From: Motacilla alba alba
Lineage: Eukaryota; Chordata; Aves; Passeriformes; Motacillidae
DNA length: 64,000 nt
Direction of reading: 5' to 3'
Assembly (NCBI RefSeq): GCF_015832195.1
Contig: NC_052028.1
Location: 7,421,501-7,485,500 of the forward strand
The notes under the pieces are model-generated. The model was not told where the DNA came from. It did no database searches and saw nothing but the letters and a program-made list of their open reading frames with translations. The position numbers were made by a program, and so were the translations under genes. Shown here one piece after another: positions 1 to 64,000 of the stretch (position 1 is its first letter; each line of letters starts with the position of its first letter).

Positions 1-50
1 CAGCAGCACAATATTTTCTCTATGGCAATATTTTTCCACATTGCCTTTAG

Positions 51-66
51 ATGATGCATGCATCAT
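51..66. repeat. Perfect 16-bp palindrome
   Basis: ATGATGCATGCATCAT equals its own reverse complement. It contains an ATGCAT core. It may be a chance palindrome; no function is assigned. Confidence 0.8.
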
Positions 67-162
67 ACCCTGAGTCTGTAGCCAGTCTCACCTCCGGAAT
101 ATTCTGCGACAGTTCATTATTAGGAGACAGTTTTTGGCACTGTTTCTGGTAGAGTTTTCTGT

Positions 163-220
163 TTCACACACACTATTTTCCCACCAATATGAAATCTATT
201 CTCTAAATAGTGTGTGTGAA
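163..220. repeat. Inverted repeat with perfect 16-bp arms
   Basis: TTCACACACACTATTT at 163-178 is matched exactly in reverse complement by AAATAGTGTGTGTGAA at 205-220, with a 26-nt spacer. The arms could form a hairpin or mark the ends of a very small inverted-repeat element. No target-site duplication was recognised. Confidence 0.85.
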
Positions 221-1586
221 TATGCTGCTGTGGGATGGTTTGGTGGGAATTATTTCTTGGCTTGTGATTGTTCTCCTTTGACCAGCACAGTTATCAGCTT
301 TTCAGAGTCTATAAATCTATGAATATGAGTGTGCACATGAAAGGCTGAGGACTAGAAGAAACAACCTCTCTCCTGCAACATTTATTATCATGTCATCCCT
401 TCTAGAAATCTGTCAATCTGTTTGGAACTTCGGTGTAAGAACAAAAGCAATTACACATTTTTATCTCTCCAGTCTAAACTACTATAAGAGCACCCAAATG
501 CTGATTTCTGCAGAGGAATGGAAGTATATCTTGTATTATTATATACTCTTCTGAGAGCCCAACATTTTCATCTGGGGACCTCTTGTGTTTTTTTGGCTGA
601 GGTGTGACAACAGAATGCTTCATAACTTTAGTTAGTGTTAAAAGCTTATCAGGTGCTTTTTCAGTTAGGATCAAAAGATCCTTTTAAAATGGCTTTTTAA
701 ACTCATAGTTATGCTTTTCTTCTGGAATTTTAGGATAAGAATTTTAAAACAGTATTAAAAAATTTAGTTAAGTAGTATTTTCAACAAAATTTAAACAGAT
801 CTGCTCATGAAATTATGAGTTGAGAAACTGATAATTTGATGTGCACAAGGTCTTTTCTCTTTCTGGGCCTCTCAAGCAGGTAGATATGGAAAACCAGATG
901 ACTCTTCTCACATCGCTGAATGATTTGTCCAATTTTGCTGGAAATTTGTAACCTTTCAATGAGTGAGTGTTACCCTCTCATAAGCCCTTGCCAGTGATCT
1001 GAAAGTAGGTTTCAGCCATTTTTAAGCCCTTTGGTTTTTTCAGTAGATAGAGTTTTTCCACTTACGTTAAGGGACAAGGTTTTCACCTGATGCCAGGACA
1101 GCTAATTCCAGCCTTTAATACCTGCCGTGCTTTCACTGCTGGGCTGCCAATGAAATCCATGCCTTTTCCAGCTGTCTTCTATGCTGAATTTCCCCAAACA
1201 GTGAGGGTGAGGGAGGAAGGGTAAAGAATCCAAACTGGTTAAGTAGCATTAGGGTCTGTGTATGTCTAAGAAGTTACTGGTATTTTTTACTCAGCTTTGA
1301 ACTGCAGTTCATCTTAGAAAATCCCACTGAACAAAGGATGGCATATTACTGAGATGTAAAAACTACATAGCTTTTCAGATCTCCATCTCACTGATTGTGT
1401 GATACAAAAGTAAGAATAAAGCCACGTAAAGATCTATGTTACAGAAGGAATGCTCCTATTTCCTGTGATGAATTTTTGATATCATGTAAGTAAATGACAT
1501 CTCTTATCCACAAAGGTATTTTCCCCTTACTTGATGTCAGAAGGAAACCCCCAAGCTGTCCCCTCTGAGGCATCCCACAGTGCTTG

Positions 1587-1666
1587 TGATAACTCAGAGC
1601 ATGCCTTATGCCTTTTCCTATATGAGAAAACTTTCCCTTTCATCTAATATTCAAGGTGCATATATA
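1587..1666 (+). promoter_or_regulatory. Candidate promoter of the IL5-like gene
   Basis: A TATATA box sits at 1661-1666, about 50 bp before the chosen ATG, so transcription should start near 1690. Upstream are a GATAA motif (1588-1592) overlapping an AP-1-like TAACTCA, and TTTCC/GGAAA cores of the kind NFAT uses at T-cell cytokine promoters (1613-1640). The TATA box is clear. The factor sites are only motif matches. Confidence 0.55.
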
Positions 1667-1713
1667 GGCAGCGTATGGTGCATACATCAAACACAGCTTT
1701 CGTTGAACCCAAA

Positions 1714-4023
1714 ATGCTGTTGCTCTATATTTTCTTGGTGAGTGGCTGCTTACCTGGCTCAATGGGAGATGCAGTAGAAGAATTTCAAGCAAAGCTCAAG
1801 GCTCTAGTGGATCTAGCAAACAAAGAGGTGGGTCGTTATCTCTTTTTCTTCATTTCCTATAGTTCTTTTGATGGAAGTATAAAATGAAGTCTGGGTTAGT
1901 TTCAGCTCTAGTTTGTATGTCCTGTATTTTGTTTGTTAAAGTTGAGATGCTCAAGGCACTGCGTGTCAAACTCTCCTCAGAAGCTGGTAATTGTTTCCCC
2001 AAAGGAAGTTCAGAAATAGAAAACCTGATGAAGATGATATGTAGTTCGAGATGTTTAACAATGTGGCAGTCACTTAGAGGAGAAATACCTTCTAACAGTA
2101 TATTCTTTTTAAAAATTTTAGATCTTTCTTCCAGTACCCAAGGGGAAATTTCAGGTAAGACTTTCAAACTTCTTTATTCTGCTGTTGTTAATTATTTGAA
2201 AAATGATGATGCTTTGTAGCAGATTTTGAAGGAAAGAGAGTTAGACTACAAAAAAAGACCAAATCCTACTAAAAGGGGATACATATGCTAAGTTTTCATG
2301 AGCAATTCTGTCAAATTCAGTGAAGCTATGGAATTAAGAACCAGTTCTGTGACCATGGTCTCTGAGACTTGTTTGTACTCCTGCTGAAGGCAATCTCAGG
2401 AGTTCTTGCAGAGAGATTACTTCTGAGGCTGTTCTCAACATTACTGTCTGAGCTGCAGACCCTGAACATCACCTGCTGTCATTTAGAACCAAAGGTGGGT
2501 GAATAGGGTTAGTACCTGAAGTACTAAAATGTTCTTACCTCTTGGCAAACAAACAAGTTGGGTGTTATAAAGCACCATAAAGTTTGTGTCTGAAGAAAGC
2601 GATTTGTTGGTATAAGAAGTTATTTCCCACAATAATAAACCTGTTGATCAGTGGTTTTAGTTTGTGGTCTGCAGATTTCTCAAGTTCTGTCAACTGAGAA
2701 AACGTTCATGAAAAATAATTAAGAACAGCCAGCCTGTTGTTTTAGAGGAAAAAATGTTTAGAGCTTGCAGCTTTAAAGAAGGCTAAGATATAGACAGAGG
2801 GGTACAGTGCTTCTTTCCTGTGTGGGAGGTATAGCTGGGAGAGGGAGTTGGCAGATCTAACATTCTCAGGCTACTCAGTGTGGTTTTGATAAAGTTGCAG
2901 CCCCAGTGGATTTTAGTCTGCCTTTAAAATTCTTTTTCTTGATTTTCCTTAATAACAATTTTTAAAATGTGTTTATTTACTCTCCTGCTGTAGATTTTTT
3001 AATCAAACCCCAGAAAACATAGGAAAGTACCTCTTTCTGTATTTATACAGAATTTCTGTTTCTGCTATGCAAGCAAATAGTTATTGAGTTTATTGAAAGA
3101 TAGAACTCATTTGGCAGAATATAATTTTGCTGTTACTTGTTTTTTTTTTTAGTGCAGTCATGTTCCCTGTCAACTTCAAAGAACCATAGAAGGACTGAAA
3201 GTTTCCTTTAAGAATAATCCAGCAAGAAACCATATTTCTGTGATGGAGAAAAACATGAATCACATAACATCAACTTTAAAGAAAACACATACAGTAAGTT
3301 TCTCATTAATTATTTATAGTCATAGAATCATGGAATGGTTTGGGTTGGAAGGGACCTTAAATCTCATCTAGTTCCAACTCTCCTGGCTGGATTAGGGACA
3401 CCCTAGGTAAAAATTTGAAATTATGTGAATGTACCACTCACTCGTTTTCAAAACATGAGATTAATCATCTCAGCATCCTGGCTGACTAAAGTCAACAGCA
3501 AAATTTTGATGGCATCTCTGCAAAACCACTACAGCACCCTTACTTTTGCAGTGTTGAGCATTATGGCTGCTGCTCAGCAGCGGTTTTACAGGAACTACCT
3601 GAATTCATAGTCCGGATGGAAGTTAGAGTTTCCTAAAAGATGCATCACCTGTAGACAAATCCTGGGACTTGTCATTAGCCAGGACACTAGTGAGAAAAGG
3701 CCCTAAGCCCCATCCAGTAAGCAAAGTCAGCCAGGAAGAAGTATTCCCAGTACTCAAATGTCTTCTCTCTGTTCACTCATGCAGATCTCTCTTTCCTTCT
3801 GATTAAGCATTCCCTTCCTCCACCAACACCTTCTCAGGAATATGTTCTTCTTATTTCCTCCATTATTTTGACTGTTACCTTTTGCTATTTTTTGCTTTTA
3901 TCGTTATTGTAGCAACCCAAGAACAAGATATTCTGTCCAGTGAGAGAACTGACCCTACAAGGAGCCCTGGATCACTTCAAGAGATACTTTGAGAAGGTGA
4001 ACGAGCACTGCTGGGAGTCCTGA
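1714..4023 (+). CDS. KK34: IL5-like secreted four-helix cytokine, probably avian KK34
   Basis: Four coding exons: 1714-1827, 2122-2154, 3153-3293 and 3913-4023 (TGA 4021-4023). All introns are GT-AG and phase 0. The product is 132 residues, close to the 134 of human IL5. Residues 1 to about 18 form a hydrophobic signal peptide, so the protein should be secreted. Exon 1 supplies an amphipathic helix A with acidic residues (E22, E23). Exon 2 is exactly 33 bp, as in IL5, whereas exon 2 is 42 bp in mammalian IL3 and CSF2 (from memory), and it encodes a PVP strand motif like that of IL5. The KNNPA motif in exon 3 is shared with the IL5 gene downstream. Cysteines are C50, C55, C104 and C129; C55 and C104 best match the two dimer cysteines of IL5. 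I chose ATG 1714 because an in-frame ATG at 1675 lies before the expected transcription start. KK34 is known as an IL5-like chicken transcript of gamma-delta T cells. The name here rests on position and architecture, not on an alignment. Confidence 0.82.
3321..3408 (-). mobile_element. CR1 LINE 3' fragment
   Basis: The block starts with CATAGAATCATGGAATGGTT followed by the GGTTGGAAGGGACCTTAAA segment. This is the reverse complement of the CR1 3' end. It lies inside intron 3 of the IL5-like gene and is cut off after about 90 bp. Confidence 0.9.
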
Positions 4024-4260
4024 TGCCAGGTGTTGGCACCCCAAATACTTGGAGACAACTCTTACCCAACACTAGAGCTGGTTCTGATGGAAAACAGAGC
4101 ACCACCAAGAGACAGCACAACTTGAACATGAATGTTTCATATATGAATCGTCAGATATTTATGTCTTGTTGCAATTATTAGCGTATTTATTTAATTTATG
4201 GAGTGCTTCTATATTTTTACTCTAATGTTCAAAGTGATCACGAATAAAAGAACTTAAAAT
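4024..4260 (+). promoter_or_regulatory. KK34: 3' UTR with AU-rich destabilising element and poly(A) signal
   Basis: Four ATTTA pentamers lie at 4157-4161, 4185-4189, 4189-4193 and 4194-4198, followed by AATAAA at 4243-4248. Clustered AUUUA is typical of short-lived cytokine mRNAs and supports this being a real, regulated cytokine gene. Transcript end is expected near 4260-4270, just before an AT-only stretch. Confidence 0.8.
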
Positions 4261-4264
4261 GTCA

Positions 4265-7200
4265 TATATAAAATAATAAAATATTATAATAATATATTAT
4301 ATATATTATTATGTTTTGGAGGTTGTGCACTATAATAACTAGAGTATAAGTCAAGGCTGTAGGAGTGAAATCAAAAAATATACAGATTAAGAGTCAGATC
4401 CATTGATGTGCATTTCTGCAGGCACTTACAAAATTGTCAAATATTTACCACCTGAAGGCAGGAATAAAAAGGAGAGAAAGTGTCTTTTAAATATCTTCAT
4501 AATTAAATTTAAGAACAATGTGTTTCCCTGTAATTCTACAACATAATTGCATTGTGTTATACATGCATGATACACATTCCTTATTTAAGTAAAATATTTA
4601 GTGTGCGAGCATATAATATTTATTTTATTATTACTCCAAATATATTTTCAACCATGGTATCTTCACATTTTGTAGTAGAGTCAGGAATTAGTGTTGTTGG
4701 CTCAGTGACAAGCCAAAACAAAACCCTGAGAGGGTCTGTGGGTTATTGCCGTAGAAATACAGTGATATTATCAAACAGACACAGTGGTTGTAGCAAAGCT
4801 TGTCTAATTTAGGCTGGATTGGTTTGTTTGGTTTTTCTTCTCAGGACTGCCTAAAGCTGTATTTTTATGAAGTGAAGGCTTGATTACAAGTCACTTTTCC
4901 TAAATAAAAATATGGCATTTTTCTAGAACCTGAAGTGTCAGAAGAAAACAACATTTTGCTAGTGTATGGAAGTATTCCCTGAATTCCAAATGAAATGCTG
5001 TTGATTCACGGAGCTGGCTTTTGGGGCATGAAACAGTTTTAAGACCTGCCCAGCTAGACATTGTTTAACTTCTAAGTGAAAAATACTTGGCATAGATGTA
5101 TTTTTGGGAAGTTCTCTACTGAAATAAACAATAGGATTAAGTAATCAAGCAAAGCTATGTCCAAGGACCCATCCGGTTTGTGATGATTGTAGCAGAGAGA
5201 CACGATTTTACGAGAAACCAAAGGGTGCACATGGAAGAGATTCCCATCATGGTGACTGAGAAAAGCTGTGATAAATCCAGACATTGGTTTTTGCAGTGTG
5301 ATGGTGGCTAATCCAGTCAGTGTTGAAACTAATAAATCTTCTCCAGAGCAAAGAGTGGTAATGAGGAAACCTGGAGAACGCTGTCCCACAAAACCAAGCC
5401 CACGTCATTAGTCACTGCTGGAGGCTTAGCAAGAGCAGACAAGAGCAAAACAATGAACATTGGATGAGCAAACATGAATAGCCATCTCTCTAAACAGGGC
5501 CCTTCTGACACAGCTCTCAAGGAGTCAAAAATGCATCCAGAGAAACACAGGAAGTAGGCAAACCTGTCTCACACAGAGGAGATATTTAAGTACTTCAACA
5601 TCACCTCTCACAAGTAACTGTAAATGATGTACAGCTGCTAAAATTGAGGCAAGACTGGGAAACATCACTTTTTTCCAGTGTTGTATGTTTCACTCCATCT
5701 TTCTGCATAAAACTGAAAAGTAGGAGCAAAGGCAGGATTTTACCACAAAGTTTGCAGAAGCTCTATAATCTTAGTCAAAACAAACCCCTTTCAACCAACC
5801 ATTGCTGAGCAATTGTAATATTAACACAGGTCATGCTAAGAACTCATCTTTCCTTCCAAAACATTCCAAAACCTGCTAAAAGTGTGAGCTATAATGTGCT
5901 GTACCTTTACTGGGGACAATGCTGCTCACCCACACCATGCTAAACCTCACAAGACAAGCACAGAGAAATGCTACACTAAGTGCTTAAATGACCAGACTGG
6001 AGTTTAATTAGCTAATTAAGCAAAAGACATGTCTAATTACAATTATGCAACTTTGCATAAGCTCAGTTCATACTTTAAAGTGCATTTATTCACTATTCCA
6101 TCTCTTTACCTTGTGGTGGGTCCATCCACGGAGCAAAATCTCTTTTCTTTCCATTTTGTTTTCTGGAAGTGTTTTCCTGCATTAACACAGGTTAACAGAG
6201 TTTGGAGCACATGTAATTCCTGTTTTATGTCCTGTGCTCTTCAGGAATAGCAGTGCCAGGATTATAAAACAATTTAGTAGCCTGAGTGGCAGAAATGGAT
6301 TTTTAGTGTGCTGCCAGCATGGTGTATTATCCATTTACCATGCTGCCAGCCTATTGAAAAGTCATTTCAAAGAAGAAAAGGAAGGTGGTCTTTCAAACCA
6401 GAGTCATCCAGGCACATAAAAGATGTTTTTAGGAGCCCTGGCAGGGAAAGGCTGCACACATAAGAGCAAAGAAAGTTGCAAGATTGGCTGTACAAACTTT
6501 AAAATTCACATGCAATATACACAATGCTGTTTACCCTGTGAGTGAAAAGCCTTTTAAGACTTTCATTTTCAGTATATATAAGCAAAACATCCACCCAAAC
6601 TAGGCAGAGTCTGCTCTCAGGAAGGTCTCACTGAGTGCAGAGGGCACCTGGCACCGAGGCAGGCTCCTGCTGCAGGGTGTGACCCTGGGGGAACTGAAAC
6701 CCAGGACATCACTGACACCGTAAAAATCAGAAAACAATAAAACATTTAAGGACAAATATACAGAGTGGTTTAGGCTGAAAAACTCATAATCACAGGTTTC
6801 TGAGCTCCTACAATTTTCATTTTCTGGTGAGGGAAGCCAAAGGATTTTAGAAAACAGAAGAGATGCCAGAAAACAGCTGCCAGAAGGAAATCCTGAGATC
6901 TGAAGCAATAAGCATCCCACCACTGTTCTTCTGCCTTGGCACTTCAGGGAGATACATGACAATGAATTTGGGTTTTTTTTTAAATATTCCACTATTCTGG
7001 CTACCATTCCACTGGCATTTTCCATGGTGCTTAAAAGCTTTCTAATACAGTCTGGGCCAGCCAGCAGTTGTGCATTTGCTCCAGCCCAGGGCAGAGAGCG
7101 AGCAGGAGATGACATCCACATTTTATCTGAATTTTGAGCAACAATTCCCTTCATTGTCTTTTCTCTTCTGCCTTTATTTTTCACTACAGGAAGCATCCCA

Positions 7201-9750
7201 TTTTGTGCAACAGCTCAGTCAAGCTGGTCTTAGAACAGGATCTGACAGGTCCCCACAGATGGCAGTGTCCAGTGCTAAAAGGGAGATGTGCAAAAACTGG
7301 CCAGATATTGCACACATTGTTTCCAGAAAGCAGTCCCTCCCACAGACTGTCACAGAGCTGTAAATAAAATTTCTCCCAACATCCTATTTCCCAGGAAAAG
7401 TTTTCATTTCATGTAATTTAGGTCAAAATTAGTCTTCCCCAAATTTCACAATCTCCCTGGTTTGTAAGTGGCCTTTATAGAATCACCAGGGCACTTTAGG
7501 ACAGAGATGCTTCAGGAGCACACTACTTTGGGATGCAAGAACTAAGTCCAGGCATTTATCTTTGCTGCCTTTTGTAGGAAGCAGGAATTCTGCTCTTTGC
7601 TAAAGCATCCAGATATGCATGTGCACCTTGCTGTATCAGCCACCCTCACAAGGGGCATGTACTGCTGGAAGGCAGCAAAAAGCTAAAAAATCGTTCATTA
7701 AATATGATGAATATGACTTTCTTCTAGTGACCTGCTTTTTGCTTTCACCTGGTTCTCTCCATTACTGTCTGTTACAAATGAGAGTATCACTAAAGATTAA
7801 AACAGGTTCTACAACCTGAGGAGATTGGATGAGTTTGGGGATCAGAAAACTTGTCAGGATAAGAGAAAACTCCATTTCAAATCCTTGGCTTTAAGCTAAG
7901 CGCCACAGCACAAAATACTGAAACATAACCATGTGAGAAAGCATTCCAGAGCATCTCTGCAGGAGTTGTTCCCTGGTTCCCAGAAATTTCCATTTTCTTG
8001 AGCCTTGCAGGCTAGGGAGGCACAAGATTACTGCACCATAGCAGTGCTGCATTTTGTACTCACACCAGTAAAAAACCTTATCTCAATATTGTAACTTCAC
8101 ATGCATCTACATGGAAGAGCAAAACCAGCTCCTACGAAGAGTTGCAGCTCAGTTCTTACAAGGCATTCTCTGAGTCCATCAGCCTCATGCAGGCACATAC
8201 CTGCAGGAATCAGCAGCCTTTCTTGACTCAAAGAAGCCCTTGCCTGGGATGATCCCAGCTGGCATCAGCAGCACCTTGCACAGCCTTTAGGATAACTTTA
8301 TTTTCACACTCAGCAGAATCTGGTTATTTTCTTAAATAATATTCCTAAACCAGATCTAATATGAGCACTTACCATACCCTGACTCCCACCGTAACACCTT
8401 TTTCATTAGTATCAAAAGTCATGAATTAACTGACTAGATTATTTACTCACTTCCATCCTCCTGATCATTCAAAATTGAAATAGAGACACTTTGGACAAAT
8501 CCAGCAGTGTGGATTTCCACTTGCTGTCTGTTACTCTAGTCTCCAAGGTTTCTTCTGAAATATTTTCTTTGCTTATTCTCATTCCTATTCCTACCAAATC
8601 TATTCATGTTTGTGGTGCCTTCACTCTGCTCCCACTCCCAGATCAGACGAATTCGAGAACTGTAAGTACCAGAGTTTACAGTATTGAGGTCAGGACCTGT
8701 TGCTTACATTGCCCTATTTTTTTCTTACATCTTTCTTCAGCTTCTTAACCCTGAATTCATGTTAAAAACAAAACCCCAAACCATCAGTACAATAATGAAC
8801 CTCTCAGGAGATGGGACTATGATTTTTGTAGGGGCACTGTGCCAGCTTAGAAAGAAAAAAGGCACTTGAGCAGTTCTATTAACTCAAGTAAAATAGGGAA
8901 AAAAGTGAAATAAAAGGAAAAATACCTGCGTTGAGAAATAAGTGGTTTTGGAATATGTCAGAAGCAGAGAGAGTGGTAAAATAGCAAGCAGTGAAGGACC
9001 AATCTTGTTCCTTTGGAGCTGGGAAAAGCTGAAAGTTCAGCTCATGCTAGTGTAGTATTTAACAAAAATACTCTGAATTCCTTGGAACTGGGAATTAGCT
9101 CCTGCAGACTAATTTTATCAAGGGGAAAAGAACATTCATACAGGTCATACAAAGTTCTGGGACAGTGCTGGGATTCTGCAGAAGTGCCTGCAAATACCAA
9201 ATGCAAGAGAGGGAAGAAAAGAAAAAGCCTGAGACAAGATGTGTCGGCGGTTGAGCCAGCCAGGAATGGAATTGGAGACAGATGTGCTCTCCGCGCTAAG
9301 CGGCCCCGGCGTGGGGAGCTCTGAGCTGGGGGACACAGCAGTGCCCAGCAGCCCCATGGGCAATCCTTTGCAGTGGGGACAGGAAACATCATGCTACCAT
9401 GGATGGGCCAACTGTTGGCCAAGGAAAAGGTGAAAAAAGTGGGGTTTTCCAACAAACCTTGAGATGAAACCTTGAGTTGCCCTCAGAGGTCTCTAATGGT
9501 GAGGTGGAACATCAGCCTGGCTGGCAGTGCAGCCCAGGTACCACGCAAAGGGGAGAGGAGGCTTTGCCTGCAAGCCAGTATGAGTTTGAAAGAGACCAAA
9601 GGAAGCAAGCTGGGAAACACAGAAAACACAGGGGGCCAAGAGTGGGTCTTACTCTTTTCAGTTTTATGGCTTAAAATTCAGCCCAAGGGCAGCTGGTAGT
9701 GCCAGGCAGGTTCTTTGCCTTTGCGTCTCCCAGAGATGCACTTATGTAGA
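4265..9750. other. Intergenic region between the IL5-like gene and IL5, left part
   Basis: AT-rich sequence with short random open frames. I recognise no exon, RNA gene or repeat family here. The longest frame (minus strand, 7196-6600) has no recognisable domain. In mammals this locus carries Th2 enhancers, but nothing in the sequence lets me place one. Confidence 0.5.
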
Positions 9751-9754
9751 GTCC

Positions 9755-9965
9755 ACAAAATCAGAGTTGTTTGAATTGGAAGGAGCCTTAAAGACCATCT
9801 AGTTCCAAACCCCTTGCCAGGAGCAGGGACACCTTCCACTAGACCAGCTTGCTCAGACCCCCACCCAAGCTTGGTCTTGCACTTCCAGGGATGAGGTTTT
9901 TCCAGACAATCTGTTCCAATGTTTTACCTCCTCGTTGTAAAGTTTTTTCCTTATTACTTGCCACA
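9755..9965 (-). mobile_element. CR1 LINE 3' fragment, diverged
   Basis: The usual CR1 order is visible in reverse complement: TTGGAAGGAGCCTTAAAGA, GGGACACCTTCCACTAGACC, ACTTCCAGGGATGAGG and CTGTTCCAATG. The 3'-terminal repeat is degraded. Confidence 0.85.
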
Positions 9966-10915
9966 TTCCTACAAGGATTATGATCCTCAGAGCTGTGTGA
10001 TGAGAAAGCTCTACAGATAAGTGTGGAGTGTGGAAAAACCCCTCATCTTGTTAGAGAGGACAAACGGATACAGCAAAGCAGGCAGCAGCCAGATGCAGGT
10101 TAGCTTTAGCTAAGCCACATAACCACTACTGAGTTTTGACTTCCCCAATTCAAAGTATTTAGATATTGAGATGCTTACTCTGAAATGCTGTGGCATCAGA
10201 CCCCACGAGTGGAGCCAGCGGATCTGCAGCCACCACGGCTGCTGCCTTCCATTCTGTAAAACAACATCATACCTTTTCAAAAGAAGGTAAATGGGCTTGC
10301 CAGCTTTCTCTCCAGGAAAGAGGGAAACACAAGTCATTGGCTGATTTGGCCAAGTAACACACCACAATGCCCTCAATTAATGAAGACCTCAGACTGGAGC
10401 CTCACAAACCTGGTGGGCTTCCCCTTTCTCAGCTGCTGGCCAGAGAATGGGGCAGTCAGGGCACACTGTCCTGATACAAAATCAGCTCTTGGGCACCAAC
10501 TGTGCCCATGAGGTCTGGCCTGATGAACTCAAGACACCCTGCATCCCTCCTTCCCACCCAAAAAGGGCCACTTTGCTGTGTCCATCCCCAGGGCCACTCT
10601 GGTGCTCCAGGGCAGTGGCTTCTCCTGCTGTAAATTAATTAACTCTTACAGAATGCCTACATTTTGTCAAAATTTTGCCACCAATATCGGACAAGTGATG
10701 CAATTTTTCCTTTGTGGGCAATGGGCCACATATTTTCCATGGGGTTTTGTTGGGGTTTTTTCCTTAGACCAGTCTTTTTCCTATTGTCTAGCTCATAATT
10801 ACACTCTGTGAACAAAGAAATTTTGATTTCTAGAGAAGTGCTGTGGAGATGATAACTGCTTGGTCATGCTTTGGGTCATCCTATGCTTTAATAATTTTCA
10901 TGTCGAAAAGCCACT
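9966..10915. other. Non-coding DNA upstream of IL5
   Basis: No exon, RNA gene or repeat recognised. Short open frames only. Confidence 0.5.
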
Positions 10916-11161
10916 CATTATATATTTGTTATCTACTTTCCATGGAAAAGCTGACGGGGTAAGGAGGCTGTCCCAAGGTTAAACACCAAATTTACTGGAA
11001 CCTTTCTCTTCCAGAAAATCTCAATGAATGTGTTTTTTTTTTCCTTTTTTTTTTTTAAGCAGTTTTAAATTCAACCTAAACAATTACTTCCTTGTAGAGA
11101 CCATAAAATGATAGAGGACTGGTCCACAACCTCTTACAGGTTCTCTGATCACATCAGCAGG
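10916..11161 (+). promoter_or_regulatory. IL5: Candidate IL5 promoter region
   Basis: A TTATCT (GATA) motif at 10929-10934 lies next to TTTCCATGGAAAA (10938-10950), which holds two back-to-back NFAT-type GGAAA cores. GATA3 and NFAT drive mammalian IL5, so the pair is plausible. The only TATA-like element close to the start is CATAAAA at 11102-11108, 54 bp before the ATG. A long T tract (about 11033-11056) precedes it. Confidence 0.45.
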
Positions 11162-14100
11162 ATGAAGACCCATCTCTACCTTCTCCTGCTGGCTGCAGGC
11201 ATCTCTGCTGCTCCCCAGATGAGCAGCATGGCTGAATTACTGACACTACTACAGCAAATGCATGAGGTGATGACCAAGGACATTCAGGTAAATTCAATTT
11301 CCATTTCTCTAATCTAAAATTTAATATACTGAATCCTCTTGTTTTGGAATATATAACTTTTTTGAAATTAAAACAATCTATGTTTTTTATCTATTATATT
11401 TTATTAGTGTTAATGAAGAAGATATTTTAAAGGCTGAATTAATGTGTTATTTTTCAGAATCTGAGGATTGAAACTCCCAACAATATAGATGTAAGTAAAA
11501 GGTTTTTTTTAAAATAAAAGTAACTTTTTTGGTTAATTACTTCACTAGAAATTAAGATAGTTCTTAAATTGTCTCCTAAAATACTCTATTTGTATTTAAG
11601 AGCAAACAATTATTTTAAGTGTAGCTATTATAAGATATAAAATTAATTATAAGATATAAAGTGTTATTAGGTATAAAATACTATTAAAACAATCAAATGA
11701 TAAGTCAGAAAAAGATGCTGTAATATAAAGGGAACTATACTTGTTCTATGTTTTTGTAAATCTCCTGCAGAACACACACAAGGATTGATTTTCTGAATTA
11801 ATTTTTGGAATGAGATACAGCTGAAAAGGAAAGAACACATTCAATCACACCTCCTGCTTGTATGTCTGAATAATCATTCTGTTTAGTCTGCTTCATTTAC
11901 TCCATTTCTAGAAATGGCTTTTCATACCCTTACTCTCAGTTAGGGAATTAAATAGTTGTATTAGCTCATCTTCTCTGAAGCATGATGTTAATGCCCCCTG
12001 AACAGTACACTGTCACTGGGTGTCCATGAACAGGGTCTGTCTTAAAGACCAAACTCCCCTTTATGCATTTCCCAGCTTCTTTTGCATCTCCAATAAATTT
12101 ATCCTGTCCCCTCTCAGATTGTCTTTTTCAGATAACTTTAAATGACTCCCTCATCATGCAGACATTAATGAGACTTTTCTCTTTGCTGTGCATCTACTAG
12201 AATCCTGATTTCCACAGACAGTCCAGCACAGAGCTCCTCTGCTAAATAGTGTGGCCAGATGGCTATTTGTGGGAATGTTATCTGACTCATTGATTTATTG
12301 AACCAGCAGAATAATTCCCATTTTTTCCCTAAACTAGCTACAGGGGGGTTGGGGTTTCCATCCCATTCCATCCCAATCCAGCCCATTCTTTGCAAATGTA
12401 AAGTTTGTAAAGAGATGTAAAGTTCCCAGCTCTGTCACTGCTTTCTGGATGCTGTCTGGAGGAGCTCTCTTCCTAGGCTGGGGCTTCAGCTCTGAAGTTC
12501 TGACCCAGAATCAGCAGAGCCCAGTGGTGGCACCTCACTTGTCCCTTTCCCTGATGAGGCCTCTGATGGTGCCAGCACAGCCTCCTGTGCCAGTGCCCAG
12601 CTCTCCCTTGTGGGGAAGAGCTGCTTCCCTCTCACCTGTTCTTTGGGTCCAGAGGTGACAGAGGCTTCCTCGGTGCCTCTGGATTTGCTGTTTGTTAGTG
12701 GCAGAAGGATGTGGCTTCCCAGGCAAGGCTGTGGGAAAAATTACCTTATTCATCATGCAGCATCCAGGAATGACTAGCAGGAGACACGTGTTGGTCACGA
12801 ACATCATGGGTGCAATGCTGACCTTCAGCAGTTGCCTGCATTTCCTCCAATCTTCAGTGATAAGGTTTTTCTTCAGTTTTCATCACTTTCTTCTCCCATA
12901 ACATCTGAATCTGTTCCTGCTACTGATGGTCGTGTCCTCTCCTCTCTTCCCTAATCCAGGACAGCGAGTTTAGCTGATCTCTTTCAAAACAACCCCACAC
13001 TGGAGAGTGCAAGCATCATCCATCACTCTTTGCTTGGCCTCCATCCCACATTCCTTCTCCTCCCTCTGGTGGCCTTGTCCAGACCACAAGGGCTTGGAGA
13101 CCAAAGCCAGTGACTGCTTTGTGGCAGAGGACCAGCATGGCCACCCTTGGGATGGGACAAGGGCCAGGAAATGAGAGAGTGACCCCTGTCCCCATCTCCC
13201 CTGACACACAGGTGTCAAATATCACAGGGGTTAATGTTTGGAGTGACCTCAAGTTCATTTGTTTTCTTCTCTTGTGTTGAAGAGACAGGAGCAGATGTGA
13301 GAAATCAAACCAATCTTCACTTGGCTTCAGAAGAGGCAGGGCTGAGTCTTTGGACAATGACATCTTTCATCTGGACATTACAAGACGCACCAGCAGATAC
13401 TGTCCTTTGCCAGGTTTCTATCTGCAGAGTAAATAAATATTTAGAGCAGAGAAGCACAGTCGCCTGAGTTGTTTGCAAACTCAAGCCCAAAAGTCAAGAA
13501 GAATGAATTTGCCACCCAGGCAGCTGGGCAAAACTCAAATGCTTTTGAATAAACTAAACTCATTGTAGCTTGTGGTTATGAATATTTGTGTCACCCTGAT
13601 TTTCTAAGACTTTGCTAAGCCTTCTGATGTTTGCATTCTTGTAACGAACTTTCTCACACACAGTTCTGTAAACAACCTATGTTTTGCATTCTTTCATGGA
13701 GGAGGAGAGAATTGATGGACTCTTGGTCTGTCCAGTGTCATTGGAGAGGTGGCACTGTCACCCTCCAATCCACTGTCACTTTTGGAAAACTATAAATGTT
13801 GGAGTCAGAAAATAAAGGTCCCTTTTTTTGTTCACCTGGAGAGCAGCAGTGTCCATGTCGTCTTTTCGTGTCGTATTACGACATATTTGTATCTCAATTT
13901 TTTTATTTCTTCCATCTTAGGATGTGAATTGTACCAGCACAATCTTTGAAGGAACAGAACAGCTGAAAAATAATCCAGCCATGAAAAAATTCAATGTTTT
14001 TTTCCTGAATTTTGAAAGACTGAAGCAATGGTTCGTGCCAAACCTGGCAAAAGAGGTAGGAATTTATTTGCTGTCTGCCAGAGATAATGCAGCAGGGAAG

Positions 14101-14473
14101 TAACAAAAAAAATTCTATAATTCACAAATGTGTCTTTACATCTACAAAAGAGAGTAATTTCTTACTTGTTTTTAGTACCTGGAAGAATAAATCCTGGCAT
14201 TATTTCATGTTCATATCCTTCCCTTGTTCTAATATTCAGCTTGATCCACCTCTAAAATAAGGATTCATATATGTGATAAAAAAATTGTGTCATTTATAAA
14301 ATGATTTTGGGATTAAAAAGCTCTAAATAATGATTAAATGTTAAGCAATTTCATTTTCTTGATTCATTTTTCAGGGGAAATGTGATACAGAAAGAAGGAG
14401 CGCAACAGTATTTGTGAAAAAGCTGATGACATTCATCCGAAAAGTGTTAAAAAACACAAGACTGCAGAGTTAG
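11162..14473 (+). CDS. IL5: Interleukin-5, intact four-exon gene
   Basis: Four coding exons: 11162-11287, 11458-11490, 13921-14055 and 14375-14473 (TAG 14471-14473). All splice sites are GT-AG and all introns phase 0. The product is 130 residues. Residues 1 to about 17 are a signal peptide ending in SAA. Helix A carries the conserved glutamate (E25), which in mammals contacts the shared receptor beta chain. Exon 2 is 33 bp and encodes NLRIETPNNID, matching the LRIPVP strand of mammalian IL5. Exon 3 has C57 followed by the T..IF.G motif. Exon 4 has C101 in a C-x-x-E-R-R motif. C57 and C101 are the only cysteines in the mature protein and correspond to the two that link the antiparallel IL5 homodimer. 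An NCT glycosylation sequon (56-58) overlaps C57. The expected role is T-cell-derived growth and activation of eosinophils and B cells. Nothing is broken: start, splice sites and reading frame are all intact. The ATG at 11162 opens the signal peptide; an in-frame ATG at 11108 falls in the TATA-like box. Confidence 0.92.
11491..13920 (+). other. IL5: IL5 intron 2
   Basis: A 2.43-kb intron between GTAAGT (11491) and TTAG (ending 13920), the longest in the gene; the homologous intron is also longest in mammals. Frames on either strand inside it (for example 13363-13016 minus) show no coding features. No transposon was recognised. Confidence 0.85.
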
Positions 14474-15305
14474 AAGTTTCTAAAATTGCTGTAAATTTAT
14501 AAGAGCAGTAAAATATTCCCTTGTTTAAGAAGTGTTCCTCCTTTGCATTAAAATTTGGCAGGGCACACCTTTAGTTTCAGTGGTACTGCACTGGTTCCTG
14601 TTTGGCATCTCGAAGTGTTCGGTGGCAAAATGGCAATTTGTATCTTGAGACAAACATTTAAATGCTTGATAAACCAAATAATGCAGGGGATTTCAGAAGG
14701 ACCTGACCAGGAATAAAATCTCTGTTTCTCATGAAGAGGCAATTTCGGAGTCCCAGGGAGACTGAGCAGGGGTGGCTGTGAGCAGGAGCAGCTGGCTCAC
14801 AGCACACCCCTCATCCACCACACCCGGCCCCACTGTCCTTGCTGTGCCATCCGCGCCGAGTGACAGAGGGAACAGGATGTGGATATTGTCACCTCTGCCT
14901 TTCCTGGAAACCAGACTGGGCCAGTGCAGGGGAACAGCCACATGGGACAGTCAGAATGGCCTTCTAGCTTTGAAGATTTAAGGTCAGGTCTCTACCAGAA
15001 TGTTTTGCTGCTCTCACATAACCTCCATATTCCAGAAGCACTGAGAAACACGTCCTGGGATTTTACTCTACCTGAAGCTTTGGTGACCAGGGTAAATTTG
15101 ACAACTAAAGATTTGTAAGCATCTGAACATATGGCACTTAGAGAATTAATAGCTTTTTTATAATGTTAATGGATAGGAGTGTTTAGATTACTACAAATTT
15201 ATTTCTATTGTGTCAAATAAGTTATATTTTATAGACAAAAGGTTTTTGGAGAAATTATTTATTCTGTATTTTTACTATTTTTAATAAAGTGAATAGTTGT
15301 TTGTC
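14474..15305 (+). promoter_or_regulatory. IL5: IL5 3' UTR with ATTTA motifs and candidate poly(A) signals
   Basis: Candidate poly(A) signals are ATTAAA at 14548-14553, AATAAA at 14712-14717 and AATAAA at 15283-15288. The distal one follows two ATTTA pentamers (15197-15201, 15257-15261) and AT-rich sequence, and is the best guess for the main end. Which signal is used cannot be told from sequence. Confidence 0.55.
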
Positions 15306-15309
15306 TCTG

Positions 15310-16070
15310 CCTTTCTCCTTCCTTTTCCACCCCAGATTTCTTCCAAGCTATTCCCACACTTCAGGAAATCTAGTTATCAGTCAGGGGAATTAGATCCTTG
15401 AGGTGAGCAAGCAAATGTGTTGCTGAAAGCTATTTCCAATGATGCATGAATTAAAAAACAGAGAGTCCAGTAAGGTACCCACGTCTGTAACAGAGCTGAG
15501 CTCACATGTTCACTCTAGGTCCCTGGATAATGTTTGCTTTTTTTCCTATGAATATCCCAGCATAAATTAATTTCTTAAAAAATAGATATATAGGAGAAAG
15601 AAATGAGAAGAAAATTGAGAAGAGATTTTTGGTCAGATAGAGAGGTGGGTTCCACCAATGTTTCTGATCACAGGAGATGCTTCTTTGAAAATCTACCAAT
15701 TCTGACATCATGAAAAAAGAAGCTGAGCAGATGAGCAAGGCACTTGTCACCGTGTTGCCAAGGGCTTGATTTAAGGTATCAAACTCCTGTGTCAGACATG
15801 TCCTGATGCAACGTGTCCGCATCCCTGCTCTTTTTTCAGAGGGATCCTCAGAAACACTGAGGGAAAGACAGGTGACAATCTTGTGGTGACAGAACAAATT
15901 TGCAGAAACAAAACATTTTCTTGCCTCGTGCTGATTTTCCCAGTGTTTTCTAGAGCTATCCAACTTTTATGAGCGAAAAACACAGTTTTTTCACAGGATT
16001 GCTCTGTAAGATGGGCAAAGCAGGAACACTTGCAGGTGAAGCAAGGGTTGATCAGCAGAATTATTGTTTA
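15310..16070. other. Non-coding DNA downstream of IL5
   Basis: No exon or repeat recognised. The 153-codon minus-strand frame at 15963-15502 has no recognisable domain and is not supported as a gene. Confidence 0.5.
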
Positions 16071-16074
16071 TAAG

Positions 16075-16670
16075 ATGTTGATTCGCCGGGCGCTTCCCCC
16101 GCAGCTCAGTGGAAGCAGAGCAGCCTCCCCCAGGCGCGGGCGGCGGCGGGCGCTGACGGCAGGTGGCGACCGGAGACCAGAAATGCTCGCTGCGCCGCCG
16201 GAGGGCTCGGGGCAGGGAAAACCCTCGACAGGGCTGTCCTTCCTGCTGCTGCGCTGAGCTCCTTCGCTCCGACCGAGCCCCCGAGGGGCAGAGCTGCGGC
16301 TCCTGAGCTGAGCTGGCCCCCCGGTGCTCGGCGCGTCCCCGCGGCAGTCCTTGTGCCCCAGGGCCGCCCGGAGGAGGGCGATGCTGCGGGCACGGGGGCT
16401 CATCCGTGTGACCCCGCTGCCTCGTTCCCTGCAGGGGAGGGAGGGGACGGCCCAAAGTCCCTGCCTAAAGAGCGAGGCGACATCAGCGGAGCGGTTCAGC
16501 CCCCGGTGCAGGCACACGCGGGTAAAACCCAGGCAGGCGAGTTCTCCCGGGAAGTTCCCTGGACAGGTTTCCCTGGATCCGCAGCCTGCACTCGAGAGGG
16601 GCCAAAAAAAGAATGAGTTGGTTTGGCTCCAGCTGCTGCGGGCCGTGGAAAACTCCCTGGAATGGTGAGG
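16075..16670 (+). promoter_or_regulatory. CpG-rich block, orphan candidate promoter
   Basis: G+C and CpG density rise abruptly from AT-rich flanks. The block contains one perfect kB consensus, GGGAAGTTCC (16549-16558), and ends in a good splice donor, ATG|GTGAGG (GT at 16666). Open frames on both strands are a by-product of high G+C. It could be the first exon and promoter of an unannotated transcript between IL5 and IRF1. Strand and activity are inferred. Confidence 0.45.
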
Positions 16671-17450
16671 AGAAAGGAGCGGGCAGAGCCTGAACAGGGC
16701 GAGATGGAACTGCCCACGAGAAGAAAATGAACCACGCTGCGGGCACAAGGCAGCAGGAGCAGCTCAGGGGCAGCAGAAATAAAGGAACTTCAGAGCGCTA
16801 AAGATACTGGGAGCTCTGTCTGGGTCGCTGTACTCTCAGATCACTGCAGACACCTGCCCTCCGACCCACCTGGATCCTGCTTCAGGGGAGACCTGCTCCA
16901 GCTGCACTTTAATATTAACTATGACTTTACATGGAAAGTTCAAAAGAATCATCTTTTCTATCATGACCAGGAAAAAAAGAAATAATATAGCTAGTACAAA
17001 TATATGCTGAATTGTGTATAATTATTTATTGTATTTTCAGTGTAATATATATTATATATAATATATGCTGATATTGCGGGGAGTCCTACCTTATATTTTT
17101 AAAATATATAATATATAATTAATAACGTCTATTATATAATTTAGATATAATATTTTGTGCAATTTTTCTGTTTTACATATAAATCATCTTGTCTAGCATG
17201 CCCAGGGAAAACAGCGTACCTTTAACGCGAAACAACACTCTAACTTCAAATAACCTTTCATACTTCCCTTTCACACTTCAATTGACCCGGCGAGCAGCAT
17301 TACTCATCCCAAACCAGTTCTGGTTTCCTTCTCCGGGCTCGGCCAGGGGTCAGCGCATCGAGCGGGTGCCGGAGCATCCCGGTGCCCCGAGGGGCTTTCC
17401 CGGAACGGCCGGGGATTCCCGGCAGGGCGGTGGAATTCCCGAGCATCCCG
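16671..17450. other. Non-coding DNA with an AT-only tract
   Basis: The stretch about 17030-17165 is almost pure A/T with TATATAATATAT repeats and would melt easily. A short CpG-rich patch follows at about 17325-17450. No gene seen. Confidence 0.6.
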
Positions 17451-17454
17451 AGCG

Positions 17455-18044
17455 TGAAAAATGCCAATCACTTGCTTTTAAAATTTTAAAACAATAGTAA
17501 TAAAATGGTTATAAAAATAGTAATATAATTGGAGTAATAAAAATGTGGACAATTAGGATTTTAGGACAATATGAGACAATAAGAACAAAGAGTTACAGAG
17601 GGTTCGGGTACATTTTTCTGGGCAAAATAAGCCCGAAAAAGGACACACGTTAACAGAGGATTAACCCTTAAAAGCAATAGCCCCTTGCATATTGATACAC
17701 CTCATACATGATGCATAAAATCCATTCAGACAAAGGATTCTGTCTGGTCAGTGTCAGCTTCTTCCTCTCAGTCCTGACGGCGTCTTCAGGGCTGAGCGAG
17801 GCGGGAAGAAGCTAGGTTCTTCTGCTAATGGAGCAATAAATTCTTTTTCTCCGAAAGGTTTAGATGCCCTGTGGCTGCTATCTGCTGCGAGTACTTCATG
17901 CCTTTCTTTAAAAAAATATCCCACATACGTATTTTCTATTTTAACTACAAAAATTACATTTTAACTACAAAACTACATTTACCGCACTATTGAAATGCTA
18001 ATACAGGCACTACTTAAGAAAATTACCACGGCATAACTTTCCAG
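17455..18044 (+). mobile_element. Solo LTR of a passerine endogenous retrovirus, probable
   Basis: Several segments match a retroviral LTR family I recall from songbird genomes: the opening TGAAAAATGCCAATCACTTG, the GATACACCTCATACATGATG segment, a pyrimidine-rich stretch, and a poly(A) signal AATAAA (17845-17850) followed by TTCTTTTTCTCCGAAAG. No gag, pol or env is found on either side, so it would be a solo LTR in plus orientation. Boundaries are approximate and no target-site duplication was established. Confidence 0.65.
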
Positions 18045-18102
18045 CCTGACACATACCCTGACACACACCCTGACACACACCCTGACACACACCCTGACAC
18101 AT
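18045..18102. repeat. 12-bp tandem repeat (CCCTGACACACA)
   Basis: Four to five consecutive copies of a 12-bp unit, slightly varied at both ends. It sits between the LTR-like block and the next CpG-rich block. Confidence 0.9.
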
Positions 18103-18114
18103 GCACCATTTATT

Positions 18115-18310
18115 CTGAGGTTCGCGCTGCCCGCACGGAGCGGCCGCAGCAGCGCCCCCCCGCGGCCGCGCCCCGCAGCGCCGATTCCCGGAAGCCGCTC
18201 CCGCCGCCGCCGCTCCCGCGGGAAAGCGAAACTGGGCAGGGAGGCACCGCCGGGAGCGGCTCGGGCACGGCATGAGCCGGGCGGGAGCGGCGGGCCGCGG
18301 AAACCGGAAA
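18115..18310 (+). promoter_or_regulatory. Short CpG-rich block carrying a perfect ISRE
   Basis: About 195 bp of very high G+C with dense CpG and NotI-like GCGGCCGC sequence. It includes GGGAAAGCGAAACT at 18220-18233, an exact match to the interferon-stimulated response element (GAAA, two bases, GAAACT). A second IRF-like pair, GGAAACCGGAAAC, lies at 18299-18311 but with three-base spacing. The block is about 7 kb upstream of the IRF1 first exon and could be an enhancer or orphan promoter responsive to IRF/STAT complexes. Function is inferred. Confidence 0.5.
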
Positions 18311-19085
18311 CACATGCCTGACTGACTGACGGACTGACAGACTGACTGACTGACTAACTAACTAACTAATTATCTAACTGACTGGCTAACTAACTGACTG
18401 ACAGACTGACTGACTAACTAATTAACTAACTAACTGACTGACTGGCTAACTAACTAACTGACTGACTGACTGACTGACAAAGTAACTGACAGACTGACTG
18501 ACTGACTGACTAACTAACTGACTGGCTAACTAACTGACTGACAAACTAGCTGACTAACTGACTGACTAACAGACTAACTAACTAACTAACTGACAAACTG
18601 ACTAACTGACAGACTAACTAACTGACTGTCTGACAGACTAACTGACTGACTGACTGACTGACTGACTAACTAACTAACTGACTGGCTAACTGACTGACAG
18701 ACTAGCTGACTGACTGACTGACTGACTAACTAACTAACTGACTAACTGACTGACTAACAGACTAACTAACTAACTAACTGACTGACTAACTGACTGACTG
18801 ACTAACTGACTGACTAACTAACTGACTGACTGATTGACTGACTAACGGACTAACTAACTAACTGACTAACAGACTAACTAACTGACTGACTGACTGACTG
18901 ACAAACTATCTGACTGACTAGCTGACTGACTGACTAGCTGACTAACTGATTAATTAACTAACTGACTAACTAACTGACTGACTGACTAACTGACTGACAA
19001 ACTAGCTGACTGACTGACTAGCTGACTGACTAACTAACTAACTAATTGACTAACTGACTAACTAACTGACTGACTAACTAAGTAA
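18311..19085. repeat. Tetranucleotide array (CTGA/CTAA)n
   Basis: About 770 bp made almost only of four-base units CTGA and CTAA, with scattered CTGG, CAGA, CTAG and ACAA variants. Runs of CTAA and runs of CTGA alternate, as expected from an old microsatellite expanded by slippage with local homogenisation. It is stop-rich in most frames and not coding. Confidence 0.95.
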
Positions 19086-19390
19086 ATAAATAGAAACATA
19101 CAAACAACAGCGACATGAAAATTAAGGGTAAAAAGAAGGGGGAGGGAGGAAGGATTAAAGAAAAAGGAGGGCAAAAAAGGCCGGGCAAAAAGGGGAGAAA
19201 AAAGGAGAGGGGAGAAAGAAACAGCCAACGAAAAAAGGAAAAGGAAGGAGGGACATAAAAAAGGGAGTCACGAAAAAAGGGGGCACATAAAATAAAGAGA
19301 CAGAAAAAAAAGGGATACAAAAAAAGTAGGTGCACATTAAAAAAGGAGGTGGACACAAAAAAAGAAGGGGGGACAAAAAAAACCAGCAAA
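19086..19390. repeat. Purine-rich A/G tract
   Basis: Nearly all bases on the plus strand are A or G, arranged as loosely repeated poly(A) runs followed by G runs (AAAAAAGGGAG type, roughly 15-25 bp apart). Long polypurine tracts can adopt triplex structures. The minus-strand open frames here are only F/P/L/S low complexity. Confidence 0.85.
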
Positions 19391-22300
19391 GGGAGGGGAC
19401 AACAAAACCCCTCTGATCTGAGACTGCAGCTACAGCTGGTGAGTTGGTGGCTGGGAATCTCCACTGGGACTGCAGAGGATGTTAAAAATAATAATTAAAA
19501 AATTAAATCTGTGTTTATTTCAGAAAAAAATCACTCCCACCAAACAGGGGAAGGCGATGAGTTCGAACAAGGAATCGTGTGGGGCAGGGTCCCTTCCCCA
19601 GGGTCCCCCTTGCTGGGTGCTGCTCAAGGGGTCCCCCCATTCCTTGGTTGGGAGAAGGTTGCAAGAGGTCCTTCCCTCCTTGCAGATGTGCCTCAGCAGC
19701 GGGTCAGCTGAGTCCCAGTTCCCTCCTCCAGCATCCAGCTGGATGTGGCACTTGGCTTTTCCTTTTTTTCTTGAGGGGACACAACCAGTGCTTACAGCAC
19801 CCCCTTTGAGAGCCTCAAAAATCCAAGAGCCAGAAGAGACAGCTGTGACTGCTCTGACCCTGGCAGGACAGGAGCACCACGCCTGCCTCAGGCAGATGTT
19901 TTTCAAGCACCAAATCTGAGTCTTGCTGATGTAATTTGTGGTATTATATGTTAAGGCTGCTGTTCTCCCTCCATGGTCTGTGTCTGGGCAGAGATGTTTG
20001 CAGTTGGCATCAAGGTTAAAAGTTAATCAATAATTAAAATATAGGTAATACAACTCAGATGTTTTGGCCATGATTTTCACTTTGCTATGGTCCGACAAGA
20101 TCTTTGATGCCACCATGGTTGCCCTCAGCACTGGGACCAGCAGCCCAGCTCAGAGCAGGTCCCATCCTGCTGTACACCCACAGTCCGTCCCAGCTGGGAC
20201 AAGCCCCCTTCCCACTGCATCCTGCCTCCGCTTCCTCTTGGCACCCTCTTTGCACAAGGACAGGACAGACTATTTCAAACAAAGCGGGCATTATGGATGT
20301 TCTTTCCAAGATGAAGCAGAGGTGAAACCCTCACAGGTCACTGCACTGCAGCCTCCACTTCCAGCTGAATCTCCTGCCTCCTGCCTGCGGGCCTGTTCCA
20401 GCTGCCGGCGGGCAGCAGCAGGGGCTGGGTGCAGGCAGGGGCTGGGCAGGAGGTGGGGTTGGCCTCCATGAGCCCCCAGAAGCCCCTGCCCACCCCTGAG
20501 AGGGGCTGGAGGCACAGCACCACCCTGCCAGGGGCACCGGCCTGTCCTTCCCTTCCGACAGCTGGGAAGTTTGGCACCTTTTCCAATCAGTCCAGGACGG
20601 AGCAAACTTTCCCAGCCAGGAGCAGATGAGAGGCACAGCCAGCCTTGCCCGCCACGTGCTGCTTGTCCCTTTGGCTTGACTCCTGCTCTGCAGGTGGCCA
20701 GTTGGGCAGGAGGTGCATTCACACTCTCAGATGGACACTCTAAGGGCAAATTAAAGAACTTGAAGACACAACTCACATTTTTTTCTACTGATCTCAGCCT
20801 CAGCTTCACTGGCAGGACTCCAGCAGTCTCAAGTGCACGGAGGATTCCCATTTGACTTGGGGGGTTTAGTGGCCAGGAGGCCGGGGCCCCAGGGCACCCC
20901 GGGTCAGCACAGCCCTGTGACTGTCCCGCAGCTGCTCTGCTGTGCCCTGGGTGAAGACCCATGTGAGAGGGTCCAGGTCTCTTTGGCCTTTTTAAGGAGC
21001 TCAGGCTGCTGCAGGTCTGCACCCTTGTCAGCAAAACTGTCAGAGCTGCCAGGTGTGTGCAGCTCACAGAACTTCCCTCAGCAAATTGTTCATGACATGT
21101 CTGTGTGCTCCTTCAAGGAGCATGGGAAGTCCAAGACCACAAGTGAAGTTTTTGCAATTTCCTTTATTCCCACCAAAACAAGCACACAATCTTGTTTGGT
21201 CTAATTTAAAAAATTTGCTGTGTTATCACTGGGAAGAACTGGAATAATTTTGAGTCTTGAGATAGGTCTTTCCAATTCCAGGAAACTGTAAACGGCCCAT
21301 CCCAGGATATATTTATTGTAGCCTGCAGATCAGAGCACTTGCTGGGATTACATCATGCCAGCTGGGCAGAGTTTCAACATTTCTGACATTCATTCTCCTG
21401 CATGTGCTTAGCCAGAGTTCCTTTCTGTAAAATAGGCATTTATAAGAAATGGAAACAGCTTGCAGCAAGCCCTGCACCCTCATGGCTTCTGACCCAGAAG
21501 CAGCTAGTTTTGGTTGGCTGCCCCTTGGCAGTTTTTAAGGCTGATACTCCATCCCTGCTCCCGAAAAAAATCCGCTCTGCATTAACCCCTCGCTACCTGG
21601 AAAGCCCTGGGGAGGAAGAGGCATTTCCTGCCCACAGATGATCTAGGTCACCAAACTGTGACAGCAGCTGGGTGCTCCTTAGTGGGCAACCATGACAATG
21701 CTGGGTTATAGGAACAGCTCTGCACCCATTTTTTAAGTCCCACTCCAAAAAGGAAGGTTTGTTTCTGAGTTGATGGGGAAAAGGGACAGAGGCAGGTGGG
21801 GGGTGGGGGGAAATTGGAGAGGGCTTGAATTAAAGCAGGTCTCTCTTAAAGCAGGTAGAAAAGAGGAACAAACAAACCTTCAGAGAGTGGGGTCTGCAAG
21901 GGCTGTTGAGGCCTGGTGGGCATGGGAAGGTCCTGATGCAGAGATGGAAGGAAACAGCCAGGGCCACGAGGAAAGAGATAAGAGGCTCCCTCTCCCCGTG
22001 CTCCAACTCTTCCCCTCCACAAACCCCCGCCCCATCCTGTGGTAGTTCACTCCCCCCACCACAAATACTGCCTGGGCATGCAGACCCGGGGCTCTGCTGC
22101 CTCCCTGGGCTCACCACCAAGCCACCAGAGGCAGCTTTCTGTGGCAGCCCAACCCCATCTCTCCCTGTCCCCATTTCCCATTGTCAGAGCACACATTCCC
22201 CACTGTGGAACTTCTCCTCTGGCTGGGTTCACAGGGGAAGGGAAAATCTTCAAAGACTGTCAGGAGCACTTGGCACAATGCTCAAGCTCTTTCCCCCAAG

Positions 22301-24460
22301 ACATCTCAGGGATTTAGAACCTGAGGCTCACCTGGAGGTGAATGCAGCTCTTCAGTCTGTACCCACGTTGGCAAGCACACCTGCACTGAAGTTTGCTGGT
22401 TTTCTGCCCTTTACCTTCCAGCTTCTTAAAGTGCTTCTAGATGTCAGAGCCTCAGGTTCACCCCATGGCACACAGGGTTCTATATTAACCATGATTTATT
22501 CCATTCAGCACAGGATCAGAGCCATCCTGAGCTGCTTAAACAAGAAAAGCAATGATGCCAGAGAAAAAAGACCCATGTCTGAGTCTCTGCATCTGATCCA
22601 TAACCTCCCTCCTTGGAGGCCATGCCAGGAACTCCATGGCTGATGTCATCCAGGTCACTTTTTTGTATCACTTAAATTACAGTTTTCCTAGGAGCTCTTT
22701 ATCTCAGGGCACTGGCTGAGAGGGAGAGGTACGTGTTATAGGATAACAAACACAACTTGCTGGAGGATCAGTTTGCGATTGAATTTGGTTTTAAATCAAG
22801 ATACTATTAGATATTACTTCTGCATTCAACAATCCTAGACTTGGGATGCCCCCGGATCAAGTAAATGTGATGAAATATGTCAGTGATCTGCTTCTCTGTG
22901 TCTCAGCTTACTGATAAAACAAGGAACTGGTAATTCATGGAGGGAATATGAAAAGAAGGTGTCCAAGGTAAGACACCAGTGAAATAAGGCTGGAGCAGGG
23001 CTATGATTCTGCAGAGAATGAAGATGTTGACATTATGGGAATTCCTGGGTGATTAACTGGGTGGAGCAGAAGGGCTTTATGGCCAACCATTTAATGACTC
23101 TCTGTGATTATTGCTTCATTATACTTTTATACATGACAAATTAAAGTGTATATTCTTTATACCTTAGGTAAGCTGTCGTTAGTGTGGTGGGATGAATGAG
23201 AGAAAGGAGTCAGTTCAATAAGGAGAAGGCTTTGTAAGAGTGCAGTGAGGGAGCCTGACATTCAATAACATTGTGGAGACAACAAGTTATTTCCTTGTTT
23301 CATCAGAAAGATAGCAAAAAAGCAAACAAGCATAGGGCATCCCAGCTGGGCAGGCCCTGCTCCCTTGAAACGTGCCAGGCAGATGTGGGACAGCACACAG
23401 ATAGGAAGGTCAATTAGGTTTCATTTTGTAGGATCTGTCTGGGCTTAAACCCAAGGAAAGAAGAGGAGATTGAGGGGTGGGGCTGTTAACCTTCCTTCAC
23501 GCATTTCTATTCTAGGTCAATTTATTTGGTGTCTGATGTCAATTCCTGACAAGATACAGACTAAAAAGGCAGTAAGGGTCTCAAGAGTACTGAAGTCATG
23601 GATAAAAAAAAAAAAGTTACTGTTCAAAATTCAGTCATTTAAGGTGTTCGATACATTTGGTGCGTGCAGACCTTGGCCCATGAAACCAGGAAGCTCAGAA
23701 TTCATTTTTTCTAAAGCTGGGTAAGCAATGAAAGCAAACCATAGGAGGTTGTAACTGAAAAGCATAATCTTTTTTTGTCAATATTTGGGTTGTGTAAGAG
23801 GTAGTGTGACTATTTTTGTAGATGACATTTACACTGAAACATCAAATATCCTCTGTCTTTTTCAGGTTACGTTTATGTTAGCTTCTATTTGTCTAGTAAT
23901 ATCTAGTATCTCTCCTTCTTTGATTATTTTTGAATTTACCTAATATGTTGTATCTTTACCTACAATGAGATCTCGGTAGTGAATGGTGCCTCTCTCACCA
24001 CAAAGACCTGACTGGAGTATCCTACCACAAGTTAAGTAAAAAAAACATTAGTTAAGAGAAAGCATGGGACTCCTACAGGGTGTTTCTCTGCAGTTAAAAC
24101 CAGGTTGGGGCTTTTATTTTATCTTTATATTAAGAGAAGTAAACTTGCCAGAGCAGGCAGTCAGTGTGGTGGTGTCACACTCCTGTCTCATCTTTGTACC
24201 TCTCCCCAGTATAAATTCCTGTTCCATATGACTACAAACCTTCCCTCAAATTATGGAAGTAATTAAAAATGCTCTAATATGCTGCTGAATGGAATGCACC
24301 TTGAAGACCTTGAGTGAAAATCTAATCTCCCTGTCATACAGTTACTGCGGACTGAAGAGAAACCCTGATGGTTTCAATAGCCTTCTGTCATACTGCCACT
24401 TCCCTTCCTCAGGCTTCCTCCAAGAGGGATAAGAGGGGACAATACCACTGGTCACCATTT
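19391..24460. other. Non-coding DNA between the purine tract and the IRF1 upstream CR1
   Basis: The part from 19.4 to 22.7 kb is moderately G+C-rich and therefore carries many chance open frames on both strands (up to 258 codons). None shows a domain, a signal peptide or a splice pattern I recognise. The part from 22.7 to 24.4 kb is AT-richer with nothing recognised. Confidence 0.5.
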
Positions 24461-24462
24461 CT

Positions 24463-24697
24463 CATAGAATCACAGGATCCCAGGGTGTTTTGGATTGGAA
24501 GGGACCTTAAAGGTGCCAACACCTTGCAATAAGGACACCTTCCACCAGACCAGGTTGCTTCAAGCCCCATCCAACCTATCCTTGAACGCTTCCAGGGATG
24601 GAACATCCTCTCTGGGCAACCTGTTGCAGGGTGTCACCACCCTCACAGCCAAGAATTTGTTTTTAATATCTCATTCCCCTTGTCCTGCCACTGGTTT
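24463..24697 (-). mobile_element. CR1 LINE 3' fragment
   Basis: Reverse-complement CR1 tail: CATAGAATCACAGGATCCC, TTGGAAGGGACCTTAAAG, GACACCTTCCACCAGACCAG, CTTCCAGGGATGGAACATCC and CTTGTCCTGCCACTG in order. Confidence 0.92.
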
Positions 24698-24794
24698 GCT
24701 GAGGCCAGGTGGGCACCTGGCACGCTGGTCCCTGGTTTAGGTGCACCACGATGCGCACAGGATTGCTCTGGCGACTCCACCGTCTCTTCCTGGA

Positions 24795-24985
24795 AAGGGG
24801 GCTAGACCACTCTGTGGTACGGGGGCTGGATCCCTCTGTGGGAACAGGATATCCCTGCGGCACGGGAGCGGGATCCCTTGGGATGACGGGGACTGGGTCC
24901 CTCCATGGGACAGAGACTAGATCCCTCCATGGGCTAGAAACCGGATCCTTCGGTGGCACAGCGGCCGGACCCCTCCGCGGCTCGG
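24795..24985. repeat. Degenerate minisatellite next to the IRF1 promoter
   Basis: About six imperfect copies of a roughly 25-30 bp unit built around GGATCCCTCCATGGGAC. CpG content rises copy by copy toward the IRF1 CpG island. Confidence 0.7.
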
Positions 24986-25104
24986 CGCTGGCTCCGGGCG
25001 GCGCTGGATGCGGCGGGGGAAGCGCGGGCGGGCGGCGGGGCGGGGCCGGGGCTCGCAGCGGGGGAGCCGCGCCCCCCGCGCCGCTGGTGCTACAACAGCG
25101 TGAT

Positions 25105-25113
25105 TTCCCCGAA
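25105..25113 (+). promoter_or_regulatory. IRF1: GAS element (STAT1 site) of IRF1
   Basis: TTCCCCGAA fits TTCNNNGAA exactly. The wider GATTTCCCCGAA context is the one I know from the mammalian IRF1 promoter. Confidence 0.85.
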
Positions 25114-25131
25114 GTGATGCTGCGGCGGCCG

Positions 25132-25173
25132 CCAATGACGGGCGCGTCCACCCCTGGCGGCGGCGCGGATTGG
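25132..25173. promoter_or_regulatory. IRF1: CCAAT box pair in the IRF1 promoter
   Basis: CCAAT on the plus strand at 25132-25136 and on the minus strand (ATTGG) at 25169-25173, 33 bp apart, between the GAS and kB sites. Confidence 0.6.
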
Positions 25174-25198
25174 CCGGGCGGCGGCCGGGCCCGGGCGC

Positions 25199-25208
25199 GG
25201 GGAATCCC
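25199..25208 (+). promoter_or_regulatory. IRF1: NF-kB site of IRF1
   Basis: GGGGAATCCC matches the kB consensus and sits about 40-50 bp before the likely transcription start. Mammalian IRF1 has the same decamer at about the same distance, from memory. Confidence 0.8.
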
Positions 25209-25244
25209 GGAGCCGCCGCGTTATACCCGCGGGCGCGGCCCGCG

Positions 25245-25319
25245 GCAGCCAGAGCCGGGCGGCGGGCGGACGGTGCGGGTCGGCCGGGAGAGCCACAGCT
25301 CGGTGTACGGCGCAGCGAG
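25245..25319 (+). other. IRF1: IRF1 non-coding exon 1 (5' end approximate)
   Basis: The exon ends in GCAGCGAG followed by the donor GTGGGT (25320). Spliced to exon 2 it gives GCGAG-CCAACATG, very like the human leader junction. The 5' end is set by the TATA-like element and kB site and may be off by tens of bases. Confidence 0.7.
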
Positions 25320-25334
25320 GTGGGTCCTGGTGCA

Positions 25335-25440
25335 GCCTGTCCACCCTATCCCATCCTATCCACCTATCCCATGCTGTCCTATCCTATCCTACCCTATCTC
25401 ATCCCACCCCATCCCACCCTCTCTTACCCCATCCCACCGT
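25335..25440. repeat. TATCC/ATCCC pentamer microsatellite in IRF1 intron 1
   Basis: Degenerate pentanucleotide repeats (TATCC, CATCC, ACCCC) starting about 15 bp after the exon 1 donor, interrupting the CpG island. Confidence 0.85.
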
Positions 25441-26472
25441 GAGCCCCCCGCTTTGCGCAGCACGGAGGTTCAGGAGAAGGCGCCCCGCAGGTCCCTGGGA
25501 GCGGTGCCAGGGCCACGGAGCGACTGAGCTCGGCTGGTGGCGAGGCGGCGGCGCCGGCCCCAGTGCGCGGAGCTGCTCGGGGGGCGGAGCGGGGGCACTG
25601 CCCCGGCCGCCGTCGGGGTGGGCACGGCGCATCCTGCTGCGGGCAGCGGTGTGCGCACAAGCCCCGGGGGCCAGGCTCGGGCGGGCTGTCCGTGCACAGC
25701 CGCGGGGCCGGGCACGGCTCCTCTCGGCCGCTGAGCCCCGGCGGAGCCGAGCCCCGCTGCTCGGGCAGCCCCTGGCAGCCCCTGGCCCGGAGCGGGCACT
25801 CTCCGGGACCTGCGCCGGGCGGGTTGCTGGTGAAAGTTAGAAGCGCGTTCTTTGGGCAGTCTTGGGCCGTGTGTCTTGGAAAAGCACCGCGAACAGGAAA
25901 TTATTTGCGCAAAGGAAGCGCCCGGAGGGTCGGTGCTCGCGGCGGCGGCGCCGCTGCTCGGGACGGGTCGCGGTGGGACTGGGGATCCCCGCCTGCAGCA
26001 GGACCGCTGCCCCTGTCTTGCGCAACTTTATTAATAATAAACTTTCTCGAAGAGGATTTTGCGGTCGGTGCCCCTCCGTGGCGGTAGAGCGGGGGCACAC
26101 CCGCACGCAGCGGCGGTGCTGGCGGGACCCAGAACGGGCTCGGAACCGGGCTCGGAACCGGGCTCCCCGCGGCCCGAGCGCTGCCGCGCACAGCTCCCCG
26201 CGCAGACCGGGCTGAGCACCCGCTGCTCCATCGGCCCCTCCGCCGAATTCCAAACCTGAGCCCTGCTTTGGAGCTGAGCCAGGCGGAGCAGGAAGCGCTT
26301 CCCTCCAGGAGAGGGTGAGAGGCACTGAACGAGTTAAGACTCTGGAAGAGTTGTTCTCGGGAGCGCTGGTGGTGATGCTGAGCACAGGCGGTATGGGAGG
26401 GGCGACACTGCACCGTGCTTAAAACAGTGATGAGAATTTGTCTGACCTGTTGTTACTCCTTTCACAGCCAAC

Positions 26473-29400
26473 ATGCCAGTGTCAAGAATGCGCATGAGGC
26501 CGTGGCTGGAAATGCAGATTGATTCCAATCAAATACCAGGACTGATATGGATTAACAAGGTGAGGCTGCTCTGTACTATTATCATCATTAGTAGTACTAC
26601 TTGTGTAGCATTAATATTCCTTGTTCTTAAATGACACTAAACACAAGTCAAGATCATAAAGGAAAAGGCATGGAGAAAACTTGCCAGCATTATGTTTAAA
26701 AAGCAACAGGTTTTGTTTGCAGAAAAGGTAACTCTGCTTGGTGCACAGTGGAGTAGTTCCATTTTTCTCTCAGAAAATTCCCAGGAGGGGAATGATAAAT
26801 TGCAATGAAAACATTCTGAGTATGTTGGAGAACGAAGAAACCTTCAAAATCTCTTTTAACTCCTGCTGCTTATTGAGCCAAGTCACCTCCTGTTCCAGAT
26901 AAGCAGCTGCTGTTACACTCCAGTTGCTTCCATTTTTAAGAGTCTGCCTGAAAGAAATGTTGTATTTTTTGGTCTGTACAGCATATCCCTGTTACCAGGG
27001 TGTAGCACAGGTTGAGATCACTGAGCTTATTGAACCAAGTCTCTAAAGTTTCCATATCCACCCCAAAAGGATATTTAAGCTACACTTTTTTTTGTAGGAT
27101 TGCTGCAGGATCTTATGGGCAACTTAAAAAAGGGATTCTCTGACAAAGTGTATCTAGAAAAAAATGCTGTAATTTATGACATACTAATAGGTTAGATGTG
27201 ATGTATTGGAATTATTCTGGGATAAAGGTGATAATATTGCTGACTTCTACTGTACTGTAGTACCTTTGGGTTTTTTTTCCCAATTTCAGAAATCATAAAA
27301 AGCCTTAAATGCCATGAGCAAAATAGATGGAACAATGGCTATTGTAGTTATATGCCAATGGCTATAAACCACCTGCTCTAAAATATAGAGCAGGGGGTGT
27401 TAGAACATTTCAGAGATACAACTGAGAACTCTGATTAAATCCATCATTCCAAACTGGCATGTGATGTTTCTTTTTTTAATTCAAATCCCTACTGGTTAAA
27501 TTTCAGGACAAGAGGATCTTTCAGATCCCATGGAAACATGCAGCTAAGCATGGCTGGGACATGGAGAAGGATGCCTGCCTTTTCCGGAGCTGGGCCATTC
27601 ACACAGGTGGGTGCTGCCTTTGCATTCCCATCACATCACTAGCTTAAACAAGGCTTTTTTTTGCCTTGTCTTACACTGGTAGTTAGATTAACTAACTAGT
27701 ATGTATGTCAGATAATACAATGTTGGTATCTTTTGGTGGGAAAAAGCAGCACTGGAAAGTCTAAAATACACAACCCATCTCTTATTTATAGGAAGGTATA
27801 AAGAAGGTGAGAAAGATCCTGATCCAAAAACCTGGAAGGCAAATTTCCGCTGTGCCATGAATTCCCTGCCTGACATTGAAGAAGTGAAGGATAAAAGCAT
27901 CAACAAAGGCTCCAGTGCTGTCAGGGTTTACAGGATGCTGCCACCCTTGACAAAGCATCAGAAGAAAGGTAAACCCTTGGCAATCCAGTGGAGTTACACT
28001 GCTTAAACAGCTCTTAAAGGTCCTGCTCTATGTAAGCAGAGGGTGACTGACTTGTTGGTGGCACTGGTGCCACTGGGCTCGCTCACTGGGTATTGCTGGG
28101 AACAGCTTGTACAAACAGTTCATTTTATCCCAAATTCCTTAAACATGCCTAAAGGCAGCATCAGGGGGTCATGGGGACTGGCTGGTGGTGGCAGTAGTTG
28201 AGCTTGCTGAGCAGGTTTCAGGCCTGCAAGAGCTCACACTTGCCTAAAATGTGCAGCCCTTTCTCACATTCTTATTTTATTTCACAGAAAGGAAGTCAAA
28301 GTCTTCAAGAGAAGTAAGAAACAAGAGCAAGAGAAAGGTATGTATGTGTCTGTAGAGGCAGCTTAAGAAGCTAGAGGTTTTGGTGGTTTTCTTTCTTAAC
28401 TTTTTTCATATGGGAACTTGCACGTTCTTAGAGAAGTCTTTCATGCTTTACCCTTGTTTTCAGTGTTATGAAGAGACAAGGCTGAAAGAGTCAGCAGAAA
28501 GCTTAACCAACACTCCTTTGCCAGATGACCACAGTGGCTACACCATTCACGACTATGCAGGGCAGGAAGTGGAGGTGGAGAGCACAGCCATCACCTTAGG
28601 TGAGACGCTGGGTTCAGGTCTGAGCAGAGTGGAAAATGCCACTTGTGCTAAACATACGGTCAAAGATGAGTCTTGGGGCTGGGGCAGCTGCAGTGTCAGA
28701 CTGGCAGGGAGGAAACAGGGCTGGCTGTCTCTGTCCTGTGAGTGCCAACTCCTGGTGCATCCCACAGACCTGTCCTCCTGCGAGGTGAGCGGCTCCCTGA
28801 GCGACTGGAGGCCAGCAATGGAGGTCACCATGGCCGACAGCACCAACGACCTCTACCAGCTCCAGGTGTCTCCCCTGGCTTCCTCCTCAGAGGGTGGGTA
28901 TTTCCTTTTTCCCCACCCAGTCTTTCACTGCTCTGCTGGAGGCAAGGCAGCAGGATGAAAGAGTGCCTGGGCCAACAGGAGAAACAAGAGCTGCCTTGTA
29001 GATAAAATAAACCCCACCTGATAGATCTGGGAATTTGGAGTTACCAAACCAACCAGGGTGCAGAAGGGGAGAGCTGGCACATGCCACCTAGCCATGGGTG
29101 AAAGGCTCTGAAATGCCTCCTGCTCCAGCAGAGATGGTCAAGGTAGCCATGCTTGCCACTGGGGAAATAAATAATTAACTAACGTGGGTAGATCAGAGTG
29201 GTTCTTCACTCAGTGTGCAAACCATCTTCCTCCTGTCATCTTCCACAGCAAGTGGGCTCTGCTCTGTTGAGTCCTGGGGATGCATCAGAGCTGGCTGGAG
29301 CCCTGCACCTCCTCATGCAGTTGTTGAAGAGATCAGAGATGAAGGGCTGTGAGGAGTCTGGGGTGGGCATGAATAAAAAGTGGTCGTGTTGTGTGACAAG

Positions 29401-31059
29401 AGAATATGAAGCAGGTTTTGTGGTGAAGAAGCAGAAGTATGAGGGCTAAAACTTGACATCTATGTTTTCTTCCCTTTTTTTTTTATGTGCTTACAAAACA
29501 GTCACAGACGAAGATGAAGAGGAAATAAATCCGGATATGTTTAAGGTAAAACCAGCCTTTCTGGTCAGAATTAAATTGTCCAAAGTTGGTGTTTGTACCA
29601 AGAGAGAAAGGAAAGCAGGTATCTGATCCAGTCTGATGTGAGCTGAACATATACTCTTTCTTAATGAGGAAGCCTGAAAAATTTAAAATAAAAAGAAAGC
29701 TGCTTTGCAAACTTGAACTGGAGGGGACACACCAATGGAAATATTTACCCTTCATGTGAAAGTCAGAGGAAGTTACTGAGTACTGCTAGGACTAGAGGTT
29801 CACAGAATCACAGAATCATTAAGGTTGGGAAAGATGTCTTAAGACATCAAGTCCAACCATCAGCCCAGCACCACCACCATGTTCATTAAACCATGTCCTC
29901 TAGTGCCATATCATCATTTTTTTGAACACTTCCAGGGATGATGACTCCACCACTTCCCTGGACAGCCTGTTCCAATGCTTGACAATCCTTTCCATGAAAA
30001 TTTCTTCCCTAATACCCATATACATTTCCCTTGGCACAACTTGAGGCCATTTCCTTGATCTCAGGTTGTTGTATTAGGGTCTGCACAGATCCTCTAGACT
30101 TTTCAGTTTTGCCCTTCCCTCCACCTCTGACATGTTTAGCTCCTAATCTGCATTTCCAGACATGTCACGCTCATCCCACTGATAAGATAGGAAGAGATGA
30201 AAAGGTGCTCCAGCCCTTGCTGTTTTGCATTAACTTTTTTTTTTTTTAAACTGACAAAACAAGTTTTAATAACTTAGCATGAGAAAATAGAACTTGATCT
30301 TGTTGCTTACCTGTCTTCTAATTAAGGGCAAGTAAACATTGCACCCACAGCAGGAAGGAGCAGTTTTTACCATCTCCTTCTTCTCTTCCAGCTGCTTGAA
30401 CCAGCCCAAGACTGGTACAACACCAGCATTGGGGGGAAAGGCTTTCTCACCAACGAGTCAGGCACTCAGAGCCTGTGCAGCACCTACAGCTACAAGGAGC
30501 AGGACGGGGACATCGACACCACCTCAGGTACAGCTCCTGGGCTGCCCCTGACAGTCAGGGCCACGGGGTGATGCAGATAAGGCACTGACTGGGAGGCAGC
30601 AAAGGAAATGGTGGAATTCACCATCCTTGGGTTCTGAGATTGCCAAGCAGCCTGTTATAAGGCTGTAAGGAATTTGTTGACAGTAAGCAAAGCCTACAGA
30701 TTACAGGGTTAAACACGTGTAAGTTAGGTCAGCTTTCAGGAACTCCTTGAAATATAACTGAAGAGTTTCCTCGAGCAATAGCTTAAATTAAACAGTTTAA
30801 TAGAAAGCATTTGATGTATTTTAGAAAATTAATAGTCTAAAGTATTTACTCTCATCTGAGAAATATTTTTATTTTTGATATTTGTTTTTAATATATCTAT
30901 ATACTATTTTGCTCTTGCTGCATTAATTCAGTGCCCATTCTTGGTTCCTCTTATCTAGGAGAGATGGATTTCAGGTTCTACGACCAGAAAAACAGCCAAG
31001 ACTTCTCCTGGCTGGATTCTGTGAGGCCAACCATGCAAGTCATTCCCTGTGGATTGTAA
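26473..31059 (+). CDS. IRF1: Interferon regulatory factor 1, complete gene
   Basis: Nine coding exons: 26473-26559 (exon starts 26468), 27507-27606, 27792-27968, 28288-28337, 28464-28599, 28768-28893, 29502-29545, 30392-30527 and 30959-31059 (TAA 31057-31059). All are GT-AG. Exons of 100, 177 and 50 bp match human IRF1 exactly. The product is 318 residues against 325 in human. The IRF DNA-binding domain (residues 1 to about 115) keeps the tryptophans W11, W26, W38, W46, W58 and W77 and the recognition-helix residues R82, C83, N86 and S87. A basic stretch at 123-138 (RKSK...KSKRK) is the nuclear localisation region. An acidic patch follows at 228-233 (DEDEEE). The C-terminus keeps the WLDS motif (303-306) and ends in VIPCGL, where human has AIPCAP. 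IRF1 binds ISRE/IRF-E sites and activates interferon-stimulated, MHC class I and Th1 genes. No defect is seen. The region between the acidic patch and the C-terminus is shorter than in human. Confidence 0.98.
29801..30055 (-). mobile_element. CR1 LINE 3' fragment in IRF1 intron 8
   Basis: Reverse-complement CR1 of a different subfamily: CACAGAATCACAGAATCATT, AAGTCCAACCATCAGCCCAG, CCATGTCCTCTAGTGCC, TTTGAACACTTCCAGGG and ACTTGAGGCCATTTCC. It lies between coding exons 7 and 8 (gene exons 8 and 9) and does not touch a splice site. Confidence 0.92.
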
Positions 31060-32050
31060 ACCCTTGGCTTCCTCCAACCACAAACTGCTCTTGGATTGAA
31101 ACTTCAACAAGCATGGAGAGAATGGGAGAAATGTTTTGTTACTGACTGAAGGAAGAAAGTAGCTTTTCTATTCCGTTTCAACTGTAGGCCTGGAAAGGTT
31201 AGCATGGAAAACACCATTACCAATGTTCAAAAGGAACCCCATCTCACTAGCAGGACTCTGGTGCTCAAGGTGCTCAGCTGCAGCTCCCACCTCATTGCTC
31301 TGGAGGTGAAGCTTTTGCTGGAAGGTGTCACTGTGCCATGGAGTCTGACGTGGTGGGGTACCACAGGCCTGGGGAGCAGGTTACCATCCTCCCCACATGT
31401 GGTGTGATGAGCACTTTACCCACAGAGTGCTTAGAGGAGACACTGCAGATAAGTTTCTGACTGTTAGTTTTGATTGCTGCTTACCTGTGCAACACTGGTG
31501 ACATTGAGCTTAACTGTCATACACTTTTGGAGAAAAATTACGCTAATGGGCCATCTCTTCTTTGATTTACTCCATCATATAGTTCATCTTTCAGACCCTT
31601 CAACTCTGTAAATAAACCACTAAAATGTGAAGATTCAGTTTAGGCTTTGCTTCCACCCAGTCTGTTCCCCAGGTGCACTCCTAGGACACTCTCTGCCATA
31701 GGCATGCCCTATCCCTTTCCTCAGACGAGTCCGAGAGCTGCTGCATGAAACAATTTTGCACTGATAGGGGCAGAGCTCTTTAATTTTACCATGCCTTTTG
31801 TAGACTCCTTCTGGCACTCTGTGGGGATTCCTCCAGTACTGCACAAAAGCTGTAACATCCCACAGATCCTCTGGATCAGCATATGCAGGCAAGTGCTGGA
31901 TGGAAGAGGTTCTAATGTGTGTGTGTGTGTATAATAGATAGGAATCAAATCACTAAGCTGGAAAAGATTATTTTTCTTGTACATTTTATTTTTGTATATA
32001 AAATGTTGTATAAAATGTTGTTTAATAAAATGTTTTATATATGACATGTT
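31060..32050 (+). terminator. IRF1: IRF1 3' UTR and poly(A) signals
   Basis: AATAAA occurs at 31611-31616 and again at 32024-32029. The first gives a UTR of about 570 nt and the second about 980 nt. A TG dinucleotide run (about 31914-31931) lies between them. Either or both may be used. Confidence 0.7.
31914..31933. repeat. TG microsatellite
   Basis: Nine or so TG units ending in TATA, in the distal IRF1 3' UTR. Confidence 0.9.
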
Positions 32051-35000
32051 TACTTTTTCTCATGGAAGAGCTCCGAGGATGCATTCCAGCTTCCTTGAAA
32101 ATACCCAAACAGATGCACTGTTGAGACAGTTGGAGGGGTTTTTTCATTACTCATGAAAGCACAAAGAACTTAGTTTGCTGTCATTTTCTACCCCCCAGCC
32201 TCTTCCAAGTGCAGCTGGTGGGTGGAATCCTACATGGCAGGGAAGGGGAGCCCTGGTGCTGTGCATTGCAGGGTAGTTAGTTTGTACTTATCATCTGCAA
32301 GTCAGGCCTGACACAGAGCAAGGCTATGCTAAAAAATCCTGTACAGCAAGTCCCTGCTATGGATGTTCCTATCTGCAGTACCCCTGGCTTCTGGTACTAG
32401 ATCAGCAGTGAAGCCCTAGGTGAAGACCTCAGGTTCGCCTAAAAAGACAGCACAATTCAGAAGGCAAGGGGAAAGCAAGCTGGTTTTCCCCTGAATGTTT
32501 GGTTGATTTGCTGTATTTCATGCTGTAAGGGTCTGACATCATTGCATCATGTGTGGCTGGATACAAGTGAGGCTGAGGCAGTGTGTGAGAGCCACAGCCA
32601 CTGACACTGCCTGGAAAACCCCTGTGCTGTGCTGGTGTTTGGGGAATAACTTCATTCTCTGGGCCAGAGCCAAAGGAGAATACTGGGCTGCAGGAGAGGA
32701 AGACCCAGCCCAAGGGGCTGGAACAAAGAGGACATTTCCTACTGCCTTTGGCACAGGCTTTGCTGAACTGACCTGCAGGGCAGGGACAGACGAGAGCTTA
32801 CTGAGGGAAGAGGGAAAATTGACTGCCGGGTCATGGGTCTCAAATGCAGCACAGCAAAGTGGAGGGGCAGCCTGGGGAGGTCCCTTTGTCATGTTAATCA
32901 TTAACCAGCTCTCCCTGGCAGCCCAGGAAGCACCTTGGGCAGAGAGCAGCTTCTGATGACCTCAGCCTGGCCTGCAGGGAGGCTGGGAGTGTGGGGACTC
33001 TGCTGTCCCCCCAGAGCTGCCACACTCCCTGGCAGGGTATCTGGCCTGAAGGTCCCTGTGTAGGGAATCCCCTCCAGCTGGGAATCCCTGAGTAGCTGGG
33101 CTGCCTTAAATCACACACACACACCTAAAATCCTGCAGATCTAGAGCAGGAACATTTTTGCACAAGCTAAGAAATCACCCACCAGATTCTCAGCCTTTCA
33201 GTGTTTAAAGTGAGCTTATGAAAGAGACAGAGAGCAGCTTTTAACTCGGCCAGACAGTGACAGGACAAGGGACATGGGTACACAGGGTAGGGTTGGACTG
33301 AATAGACCCTGGGAAGAAATTCTTGACCCCGGAGGATGCTGAGGCCCTGGCACAGGCTATCCAGAGCAGCTGTGACTGCTCCACCCCTGGAAGTGTTCAA
33401 GGCCAGGCTGAGAGGGGCTTGGAGCAACCTGGTCTAATGAAAGGTGTCCATGCCCACAGCAGGTTGGAGAAAAATGAGCTTTAAGGTCCCTTCCAGCCCA
33501 AAGCATTTGATGATTCTACGATTCCATGACCAGATTTGTGTCCTGGTCAGCTGCAGCAGCAGCTTCTACCAAGGAAAGAATGTGGGGCTGCAGCCCCAGA
33601 CCTACCTCTAGCCCTGGGACAGGACACCAGCTCAACACCAACACAAGGAGGAAATCAGTTTTAAGAGCCCTTGCAAGTTCACCACATGTGGGGGGAGGGG
33701 GCAGGAGAGAGATGGGAAACTTTCTATGATGCAAGCATTGCTAAAAATAAGGTAGAGATTAATTCACCCATTCATGCGTTAAAAGGGGCATGCTTTTCAC
33801 AAATATGCTTACATGCAAAAAAAACATCCCAGCATTGAAATGTTCACAGATAAAAGGTTCAATTCCCAAGATTTGGGAAGAAAGCAGCAGCAAGTGCCTC
33901 ACACCCAGGAACCAGACGGGCCCCAAGACTATTTCATGATGTTGGAAGTGCTTTCCCTTGTTGGCTGCCAAGTACCTGCATGTCTCCATGTTGGGAATTT
34001 TACCAGTGAAAAGTGGTGAAGTCTCATGACAGAATTTGGTAGTTATTCAGCTATTGAAGCATCTGGATGGATTAATTCCACCCCAGGTATATATTGTCAG
34101 TTTTGTTGTTTTGAACTCTTTGGGAGGGGAAGAAGAACAGAGTGGTGCTCTCCAGCTCAGGACGGGGGGTGACTTGGGGGCTGCTGTGCTGAGCTGGTGC
34201 CTGACTGGCTCCTCCATCACCTCCAGGGCAGGAGGGACTTGCAGAAGCAACAGACTAAAGAGACTTTCAGGCCACTTGCACACAGAGGAGCATCATCAGC
34301 TCTTTAGCATTAACTCCCTGCACAGGCTATGTGATAAAAACAGTTTTAAACCTTGACTCTGGATTTTTCTGAACTTGCCTATCCTAATCAAGCTCTTCCT
34401 AAACCCAGTATACTCTTCATAAACCCAACTCTTGTTTTGTTGGAGTAAGAACTTGTTTTCACCTGTCATGTGCACACAGCTAAATTCAGCTGGGAAGTGT
34501 TCACATCACAGGAGTGCAGGTCCCTGGGGAGAGCTGCTCAGCCCTTTCAAACCCAGCCAGAGCAATAAAGGAAAGTTCCTATGGGCAGGGCTCAAAGGGC
34601 AAGAAGCTCTTGTGCCATGAACCTTGCATGACAGAGAGAAAGATCTAAAGGCAGTGCAGCTGTTGCAAAAATAAAGATAACTTCTCTGAGGTGGAAAACA
34701 AAAAGGAGTCGTTGTGTAATCACTGAGCATTTAGGAAATGAATGGAGCTACTGCTGCAGGCTTGGAAGGCTTTCCATCACCTACCCCATCCTTACACCAT
34801 CAATGGCTGCAGCTCACTTGTGAGCCTTGGAACCATTCAAAAGCAAACTAAAAAAATCCCTTTATTTAGCTTTAGAGCCTTAGGCCATCAGCAGGATAAA
34901 CTTCCTGAAATAGACAGTGTCAGATCTCATCCCACATTCTGTGGGTAGGAAAGTTCTGCAGCAGCTCCAGCACAGATTCTGCCCTGCAGCATCCTGCACT

Positions 35001-38000
35001 GGGGTGGAAGAAGCTGCTGGCTCATGCCAGCAGAGGTTTTCAGGGCTGCAGAGGCAGATCTCACACATCTGGTAACTGAAGCTGTTCCCAGGGAAAACCT
35101 GGGACCTGTACACAAGGAGTTGTTGCTTTCCCCCAGTTTTTGTCCAAATGGATTCTCAGTGAGTGGCTCAACAGTGCCTGGGGAAGCCTCTGGCTCTTGG
35201 CTGCCCAGAGCAGTGGCACCTCACGGAAACTTTGCCTTCCAGGCAGCAGAAAGTTCAAGTTATCCTGCAGTTATCCTTTCACCTTTATTTGCTGTGATGA
35301 CTGAATCCTGATAATCACACACATTTCCAGGCAGTCACATGATTTACAATATCACACCTGGAATTGATAGCAGTGCCACAGGTATGAATTTATTACTGCA
35401 AAAAACAGTGGGATATTTATTTGTGGTGCAAAGGCAAACTAGTGCTTAGAAAGCAACCAAATGTCTTGGTCTACAAACACTTCTCTGCTGTTGAGGATCA
35501 TTCCTCCTCTCCAGTTCCACAAGGGCCCAATTTTCCCCCCAGTTTGTAAAAACACAGCACAAGGAAGACAGAAACCTTCTCAGAGCAAAAGCCTCTCTCA
35601 GAGCAGGAAAGAAGTGTTATCTGTAGAAAAGTTAGTGTTAGAGCTTAGATGGGGAAACATCTTTCCTAGAAAGGGAAATAGGGAGGAAAATCACATTTTC
35701 ATGGACCAATTGTATCTAAGTTGTGTTTTCCCTTTCACCAATGGCTTCAGTTCACTGCCTGTACCCTCTCCCACCACAGTGCTGCACTTCAGTTGTTTTT
35801 TTCTCACGCATTTTTCTATCCTCTTCCATATTTCTCTCATTGTTAACTCATCCCTGTTCCTCTCCAGCCAGCCCTTCTATGTGCAAAAACCCCCAAGGCA
35901 GTAATAAAAGCAAGAAGCACCAGCAGCATGGAGCACCAAGGTGAGCCCAGTTACTTGCACTATGTAATTCCCCACTAACCTTTGGTCTCATTTGTCCTGA
36001 TAAGGTCAGGATGTGAATCCAGCCAGCGTGGTTCCCTGCCATGCACTCTGTCCTGGCACAGCTTCCTCAGAAAAAAAGAGGAGCTGGAAAACGGGAAAAC
36101 TTCCCATGGCCCCTTCCAAAGTTCCAGCAAGAGCATGGCATGCACTGCCATCAGCTGAACTCTCACAAAGGCACATCAACCCAAGCCAGCAGAAGTCATC
36201 AATTGCCTAAAACCTAGATTTGGTCACCAACTAGGTATGAGCAGAGATGTCACACACAGTATGGAGGACTCAGGACAGCCAGGCATGAACATTCCCAACC
36301 CACTGCCTGCCTTGCTGACCATGGTGGAAGGGCAGTGCCAGAGCACAGGCAGCATGACAGGAAGGTGGGGTGGCCAGGAGGATTTGTAGCCACAGGGCTC
36401 AGAGGTGAGGAGGGCCAGGGACTGGGCAAGCAGCAGATCAGATGACCCATCCAACCAAAACCTCCGTGCCAGAAGTTACCGAGGTCTGTCTGCATGAACA
36501 CCAAGGCAGTTACCATCTGTTCTGCTGTATGAGGCTGGAAATGTAGCACAAACACATGGATGAAACAGGCACTGGGAAACAGTTAGCAGGAGATATCCAG
36601 GAATAAGGAGTCTGACTTGCAGGAAGAAACAGGGCAGCAAACCCAGCCTCTCTCCTTGCTTTCTGACAGCTGACACAAACAGTGCAGCTCTCCTCAGCCT
36701 TTTTAACTTCAGAATTATCCACTCCCTTCATTTTGCTCATGATTCATACAGAAACCTCACCATGAAGCCTTTGAAGAGCCTGGCAGTCAGCACGCAGCCA
36801 GCCCGAGATGTCAGGTGTGCTGAGGGGTGAGAAGCTGTCCCAGGCTCGCAGCACAGACCAGCAGCTCAGAGCTCACAGGCTCGCAGCTGCCACAAACCAG
36901 CAGGGACGACAGGCTGAGCTGGTGGCCCACCAGGTTGCCAGGGCACTCAGCCCCTGCGCCAGACCAGCAGCAAAGCCTGTTACCTGAGCTGTGAGGAGAG
37001 GGTGGGTGCTCAGCTGTCACACAGGAGCTCCCCAGCCACTCTGCAGTAGGACTGTCACACTTCAGCCAAGGACTCCTGCCTGTTGTGCTTCTTCCCCATC
37101 ACACAACACACTGCGGGCACATGGTCACAGCATCAAAGCTGGGGCAAGCCAAGATGTGTCCAGCATCTTCTGGGGACCTTCCAGGGGAATTCAGCTTCAG
37201 CAGCACTACATGACAGCCTGAGCAGAAACAGCTGCCTGCCAGCCACAGGCAGAGGGAAGGACTTTGTTCTGTTTGTATGGATCAATGGTTGAAAACACAA
37301 AAACAAGGGAGTGGTAAAAGGCAGGCTCTCAAAGGGAGGAGGAAGGAGAAGGGTCCGGGGAGCTCTGGGCAACCAGAAAATAGCTGAAGGTTTTGCTCCT
37401 TTGAAAGCATGGGTGGTTTGGCATCGATAACACACAGAATGAAGGACAGCAAACAGCATAAGAATACTGGCCCTAGTTCAAACTGAATTGAGCACAAGCA
37501 TTACACATACCAGCTATTAAATAACAAGAGCCAGGTAAACCACAGCATATCCACTAAATATGCCCAGTTCCAATATCTCCATTGCAAGAGTATGTTTCAC
37601 TGAGTTTGTTCTTTCATCAGCTTTATATTACAAAGATTTCACCAACAGTGTTCAGGCAGCAGAAACTAACTGGGAAGACAAGTCCAGACAGGTACAGCTT
37701 TGTTTTCACCATCTTTATTGTTGAAGAAAGCAGGGAGCAGAGTGGGGACTGTGCTGGCTTGTTTCAGCCTTGTGGAATTAGCTAGTTCTTAGGATATTTT
37801 TAACAATTCTGCAGGCATATGGCATAGATTACTAGTAGCAATATTTAAAAATTAGCAAGTGAACCATGTTAGACATCTATATTTCACATATAAATAATAA
37901 TTCTGTGTTATATCCAGCAGCTGCCATTCCTACCCAGGGCAATCCTTCACCATCAGCTTTGGAGGAGCATTGCTGGGATTTCTCCTGCCTAGCCTGTTTC

Positions 38001-38470
38001 ACCCCATGCTTCTGTAACCCCCAAACAGGCTTCCCACAGAAAAACATGAGGAGCTTTGCTGGAAGCACAGGCTGAGCCCCTCAGTCCCATCCCTAATGCA
38101 GAGCTCAGCTCACTTCCCTGCAGAATTTTACTCTCGTTAAACAGGTAACAAATATTCTACCTAATCAGCATCCTGAGAGAAGCAGCTCACCAAGGTGTTT
38201 GATTACAGTGCACACACCTTTAGGTAACAGGAGCATTCACGGGTTATTTAAGAGTGGGAAGAGCCCTTGACCTGCTCACAGGTATGAGGAAGCCTTGAAA
38301 TAACATTTTTGTGGGTTCCACAGCAGGGTGACATCTCCTTCCACCAAGGAAGTGAGTGCCAAGGAGTACAGCCAGGCTGAGTGGGTGTCCTGCCAAGGCA
38401 GTGTCCCCAGGATCAGGAATGACTCTGCTCTGACAGCTTCTGCAGGGAGTAAAATGTTCTGGAGAAAAGG
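32051..38470. other. IRF1-SLC22A5 intergenic region, part 1
   Basis: Apart from one CR1 copy (33255-33531) I recognise nothing here. Open frames are short and lie on both strands equally. A short CA run is at 33112-33123. Confidence 0.5.
33255..33531 (+). mobile_element. CR1 LINE 3' fragment
   Basis: Plus-orientation tail: CAGTGACAGGACAAGGG, GAAGAAATTCTTGACC, CACCCCTGGAAGTGTTCAAGG, TTTAAGGTCCCTTCCAG and a final GATTCTACGATTCCATGA, the CR1 3'-terminal octamer repeats. Confidence 0.92.
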
Positions 38471-38474
38471 AGGC

Positions 38475-38827
38475 TCAGGACAGAACCTCACTGCTCTCTA
38501 CAACTCCCTGACAGGAGGGTGGAGCCAGGAGGGGATCAGCCTCTTCTCCCAGGCAGTCGTGACAGGACAACAGGAAATGGCCTCAAGTTGTGCCAGGGAG
38601 GTTTAGATTGGATATTAGGAACAATATCTACACGGAATATATTGCCAAGCCCTGGAATGGTGTGGCCAGAGCAACAGTGGAGTCACCATCCCTGGAGGGA
38701 TTTAAAAGGCATGTGGATGTGGCACCTGGGGACATGGTTTAGTGCTGGGCCTGGCAGTGCTGGGGGAATGGTTGGACTCAGTGATCTCAGAGGGTTTTCC
38801 AGCCTAAATGATTCTGGGATTCTGTAG
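38475..38827 (+). mobile_element. CR1 LINE 3' fragment, long
   Basis: About 350 bp of plus-oriented CR1 tail. Segments CTACAACTCCCTGACAGGAG, ATTGGATATTAGGAACAAT, CATCCCTGGAGGGATTTAAA and TGGTTGGACTCAGTGATCTC end in GATTCTGGGATTCTGTAG. Confidence 0.93.
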
Positions 38828-40889
38828 CTACAGACCCCCACAGTGGGGTGGAGGCAGGGGTCAGGGGAGCTGCACATGGCTGACATTTGACCATTCCCAG
38901 TGCCAAGGCTGGAGCACTAATGCTGTGCTACATAAACAGACTGCATGGAACCTTACAGGTCCAACTACAGACAAAATTTCTGTATTTCAGGGGAAACAGC
39001 TAATTGCCCTGGGGAAGGTCCTTCTTGTGAAGAGGAACAACTTGCTCCCTAAGCCATGTTTGAAGGCTGAGGACTCATGCTGGAGCAGAGGTGTTTCCCT
39101 GTTTTAGGAATGAGGAGGTATCTGCAAAAGCATGGGAGCCACCAGTGTGGCAGGGGCTGCACTCCCACCTCCCACTGCTGGAAGGAGCCACCCCATCACC
39201 ATGACCCATTCACACGGCCTTTGGACAGACGAGGAGGAAGATGCTGGTCCTCCAGTTTGTTTCTTTTTGCTTTCAGAGCAGGAGCTGGTGAGGTGTGAGT
39301 GTGACGCTGCCCTTACCACGGCGCTCTCCTCCCAGCAGAGAGGATGCGTAGGAAACCCACAGGTGCCCTCCCACACATGGGATGGGCACAGCACCCCCTC
39401 AACACAGACCTGGCCCTACCACGAGGAAAGGGCTTGCAAGGGTTCATCTTCAACCCTTTCACAGAACAACCCAGGGCAGCTGAGCCACCTTTGTGGCAGA
39501 GTTTCACAATGAACTTGCTGCGGTTCAGCAAACCTCAGGCACCTTGCATTTGGGGAATAGGAACCTCAGCCACTGAGACCTGCAGGATGTGAGCCCAGCT
39601 CTACAGGAAAATGAACTTGCTACAGTGTCAAAACTCAATAAAAAACTCAAGAACTCGGTGCTCAGCACGCAGCCCCTGCTGCAGGCACCCTGAGCTCACA
39701 AGTGCCTGCGGGGGTACCCCACTATGTGCCTTTTGGAGCCCAGCACAGCTTTCTGCTTTGGAAAATAAACTCAGAAAATTGAGAAAAACTATGAGAAAGG
39801 CTCATGCTACACTTGGTAAGAACTTGCAGCCTCTTGCACCTCTGCTGAGCAAACCACCATTTCCTGAACCGAGGTGTCAGGCATGAAATATTTCACATGC
39901 TGGAGCAACCGTCACCGTCTGCAGAGCGACAAACAGAACTTCAGCCTTTCCTGGTATTTAATGCATAAATCAGGGTGTGTCCTGTGTGGCTGTTTGTGAT
40001 TCTGTAATTGAAAACTTGTTGTCTTGCTTGGGGAGGCAGCAGCAAAAATGTTTGTGTAGCCAGTGTAGATTTAGCCTAAATGACTTTCTAGCCAGGAGTT
40101 TCTGTAGTGTGCAGAATGCTCACATGCTGCTGCTGCAGCAGCACTGCCAGAAGTATCTGTGGCCATCAGCTAAGGCCATGTCTCAAGGACATGCTTCCTT
40201 TTCCCCATTTATCCAAGGATTTCTCCATTCCTTCCACCTCACATCTCACCAATGGGAAATGACTCAGATGTAACTTATGGGCTCATAGTAGGCTGATCTC
40301 TGCAGAAGCATTTATTTTTGTTATTATCCCTCCAGGCACTCTTTGACTATCCCACCAGTTCCATACCCAAAAGTGCCAGCAGCCAGTGTGGTCTGGGGCC
40401 ACCAAGATAGCTCCTGCTTGGCTCTGCAGCTCACGCAGCCTTTTCTCTTTAGGCCTCCACATGGATATACACCAAGAGAAGCACACCCAAAAAATGGGAG
40501 GAGGGGATTCTCCCCTCTACCTAGAACACAGCAGACCAACCAGAACACTGTGCCCAGTTTTGTGTTCTTCCAATACAAGAAAGACACTGACAAAATGGAG
40601 AAAAAAGCCCCAAAAGCCTGAAGCCACCAGCACAACCAGGGCACTGAGCCCTGGCTGAGAGAGGAGTTCTGCTGGAGAAGGAGAGGTTTTGGGGGCTCAT
40701 AACACTCTCCTGCCAGGGGCTTATTGAGAAAGCAGACCCTGGCTCTGCCCAGGGTGCATGGTAAGGACACAAAACAGAAGGGGGACATGGGGCAAAAGCC
40801 AAAATAACAAGTTTAGCCAGGATATTAGGGGATGTTTTTTTCCTGCAAGGTCAGCCAAAGAGTGGGACAACTCATGAGAGGTTTCCTGG

Positions 40890-40985
40890 ACTGGAAACAG
40901 CTCAGGGCAACTTGGTCTGACCTAGCAGCTGACTACAGGCAGGATGCTGGAGTACAGCCCTCCTGAGGTCCCTTCCCATACAAAT
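40890..40985 (+). mobile_element. CR1 LINE fragment, short
   Basis: Contains GGGCAACTTGGTCTGACCTAG and CTCCTGAGGTCCCTTCCCAT-like segments of the CR1 tail in plus orientation. The terminal repeats are missing. Confidence 0.65.
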
Positions 40986-42157
40986 TATCTTACAAGACTA
41001 ATTCTGCCATGTTCTTCATTCAGAAACCATATCACTGCAAGTGGTGCAGCCCACCAGAAGCTCTCTGCTTTTCCCCTCCTGCTTAGAGCACTGATTTACC
41101 ACCTGTAAAGCATCTTTCTTTAATCAGCAGCCAGCTTCAGAGCACACTTACAGAGGAGCTGTTCTGCTGTTTGATTTTGGTGATGTTTCAGTTAAGGTTT
41201 ATGGTTAGCCTCCTGTTCTTCCCCCTCCTGCCAGACACAGGAACACTGCTGTCAGTGTCTGGTCCCTCACTTGTTGCACCTTTCTTTACTGCACAAGATC
41301 AACAGCATAAAGCCCCCAAGTGAACCCATCCATATCAGCTCCAAAAGCAGAGGTGAATCCAACAGAATGCACATGGCATTTCTACACCAGCTGTGGCATT
41401 CTGTGCACTAAAGTGCTGGCTTAGCACTTGCTTAATCACACTCCAAAAACCACCAAGGATTCTAAACTTATTATCCAAAGAAAGATGAACATCAATAACA
41501 GATACTATCCCCCAAACCAAGAAATACTGGACCAAAAGCTCTGACTGAACCAGGAGGGAATTACCTTCACAGGCTGAGACTACTGCAGGAAGATGCAGAG
41601 GTGCATCTGCTGCCCTGCTTCTGGCTCCAGAGGGACAATGAGATGAGCACAGCCATCCCTTCTGCAGAGCCCTAAGAAGCCCAGCCTGCTCTGGGCTCTG
41701 ATCTGTCACAGCTGGGATCACAAATGCTTTCAATTTCTCAGGAATTTATTTTCTCAAACGATCTAGATGCAAGAACTAAGGCCCAAAAGACCCCTTGCTC
41801 TCTACAAAATGTGAAAAGGTTCTGTGAAAGCAATTTCAATGTGCATTATTGCTAGAATAAGCCACAGTAGACAATTCCTCATTTCCCACTGAAAAATATA
41901 GGAGTGGAGGTAATTGGCACAGATGAATTAGGAAATTGATGCCTTAGAATTTCCTCTTTTTTTGCATGATATTCCTATTCACACGTGGCAGACATTGCCT
42001 GCTCATGCTCCATTGGAAGAGAGGAACAGGAAAAATAAGCACAGAAAAAAAGGAACATGTGCAGTGAAAGACAGGGAAAGCTGGAAATATGGAAGAAACA
42101 AACAGTAGAAAAGGAAAGTTGAGAATCAGTAGAATTAGGCTTCCACTATGAATGAAC

Positions 42158-42164
42158 AAAAACA

Positions 42165-42197
<33 letters not shown>

Positions 42198-42210
42198 AAA
42201 AAAAAAAAAG
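42158..42210. repeat. AAAAC microsatellite and poly(A) run
   Basis: Repeats of AAAAAC and AAAAC shading into an uninterrupted A run of about 18 bases. Confidence 0.92.
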
Positions 42211-42551
42211 AACCAAAAAAACCTAACCTAACCAAAACAAAAAGTTTCATTTTGAAAATGCAACACTTACTGTGCCAGAGACACATTTGTGCAGGAAGCT
42301 CCACCAGAATGTTTTCCTTGTGTTCCTCTACTTTTCAGAGCACTCAGTACTGCTCCTAAATTAGTTTGATTCATTCCAACCCATGGCAGCCTGCAGCACC
42401 CAGTGCATGGAAACCACTGTTCGACTGATCTTCAGAGAGTAAAACAGAATTAAATCCAAGAATGACTGCAGCAGCTTTAAGCTACTTGCAGCTCCAACAA
42501 GATAAAAACTTCCTTAGATGGAATTGCCTGACCAAGAGTTATTAAAACTAC

Positions 42552-42602
42552 AGGGTATAGGTTTACCTGCCTAGGTAAACCTAGGGTATAGGTTTACCTG
42601 CC
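42552..42602. repeat. 20-bp direct repeat with inverted centre
   Basis: AGGGTATAGGTTTACCTGCC occurs at 42552-42571 and again at 42583-42602. The first copy and spacer also form GGTTTACC-TGCCTA-GGTAAACC (42560-42581), a perfect 8-bp inverted repeat. Confidence 0.9.
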
Positions 42603-43245
42603 CTCAATTCTTCCCCAGTGTCCCAGTAAATTACTTTAGGGTCTTCTCTCCAGCCCCAGGATATCGGCAAACCAGTGCATCTCCACTGTCAGACTGCACT
42701 TCTGGTATCTCTCAACCACTTCCATGCTTGGGTAACAAGCAATAAAAGTCTCAAATTATATCAGAGTACCTTTGCAGAGAGGAGCTGATGTGCTGCCAGC
42801 TCCCAGCCTGGCTCTGCTGCCTTTGGGAGGCTCCTGCCTCCTGCTTCCAGATAAATGGATCTGTTGGCTCCTTTCCCTTCTGCTTGTGCTAAATAGCATC
42901 ACTGCAAAGCCCTGGCTGATGGCAGGATGCAGCCACTGAGAAGTGCCCCTGGGTCAATTGCACCATGGAAAACCCCAGCGCTGAGCTCAGCTGAAGAGCT
43001 GCAGCTGCTGGTTACAACACTCAAATGCAAATGGAAATTAAAAAACTTTCATAAAGTAAACAGCACCACACTGAAGCATGCAAAAAATGCATTACAGCAG
43101 CTTTACTTCCTATTTCCTTTTCCTTACAGCTCTGAAAATTATATCTGCAGAAGTCCTTGGGGCTTTTGTGGACAGTTGCTCTGGATCAGGCTGCTGTGGG
43201 ACTGGCTGAGTATCCAGGAGCCAAGTATCACAGACCCACCACTTC

Positions 43246-43325
43246 CATAGGATCATCATTTAGGGTGGAAAAGCCCTTTAAGAACTGTGGCCAGAGCCCT
43301 ACAGATAGCATGGTGCAAATGTCTT
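43246..43325 (-). mobile_element. CR1 LINE fragment, degraded
   Basis: CATAGGATCATCATTTAGGG followed by TGGAAAAGCCCTTTAAGAAC resembles the reverse complement of a CR1 3' end. The rest is lost. Confidence 0.55.
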
Positions 43326-44120
43326 ACTCTAGCTTGTATTGCTTGTAGTCATAAAAAAGGGGGGAAATTATGTAGAAAGGGTAATAAACACCCTTTTGAA
43401 GACAACATGAAATAGGAACCTCAAAGATTTAAAGTAGCTCAGGTATGTCTTTGTACAAGGCTCAGGAATCCCTGACAAGAAACTAGGGAGAGGGCTTGGA
43501 GACGGTGAAAGAGGCAGTGTTAGGAAACAGGAACTGAAGCAATATCTGATGGGAAAAGAGAAGTGACTGGGATATAGCTGGTTTCACATCCAGGCTCCTT
43601 TCATGCACAATCACTCCTGCTTTATAATGGGTGGGAAAGTGAGAGGTTGGAGCCAGACCCCAGATTGCCCAGGGTATGGGGCTGATGGAAACATCATCAT
43701 GTGGAGACTGATTTATGAGGCGCTTATTTAAGAGAGAATTTTTTCTCTCATGCAAAACCAGCAGGCTGGCAGCAGGGTTGTAGCATCTGCATTACCTCCC
43801 TCAAAATATGTGGTTGTGTGGGTTTATTTTAGAATAGCCAAATACACGGGAGGGTTTATGTTTCTGCTTTCTCATATTTACATATAAATAAACCACTTAA
43901 ATATACTCAAGCACCACAACAGCCAGCAGACCCAGCCACACCCATGGAGACGGGCCTTGGTTTAATTTCTAACAACTCTGCCAAGCAGGTACTCCCCACT
44001 TCTTCCTAGAGTAACTTGTGGTGATGTACTTAGTTTAAAGACATGTTTGGAGATGCTGTTTGATTGCAAGTGTTTCCTCAGTACCAATTTGTAACTCACA
44101 TTATCACCTAGCAGCTGCTT

Positions 44121-44275
44121 CATAGGACCACAGAATGGCTTGGGCTGGAAGGGACCTTAAAGACCATCTCATTCCAAAGCCCACCGTGGGCAGGGACACC
44201 TTCCACTCACCTTCCAGGGGACCAGGCTGATCCAGAGCCACATCCAACCTGGCCTAGAACACTTCAAAGTCTCCC
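44121..44275 (-). mobile_element. CR1 LINE 3' fragment
   Basis: Reverse-complement CR1: CATAGGACCACAGAATGGC, GGCTGGAAGGGACCTTAAAG, GGGACACCTTCCACTC and CATCCAACCTGGCCTAGAAC. Confidence 0.9.
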
Positions 44276-45884
44276 ATTCAAAGCCTCACTGAAACTGGGA
44301 GCTGCTGGGGGTCCTGTGCTCAGTGGCTGGGGGCTTCCCCCCAGAGCAGCTTTTTACCTTCCACCAAAGAGAAATCTGGTGTCTCCACAACCATGAGCTG
44401 ATGCAAGATTTGTAGTGCAGAGGAGGAAAGCAGCACAGCTGGAAATGCAGGGACATTTGGGTAAATCACAGCAGAACACATGGGATTGCTCCCACTGTGG
44501 GGGTGCTGAGCATGACCTGAACATGAGGGCTCTGTGTTGTGTCCCCATCTGAACACACATAACAAGGGTGATGCAATTTACCACAGGTTCATTTTTCACA
44601 GTCTTTTTACCAGAGTAATTTAGAAACATCAGCAGACTGACAAGAGGCAGTGTGATGACTGAACTTACCCTCACCTTGAAGCAGGCTGGGAAATATTAAC
44701 CACAAACATGAAATGAACATACCACAGCCACAGGGCTTTTGGTTGTGTTTTTTTTTTCTCTTCTTAGGGTTGTTTTTTTTAGCTCGTTAGCCATGATACC
44801 TTTTATAAAGGGATTTGTAACACTGCAGAAAAGAACTGAAAATTCCAGAGGTGCATTTTATGCACTACAAAATAGGGTTTCTTCCAGTTTACTATCTTAA
44901 CTTTGACTTTTGCTGTATCCCAGTATAACATACAGCTTGAAAAGAGAATATGTGAACCACATCCTTGAAAGGAGTGTATCTTATAATGGCATATGTGAAC
45001 CAAAGTTTTACATGTGTAAAGGAGAAATTACTCCTGCCAACATCTTTGAGGGCACTTAAATACTAAAATAGGTGTTCTCCTTTTCCAAAACACGCTTTAT
45101 TTAAATTCCTTTTAAACACAATTTAATTTGTAGTGCAGCAGCCAAACAATCTCTAGATAATATCTGACTAGGTTATAATACTCTATTTTTAGGATGATAA
45201 ACCTATATGGAGTCCCACAGATATTTAAGTGAAGACCCAAAGCCTGGTGTGAGAACTGATCCCTGATTTAAACCTCCTTAAAAAAGTCTAACAGACCCAG
45301 AAGATCAGATAATTAAGATACAATGTATACACTCATGCACTTGTGCCTACAGGAATATGAGATTTGTTTTCCTAATTCATAAAAAATCCAATTTCTAATA
45401 CATCAGCAGCTGCTTCCTTGCAACAAGTCCCACAGCCAAAAGCCAGGCCTGGCCTACACCTTCCCTTTGCAGCCTACAAACTCTGCCAGATGTACACGTG
45501 ATTCTCACTTTCCTTCTCAGCACATCCTCTCAGTGTCAGAGGCCTCAGTGACACCGAACAGCGGCTCTGCTTCAAGCAGCTCAGTGTGCCAGGACAGCAA
45601 GCTTTCACTGTCCCCTTGCCTTTCCCTTGCAGCCTTTCATTTTCAGAGCACACACTGAGGCATTGCTCTTTGCCTCTCAGCTGAGTGCATTGTCATACTG
45701 CTGGAGTCTCACTTGTCCATCTCCTTCTGGCACAACCTGCTTCTGCTGAAACATGCTGGTGTTATGTGCTCTGCTGCTCAGCTATTCACACCGCCACATT
45801 CTGTGTCCTGCTTGCAGTCTGAATCTAAATGGAGAAGTTTCTGGCTACGTCTCACACACAGAGATGTGCCAGGATAGAAAGGTT

Positions 45885-45908
45885 GCTCTTTCTTTCTTTC
45901 TTTCTTTC
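45885..45908. repeat. CTTT microsatellite
   Basis: Five consecutive CTTT units inside the repeat block. Confidence 0.9.
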
Positions 45909-46147
45909 TCAGCTGCACTCACCCATCCCCCACCCTGACTTCTCTAACACTTTCCTCTTGGCCTTGCCGTGCATGGATTTTTCCTCTAAGACATCCACCG
46001 CGTTGCCTATCTCCCTTTACATCGCCTTGCCTTTCCTACCCAACCTTGCACTTCCTCATCATTCCTGACCATTCCTTTCCTTTACTTTCCTGACCCGTCC
46101 ATATCCTTGCTTTGCCCTTCCCTCCAATCCATTCCTTGCATTACCTT

Positions 46148-47640
46148 GCTCACCCGTCCCCCACCTGGAATTCAACACCCCTCTTTTTGTGTAATTTCTT
46201 CAACTTGCCTTTCCCTGCCTGCTCCTCCTAGGACTCTCAAGGCCTTCACATACCTGCAGTGTTTCAAGAGCCTGTGAGAGGAAGCCCAGAGGAGGTCACA
46301 TGCAAGCACACCCATCTGTCCTGGCGGCTTTGTTCTGGCACCTATCCTTGCATGTCTTGAATTTTGGACACAAAATTCACATTTTGCCCTTGAGCTCCAG
46401 GACCAGAATGACAGTTCTTTTGCATACATAGGAGAGCAGGTAGCCCAAGTGTTTTAAGTGCAGATTAGAGATGGCCCATGCGAGATCAAGGCTGTACAGA
46501 GTGGTCTGTTCTAGCCGCTTTGTGTCCCAGCAGTCCTTGAATGTGCCTGTCACTTGCCTTGCCTTGGCACCCCAACAGTTTCCTTGCCTTGTCCTGCTGA
46601 TCCTCCATTGCTTTGCATTCTCTTGCCCATTCCCCACCCTTGACCTGCCTACTGCTTTCCTCCAGAGCCTTACCTCCAGGCCTACACCTTGTTTGCATTT
46701 CCTTGCCTTTCCTGTCCCTTCCTTTACTCTGCCTTGCTGTCCAGTCTGCAGCCTTCCCTTAGCCTTCCTTCCCTCCACTGTTTTGTACTGACTTTCTCAC
46801 CCATCCCCCACCGGACTTCCCTTCCCATTTGTCCAGGTCAACCCTTTCATTTCCTTCTCCTTCTAAGGCTCCATTGCCTTGCCTACCTCTCTCCCTCTTC
46901 TTTCCTTGCAAAGCCACTGATTGTCTTGCCTTGCCTTTGAACCTCTGCCTTGCCTTCTGTTACTCTGCTCATCCCTCCCTCACCTGGAACTCAGGATCCC
47001 GTTTCTCCAGGCATGTCCCAGCCCTGTCCTGCCCTGCCTGCTCCCCTGAGGACTCCCAAGGCTGATCATATAACCCCAGTGTTCCAGAAGCATGTGAGAA
47101 GAAGCCATGGGGGGGTCCCACGCAGCCAGATGCACCTTTCTGGGCATTTTTGGTGTGGGATCAGTGCTTGCACGTGTTAAATTTTGGACAGGCAATCCAA
47201 ATCTTGCCCTTGGGCTCCGGGATCAGATGACAGTTCTTTTGCATACACAGGAAAGCAGGTGGCCCAAGTGCTTTAGGTGCAGCTTAGAGACAGCCCATGT
47301 GGGATCAAGGCCAGACAGAGCACTCTGTGCCTGGCTGTTTTCTTATACCAGCAATTCTTGAAGGCACATCTCATTTGCCTTGCCTTGGCAACCCCAACAG
47401 TTTCCTTGCCTTGCCCTGCAAACCCTCCCTAGCCTCACATCCCCTTGCATGCCCATGCCTCACCCTTGACCTGCCTACTGTTTTCCTCCAGGGCCTTGCC
47501 TCGCCTAGCCCTTCCTGTTTCTGCCTGCCTTCCCCTTCACTGGGCTTACCTTCCTATGCCCAGCCTTGCCTAGAACTTCTGGGCCTGCTCTTTCCCACCA
47601 CTCCATTTGCTTTCCCCTCCCTGCTCTGACCTCGCCTACC
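46148..47640. repeat. Tandem pair of ~820-bp units
   Basis: Anchors recur at a constant offset of about 820 bp: ATTTTGGACA at 46361 and 47181, ACAGTTCTTTTGCATACA at 46411 and 47230, plus shared CAACAGTTTCCTTGCCTTG and CTTGACCTGCCTACTG segments. Identity over the aligned parts is high but with indels. Confidence 0.85.
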
Positions 47641-49734
47641 TGTACCTTGACTTGCCCACAATTGCCTACACTGGGTTTGTAGTGCCTCGCCTGCACGGGA
47701 GGCAAGGCAAGGAGTGCTAGGCAAGGCAAAGCAAAGCCAGGAAGCTCTCGGTAGGGCGAGGCAAGACTGACGTAGGCAAGGCACGCAAAGCAAGGGTAGG
47801 CTAGGAAAAACTAGGCAAGGTAATGAAGGCAAGGCAAAGCCAAGAACCTCCGAGTGCCTTTCCTCGGGAGGCAAAGGACATAGTGCCAGTGTTGGTAGGG
47901 CAGCTGTCAAGGTACCATGGGGAGGTATAGTCCAGCAAGACATTTCTGCCCTGGCCCCTTCTGTGCAGGAGCAATTGCTGGACATGTTCAATACTGGAGA
48001 CATGGAATGCAACTTCTGCTTGCCAAGTTCCTGAACAAGAATGGCAATGCTTTTTCATGGGAAGGAAAGCATGCAACCCAAGTGTTGGAGGTGCAGATGA
48101 GAAGCTGCATTGAGCAAGTCAACAGCAGCAGCAACTTTCTGTCCTGGCATATTTGGTGTGAAAGCACTGCCTCAATGTGTACAATTATGGAGTCGGAACC
48201 CATCCTTGGAATGTGGTCTCCTGAAAGATTTAATTTGGCATGTAGTTCCCACCTCTCAGAGGTGACCTTCTTGAAATTCTGGAAGCACACTTCTTTTGGA
48301 CAAGGTAAACAGCAATGCTGAGGCTTGGTGTGCAGCTGATCTAGTGCCCAGGCAGGTAATGCCCAGTACCAGTGTTCTGGCACTTTTGTATGAGATCAGC
48401 CACTGGAAGTTTTGTATTTTGGAGGAGGGGACGCCATTTCTCTTGAGATGGGCTTCTAGTTCCTCTCTTTGGCAAAGAAAGCAAGTTTGGAGGCACACTT
48501 TGGGTGAGCCTAGTGAATTTAAAGGCTTTTCCCAACAGGCAATTGTCCAGGTTAGAGCTGTTGAACTGTCAGTGGGAATGCAGACACCAAGCTGCTGAGC
48601 TTTCTGTCCTGTTAGCTTTAGTGTGTGAGCTGTCCCCGGTCCCGTTCCATTGGGATCCTGACTCTGTGAGACTGAAGGCTTAGGATGGAACCTAGAGCTG
48701 AGAAGGAAAGTGCTGATAGCAGGGTGTGTGCCACTAGCTTGATGGGTGCAGTTCAACTTGTAGGCAGCAAGAGCTTTTTCAGCTGCCGCTTCTGTGAGCT
48801 GTTTTTGCCAGATGTTTTCAAGTTTGTTAGACGTTTCACTCTTCGAGAGTGAAAATCTTTGTTGGGTAAAGGAGTTCGTGTTGCCCTTTGAACGTGGTGC
48901 AAAGAAGAGTATGCACTTGGAAGGGAAAGATCAACCAAACGTTTTTGTCCTGACTCTGTTGATTTGAGAGCAGGGACGTTTTGACTTGGTGTGTCCTGGG
49001 GGAGTGTTTTTGAGCTGGGCTGGGTGTGTTTCCTTCTTTTTCGAGCCGACACCACCATCGTGTGGTTGTTTAGACGAGCGCTGACAGTGCCCAGGACAAA
49101 GCCCAGCGCTTTCCTGGCCCGACCCCACTGTGTGGGAGCAGTTCTTGGAAGAGCTCCGCTGCGGGTCCTGGCTCTTGGGCACTGACAGAATGGGATCCTG
49201 CGTGTAGCAGGGAAGGAAGAGGAATCGTTTCATTCTTGGCTGAGCAGTTTATCGGCCGCAAAAGAAAAGGCAATTGCAGCACGGCCTCTTCCTTTTAGAG
49301 CCTTTTCTGTACACTCAGCTGCTCAACATGTGCATCCTCTGAACTGCATCCACCTCTCTGGAAATAGGCACTTTCTCTCAAGCTCAACATACCATGCTAC
49401 TCTCTCACTCTCACAGATCCCAGCCCCCTTCAAAACATCCAGCAGCTGCTCGCAAAAAAAGTCCTTCAACAAAAAGCCAGTGCTGGCCTTCATAGTCCTG
49501 AAGTCTGTAACTAGACAAAACACACTAGTGACTCACACTTCCCTTCTCAACTACACATGTAGCATCAGCACAGTCAATCAAAGCATTTCCAGCTGCAGTA
49601 CAGACTGAAAGATCTGCCAGGGGACAAGGCATTTGCTAACCTTCCCTCTTCCCTGAGAACCCTGATATTCACAGTGTGATCACTTTCACACAGCTTCAGT
49701 GTCACTGAGTCCAAGCAGCTCACAGAAACGTAAA

Positions 49735-50745
49735 TCTCATGACAGAAGACATTCCTAACATAGCCATTTCTCCTAACAGCATTTAAATTGTGCAGAGCAT
49801 ACTGGGACAAGGCACCTTCCTTCTCACATAAATGTCCTCTCACATTTTCCTGTGAGACATCTCTCTGCATTTTCCGTCCTGGGGAGGCTGTAATGTGTGC
49901 AGTGGTACTTTGAGCTGAGAAGGACCGTGCAGAGAACAGGGGGATCTGATGGCACTTTGCACGTCGGGAAGGAAAGCAGACTGCACCTGGAATGTGCTGC
50001 AAATACAAGTTTCCTCAAGTTTCAGGTGCAAGCTCCAAGCAAGCTTGCTGTCCCGGCACAGCTCTCTGCGAGACGCAGCTGAGAAGCTTTCTGCTTATAG
50101 CCAGACAGCAAGAGAGGCAGAATGTGGAGGCATGGAGCACTGAGAAGGAAAGTGCATGGCCCAGGTGTGCTTTGGCAGAAGCAATGCTCAGGAGCTCTGT
50201 GTTGGCAGCAGAGTGTTCTGTGTGAGAAGTAGACAATGATTCTCCTCTTGGAGAATGAATGTGCAACAGGTTAAAGAAGCAAAGAATGAAGCTGTAGAGC
50301 ACCAGGCTGGTGAGTGCAGCATGCAGGCTGCCAGAGGAGCACAGCTGCCACTCGCCCATCTGCCAAGTTCAAGGTGCAGCCACCTATTCCTCTTCCAGCT
50401 CTGTGTGAAAAGAATTTTCCTTACATTTAGGCACTGAGATCCAGACAGCACGATGGTAGACACAGCAGAGAACAGATACAGAGTGCACCGGTGAGTTAGA
50501 TGGGACTTACATGCAGCAAGGGGACGCAATGGCTTTGTCTTCTAGAGGTTATTTGACACGGGCCACAGCTGGGTGTTTGCCATGGAGCTGAGTGAAAAAT
50601 GTGACACTCTGTATGTCATAGCCTGTATGTGAGAGGGACAGTCTGTATGTGAGAAGGAAGGTGTGTAGCCCTGGTATGCTACGTGCAATTTAAATGCTGC
50701 TAGGAGAAATGGCTGCCTTAGGAAGGTTTTCTGACCTCAATGTTT
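49735..50745. repeat. Inverted repeat, ~110-bp arms
   Basis: The left arm (about 49735-49850) and the right arm (about 50615-50745) match in reverse complement. Shared landmarks are GTGAGAAGGAAGGTG, CAATTTAAATGCTG and TAGGAGAAATGGCT. The arms are separated by about 770 bp. Confidence 0.85.
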
Positions 50746-52269
50746 TTACTCTTCCTGGGTCAACCAGAAGGCATTTAGCCTTGGCATCATTCCTATCTGC
50801 CTGGGCCACTTGCAGCAGTGCCAGTTCCCAGGTGGGTGGAGCAGGGTGGACCCAATGTATTTACTAAAAGCCCATCAAAAACTCTCTGTAGAGTGAACTT
50901 AGCCCCTCCAGAGCTAAAAGGGCACGGATTTGGGTGCTTGCCCAGAGGAAGGCAGTTCCTGGACAGTGTTCTGCTGGGTACCTGCTTTGTGGACTGAAGG
51001 CAAGGTCAGAGTTACTTGGATCTTCCTGTCACTGGAGTCTGGGACACAAGAAGATGCTCCACAGGGAAACTGGAATGGTTATCACAGGGTTAAACTAGTA
51101 AGACTAAATTAAAGCTAAATTACATAAATAACTCCAGGAAATATTGGCTGTAACACAACAGCAAACCCAAAGTGCCAGCCAGGTTTGTTAAATAATCATC
51201 ATTACATCAAATACATCAGCATTAGCAACTTATCATGCTTTAAGAACACAATTCATTTAGCAATATGGTTTAAATTTTTATGAATTTATTTTATAATACA
51301 TGGATATCAGAGTAGGTTTTTTTGTAAGCAGTCCAGATGACAAAACTATTATTGCTTTTAGGCTACAGCTAGTCAGCTATGAAGCAGTCTGCCCACTTCC
51401 TTGAGTAAGCACAAGGAAAAGCCAAAACTTTCCTGCCAGTCTGGGAGATTTTTAGCAAAAAACTGAGTTTTTGATAAAACTGTTTACTTGTAGCCATTAT
51501 TTTCATTTCAGAACTCCCTTGGTGATATTTTTAACTTTCAGTGGGTTAAACACTGCTGCAGCCTTCTGTGAGCAGCAAAATACTTAAAATACTTTAGCTT
51601 TGCTATTTTCTGGCACATGGGTACACATTTGTACCTCCTGGGCTGTGCTGTTTCTTTACCCAGACCACACCAAAACGGTGCCCCCATCCCCCCCATCCTG
51701 TTCACCCCTCAGCTCTGCACGCCTCTGCTCCCGCACCCTGATCTACAGGAAGCAATATTTTACATTCTGATGACTCACGGTTCACACAGCACATCATAAT
51801 TCTCTATTTATGGCACAGTGTCCCTTCACATGGCTCCCCACCCTCGCAAGGTTAAAGTGATCATGGACACTCCTCAACACAGTAACCCTGATCCTGGTAG
51901 CTGGGTTTGTTCCTTCAGACTACAAGGTTTATTCTCAGGGTGTCTTTTTCTTGCTTAATGCAGTGTCTGTGGTCAGGCTTGACAGCACAGCTGGTGTGAC
52001 AGTGACAGCGTGGGGCTCTGCTGGCCTGCTGTGGTACTGGCACACACCAACATCTCCAGCACCTGCATCCACTGAGTTATTTCTCCTTCCCTTATTTTTT
52101 CCAAGTTACACTGAAACCTTACAGGATTTGATGACACACTTCATGATGCAGCAGCAGTAACAACCAGGTCACGGGAGCAGGAATGACCCGGGAGCAGTAA
52201 CCCAGTAACCCAGCTTTATCACCTCGCCTGCCTCCTGCCAGCTCTCTGGGCTTTTATCATCATCAAAGT

Positions 52270-52620
52270 GGCACAAACACACAATGGTTTGGGTTGGAAG
52301 GGATCCTAAAGCTCATCTTGTTCCAACCCTGCCTCCATGGGCAGGGAGACCTTCCACTAGACCAGGCTGCTCCAAGCCCCATCCAGCCAGGCCTTGAGAA
52401 CTTACAAGCTTTTCTGAACAACCTGTGCCAGTGCCTCACTACCCTTTCAAGGAAGAATTTCTTCCCAAAATCCAATATAACCCTGCCCTCTGCCAGTGGG
52501 AAGCCCTCTTCCCCCTTGTCCTGTCACTCCAGGCCCTTGTCAGAAGACCCTCTCCAAATTTACATTTGCTGATTAGCTTCAAACCAGCACTAAGGGCAAC
52601 ACAGATTACTGCTCCTATTT
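52270..52620 (-). mobile_element. CR1 LINE 3' fragment, long
   Basis: Reverse-complement CR1 of about 350 bp: ACACAATGGTTTGGGTTGG, GACCTTCCACTAGACCAGGC, GAAGAATTTCTTCCCAAAAT and CCCCCTTGTCCTGTCACTCC in order. Confidence 0.93.
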
Positions 52621-54204
52621 TTTTAACCTTTGTTTTTTCTTTCCTTAGCAGGGTGTGTCCTCCAAAAACACAACACTAACAAAGGAAAGCCTCTGCTAAC
52701 ACAGACTCGGGTCCTCAGGGCTGTCTCTGCGCTGCAATGCAATCTGTCCTTAGAAACACCAGTGCCAGGAGGAAACCTGACACTTTTGCAAATAGGTTCA
52801 AATCAAATATGTCAACATCACAAGCCCTAACAAAAAAAAAACTCACTTGAAAGCTACAATCCTTCCTGCCTGAGGCCAAATACAGTCATGCTCTTAGGCT
52901 CACCTTCACTGGGCTCAAAATAGCCCCAGAGTCCCCAGCCCAGCACAGCCGACACCAGCACCCAGCCTGCACCAGCAGCACCAGTCTGGCTCCAGTGGTG
53001 GGGCCAACACAGCACACTGGGAAGGCAGGACTCATCCCAGACATGCCCAGGGTCAGAAACACAGCTGCAAGATCTGCCAAGTCATCCAGCCTTGAGTTGG
53101 AGTGACTCTACAAGGTGGCCTAGCAAGCCTGGCTCTGTGTCTCCAGCGAAGAGACACAGGGCTGGATGGAGAGCTGGAGGCTCCAGTCCAGCCCAAATGC
53201 CCAAATGCCCTCTAATGGAAAGCAAGGCACTGGGAGAAGGGGGACAGAGTACCTCTCCTTGACAGGGAGACACAGGACCAGGACCTCTACAGCCCACAGC
53301 GTAGAGTGAGCAACAGTTACACACTCAACTCCCAATCCAAAAGCATATCTATACTCCACCTGTATTATTTGCCTTAAAAATAGTGTTGGCCACCAGGGAT
53401 TTTTTTTCTCTTTCCCATGATGTTTCCAAGGCAAAAGAACAGACATTATCAAGCAGGTTTGATGACTATAAAAGAGAAATATCCTATCACTGAACACTCA
53501 CATAGTCTTTTTTGTCCCTTTCTCCTAAGAATGTAAGTTCTTAGTTGTAAACAAAGGAAAACAGACAAAATAAATTACAGAGGAAGATGTACTTCAACAA
53601 ATAGATATACTTTTTTCTTCCTAAAACTGTCTCAATTCTGTTTATGCTGGGAAACAGCTCCCTCCATTCTCCTCAACCAACAAACCAACTCTGAGCTAAT
53701 GATGTGGTTCTTGCAATCAAGGTCACGAGCCTGGTTTTGCTGGAGCAGGCACTGAATGCTATATGCTGGGCAGAACTCAAAATCTCATTTAAAATGGGCT
53801 AAGAATCAACAATTTAAGTAATTTGCTGAACAGGAGGAAAAGCACTTAGGGAATGTTTTTCTCTCAAAAGAAAAGAGAAAAGTCGGAAACCTTGACGGTC
53901 ATCTTGAGTGCTTCCTGCAGAGGAAGTCACGGGGAGAGCTGTGCTGCAGCAGCAAAGCTCCTCCCCACCAGGGTGAAACCAGGACTCTCCATCTCCTTTA
54001 GGCTACACCAAACCAGGAAAGAGGATAATTCAAAGAGAGAATTATCACCACTCAAACCCATATGCAGAAATCAGAGTCATTTCCCAGCCGTGACACTCAC
54101 TTGGGGTGTCAGTGCCTGAGAGCAGCAGCTGTGAGCTCACACTGCGAGCAGGGCTGCTCCGTGTGCAGGAGGGATGTGTGCCAGGGATGAGGGCAGGGGC
54201 TCGA

Positions 54205-54560
54205 CAGCCCTTCCTGGGAAGACATTCTTCCTAATATCCAACCCAAACCCCCTCAAGTCTGAGGCTCTTGTTCTATCACGTTATCTGCGAGCAGAGACTG
54301 ATCCCCACGTGGCTCCCGACTCCTGCCAGGGAGTGGTGGAGAGGGAGAAGGTCCCCCCCGAGCCTCCTTTTGTCCAGGCTGTGTGCCCCCAGCTCCCTCA
54401 GCTGCTCCTCATCAGACTTGTGCTCCAGACCCTTCCCCAGCTCTGCTGCCCTTCTTGACACACTTCAGCCCCTCAATATCTTTCTGAAGCCAGGGTTTGG
54501 AGTGTGGCCTCACCAGTACCCAGCTCGGGGGGATGGGGACAGTCACTGCCTTGATTTCTG
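54205..54560 (-). mobile_element. CR1 LINE 3' region fragment
   Basis: More internal part of CR1 in reverse complement: ATTCTTCCTAATATCCAACC, TTTGTCCAGGCTGTGTGCCC, CTCAGCTGCTCCTCATC and a GAAGCCAGGGTTTGGAGTG-like segment. The extreme 3' end is missing. Confidence 0.85.
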
Positions 54561-57404
54561 CTCAGCACAAGCTGCTTTTATTTGCACTGCATATTTGGTA
54601 TAAATTAAAGCTCTGTTGGAGCCAGCTCCTCCAGAGCTCCTTCTTCCTGTGCCAAGGGACCTCCCATACTGATGCTTGTTATCACCAGGCTGTCCCAAAC
54701 TACAATTTTATTGCCCAAAGATGATGCAACAGCTGCATGGGAAGCATCAGCTATTTTATGCAATGCTGTTTATTGTTTCAGAAAAGCAACGTTCAGAATG
54801 GAATTGCTGCTGCCATGCTTACTGACCTCCTCAAGAAGGCTTCTGGCTGTGCCTTTTCTTTCCTCTAAGGGAGGGAAAAATAGCAGGATGAGAAAATTGG
54901 TGTATGGTAATGAAGAGGGGAAATCCTCTTCAGGATTGTCCCTGATCAGGCTCCTCCTCTGCACCCATTCTGGCTTCTCTCGGAGGCTGAACTCCAAGGG
55001 TTGAGCAGATAAGACAATCAGTTTCTGTATCTTATCCCTTGTCCATTGCATTATCTCAGGACAAATAAACAGCTGGTTTCTCCACTGCTCAGTTAAACTC
55101 CCTCGGAGGGAGCAGCAGCCACGGCATTGCCTGAGATGCAAACAGGCCTGGGGGAACTGGTCCATCCTCCACTGGCACTGCTGGCAGAGGTGGCAACACT
55201 CTCCCAGGAAAGAACATTGCCCCACGAAACAACTCCTTCGGAATTACAATGACTGCCTGCTGTTTTTACCCTGGAGCTTGCAGTTACCCTTCTCTTACAG
55301 GGGCACAGAACCAGTTCAGATTTATCAGCTCCAGTCACTTCCATCATCGCTAACCTCACATCATGACAGTATTACATCACCCCTGAACAAAGAAAGGATG
55401 GCAGCAGGATTTGGGCTCCTGAGGACAGACATTCTTGCAGCTTGCCAGACAGGCACGATAGTGCTAATCTAACAAATTAAAGGCACATTGACACCATGTT
55501 AAAATCGATGTCATGCTTCCAGAAAGGCCAGTTCAGTTCTTCCCATCAGCAGGTGTCACTGCCTCAGTAATGACAAGCAGGTAAAGAGCAGGCTGCCCAG
55601 GCCCACATGCAGGCTGGCAGGACCATGCAGCCCGTCCCTCAGCATCACGGCTCTGCAGGATTGGGGCAGGATGAGCCCAGGACCCGTGCATCTTTGATTT
55701 CCAAGGCTCACAGCCCACATTTCCCAGGAAGAAGCAGTATTTCAATTGTCCCCAGGAAGGACATTTTTTAAGTTTGCAGGACGTGGAGGTCACCAGGTAA
55801 ATGCTCTGGGTGGCCAGCATATAACAAATGCCTTTCAACAACTCTTCTGGGAAACCCAGAGAAAAGAAGGCAGAGGTTTGAAGTTTGTCACCTCCAAATC
55901 TTCTTGTTCTGCGCCTTCCACCATCAGATGGTTCAAAGGCAAAAGCTGCTTCATCTGTGGAGCCTGAGCCCTGTCCAGGGGGTCAGCAGCCACCTGACCG
56001 ACTCAGCACAGTGCTGTTAGTCAAGTCGATCCCTTCCCTGTAACAGTCAGAGAAAACTGGTTTTGCAGCCCTTCACTCATGCTAATTTGCTGATGGAAAA
56101 TAAGTTGTTTGTAAGGGAAAGCCAGTTAAGTGGGCTTTATTCAGTTTAATCACTGTGTTAATTGTACAGGAGATGAGCACCATTTACGTTGTATAACTAG
56201 TGTATAAATCTCCTTAAGTAGGGTTCACTTAGAACAAAAACATCTCACCCATGAAACCACCTTCTCTCCAAGAGTGTCCCTCCCATCAGCTGGCAGAGGT
56301 AAAGAGAGAGGAGAGGCTGCCCTGAGGCTCTTCACCACAACCATGAAAGTCAATAAAGTCACACAAGGCGTTCCCTTTTCTCCAGGGATGCGGTTTCAGC
56401 CGGGAGAGGTTTACCGGGCAGCATAAGTTGTAGACTTATTTAGCTAAAATAAAAGCAAAGGCTCTATAAGGCAAAGGGGACTGACTCAAACTCCTCTGAA
56501 GTAATGGAGCACTCCCAGCAGCAGCTTAACTGCCCCTCAGGGGAGGACACCTCACATCTCCTTTGCCTGTTTCTTCAGTCAAATCCACCTGCAGTTTCTC
56601 TACCAGACCCAGCCCACTTCTGATCTCTGCAAACCCCTCTTCTGCATCTCTCTTCTAGAAATAACTCCCCCTCCAGGTTTCCTCTTGTTATAAATGGCAA
56701 TATAGTTATTGGCTTTTGCATTTATGTAATGATCACAGCTGTTGCTGGAGGAATAAACTGAATTTCATCTGCCAAGGCAAGGGTAAAAGCACCCTGTCCT
56801 CACTGGTCTCCATCCTCAGCAACTTACAGTGTAGTCAGTCCAACCTCAACATGAGCCCCTTACCCCAGCAGTGTCTGCTAAACCCACATTAATGCCTCAC
56901 CCCCTTCAGGTTCCTGACCTTTTCTTCACACTCTGGCTCCACCAGCAGCAATCTGTACCAGAGCTACAATCAATACCCAACTTGAGATAGAACAGAAATA
57001 AATTAAATTTATAGTTTATTATAATTTGTGCAAATCAGCTTATACTTGGCAAGAGATCTTTACAAAATCTGTTCCCCCTTCCCAGATATAAATTCCTTGC
57101 TGGAGTTAAGGAGGTTGGGCAGGCAGTGCTGCTCCAAGGAAAGGTCACCAGAACTAGGCCATCTGAGAGCCAAGGGTCAGTGCTTGCCTCCCTCTTGGAT
57201 GGAAGAAAATAAATGAACACAGAAAGGAAAGCCAAGCTGAGGCAGTCACCCAGCTCACAACACTTTCAGCTCAAACAACTAAAGCTGGCAGAATTGTAAG
57301 CAACTGAAAATTAGAAGATAGGGAACTGCTGTGGGATAAACTGAACCATCAGAGCATTGACCAGCTCCCCAGCACTGTGGGAAACACTGGCACCAAAGAA
57401 ACCC

Positions 57405-57570
57405 CCCGAACAGAATCACAGCACCTCAGCACGGTGTGGGTTATCAGGAGCCTAAAGCTCGTTCAGTCCAGCCAAGGGCAGGGACCAGACCAAGCTGCTC
57501 CAAGCCCCATTCAACGTGGCCTTGAGCAGGCATCCACAGCTTCTCTAGACATCTCTGCCAGCATCTACCA
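57405..57570 (-). mobile_element. CR1 LINE 3' fragment
   Basis: Reverse-complement CR1, diverged: AACAGAATCACAGCACC, CTAAAGCTCGTTCAGTCCAG, GGGCAGGGACCAGACCAAG and CATTCAACGTGGCCTTGAG. It abuts the CpG island at 57.6 kb. Confidence 0.8.
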
Positions 57571-57599
57571 CTTTCGAGAGACAGACACATGCGAAGGCC

Positions 57600-58125
57600 C
57601 GACTTTCAGAGGCTGCACCGGGAGCTCACAAGGCCCAGCCCGGGTGCAGGAGCCGGCAGGGCCGGAGCGGAGCGGGCGCTCCCGCACGGGCGGCACCGCT
57701 CCGAGCCCGCACCCGCCCGCGGCAGGGGGAGGAGGAGGATGAGGAGGAGGAGGAGGAGAAGGGAGCGCCGAGGGCCGGGCAGGGACTCGCCGGCAGCCGC
57801 TCGCCCCGTGCCCGCTGCCAGCCCCGCTCACCTCCCGCGGGGCGCCCGCCGCCCCCGGCCCCGCTCCGGCCGCGGCCCCGCTCCGTGCCACACCGCTCAC
57901 CGCTTTCGCTTTCCCTTTCCCGGCGAAGGAGGGGCGGCCCCGGCTGCCGGCCGCCCTCGGGGAAGGGTCTGCGGGAACAGGGGCGGGGGGAGCCCGGGGG
58001 GACCGGCCCGGAGCCAGGGGCGCGCCGGGGCTGCGAGCACAGCGGCTCCGCCGGCCGCCTCTCACACCGCGGGCTTGGCTCTGCCCCAGGCGCCCGACCG
58101 CGATTGTCCCCCGACCTGCAGTAGG
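57600..58125 (-). promoter_or_regulatory. Orphan CpG island with IRF-response element
   Basis: About 525 bp of very high G+C and CpG, standing alone in the gap between IRF1 and SLC22A5. On the minus strand it holds GAAAGGGAAAGCGAAA (57919-57904), three GAAA units at the two-base spacing IRF proteins bind. About 70 bp further along the minus strand is a strong splice donor, GGGAG|GTGAGC (GT at 57831-57830), and another GTGAGC lies beside the element (57900-57895). This looks like promoter plus first exon of an interferon-responsive transcript running toward IRF1. No protein is evident. The long frames on both strands are compositional. Confidence 0.6.
57904..57919 (-). promoter_or_regulatory. 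Triple GAAA IRF-response element
   Basis: Read on the minus strand it is GAAA-GG-GAAA-GC-GAAA. It shares the 12-base core GGGAAAGCGAAA with the ISRE at 18220-18231. Confidence 0.65.
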
Positions 58126-58149
58126 AAAGGTGAAGAAACACTTGGGCTG

Positions 58150-58285
58150 GAGGGACCAGAGGGGTTCAACAGACGTGTAGGTGTGGCACTTGGGGACGGG
58201 GTCTAGTGGTGGGCTTGGCAGTGCTGGGGAATGGTTGGACTGGGTGATTTTAGAGGCCTTTTCCCACCTGAACGATTCTAGGGGT
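58150..58285 (+). mobile_element. CR1 LINE 3' fragment
   Basis: Plus-oriented CR1 tail: GTGTGGCACTTGGGGACGGG, TGGTTGGACTGGGTGATTTT and a final ACGATTCTAGG. It flanks the CpG island on the right. Confidence 0.88.
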
Positions 58286-59200
58286 GCCTGTAGGTATGAC
58301 AGACCCAGCTCCCACAAGGTCATTTACCTCTTGGGACTTGACGTGAAGGCACTTGGGATGGTGGGAGTGACTTTCTCCATGGGAAAGCAGCAGTCCCATA
58401 ACAGGAGAGCTCCCTCTGACCAGTACTCTCTCTGCAACTGAGAGCAGGAGCTACATGAACTCTGGTGGCTTGGATAAAGCTATCACAGCACTGAAGAGTT
58501 CTTATGGCTAAGAACAATTAATGAGTAAATCAAAAGGAAATTAAGTTGGTTCACCCCAGGGGCAAAGAACTCCCCAGATGGCCACAATTAAGATACTTCA
58601 AGAAGTCTCACTTGTAGCAGAAAGCCAACACTGACACAGCCAAGGGGAGAAAAGCTGGGACTCTCAGAAGTGCTTTGCAGGAACATCCTCCTCAGCTGGG
58701 CTGCAATACCCGTCCTGCACAGCTGCTCGCTCCAGGAGGCAACAGCTGCTACCAGGAATGCTCATTCAATGCCTGCAGGCTTTTAAGGTATTTTCTTCAG
58801 GAATTTAATCAATTACCTGGTGTTCTTGGACAGTTGCTGCTTATTACTCATTATTTACCTTGCCTCGAAGTAAAGCTGACCTAGGAGCCAGTACACTTGT
58901 AGTTTGTTAGAAGTCAGGCAAAGAGTCAAGTGACACAGGTGAGACTTGCTGGCCCAGGAGGTCAAAGATCTACAGTGCAAGTGAGACAGAAAAACTCTCC
59001 CTGCAGCTATGGACATCCATCTCCAAAACGACTGTCTCTACACAGTGCAGTCTCTGCTTTGGGGGATTTTTTTCTCATCTAGGAAGCATATGTTTCTGCA
59101 CAAGGATTTCTGGAATGCTGCTCCCAGGCTCTGTTCAGAAGAATGACCCCCCAGTGTAAGAAAAACCACTGTGCACAGGCTGCTAGAGGCAGCAGGGGTT
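58286..59200. other. Non-coding DNA between CR1 copies
   Basis: No exon or repeat recognised. Confidence 0.5.
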
Positions 59201-59204
59201 TTAC

Positions 59205-59765
59205 ATGAAACCACAGACTGGTTTGGGTTGGAAGAGACATTAAAGCTGATCTCATTGCAACCCCTGCCATGGGCAGGGACACCTTCCACTAGATCAGGTT
59301 GCTCTAAACCCATCCAACCTGGCCTTGAGTATTTCCAGAGATGGGCCAGCCACAGCTTGTCTGGGCAACCTGTTCCAGTAGGCCCCTCCAGAGTCGATAA
59401 TTTCTTTTCAATCTCTTATCGAATCCTGCCCTCTGTCAGTTTGAAGCCATTTCCCCTTACCCTGTCACTCCATGCCCTTGTCCAAATCCCCTCTCCCACT
59501 CTACTGGAGCCCCTTTAGGCACTGGCAGGGGCTTGGAGGTCTCCCTGGAGCCTTCTCTTTTCCAGGTGAGCACCCCCAGCTCTCCCATCCCGGCTGCAAA
59601 AGTTCAGCCGGAGCAGAGGGGCTCCAGCCCTCAGAGCATCTCCATGGCCTCTGGACTGGCTCCAGCAGCTCCACGTCCCTCTGCTGCTGGGGGCCCAGAG
59701 CTGGACACAGCATGGCAGGTGGGGTCTCACAAGAGCAGAGGGGTAGAATCTTGTCTCTTGACCTG
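59205..59765 (-). mobile_element. CR1 LINE 3' fragment, longest in the window
   Basis: About 560 bp of reverse-complement CR1. The tail begins AAACCACAGACTGGTTTGGG and runs through GGGACACCTTCCACTAGATC and CCCTGTCACTCCATGCCC, then into internal CR1 sequence (CTCCAGCAGCTCCACGTCC, GGTGGGGTCTCACAAGAG). No reverse-transcriptase reading frame remains. Confidence 0.92.
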
Positions 59766-59769
59766 CTGG

Positions 59770-60080
59770 TTATTCTAAAGGGCATTTCCTTCTGCTTTCA
59801 TTCTGCTCAGATCCCAGGCAGCACATCTGGGTTGCACAAGTGCTGCTGGCACCTCTTGCTGGGCTCTGGGTTGATGGGCTCCTGGGCACTGCAGGCCTGT
59901 TGCTATTTGCAGGTACACAGAGAGCTCTTACACAGGGATCCAGGGTAAAGACAGTCCAAGAGATCTCAGACTGGCTGTTCAACAATTAAACTTCATACCA
60001 AGAGCCTTTCAATAGATACCAGGATATACTTCTAAACATGAAGATGGAAAAAAAACATTTTAAAGATAATTCCAGATATT
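59770..60080. other. Non-coding DNA between the longest CR1 copy and the distal SLC22A5 poly(A) candidate
   Basis: No exon or repeat recognised. The stretch becomes AT-rich from about 59990, toward the distal poly(A) signal candidate at 60080-60085. Confidence 0.5.
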
Positions 60081-63000
60081 TTATTCTTAATTTTACAAAT
60101 AAGAAGCATTTCTCTATAAAAAACTAGGCTAAGAATCAATGTAGGTACAGCTAGGAATATTTACATTGTTAGAAGAAATTTATGTATCTTTCAATGTACA
60201 AGGCTGTAGCCATTATTGGTTTAAGGTACTCCCAAAAGCATTTCTAAGTAAGGCTTTAAGGTCCTAAGCTGATTCTGTATTTTAAGAAAATAATTTATAA
60301 CTGCCAGGACTAAGGTTCTGTTCTACAAATACTGAAATAGGTATTGCAGTCCAGTTCCCTGGGCGATGCACCCCTCCCTGGGTACCACCCACCCCAAATG
60401 CTCGCTTGCAAAGAGGGGAGGAGTTCACACCTCTTCACAAAATAGTGTCAGAAGTCAGCCAAAGCTGCCCCATTGTGGAAGATGAAGTACTAAACGATGC
60501 TTATGGGAGCATTACATTCACTGTCAGGAGAGTCAGAGATTCTAACAATTATTGACTGTGGAGCACCAACATCACAAGTAGTTGTGGTACCTTTTGAGTT
60601 AATGGCATGCAAAGAAACAGAACTCACGGGATTAGCTGACATGCCTGAGATGATGACAGGAGTCAGCCTGAGAGCTGGAAAGGAAGGAATCCTCGTCCCC
60701 AAGGCCACATGCTGTTTCCCTTGGTGAAGATATGGCAGTGTGATTGTTCTCTGGCAACAGGGAATCCTCCCTAACCAGGTAACAATAACATGCATTGCTG
60801 TTGTGATACAGGTTACAGGCACCCAAACCATGCAGGATTTCCCAGGTTAAGGTCAGTCTGAGTGTCAAAGTCTGTTTCATCTTCCTCCTCTGCTGCACAA
60901 GCTCACAGGTTTATCACAATTCCTCTTCCAAAGGTCAAGTCTGTCTTTTCTCCCTATTCTGCAGGTACTCTGTGCTGCAAATCTTACCCGTTGCCAGCAT
61001 AGATACCACTCTGAGATTTGCCCATTACTGTATCAGGTCCTTTTATCTGTATCTTGTTTATTAAAATATTCCCTCAGTTTCTTTTGGAGATGCTTGTTGC
61101 CCACTAGGACAAGATCCTTGGCTTAGAGCTGAACTTGAAAAGAGTAGGATAAAACAGGAAGTACAAGATAACCCAGTCTGCTGTATCAATTATGTTCCAC
61201 ATTTATGACTCAGACTTTGTGTTTTTAAAAACATAAGCAAGGGAAAAAACCTTTTTTTGACATGAAGTGATTGCCTTTGAGTTTTGTAGTATTAGTCACA
61301 ACCAGGAAATTCCCCAATTTGGATTTAAAAAAAAACCCCAAACCAACAATAATAACAGAAAACCTCACAAAGAACTTCAGTAAACATCAAAATATTTAAA
61401 TATTCAAGAAAAAAAAGTCTCTCTTTCAAGGCACATACTTTGATAAAACAGTGGGTAAGAAATTACAGCTAAATCAGATGTTAAATGGACACTGCACTTC
61501 AGGACTGGAATTTTCAGACTAAATCATGTATCAGGCAAGCACATATCTTACATTTCAGGGTATTTTTTGAAGCTGTTTACAGGAAGAGCCTTATGAGACA
61601 TGGTTGTTTACATTGGCAAATTCATTACAAGGAAGTTGCAGCTAAATGTGTTTTGCCTCAGATTCCTGCAGTTACCAGATCATTCTTCTACAACACACAC
61701 ACACAAAAAGCTGCTTCTCAGTGTTCCAGTTCCTAAACATAAGGTTTACAAAGAAAAATATCTGTACTACATTTTACAACATACTCTTATGCTTGCAATG
61801 AATATTTCAAAAAGGCTGCAAACCTAACAGATCAGGTCATGTTTTCAGGCAAGGGGGACTGGCTGTTACATGCACTACCCTGACATGTATTAGTTCATGT
61901 CAAGGCTGTCCTGTGATGTGCAGTGAGGCTTGTAAAATCCAGATTCTCAACTTTGGCAGTAGCCTCGAATCACATACTGCATTTTAAACCTGCCTGCTCA
62001 GGGCTTGTCAACCTGCTAAAGAGTGACACGGAACCTGCCCCAAGCTTTGGATTTTTCTCCTTGGAAAAGCTGACAACACTGTGTTGGTATCATTCTCTGA
62101 CCCAGGGACATTGGCTGAATTCATAAATGTAAATCCCAAATAAAGAGGTGAGAAAATGCAGGAAAAGTGAAGCAAACCCTAGAACTCAAGGTACTGTTAG
62201 GAAGAATTTACCAAAGCAAACCACTACAGTCTATACAGAATTTTCTACTTTCTTCCTGTGACAAGCAGTCCAAGGTACACATCAGTCCCACTGCTGGAGT
62301 CTGTTACCAAGGTCAGAATTTGGGATATTGATTAATGAAAGACTGGAATCAGCCAACATCACCTGTATATTTAAACACCATAGGAAAATTCAAAACTTCC
62401 CCAACCAGCTGCTGCAGTAAAGACCCTGAGAGTTGAGGCTACAAAGGTTTAGGCTGTTTATTATTATTGTCTTAATTTAACAAGACAGAACAAAACACAA
62501 GTGCCATGAGAGAGAAACTTTTCACCACTCACATTTGTCACACTGTAACCAGCATAGCACAAATGAGACTTTGTGTACATACATATTGTGTATTTAAAGA
62601 AACACAGGTAATGCCAAACTTCCACAACACAAGGAGCAGTTTCTTGGCAGACTGACAGCAAGATTTGTGGGTTTGTTGGGTTTTTAAAAACAATTTAAAA
62701 GCAATTCCCTGATTATATAAGTTAAGTGAAACTTAGAGTGAACAGACCTCACAGCAATCATATAGTTGACACTTGAAGATGGAGAATTGGGTCAGAGATA
62801 TATTCTGAATTTTGTTCTCAGTACATTCCACCATAAGGTCACTGCAGTGATGAACATAAAAATTTACAACTAAATATATTAATTGTGTGCATGTGTATAT
62901 GAGTGGGAAAAACACAGAACAAAGACAGGAGAATTGTTTCCATCATCCAAATTGCACAGAAAACATTAAAACAATTTATACATGAAACTTTCACCACACA

Positions 63001-63786
63001 CTAAAAAGGGAGAATGCCAAACGAACACCACTCCCTCTACACACAGGTGAAACCATTTGCATTATTTAGAATAAATCCAGCCTGAAAAAAGGCCATATCC
63101 AAGGTCAGATGTAAACAACTTCACCAAGAAGGTACATTTGAAATCCAGCATTGGAATCAAGTGAATTTTGTGAACAAAATTTCAGTGCTAAATACTTTGT
63201 GCAAGACAGTCTGTGCTGAGTTAAAACATAACAGGTTAGAATTCATTCTCAAAATCTTTCTTTGCATCTTTCTCAATTTGGGAACAAATTCAGCATGTGC
63301 AAAGTCATTTGAGTAAGATCATGAGGCACGTTGTCATAAACCTTCATTATAATAAATAAGTTTCCTGTCCACAAACAGAAGTCAAAGAACCAAAAGCAAT
63401 GAGCAACTTTTTCAGGCAATTTTTACCCCTTGATATAAGCATTAGCTCTGGAGGATGTTCACTGAAGAATCCAAGCACCCTGCCAGCCCTTGAACTCATT
63501 TTCAAGTATCTTTCAGCTGAACTATACGTGTAAAGTTACAAAAGATTGATCAGATTCTGCTCCTTGGCACTACTGCATGAACTCAACCGTGGCTGAAAAA
63601 TCTCATTGAAGGCTACAAAGTATTTATGTTCATATAAAAAGAGAATGTAGGGAACACTGTGTTTAAATTAATAAATAAGGTTCAAATTACAGAAAACAAA
63701 GTGTTGTCACTAGCCCTTTCTAGGATAAATTTTAGAAGAGAAGTCCATTCAACTTTCAGTCCACCAGGAAATACATAGGAGTTCCA
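60080..63786 (-). terminator. SLC22A5: SLC22A5 3' UTR and downstream region
   Basis: AT-rich unique sequence following the SLC22A5 stop codon. Minus-strand AATAAA signals (TTTATT on the plus strand) lie at 62457-62462, 61057-61062 and 60080-60085, giving possible UTRs of about 1.3, 2.7 and 3.7 kb. No repeat elements interrupt it, in contrast to the sequence left of 59.77 kb, which fits one long conserved UTR. A short CA run lies at 61691-61704. Confidence 0.55.
60494..60730 (-). other. Unassigned open segment within the SLC22A5 3' region
   Basis: A minus-strand frame ends at about 60490 and a plus-strand frame covers 60497-60727. The minus-strand peptide is rich in S, T, V and I and preceded by possible pyrimidine-AG acceptors (CTTTCCAG, CATCTCAG). 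I recognise no domain. Most likely it is UTR sequence open by chance. Confidence 0.2.
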
Positions 63787-63874
63787 TCAAAAAGCTGTGC
63801 TTTTAAAAATCTCTGGATTTTCTTCTTCTTCCTTGGAATCCCTTGTGCTACTAGATGGAGGCCTGTATTCCAAT
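63787..63874 (-). CDS. SLC22A5: SLC22A5 (OCTN2) carnitine transporter, last coding exon only
   Basis: On the minus strand an acceptor CTTCAACCCCCAG precedes 63874. The exon begins with one base completing a split codon, then 28 codons and TGA (63789-63787). It encodes the cytoplasmic C-terminal tail: an acidic SKEEEENPEIF stretch and the terminal KSTAF. Human OCTN2 ends in LKSTAF, a ligand for PDZ proteins such as PDZK1, and OCTN1 has a similar EENP stretch. The protein is a 12-helix sodium-dependent carnitine/organic cation transporter of the plasma membrane. All membrane helices lie in exons beyond the right edge. Position next to IRF1 and convergent orientation fit SLC22A5 rather than SLC22A4. 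SLC22A4 or a fused avian OCTN gene cannot be fully excluded from 28 residues. Confidence 0.85.
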
Positions 63875-64000
63875 CTGGGGGTTGAAGAAAGAAAAAATAA
63901 AATAACTTTAAAAACAGAGAATTTAGTGGAAAAAAAAAACCAAACCTGAGTCCTGTCTAACATTACAGCTTCCTAATTTTAATATCCTGTTGACTTCAGT

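Follow-up and report, generated by a model that had tools for sequence, protein, structure and literature searches.

A CpG island with a tripartite IRF-type element between IRF1 and SLC22A5 in Motacilla alba: a possible avian counterpart of the CARINH/IRF1-AS1 promoter

Is the regulatory loop that ties IRF1 to a neighbouring non-coding RNA in mammals also present in birds? CARINH/IRF1-AS1 is a spliced non-coding RNA that is transcribed from the SLC22A5 side towards IRF1 (convergently), is induced by interferon or virus and raises IRF1 in cis. CARINH and IRF1 form a disease-linked immune loop, concerned with bowel inflammation and antiviral defence, and the descriptions that we found are in mammals only. 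No report of a bird counterpart of CARINH/IRF1-AS1/C5orf56 was found in the literature searched, which lay mostly outside subscription journals. An earlier note on a 64,000-nucleotide stretch of the Motacilla alba alba genome (C13:7421501-7485500, hereafter the window) proposed that a CpG island at about 57.9 kb is the avian counterpart of the IRF1-AS1/CARINH start. We analysed the island within the window and in genome-wide searches covering the whole 1.07 Gb assembly (618 contigs).

The identity of the two flanking genes, as proposed in the earlier note, was confirmed. IRF1 coding exons span 26473..30529 on the plus strand, as found by tblastn with a human IRF1 query, by IRF1 and IRF2 matches in the PDB and by Pfam PF00605 in two frames. 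The last coding exon of SLC22A5 lies at 63787..63874 on the minus strand, where it reads LEYRPPSSSTRDSKEEEENPEIFKSTA and ends in ...IFKSTAF and a stop (the last residue, the stop and the exon edges were read by eye); eight further SLC22A5 matches follow beyond the window on the same contig, at 64430-79723 in window coordinates. The island therefore lies between the 3' ends of SLC22A5 and IRF1, which is the CARINH-type placement. The sequence past the SLC22A5 stop (60085-63786) is AT-rich and contains minus-strand AATAAA signals at 62462, 61062 and 60085; the SLC22A5 3' UTR may thus be long, ending possibly about 2 kb from the island. At the other gene, the IRF1 promoter island contains a GAS site, TTCCCCGAA, at 25105 and a kappaB site, GGGGAATCCC, at 25199 (25105..25208, plus strand), which we take to be the STAT and kappaB sites known from the human IRF1 promoter.

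The region upstream of IRF1 has features of its own. A small CpG block at 18110-18315 (GC 0.77, o/e 1.16), which precedes the IRF1 promoter by about 7 kb and adjoins a 760-bp CTGA tandem array, contains a GAS-type TTCCCGGAA at 18185 and the only ISRE of the window, GAAANNGAAACT, at 18222-18233. Judged by these motifs, this block could be a second interferon-type promoter or an enhancer of IRF1. Within another small CpG-rich block (17251-17450), two kappaB matches (17391 and 17411) surround a GAS-type TTCCCGGAA at 17397, making this NF-kB/GAS cluster (17391-17420) a candidate upstream IRF1 enhancer. Both the ISRE/GAS block and the NF-kB/GAS cluster are 7-8 kb upstream of the IRF1 promoter, and a CpG island (GC 0.67, o/e 0.74) is found at 16001-16650. 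A PDB search of 1-15 kb with one frame per strand gave no match, nor did Pfam on the minus strand of 8.3-18.2 kb.

In a 200-bp scan, the island between the two genes covers 57501-58200, with a GC content of 0.73, a CpG o/e of 0.78 and 74 CpGs. Its repeat-free core, 57562..58158, which we propose as a non-coding promoter or enhancer, has a GC content of 0.76, a CpG o/e of 0.82 and 71 CpGs. With GC and CpG o/e above 0.6 over at least 500 bp, the island has the composition of a CpG-island promoter. The CpG o/e of four surrounding stretches is only 0.08-0.12 (0.12 for 31-57 kb and 0.08-0.10 for the other three), as against 0.82 in the core, and leftwards no other island occurs before the IRF1 promoter, 31 kb off; the island is thus isolated, as the earlier note had it. 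GC boxes occur on both strands between 57718 and 57987 (57931, 57980 and 57981 on the plus strand, 57855 and 57718 on the minus strand), all as consensus matches only. No Pfam match lies in the island, and a consensus search found no GAS or kappaB match within it. Repeat fragments, presumably CR1, adjoin the island on both sides (57484-57561 and 58159-58306), as would be expected if a mobile element, such as an LTR or the 5' end of a LINE, had carried in the IRF site. This origin is very improbable. The core has no second copy within the window and a single full-length place in the 1.07 Gb assembly, and none of the other listed matches, all of them AGG-repeat or GC-rich pieces, exceeds 125 bases. 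The single copy largely refutes a repeat or LTR origin.

The minus strand of the island carries a tripartite IRF element, GAAAGGGAAAGCGAAAGC, at 57902..57919, identified as a motif match. Three GAAA units at IRF spacing had been claimed here, and the corresponding pattern GAAANNGAAANNGAAA (the loose triple) indeed has a single match in the 64 kb, at 57904-57919. The IRF-E consensus is GAAASYGAAASY, and the element matches it exactly at 57902-57913 on the minus strand, whereas the canonical ISRE, GAAANNGAAACT, has no match in the island. Since the element fits IRF-E and not the GAAACT-ended ISRE, its expected regulators would be IRF1 or other IRF proteins and not ISGF3; as read from its motif, it suits an IRF feedback better than an ISGF3 target.

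Could an ordinary CpG island have acquired a GAAA triplet by chance, with no interferon function? At least one copy of the loose triple appears in 6 of 100 shuffles of the whole window, and a strict motif, GAAANNGAAASYGAAASY, is as frequent in the genome as its reversed control (49 sites, 28+21, versus 53, 33+20). This strict form was picked after the element had been seen, and since it shows no excess, the weight of the element comes from its context. That context makes chance quite unlikely. When only the island is shuffled, the loose triple is absent from all 5000 shuffles and the IRF-E consensus turns up in one; none of the six islands found over 230 kb of this contig carries even GAAANNGAAA; and the element is nearly identical to one in the IRF10 promoter, described below. 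The IRF-E by itself is not rare, with two matches in the window and three in the 230 kb of the same contig, the latter all outside islands. Five one-mismatch triples were found in the window versus 0.77 expected, four of them outside the island. At the scale of the genome the loose triple is of no use, with 11,924 sites versus 11,274 for the control; simple repeats figure prominently in the listed places. An exact 21-mer of the element was also found in two GC-rich viral records (L001 and L002), which have only those 21 bases in common with it; we judged these matches to be due to chance.

We then considered the other sites of the strict motif. Taking 600 bases around each of the 48 other sites gave 46 stretches, one of which contains three sites. 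Four of the 47 stretches, including the IRF1-SLC22A5 island, are CpG islands (GC and o/e >0.6), that is, 3 of the 46 others; in one further stretch (L084), only some 200-bp window is island-like. One of these islands (L074) contains the first coding exon of IRF10, with a Pfam IRF match of E 1.1e-18 and IRF10 (chain 8hcl) as the best single-domain PDB match; the top PDB row is a p65/IRF7/IRF3 fusion chain, scoring two domains. The element of this IRF10 promoter, GAAAGGGAAAGTGAAAGC, is identical to the island element at 17 of 18 positions, and the ATG follows 52 bases after its start. In chicken, both type I interferon and IFN-gamma induce IRF10, as stated in a passage of PMC4718558 that cites earlier work.

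Two more CpG-island elements of this type are worth recording. One (L069:292-464) lies 107 bases before the ATG of an ORF that starts with MAPPLLCGIAALLLLRAAADTG, is signal-peptide-like and runs into a GTAAGC donor; a Pfam search of this piece gave no match. From these features, L069 is a candidate interferon-responsive gene for a secreted or membrane protein. The other (L053:292-309, on C4) is likewise tripartite and ends as a canonical ISRE does, GAAACCGAAACT.

What might be transcribed from the island between IRF1 and SLC22A5? A candidate 5' splice site of the proposed minus-strand transcript, GAG/GTGAGC, is located on the minus strand at 57831..57832, following the element by 71 bases. It scores 6.19 and ranks 14th among the minus-strand GTs of the window on a simple matrix, on which candidate donors at the ends of IRF1 exons range from 3.4 to 7.1. 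The earlier note had spoken of strong minus-strand donors just downstream; this one stands, but GCG/GTGAGC at 57900 ranks 58th, and CAG/GTGGGA at 58267, which ranks 45th, is situated upstream of the element, so that the plural was overstated. The stretch 57600..57940, which would hold the first exon and the start of the intron of the putative transcript, has no ATG on the minus strand from 57940 to 57600; the first 300 bases of such a transcript would contain none. A minus-strand transcript would meet its first AATAAA 811 bases beyond the donor, closer than the 1139 bases that separate 58100 from the first signal on the plus strand, an ATTAAA. The polyadenylation signals do not favour the minus strand, GC boxes lie on both strands, and the minus direction is weakly supported.

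The same evidence bears on two other explanations. The island might drive a gene or transcript that is unannotated in the bird and has no role at IRF1, for example on the plus strand, where a donor, AAG/GTGAAG, is present at 58130; the IRF element could still confer an interferon response. We regard this as unlikely, given that a six-frame Pfam scan of 27.3-64.0 kb found only the IRF1 domain and one sub-threshold match (Promethin, E 0.042, under the family cut-off and therefore dropped). On this result a hidden coding gene in the interval was rejected, although the scan also missed the last, short exon of SLC22A5 and the later exons of IRF1, so that small coding exons could escape it. Rfam at gathering scores gave no match in the whole window, nor did a PDB search of 56-64 kb in one minus-strand frame, to which the short last SLC22A5 exon was likewise invisible.

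Alternatively, the island may be an IRF-bound enhancer, or orphan CpG island, which makes only short, unstable bidirectional RNA and aids IRF1 by looping, with no defined lncRNA. The GC boxes on both strands are consistent with this, and so are excerpts of two studies: in one, the human IRF1AS locus acts on IRF1 as a cluster of enhancers (PMC12345190), and in the other, disruption of the locus blunts interferon responses, an effect for which the RNA itself did not account, the mature RNA being dispensable (PMC9289242). In the relevant passage of another study, RNA knock-down lowers IRF1 (PMC11707381). We consider a pure enhancer somewhat unlikely, because a good minus-strand donor lies 71 bases downstream of the element and the GC content and CpG density of the island resemble those of promoters such as that of IRF10.

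The explanation that we prefer, with evenly balanced confidence, is that the island is an IRF-responsive non-coding CpG-island promoter which also acts as an IRF1 enhancer, and that it is the avian positional counterpart of the CARINH/IRF1-AS1 promoter. For it speak the o/e contrast with the surroundings, the 0 of 5000 island shuffles, the 4 of 47 motif stretches that are islands (the others including IRF10 and L069), the interferon induction of chicken IRF10, the synteny, the leader without an ATG, and the binding of IRF1 at the mammalian promoter. In the pertinent part of PMC10156687, the mouse Carinh promoter is bound by IRF1, and Carinh and IRF1 form a feed-forward loop. The human IRF1AS is driven by a -500/+10 region, and IRF1 and IRF7 bind its promoter and raise its activity, according to the promoter passages of PMC12345190. 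In the preferred explanation, interferon or infection would raise IRF1 through the STAT and kappaB sites of its own promoter, and IRF1 (or IRF2, IRF7 or IRF10) would then bind the GAAA repeat at 57.9 kb. Polymerase would start at about 57.83-57.90 kb and proceed on the minus strand in the direction of the 3' end of IRF1, with splicing at 57831; the putative product would be a minus-strand, interferon-induced lncRNA that starts at the island. The bound and transcribed island may reinforce the IRF1 promoter, 33 kb away.

This explanation is weakened by the lack of a strict-motif excess (49 versus 53), by the polyadenylation signals, by an island free of GAS and kappaB matches, and by an LPS survey that includes birds. 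In the section concerned of that syntenic survey of 26 vertebrates, including four birds, CARINH is among 11 lncRNAs induced in mammals, while only MITA1 and LINC02605 are named as induced in birds; five lncRNAs are expressed in birds, not all of which the section names (PMC12833702). Since LPS is not interferon, the survey lowers, but does not remove, the claim of a bird CARINH counterpart. Position, synteny, CpG island and IRF-type element are as the earlier note had them, and its interpretation is partly supported: the near-identical IRF10 promoter element speaks for it, and the survey section, naming CARINH as LPS-induced in mammals and not in birds, counts against it. An element of the IRF-E type rather than the ISRE type may matter in birds, because, in the part of PMC7245633 that treats them, those chicken interferon-stimulated genes in which an ISRE was found are a minority, and IRF9, present in songbirds, is not found in galliforms according to an extract of PMC12220609.

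These observations suggest, but do not prove, that the IRF1 feedback loop also exists in birds. More tentatively, as a possibility that we hold to be doubtful, the IRF1-CARINH feed-forward loop already existed before the mammalian and avian lineages diverged; the RNA may have changed in sequence while the architecture was kept, namely a CpG island between SLC22A5 and IRF1 that serves as a promoter and holds a tripartite IRF element, accompanied in this bird by a second interferon-type hub, 7-8 kb ahead of the IRF1 promoter. If the loop is that old, what evolution preserves would be the IRF-bound island and the fact that it is transcribed rather than the RNA. The presence of such an element at this position in a bird would put a date on the loop, help to tell apart what the DNA element does and what the RNA does, and offer bird immunology a defined target of 600 bp.

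Compared with known systems, the island element shares with the canonical ISRE (the ISGF3 site) its repeated GAAA units two bases apart, but the ISRE ends in GAAACT and the island element in GAAAGC. IRF sites of the IFNB PRDIII-I type have several GAAA units at a six-base spacing, as does the island element; unlike them, it has no kappaB match in its island. The IRF10 promoter of the same genome is likewise a CpG island with a near-identical tripartite element, but opens a protein-coding exon 52 bases on, whereas the leader from the IRF1-SLC22A5 island has no ATG. CARINH/IRF1-AS1/C5orf56/ISR8 in human and Carinh/Gm12216 in mouse occupy the interval between SLC22A5 and IRF1, as the bird island does. 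The likeness of the bird island to CARINH is one of position and motif, and the island is without a kappaB or GAS match. In the promoter sections of the mammalian studies, the CARINH promoter is bound by IRF1 (PMC10156687, PMC12345190); the bird island carries an IRF-type site at which binding is putative. The human IRF1AS promoter is 86 kb from the IRF1 promoter, as given in part of PMC12345190, and the bird island is 33 kb from the IRF1 promoter of its own genome. The island would thus be, if real, a new, avian member of the known CARINH/IRF1 arrangement.
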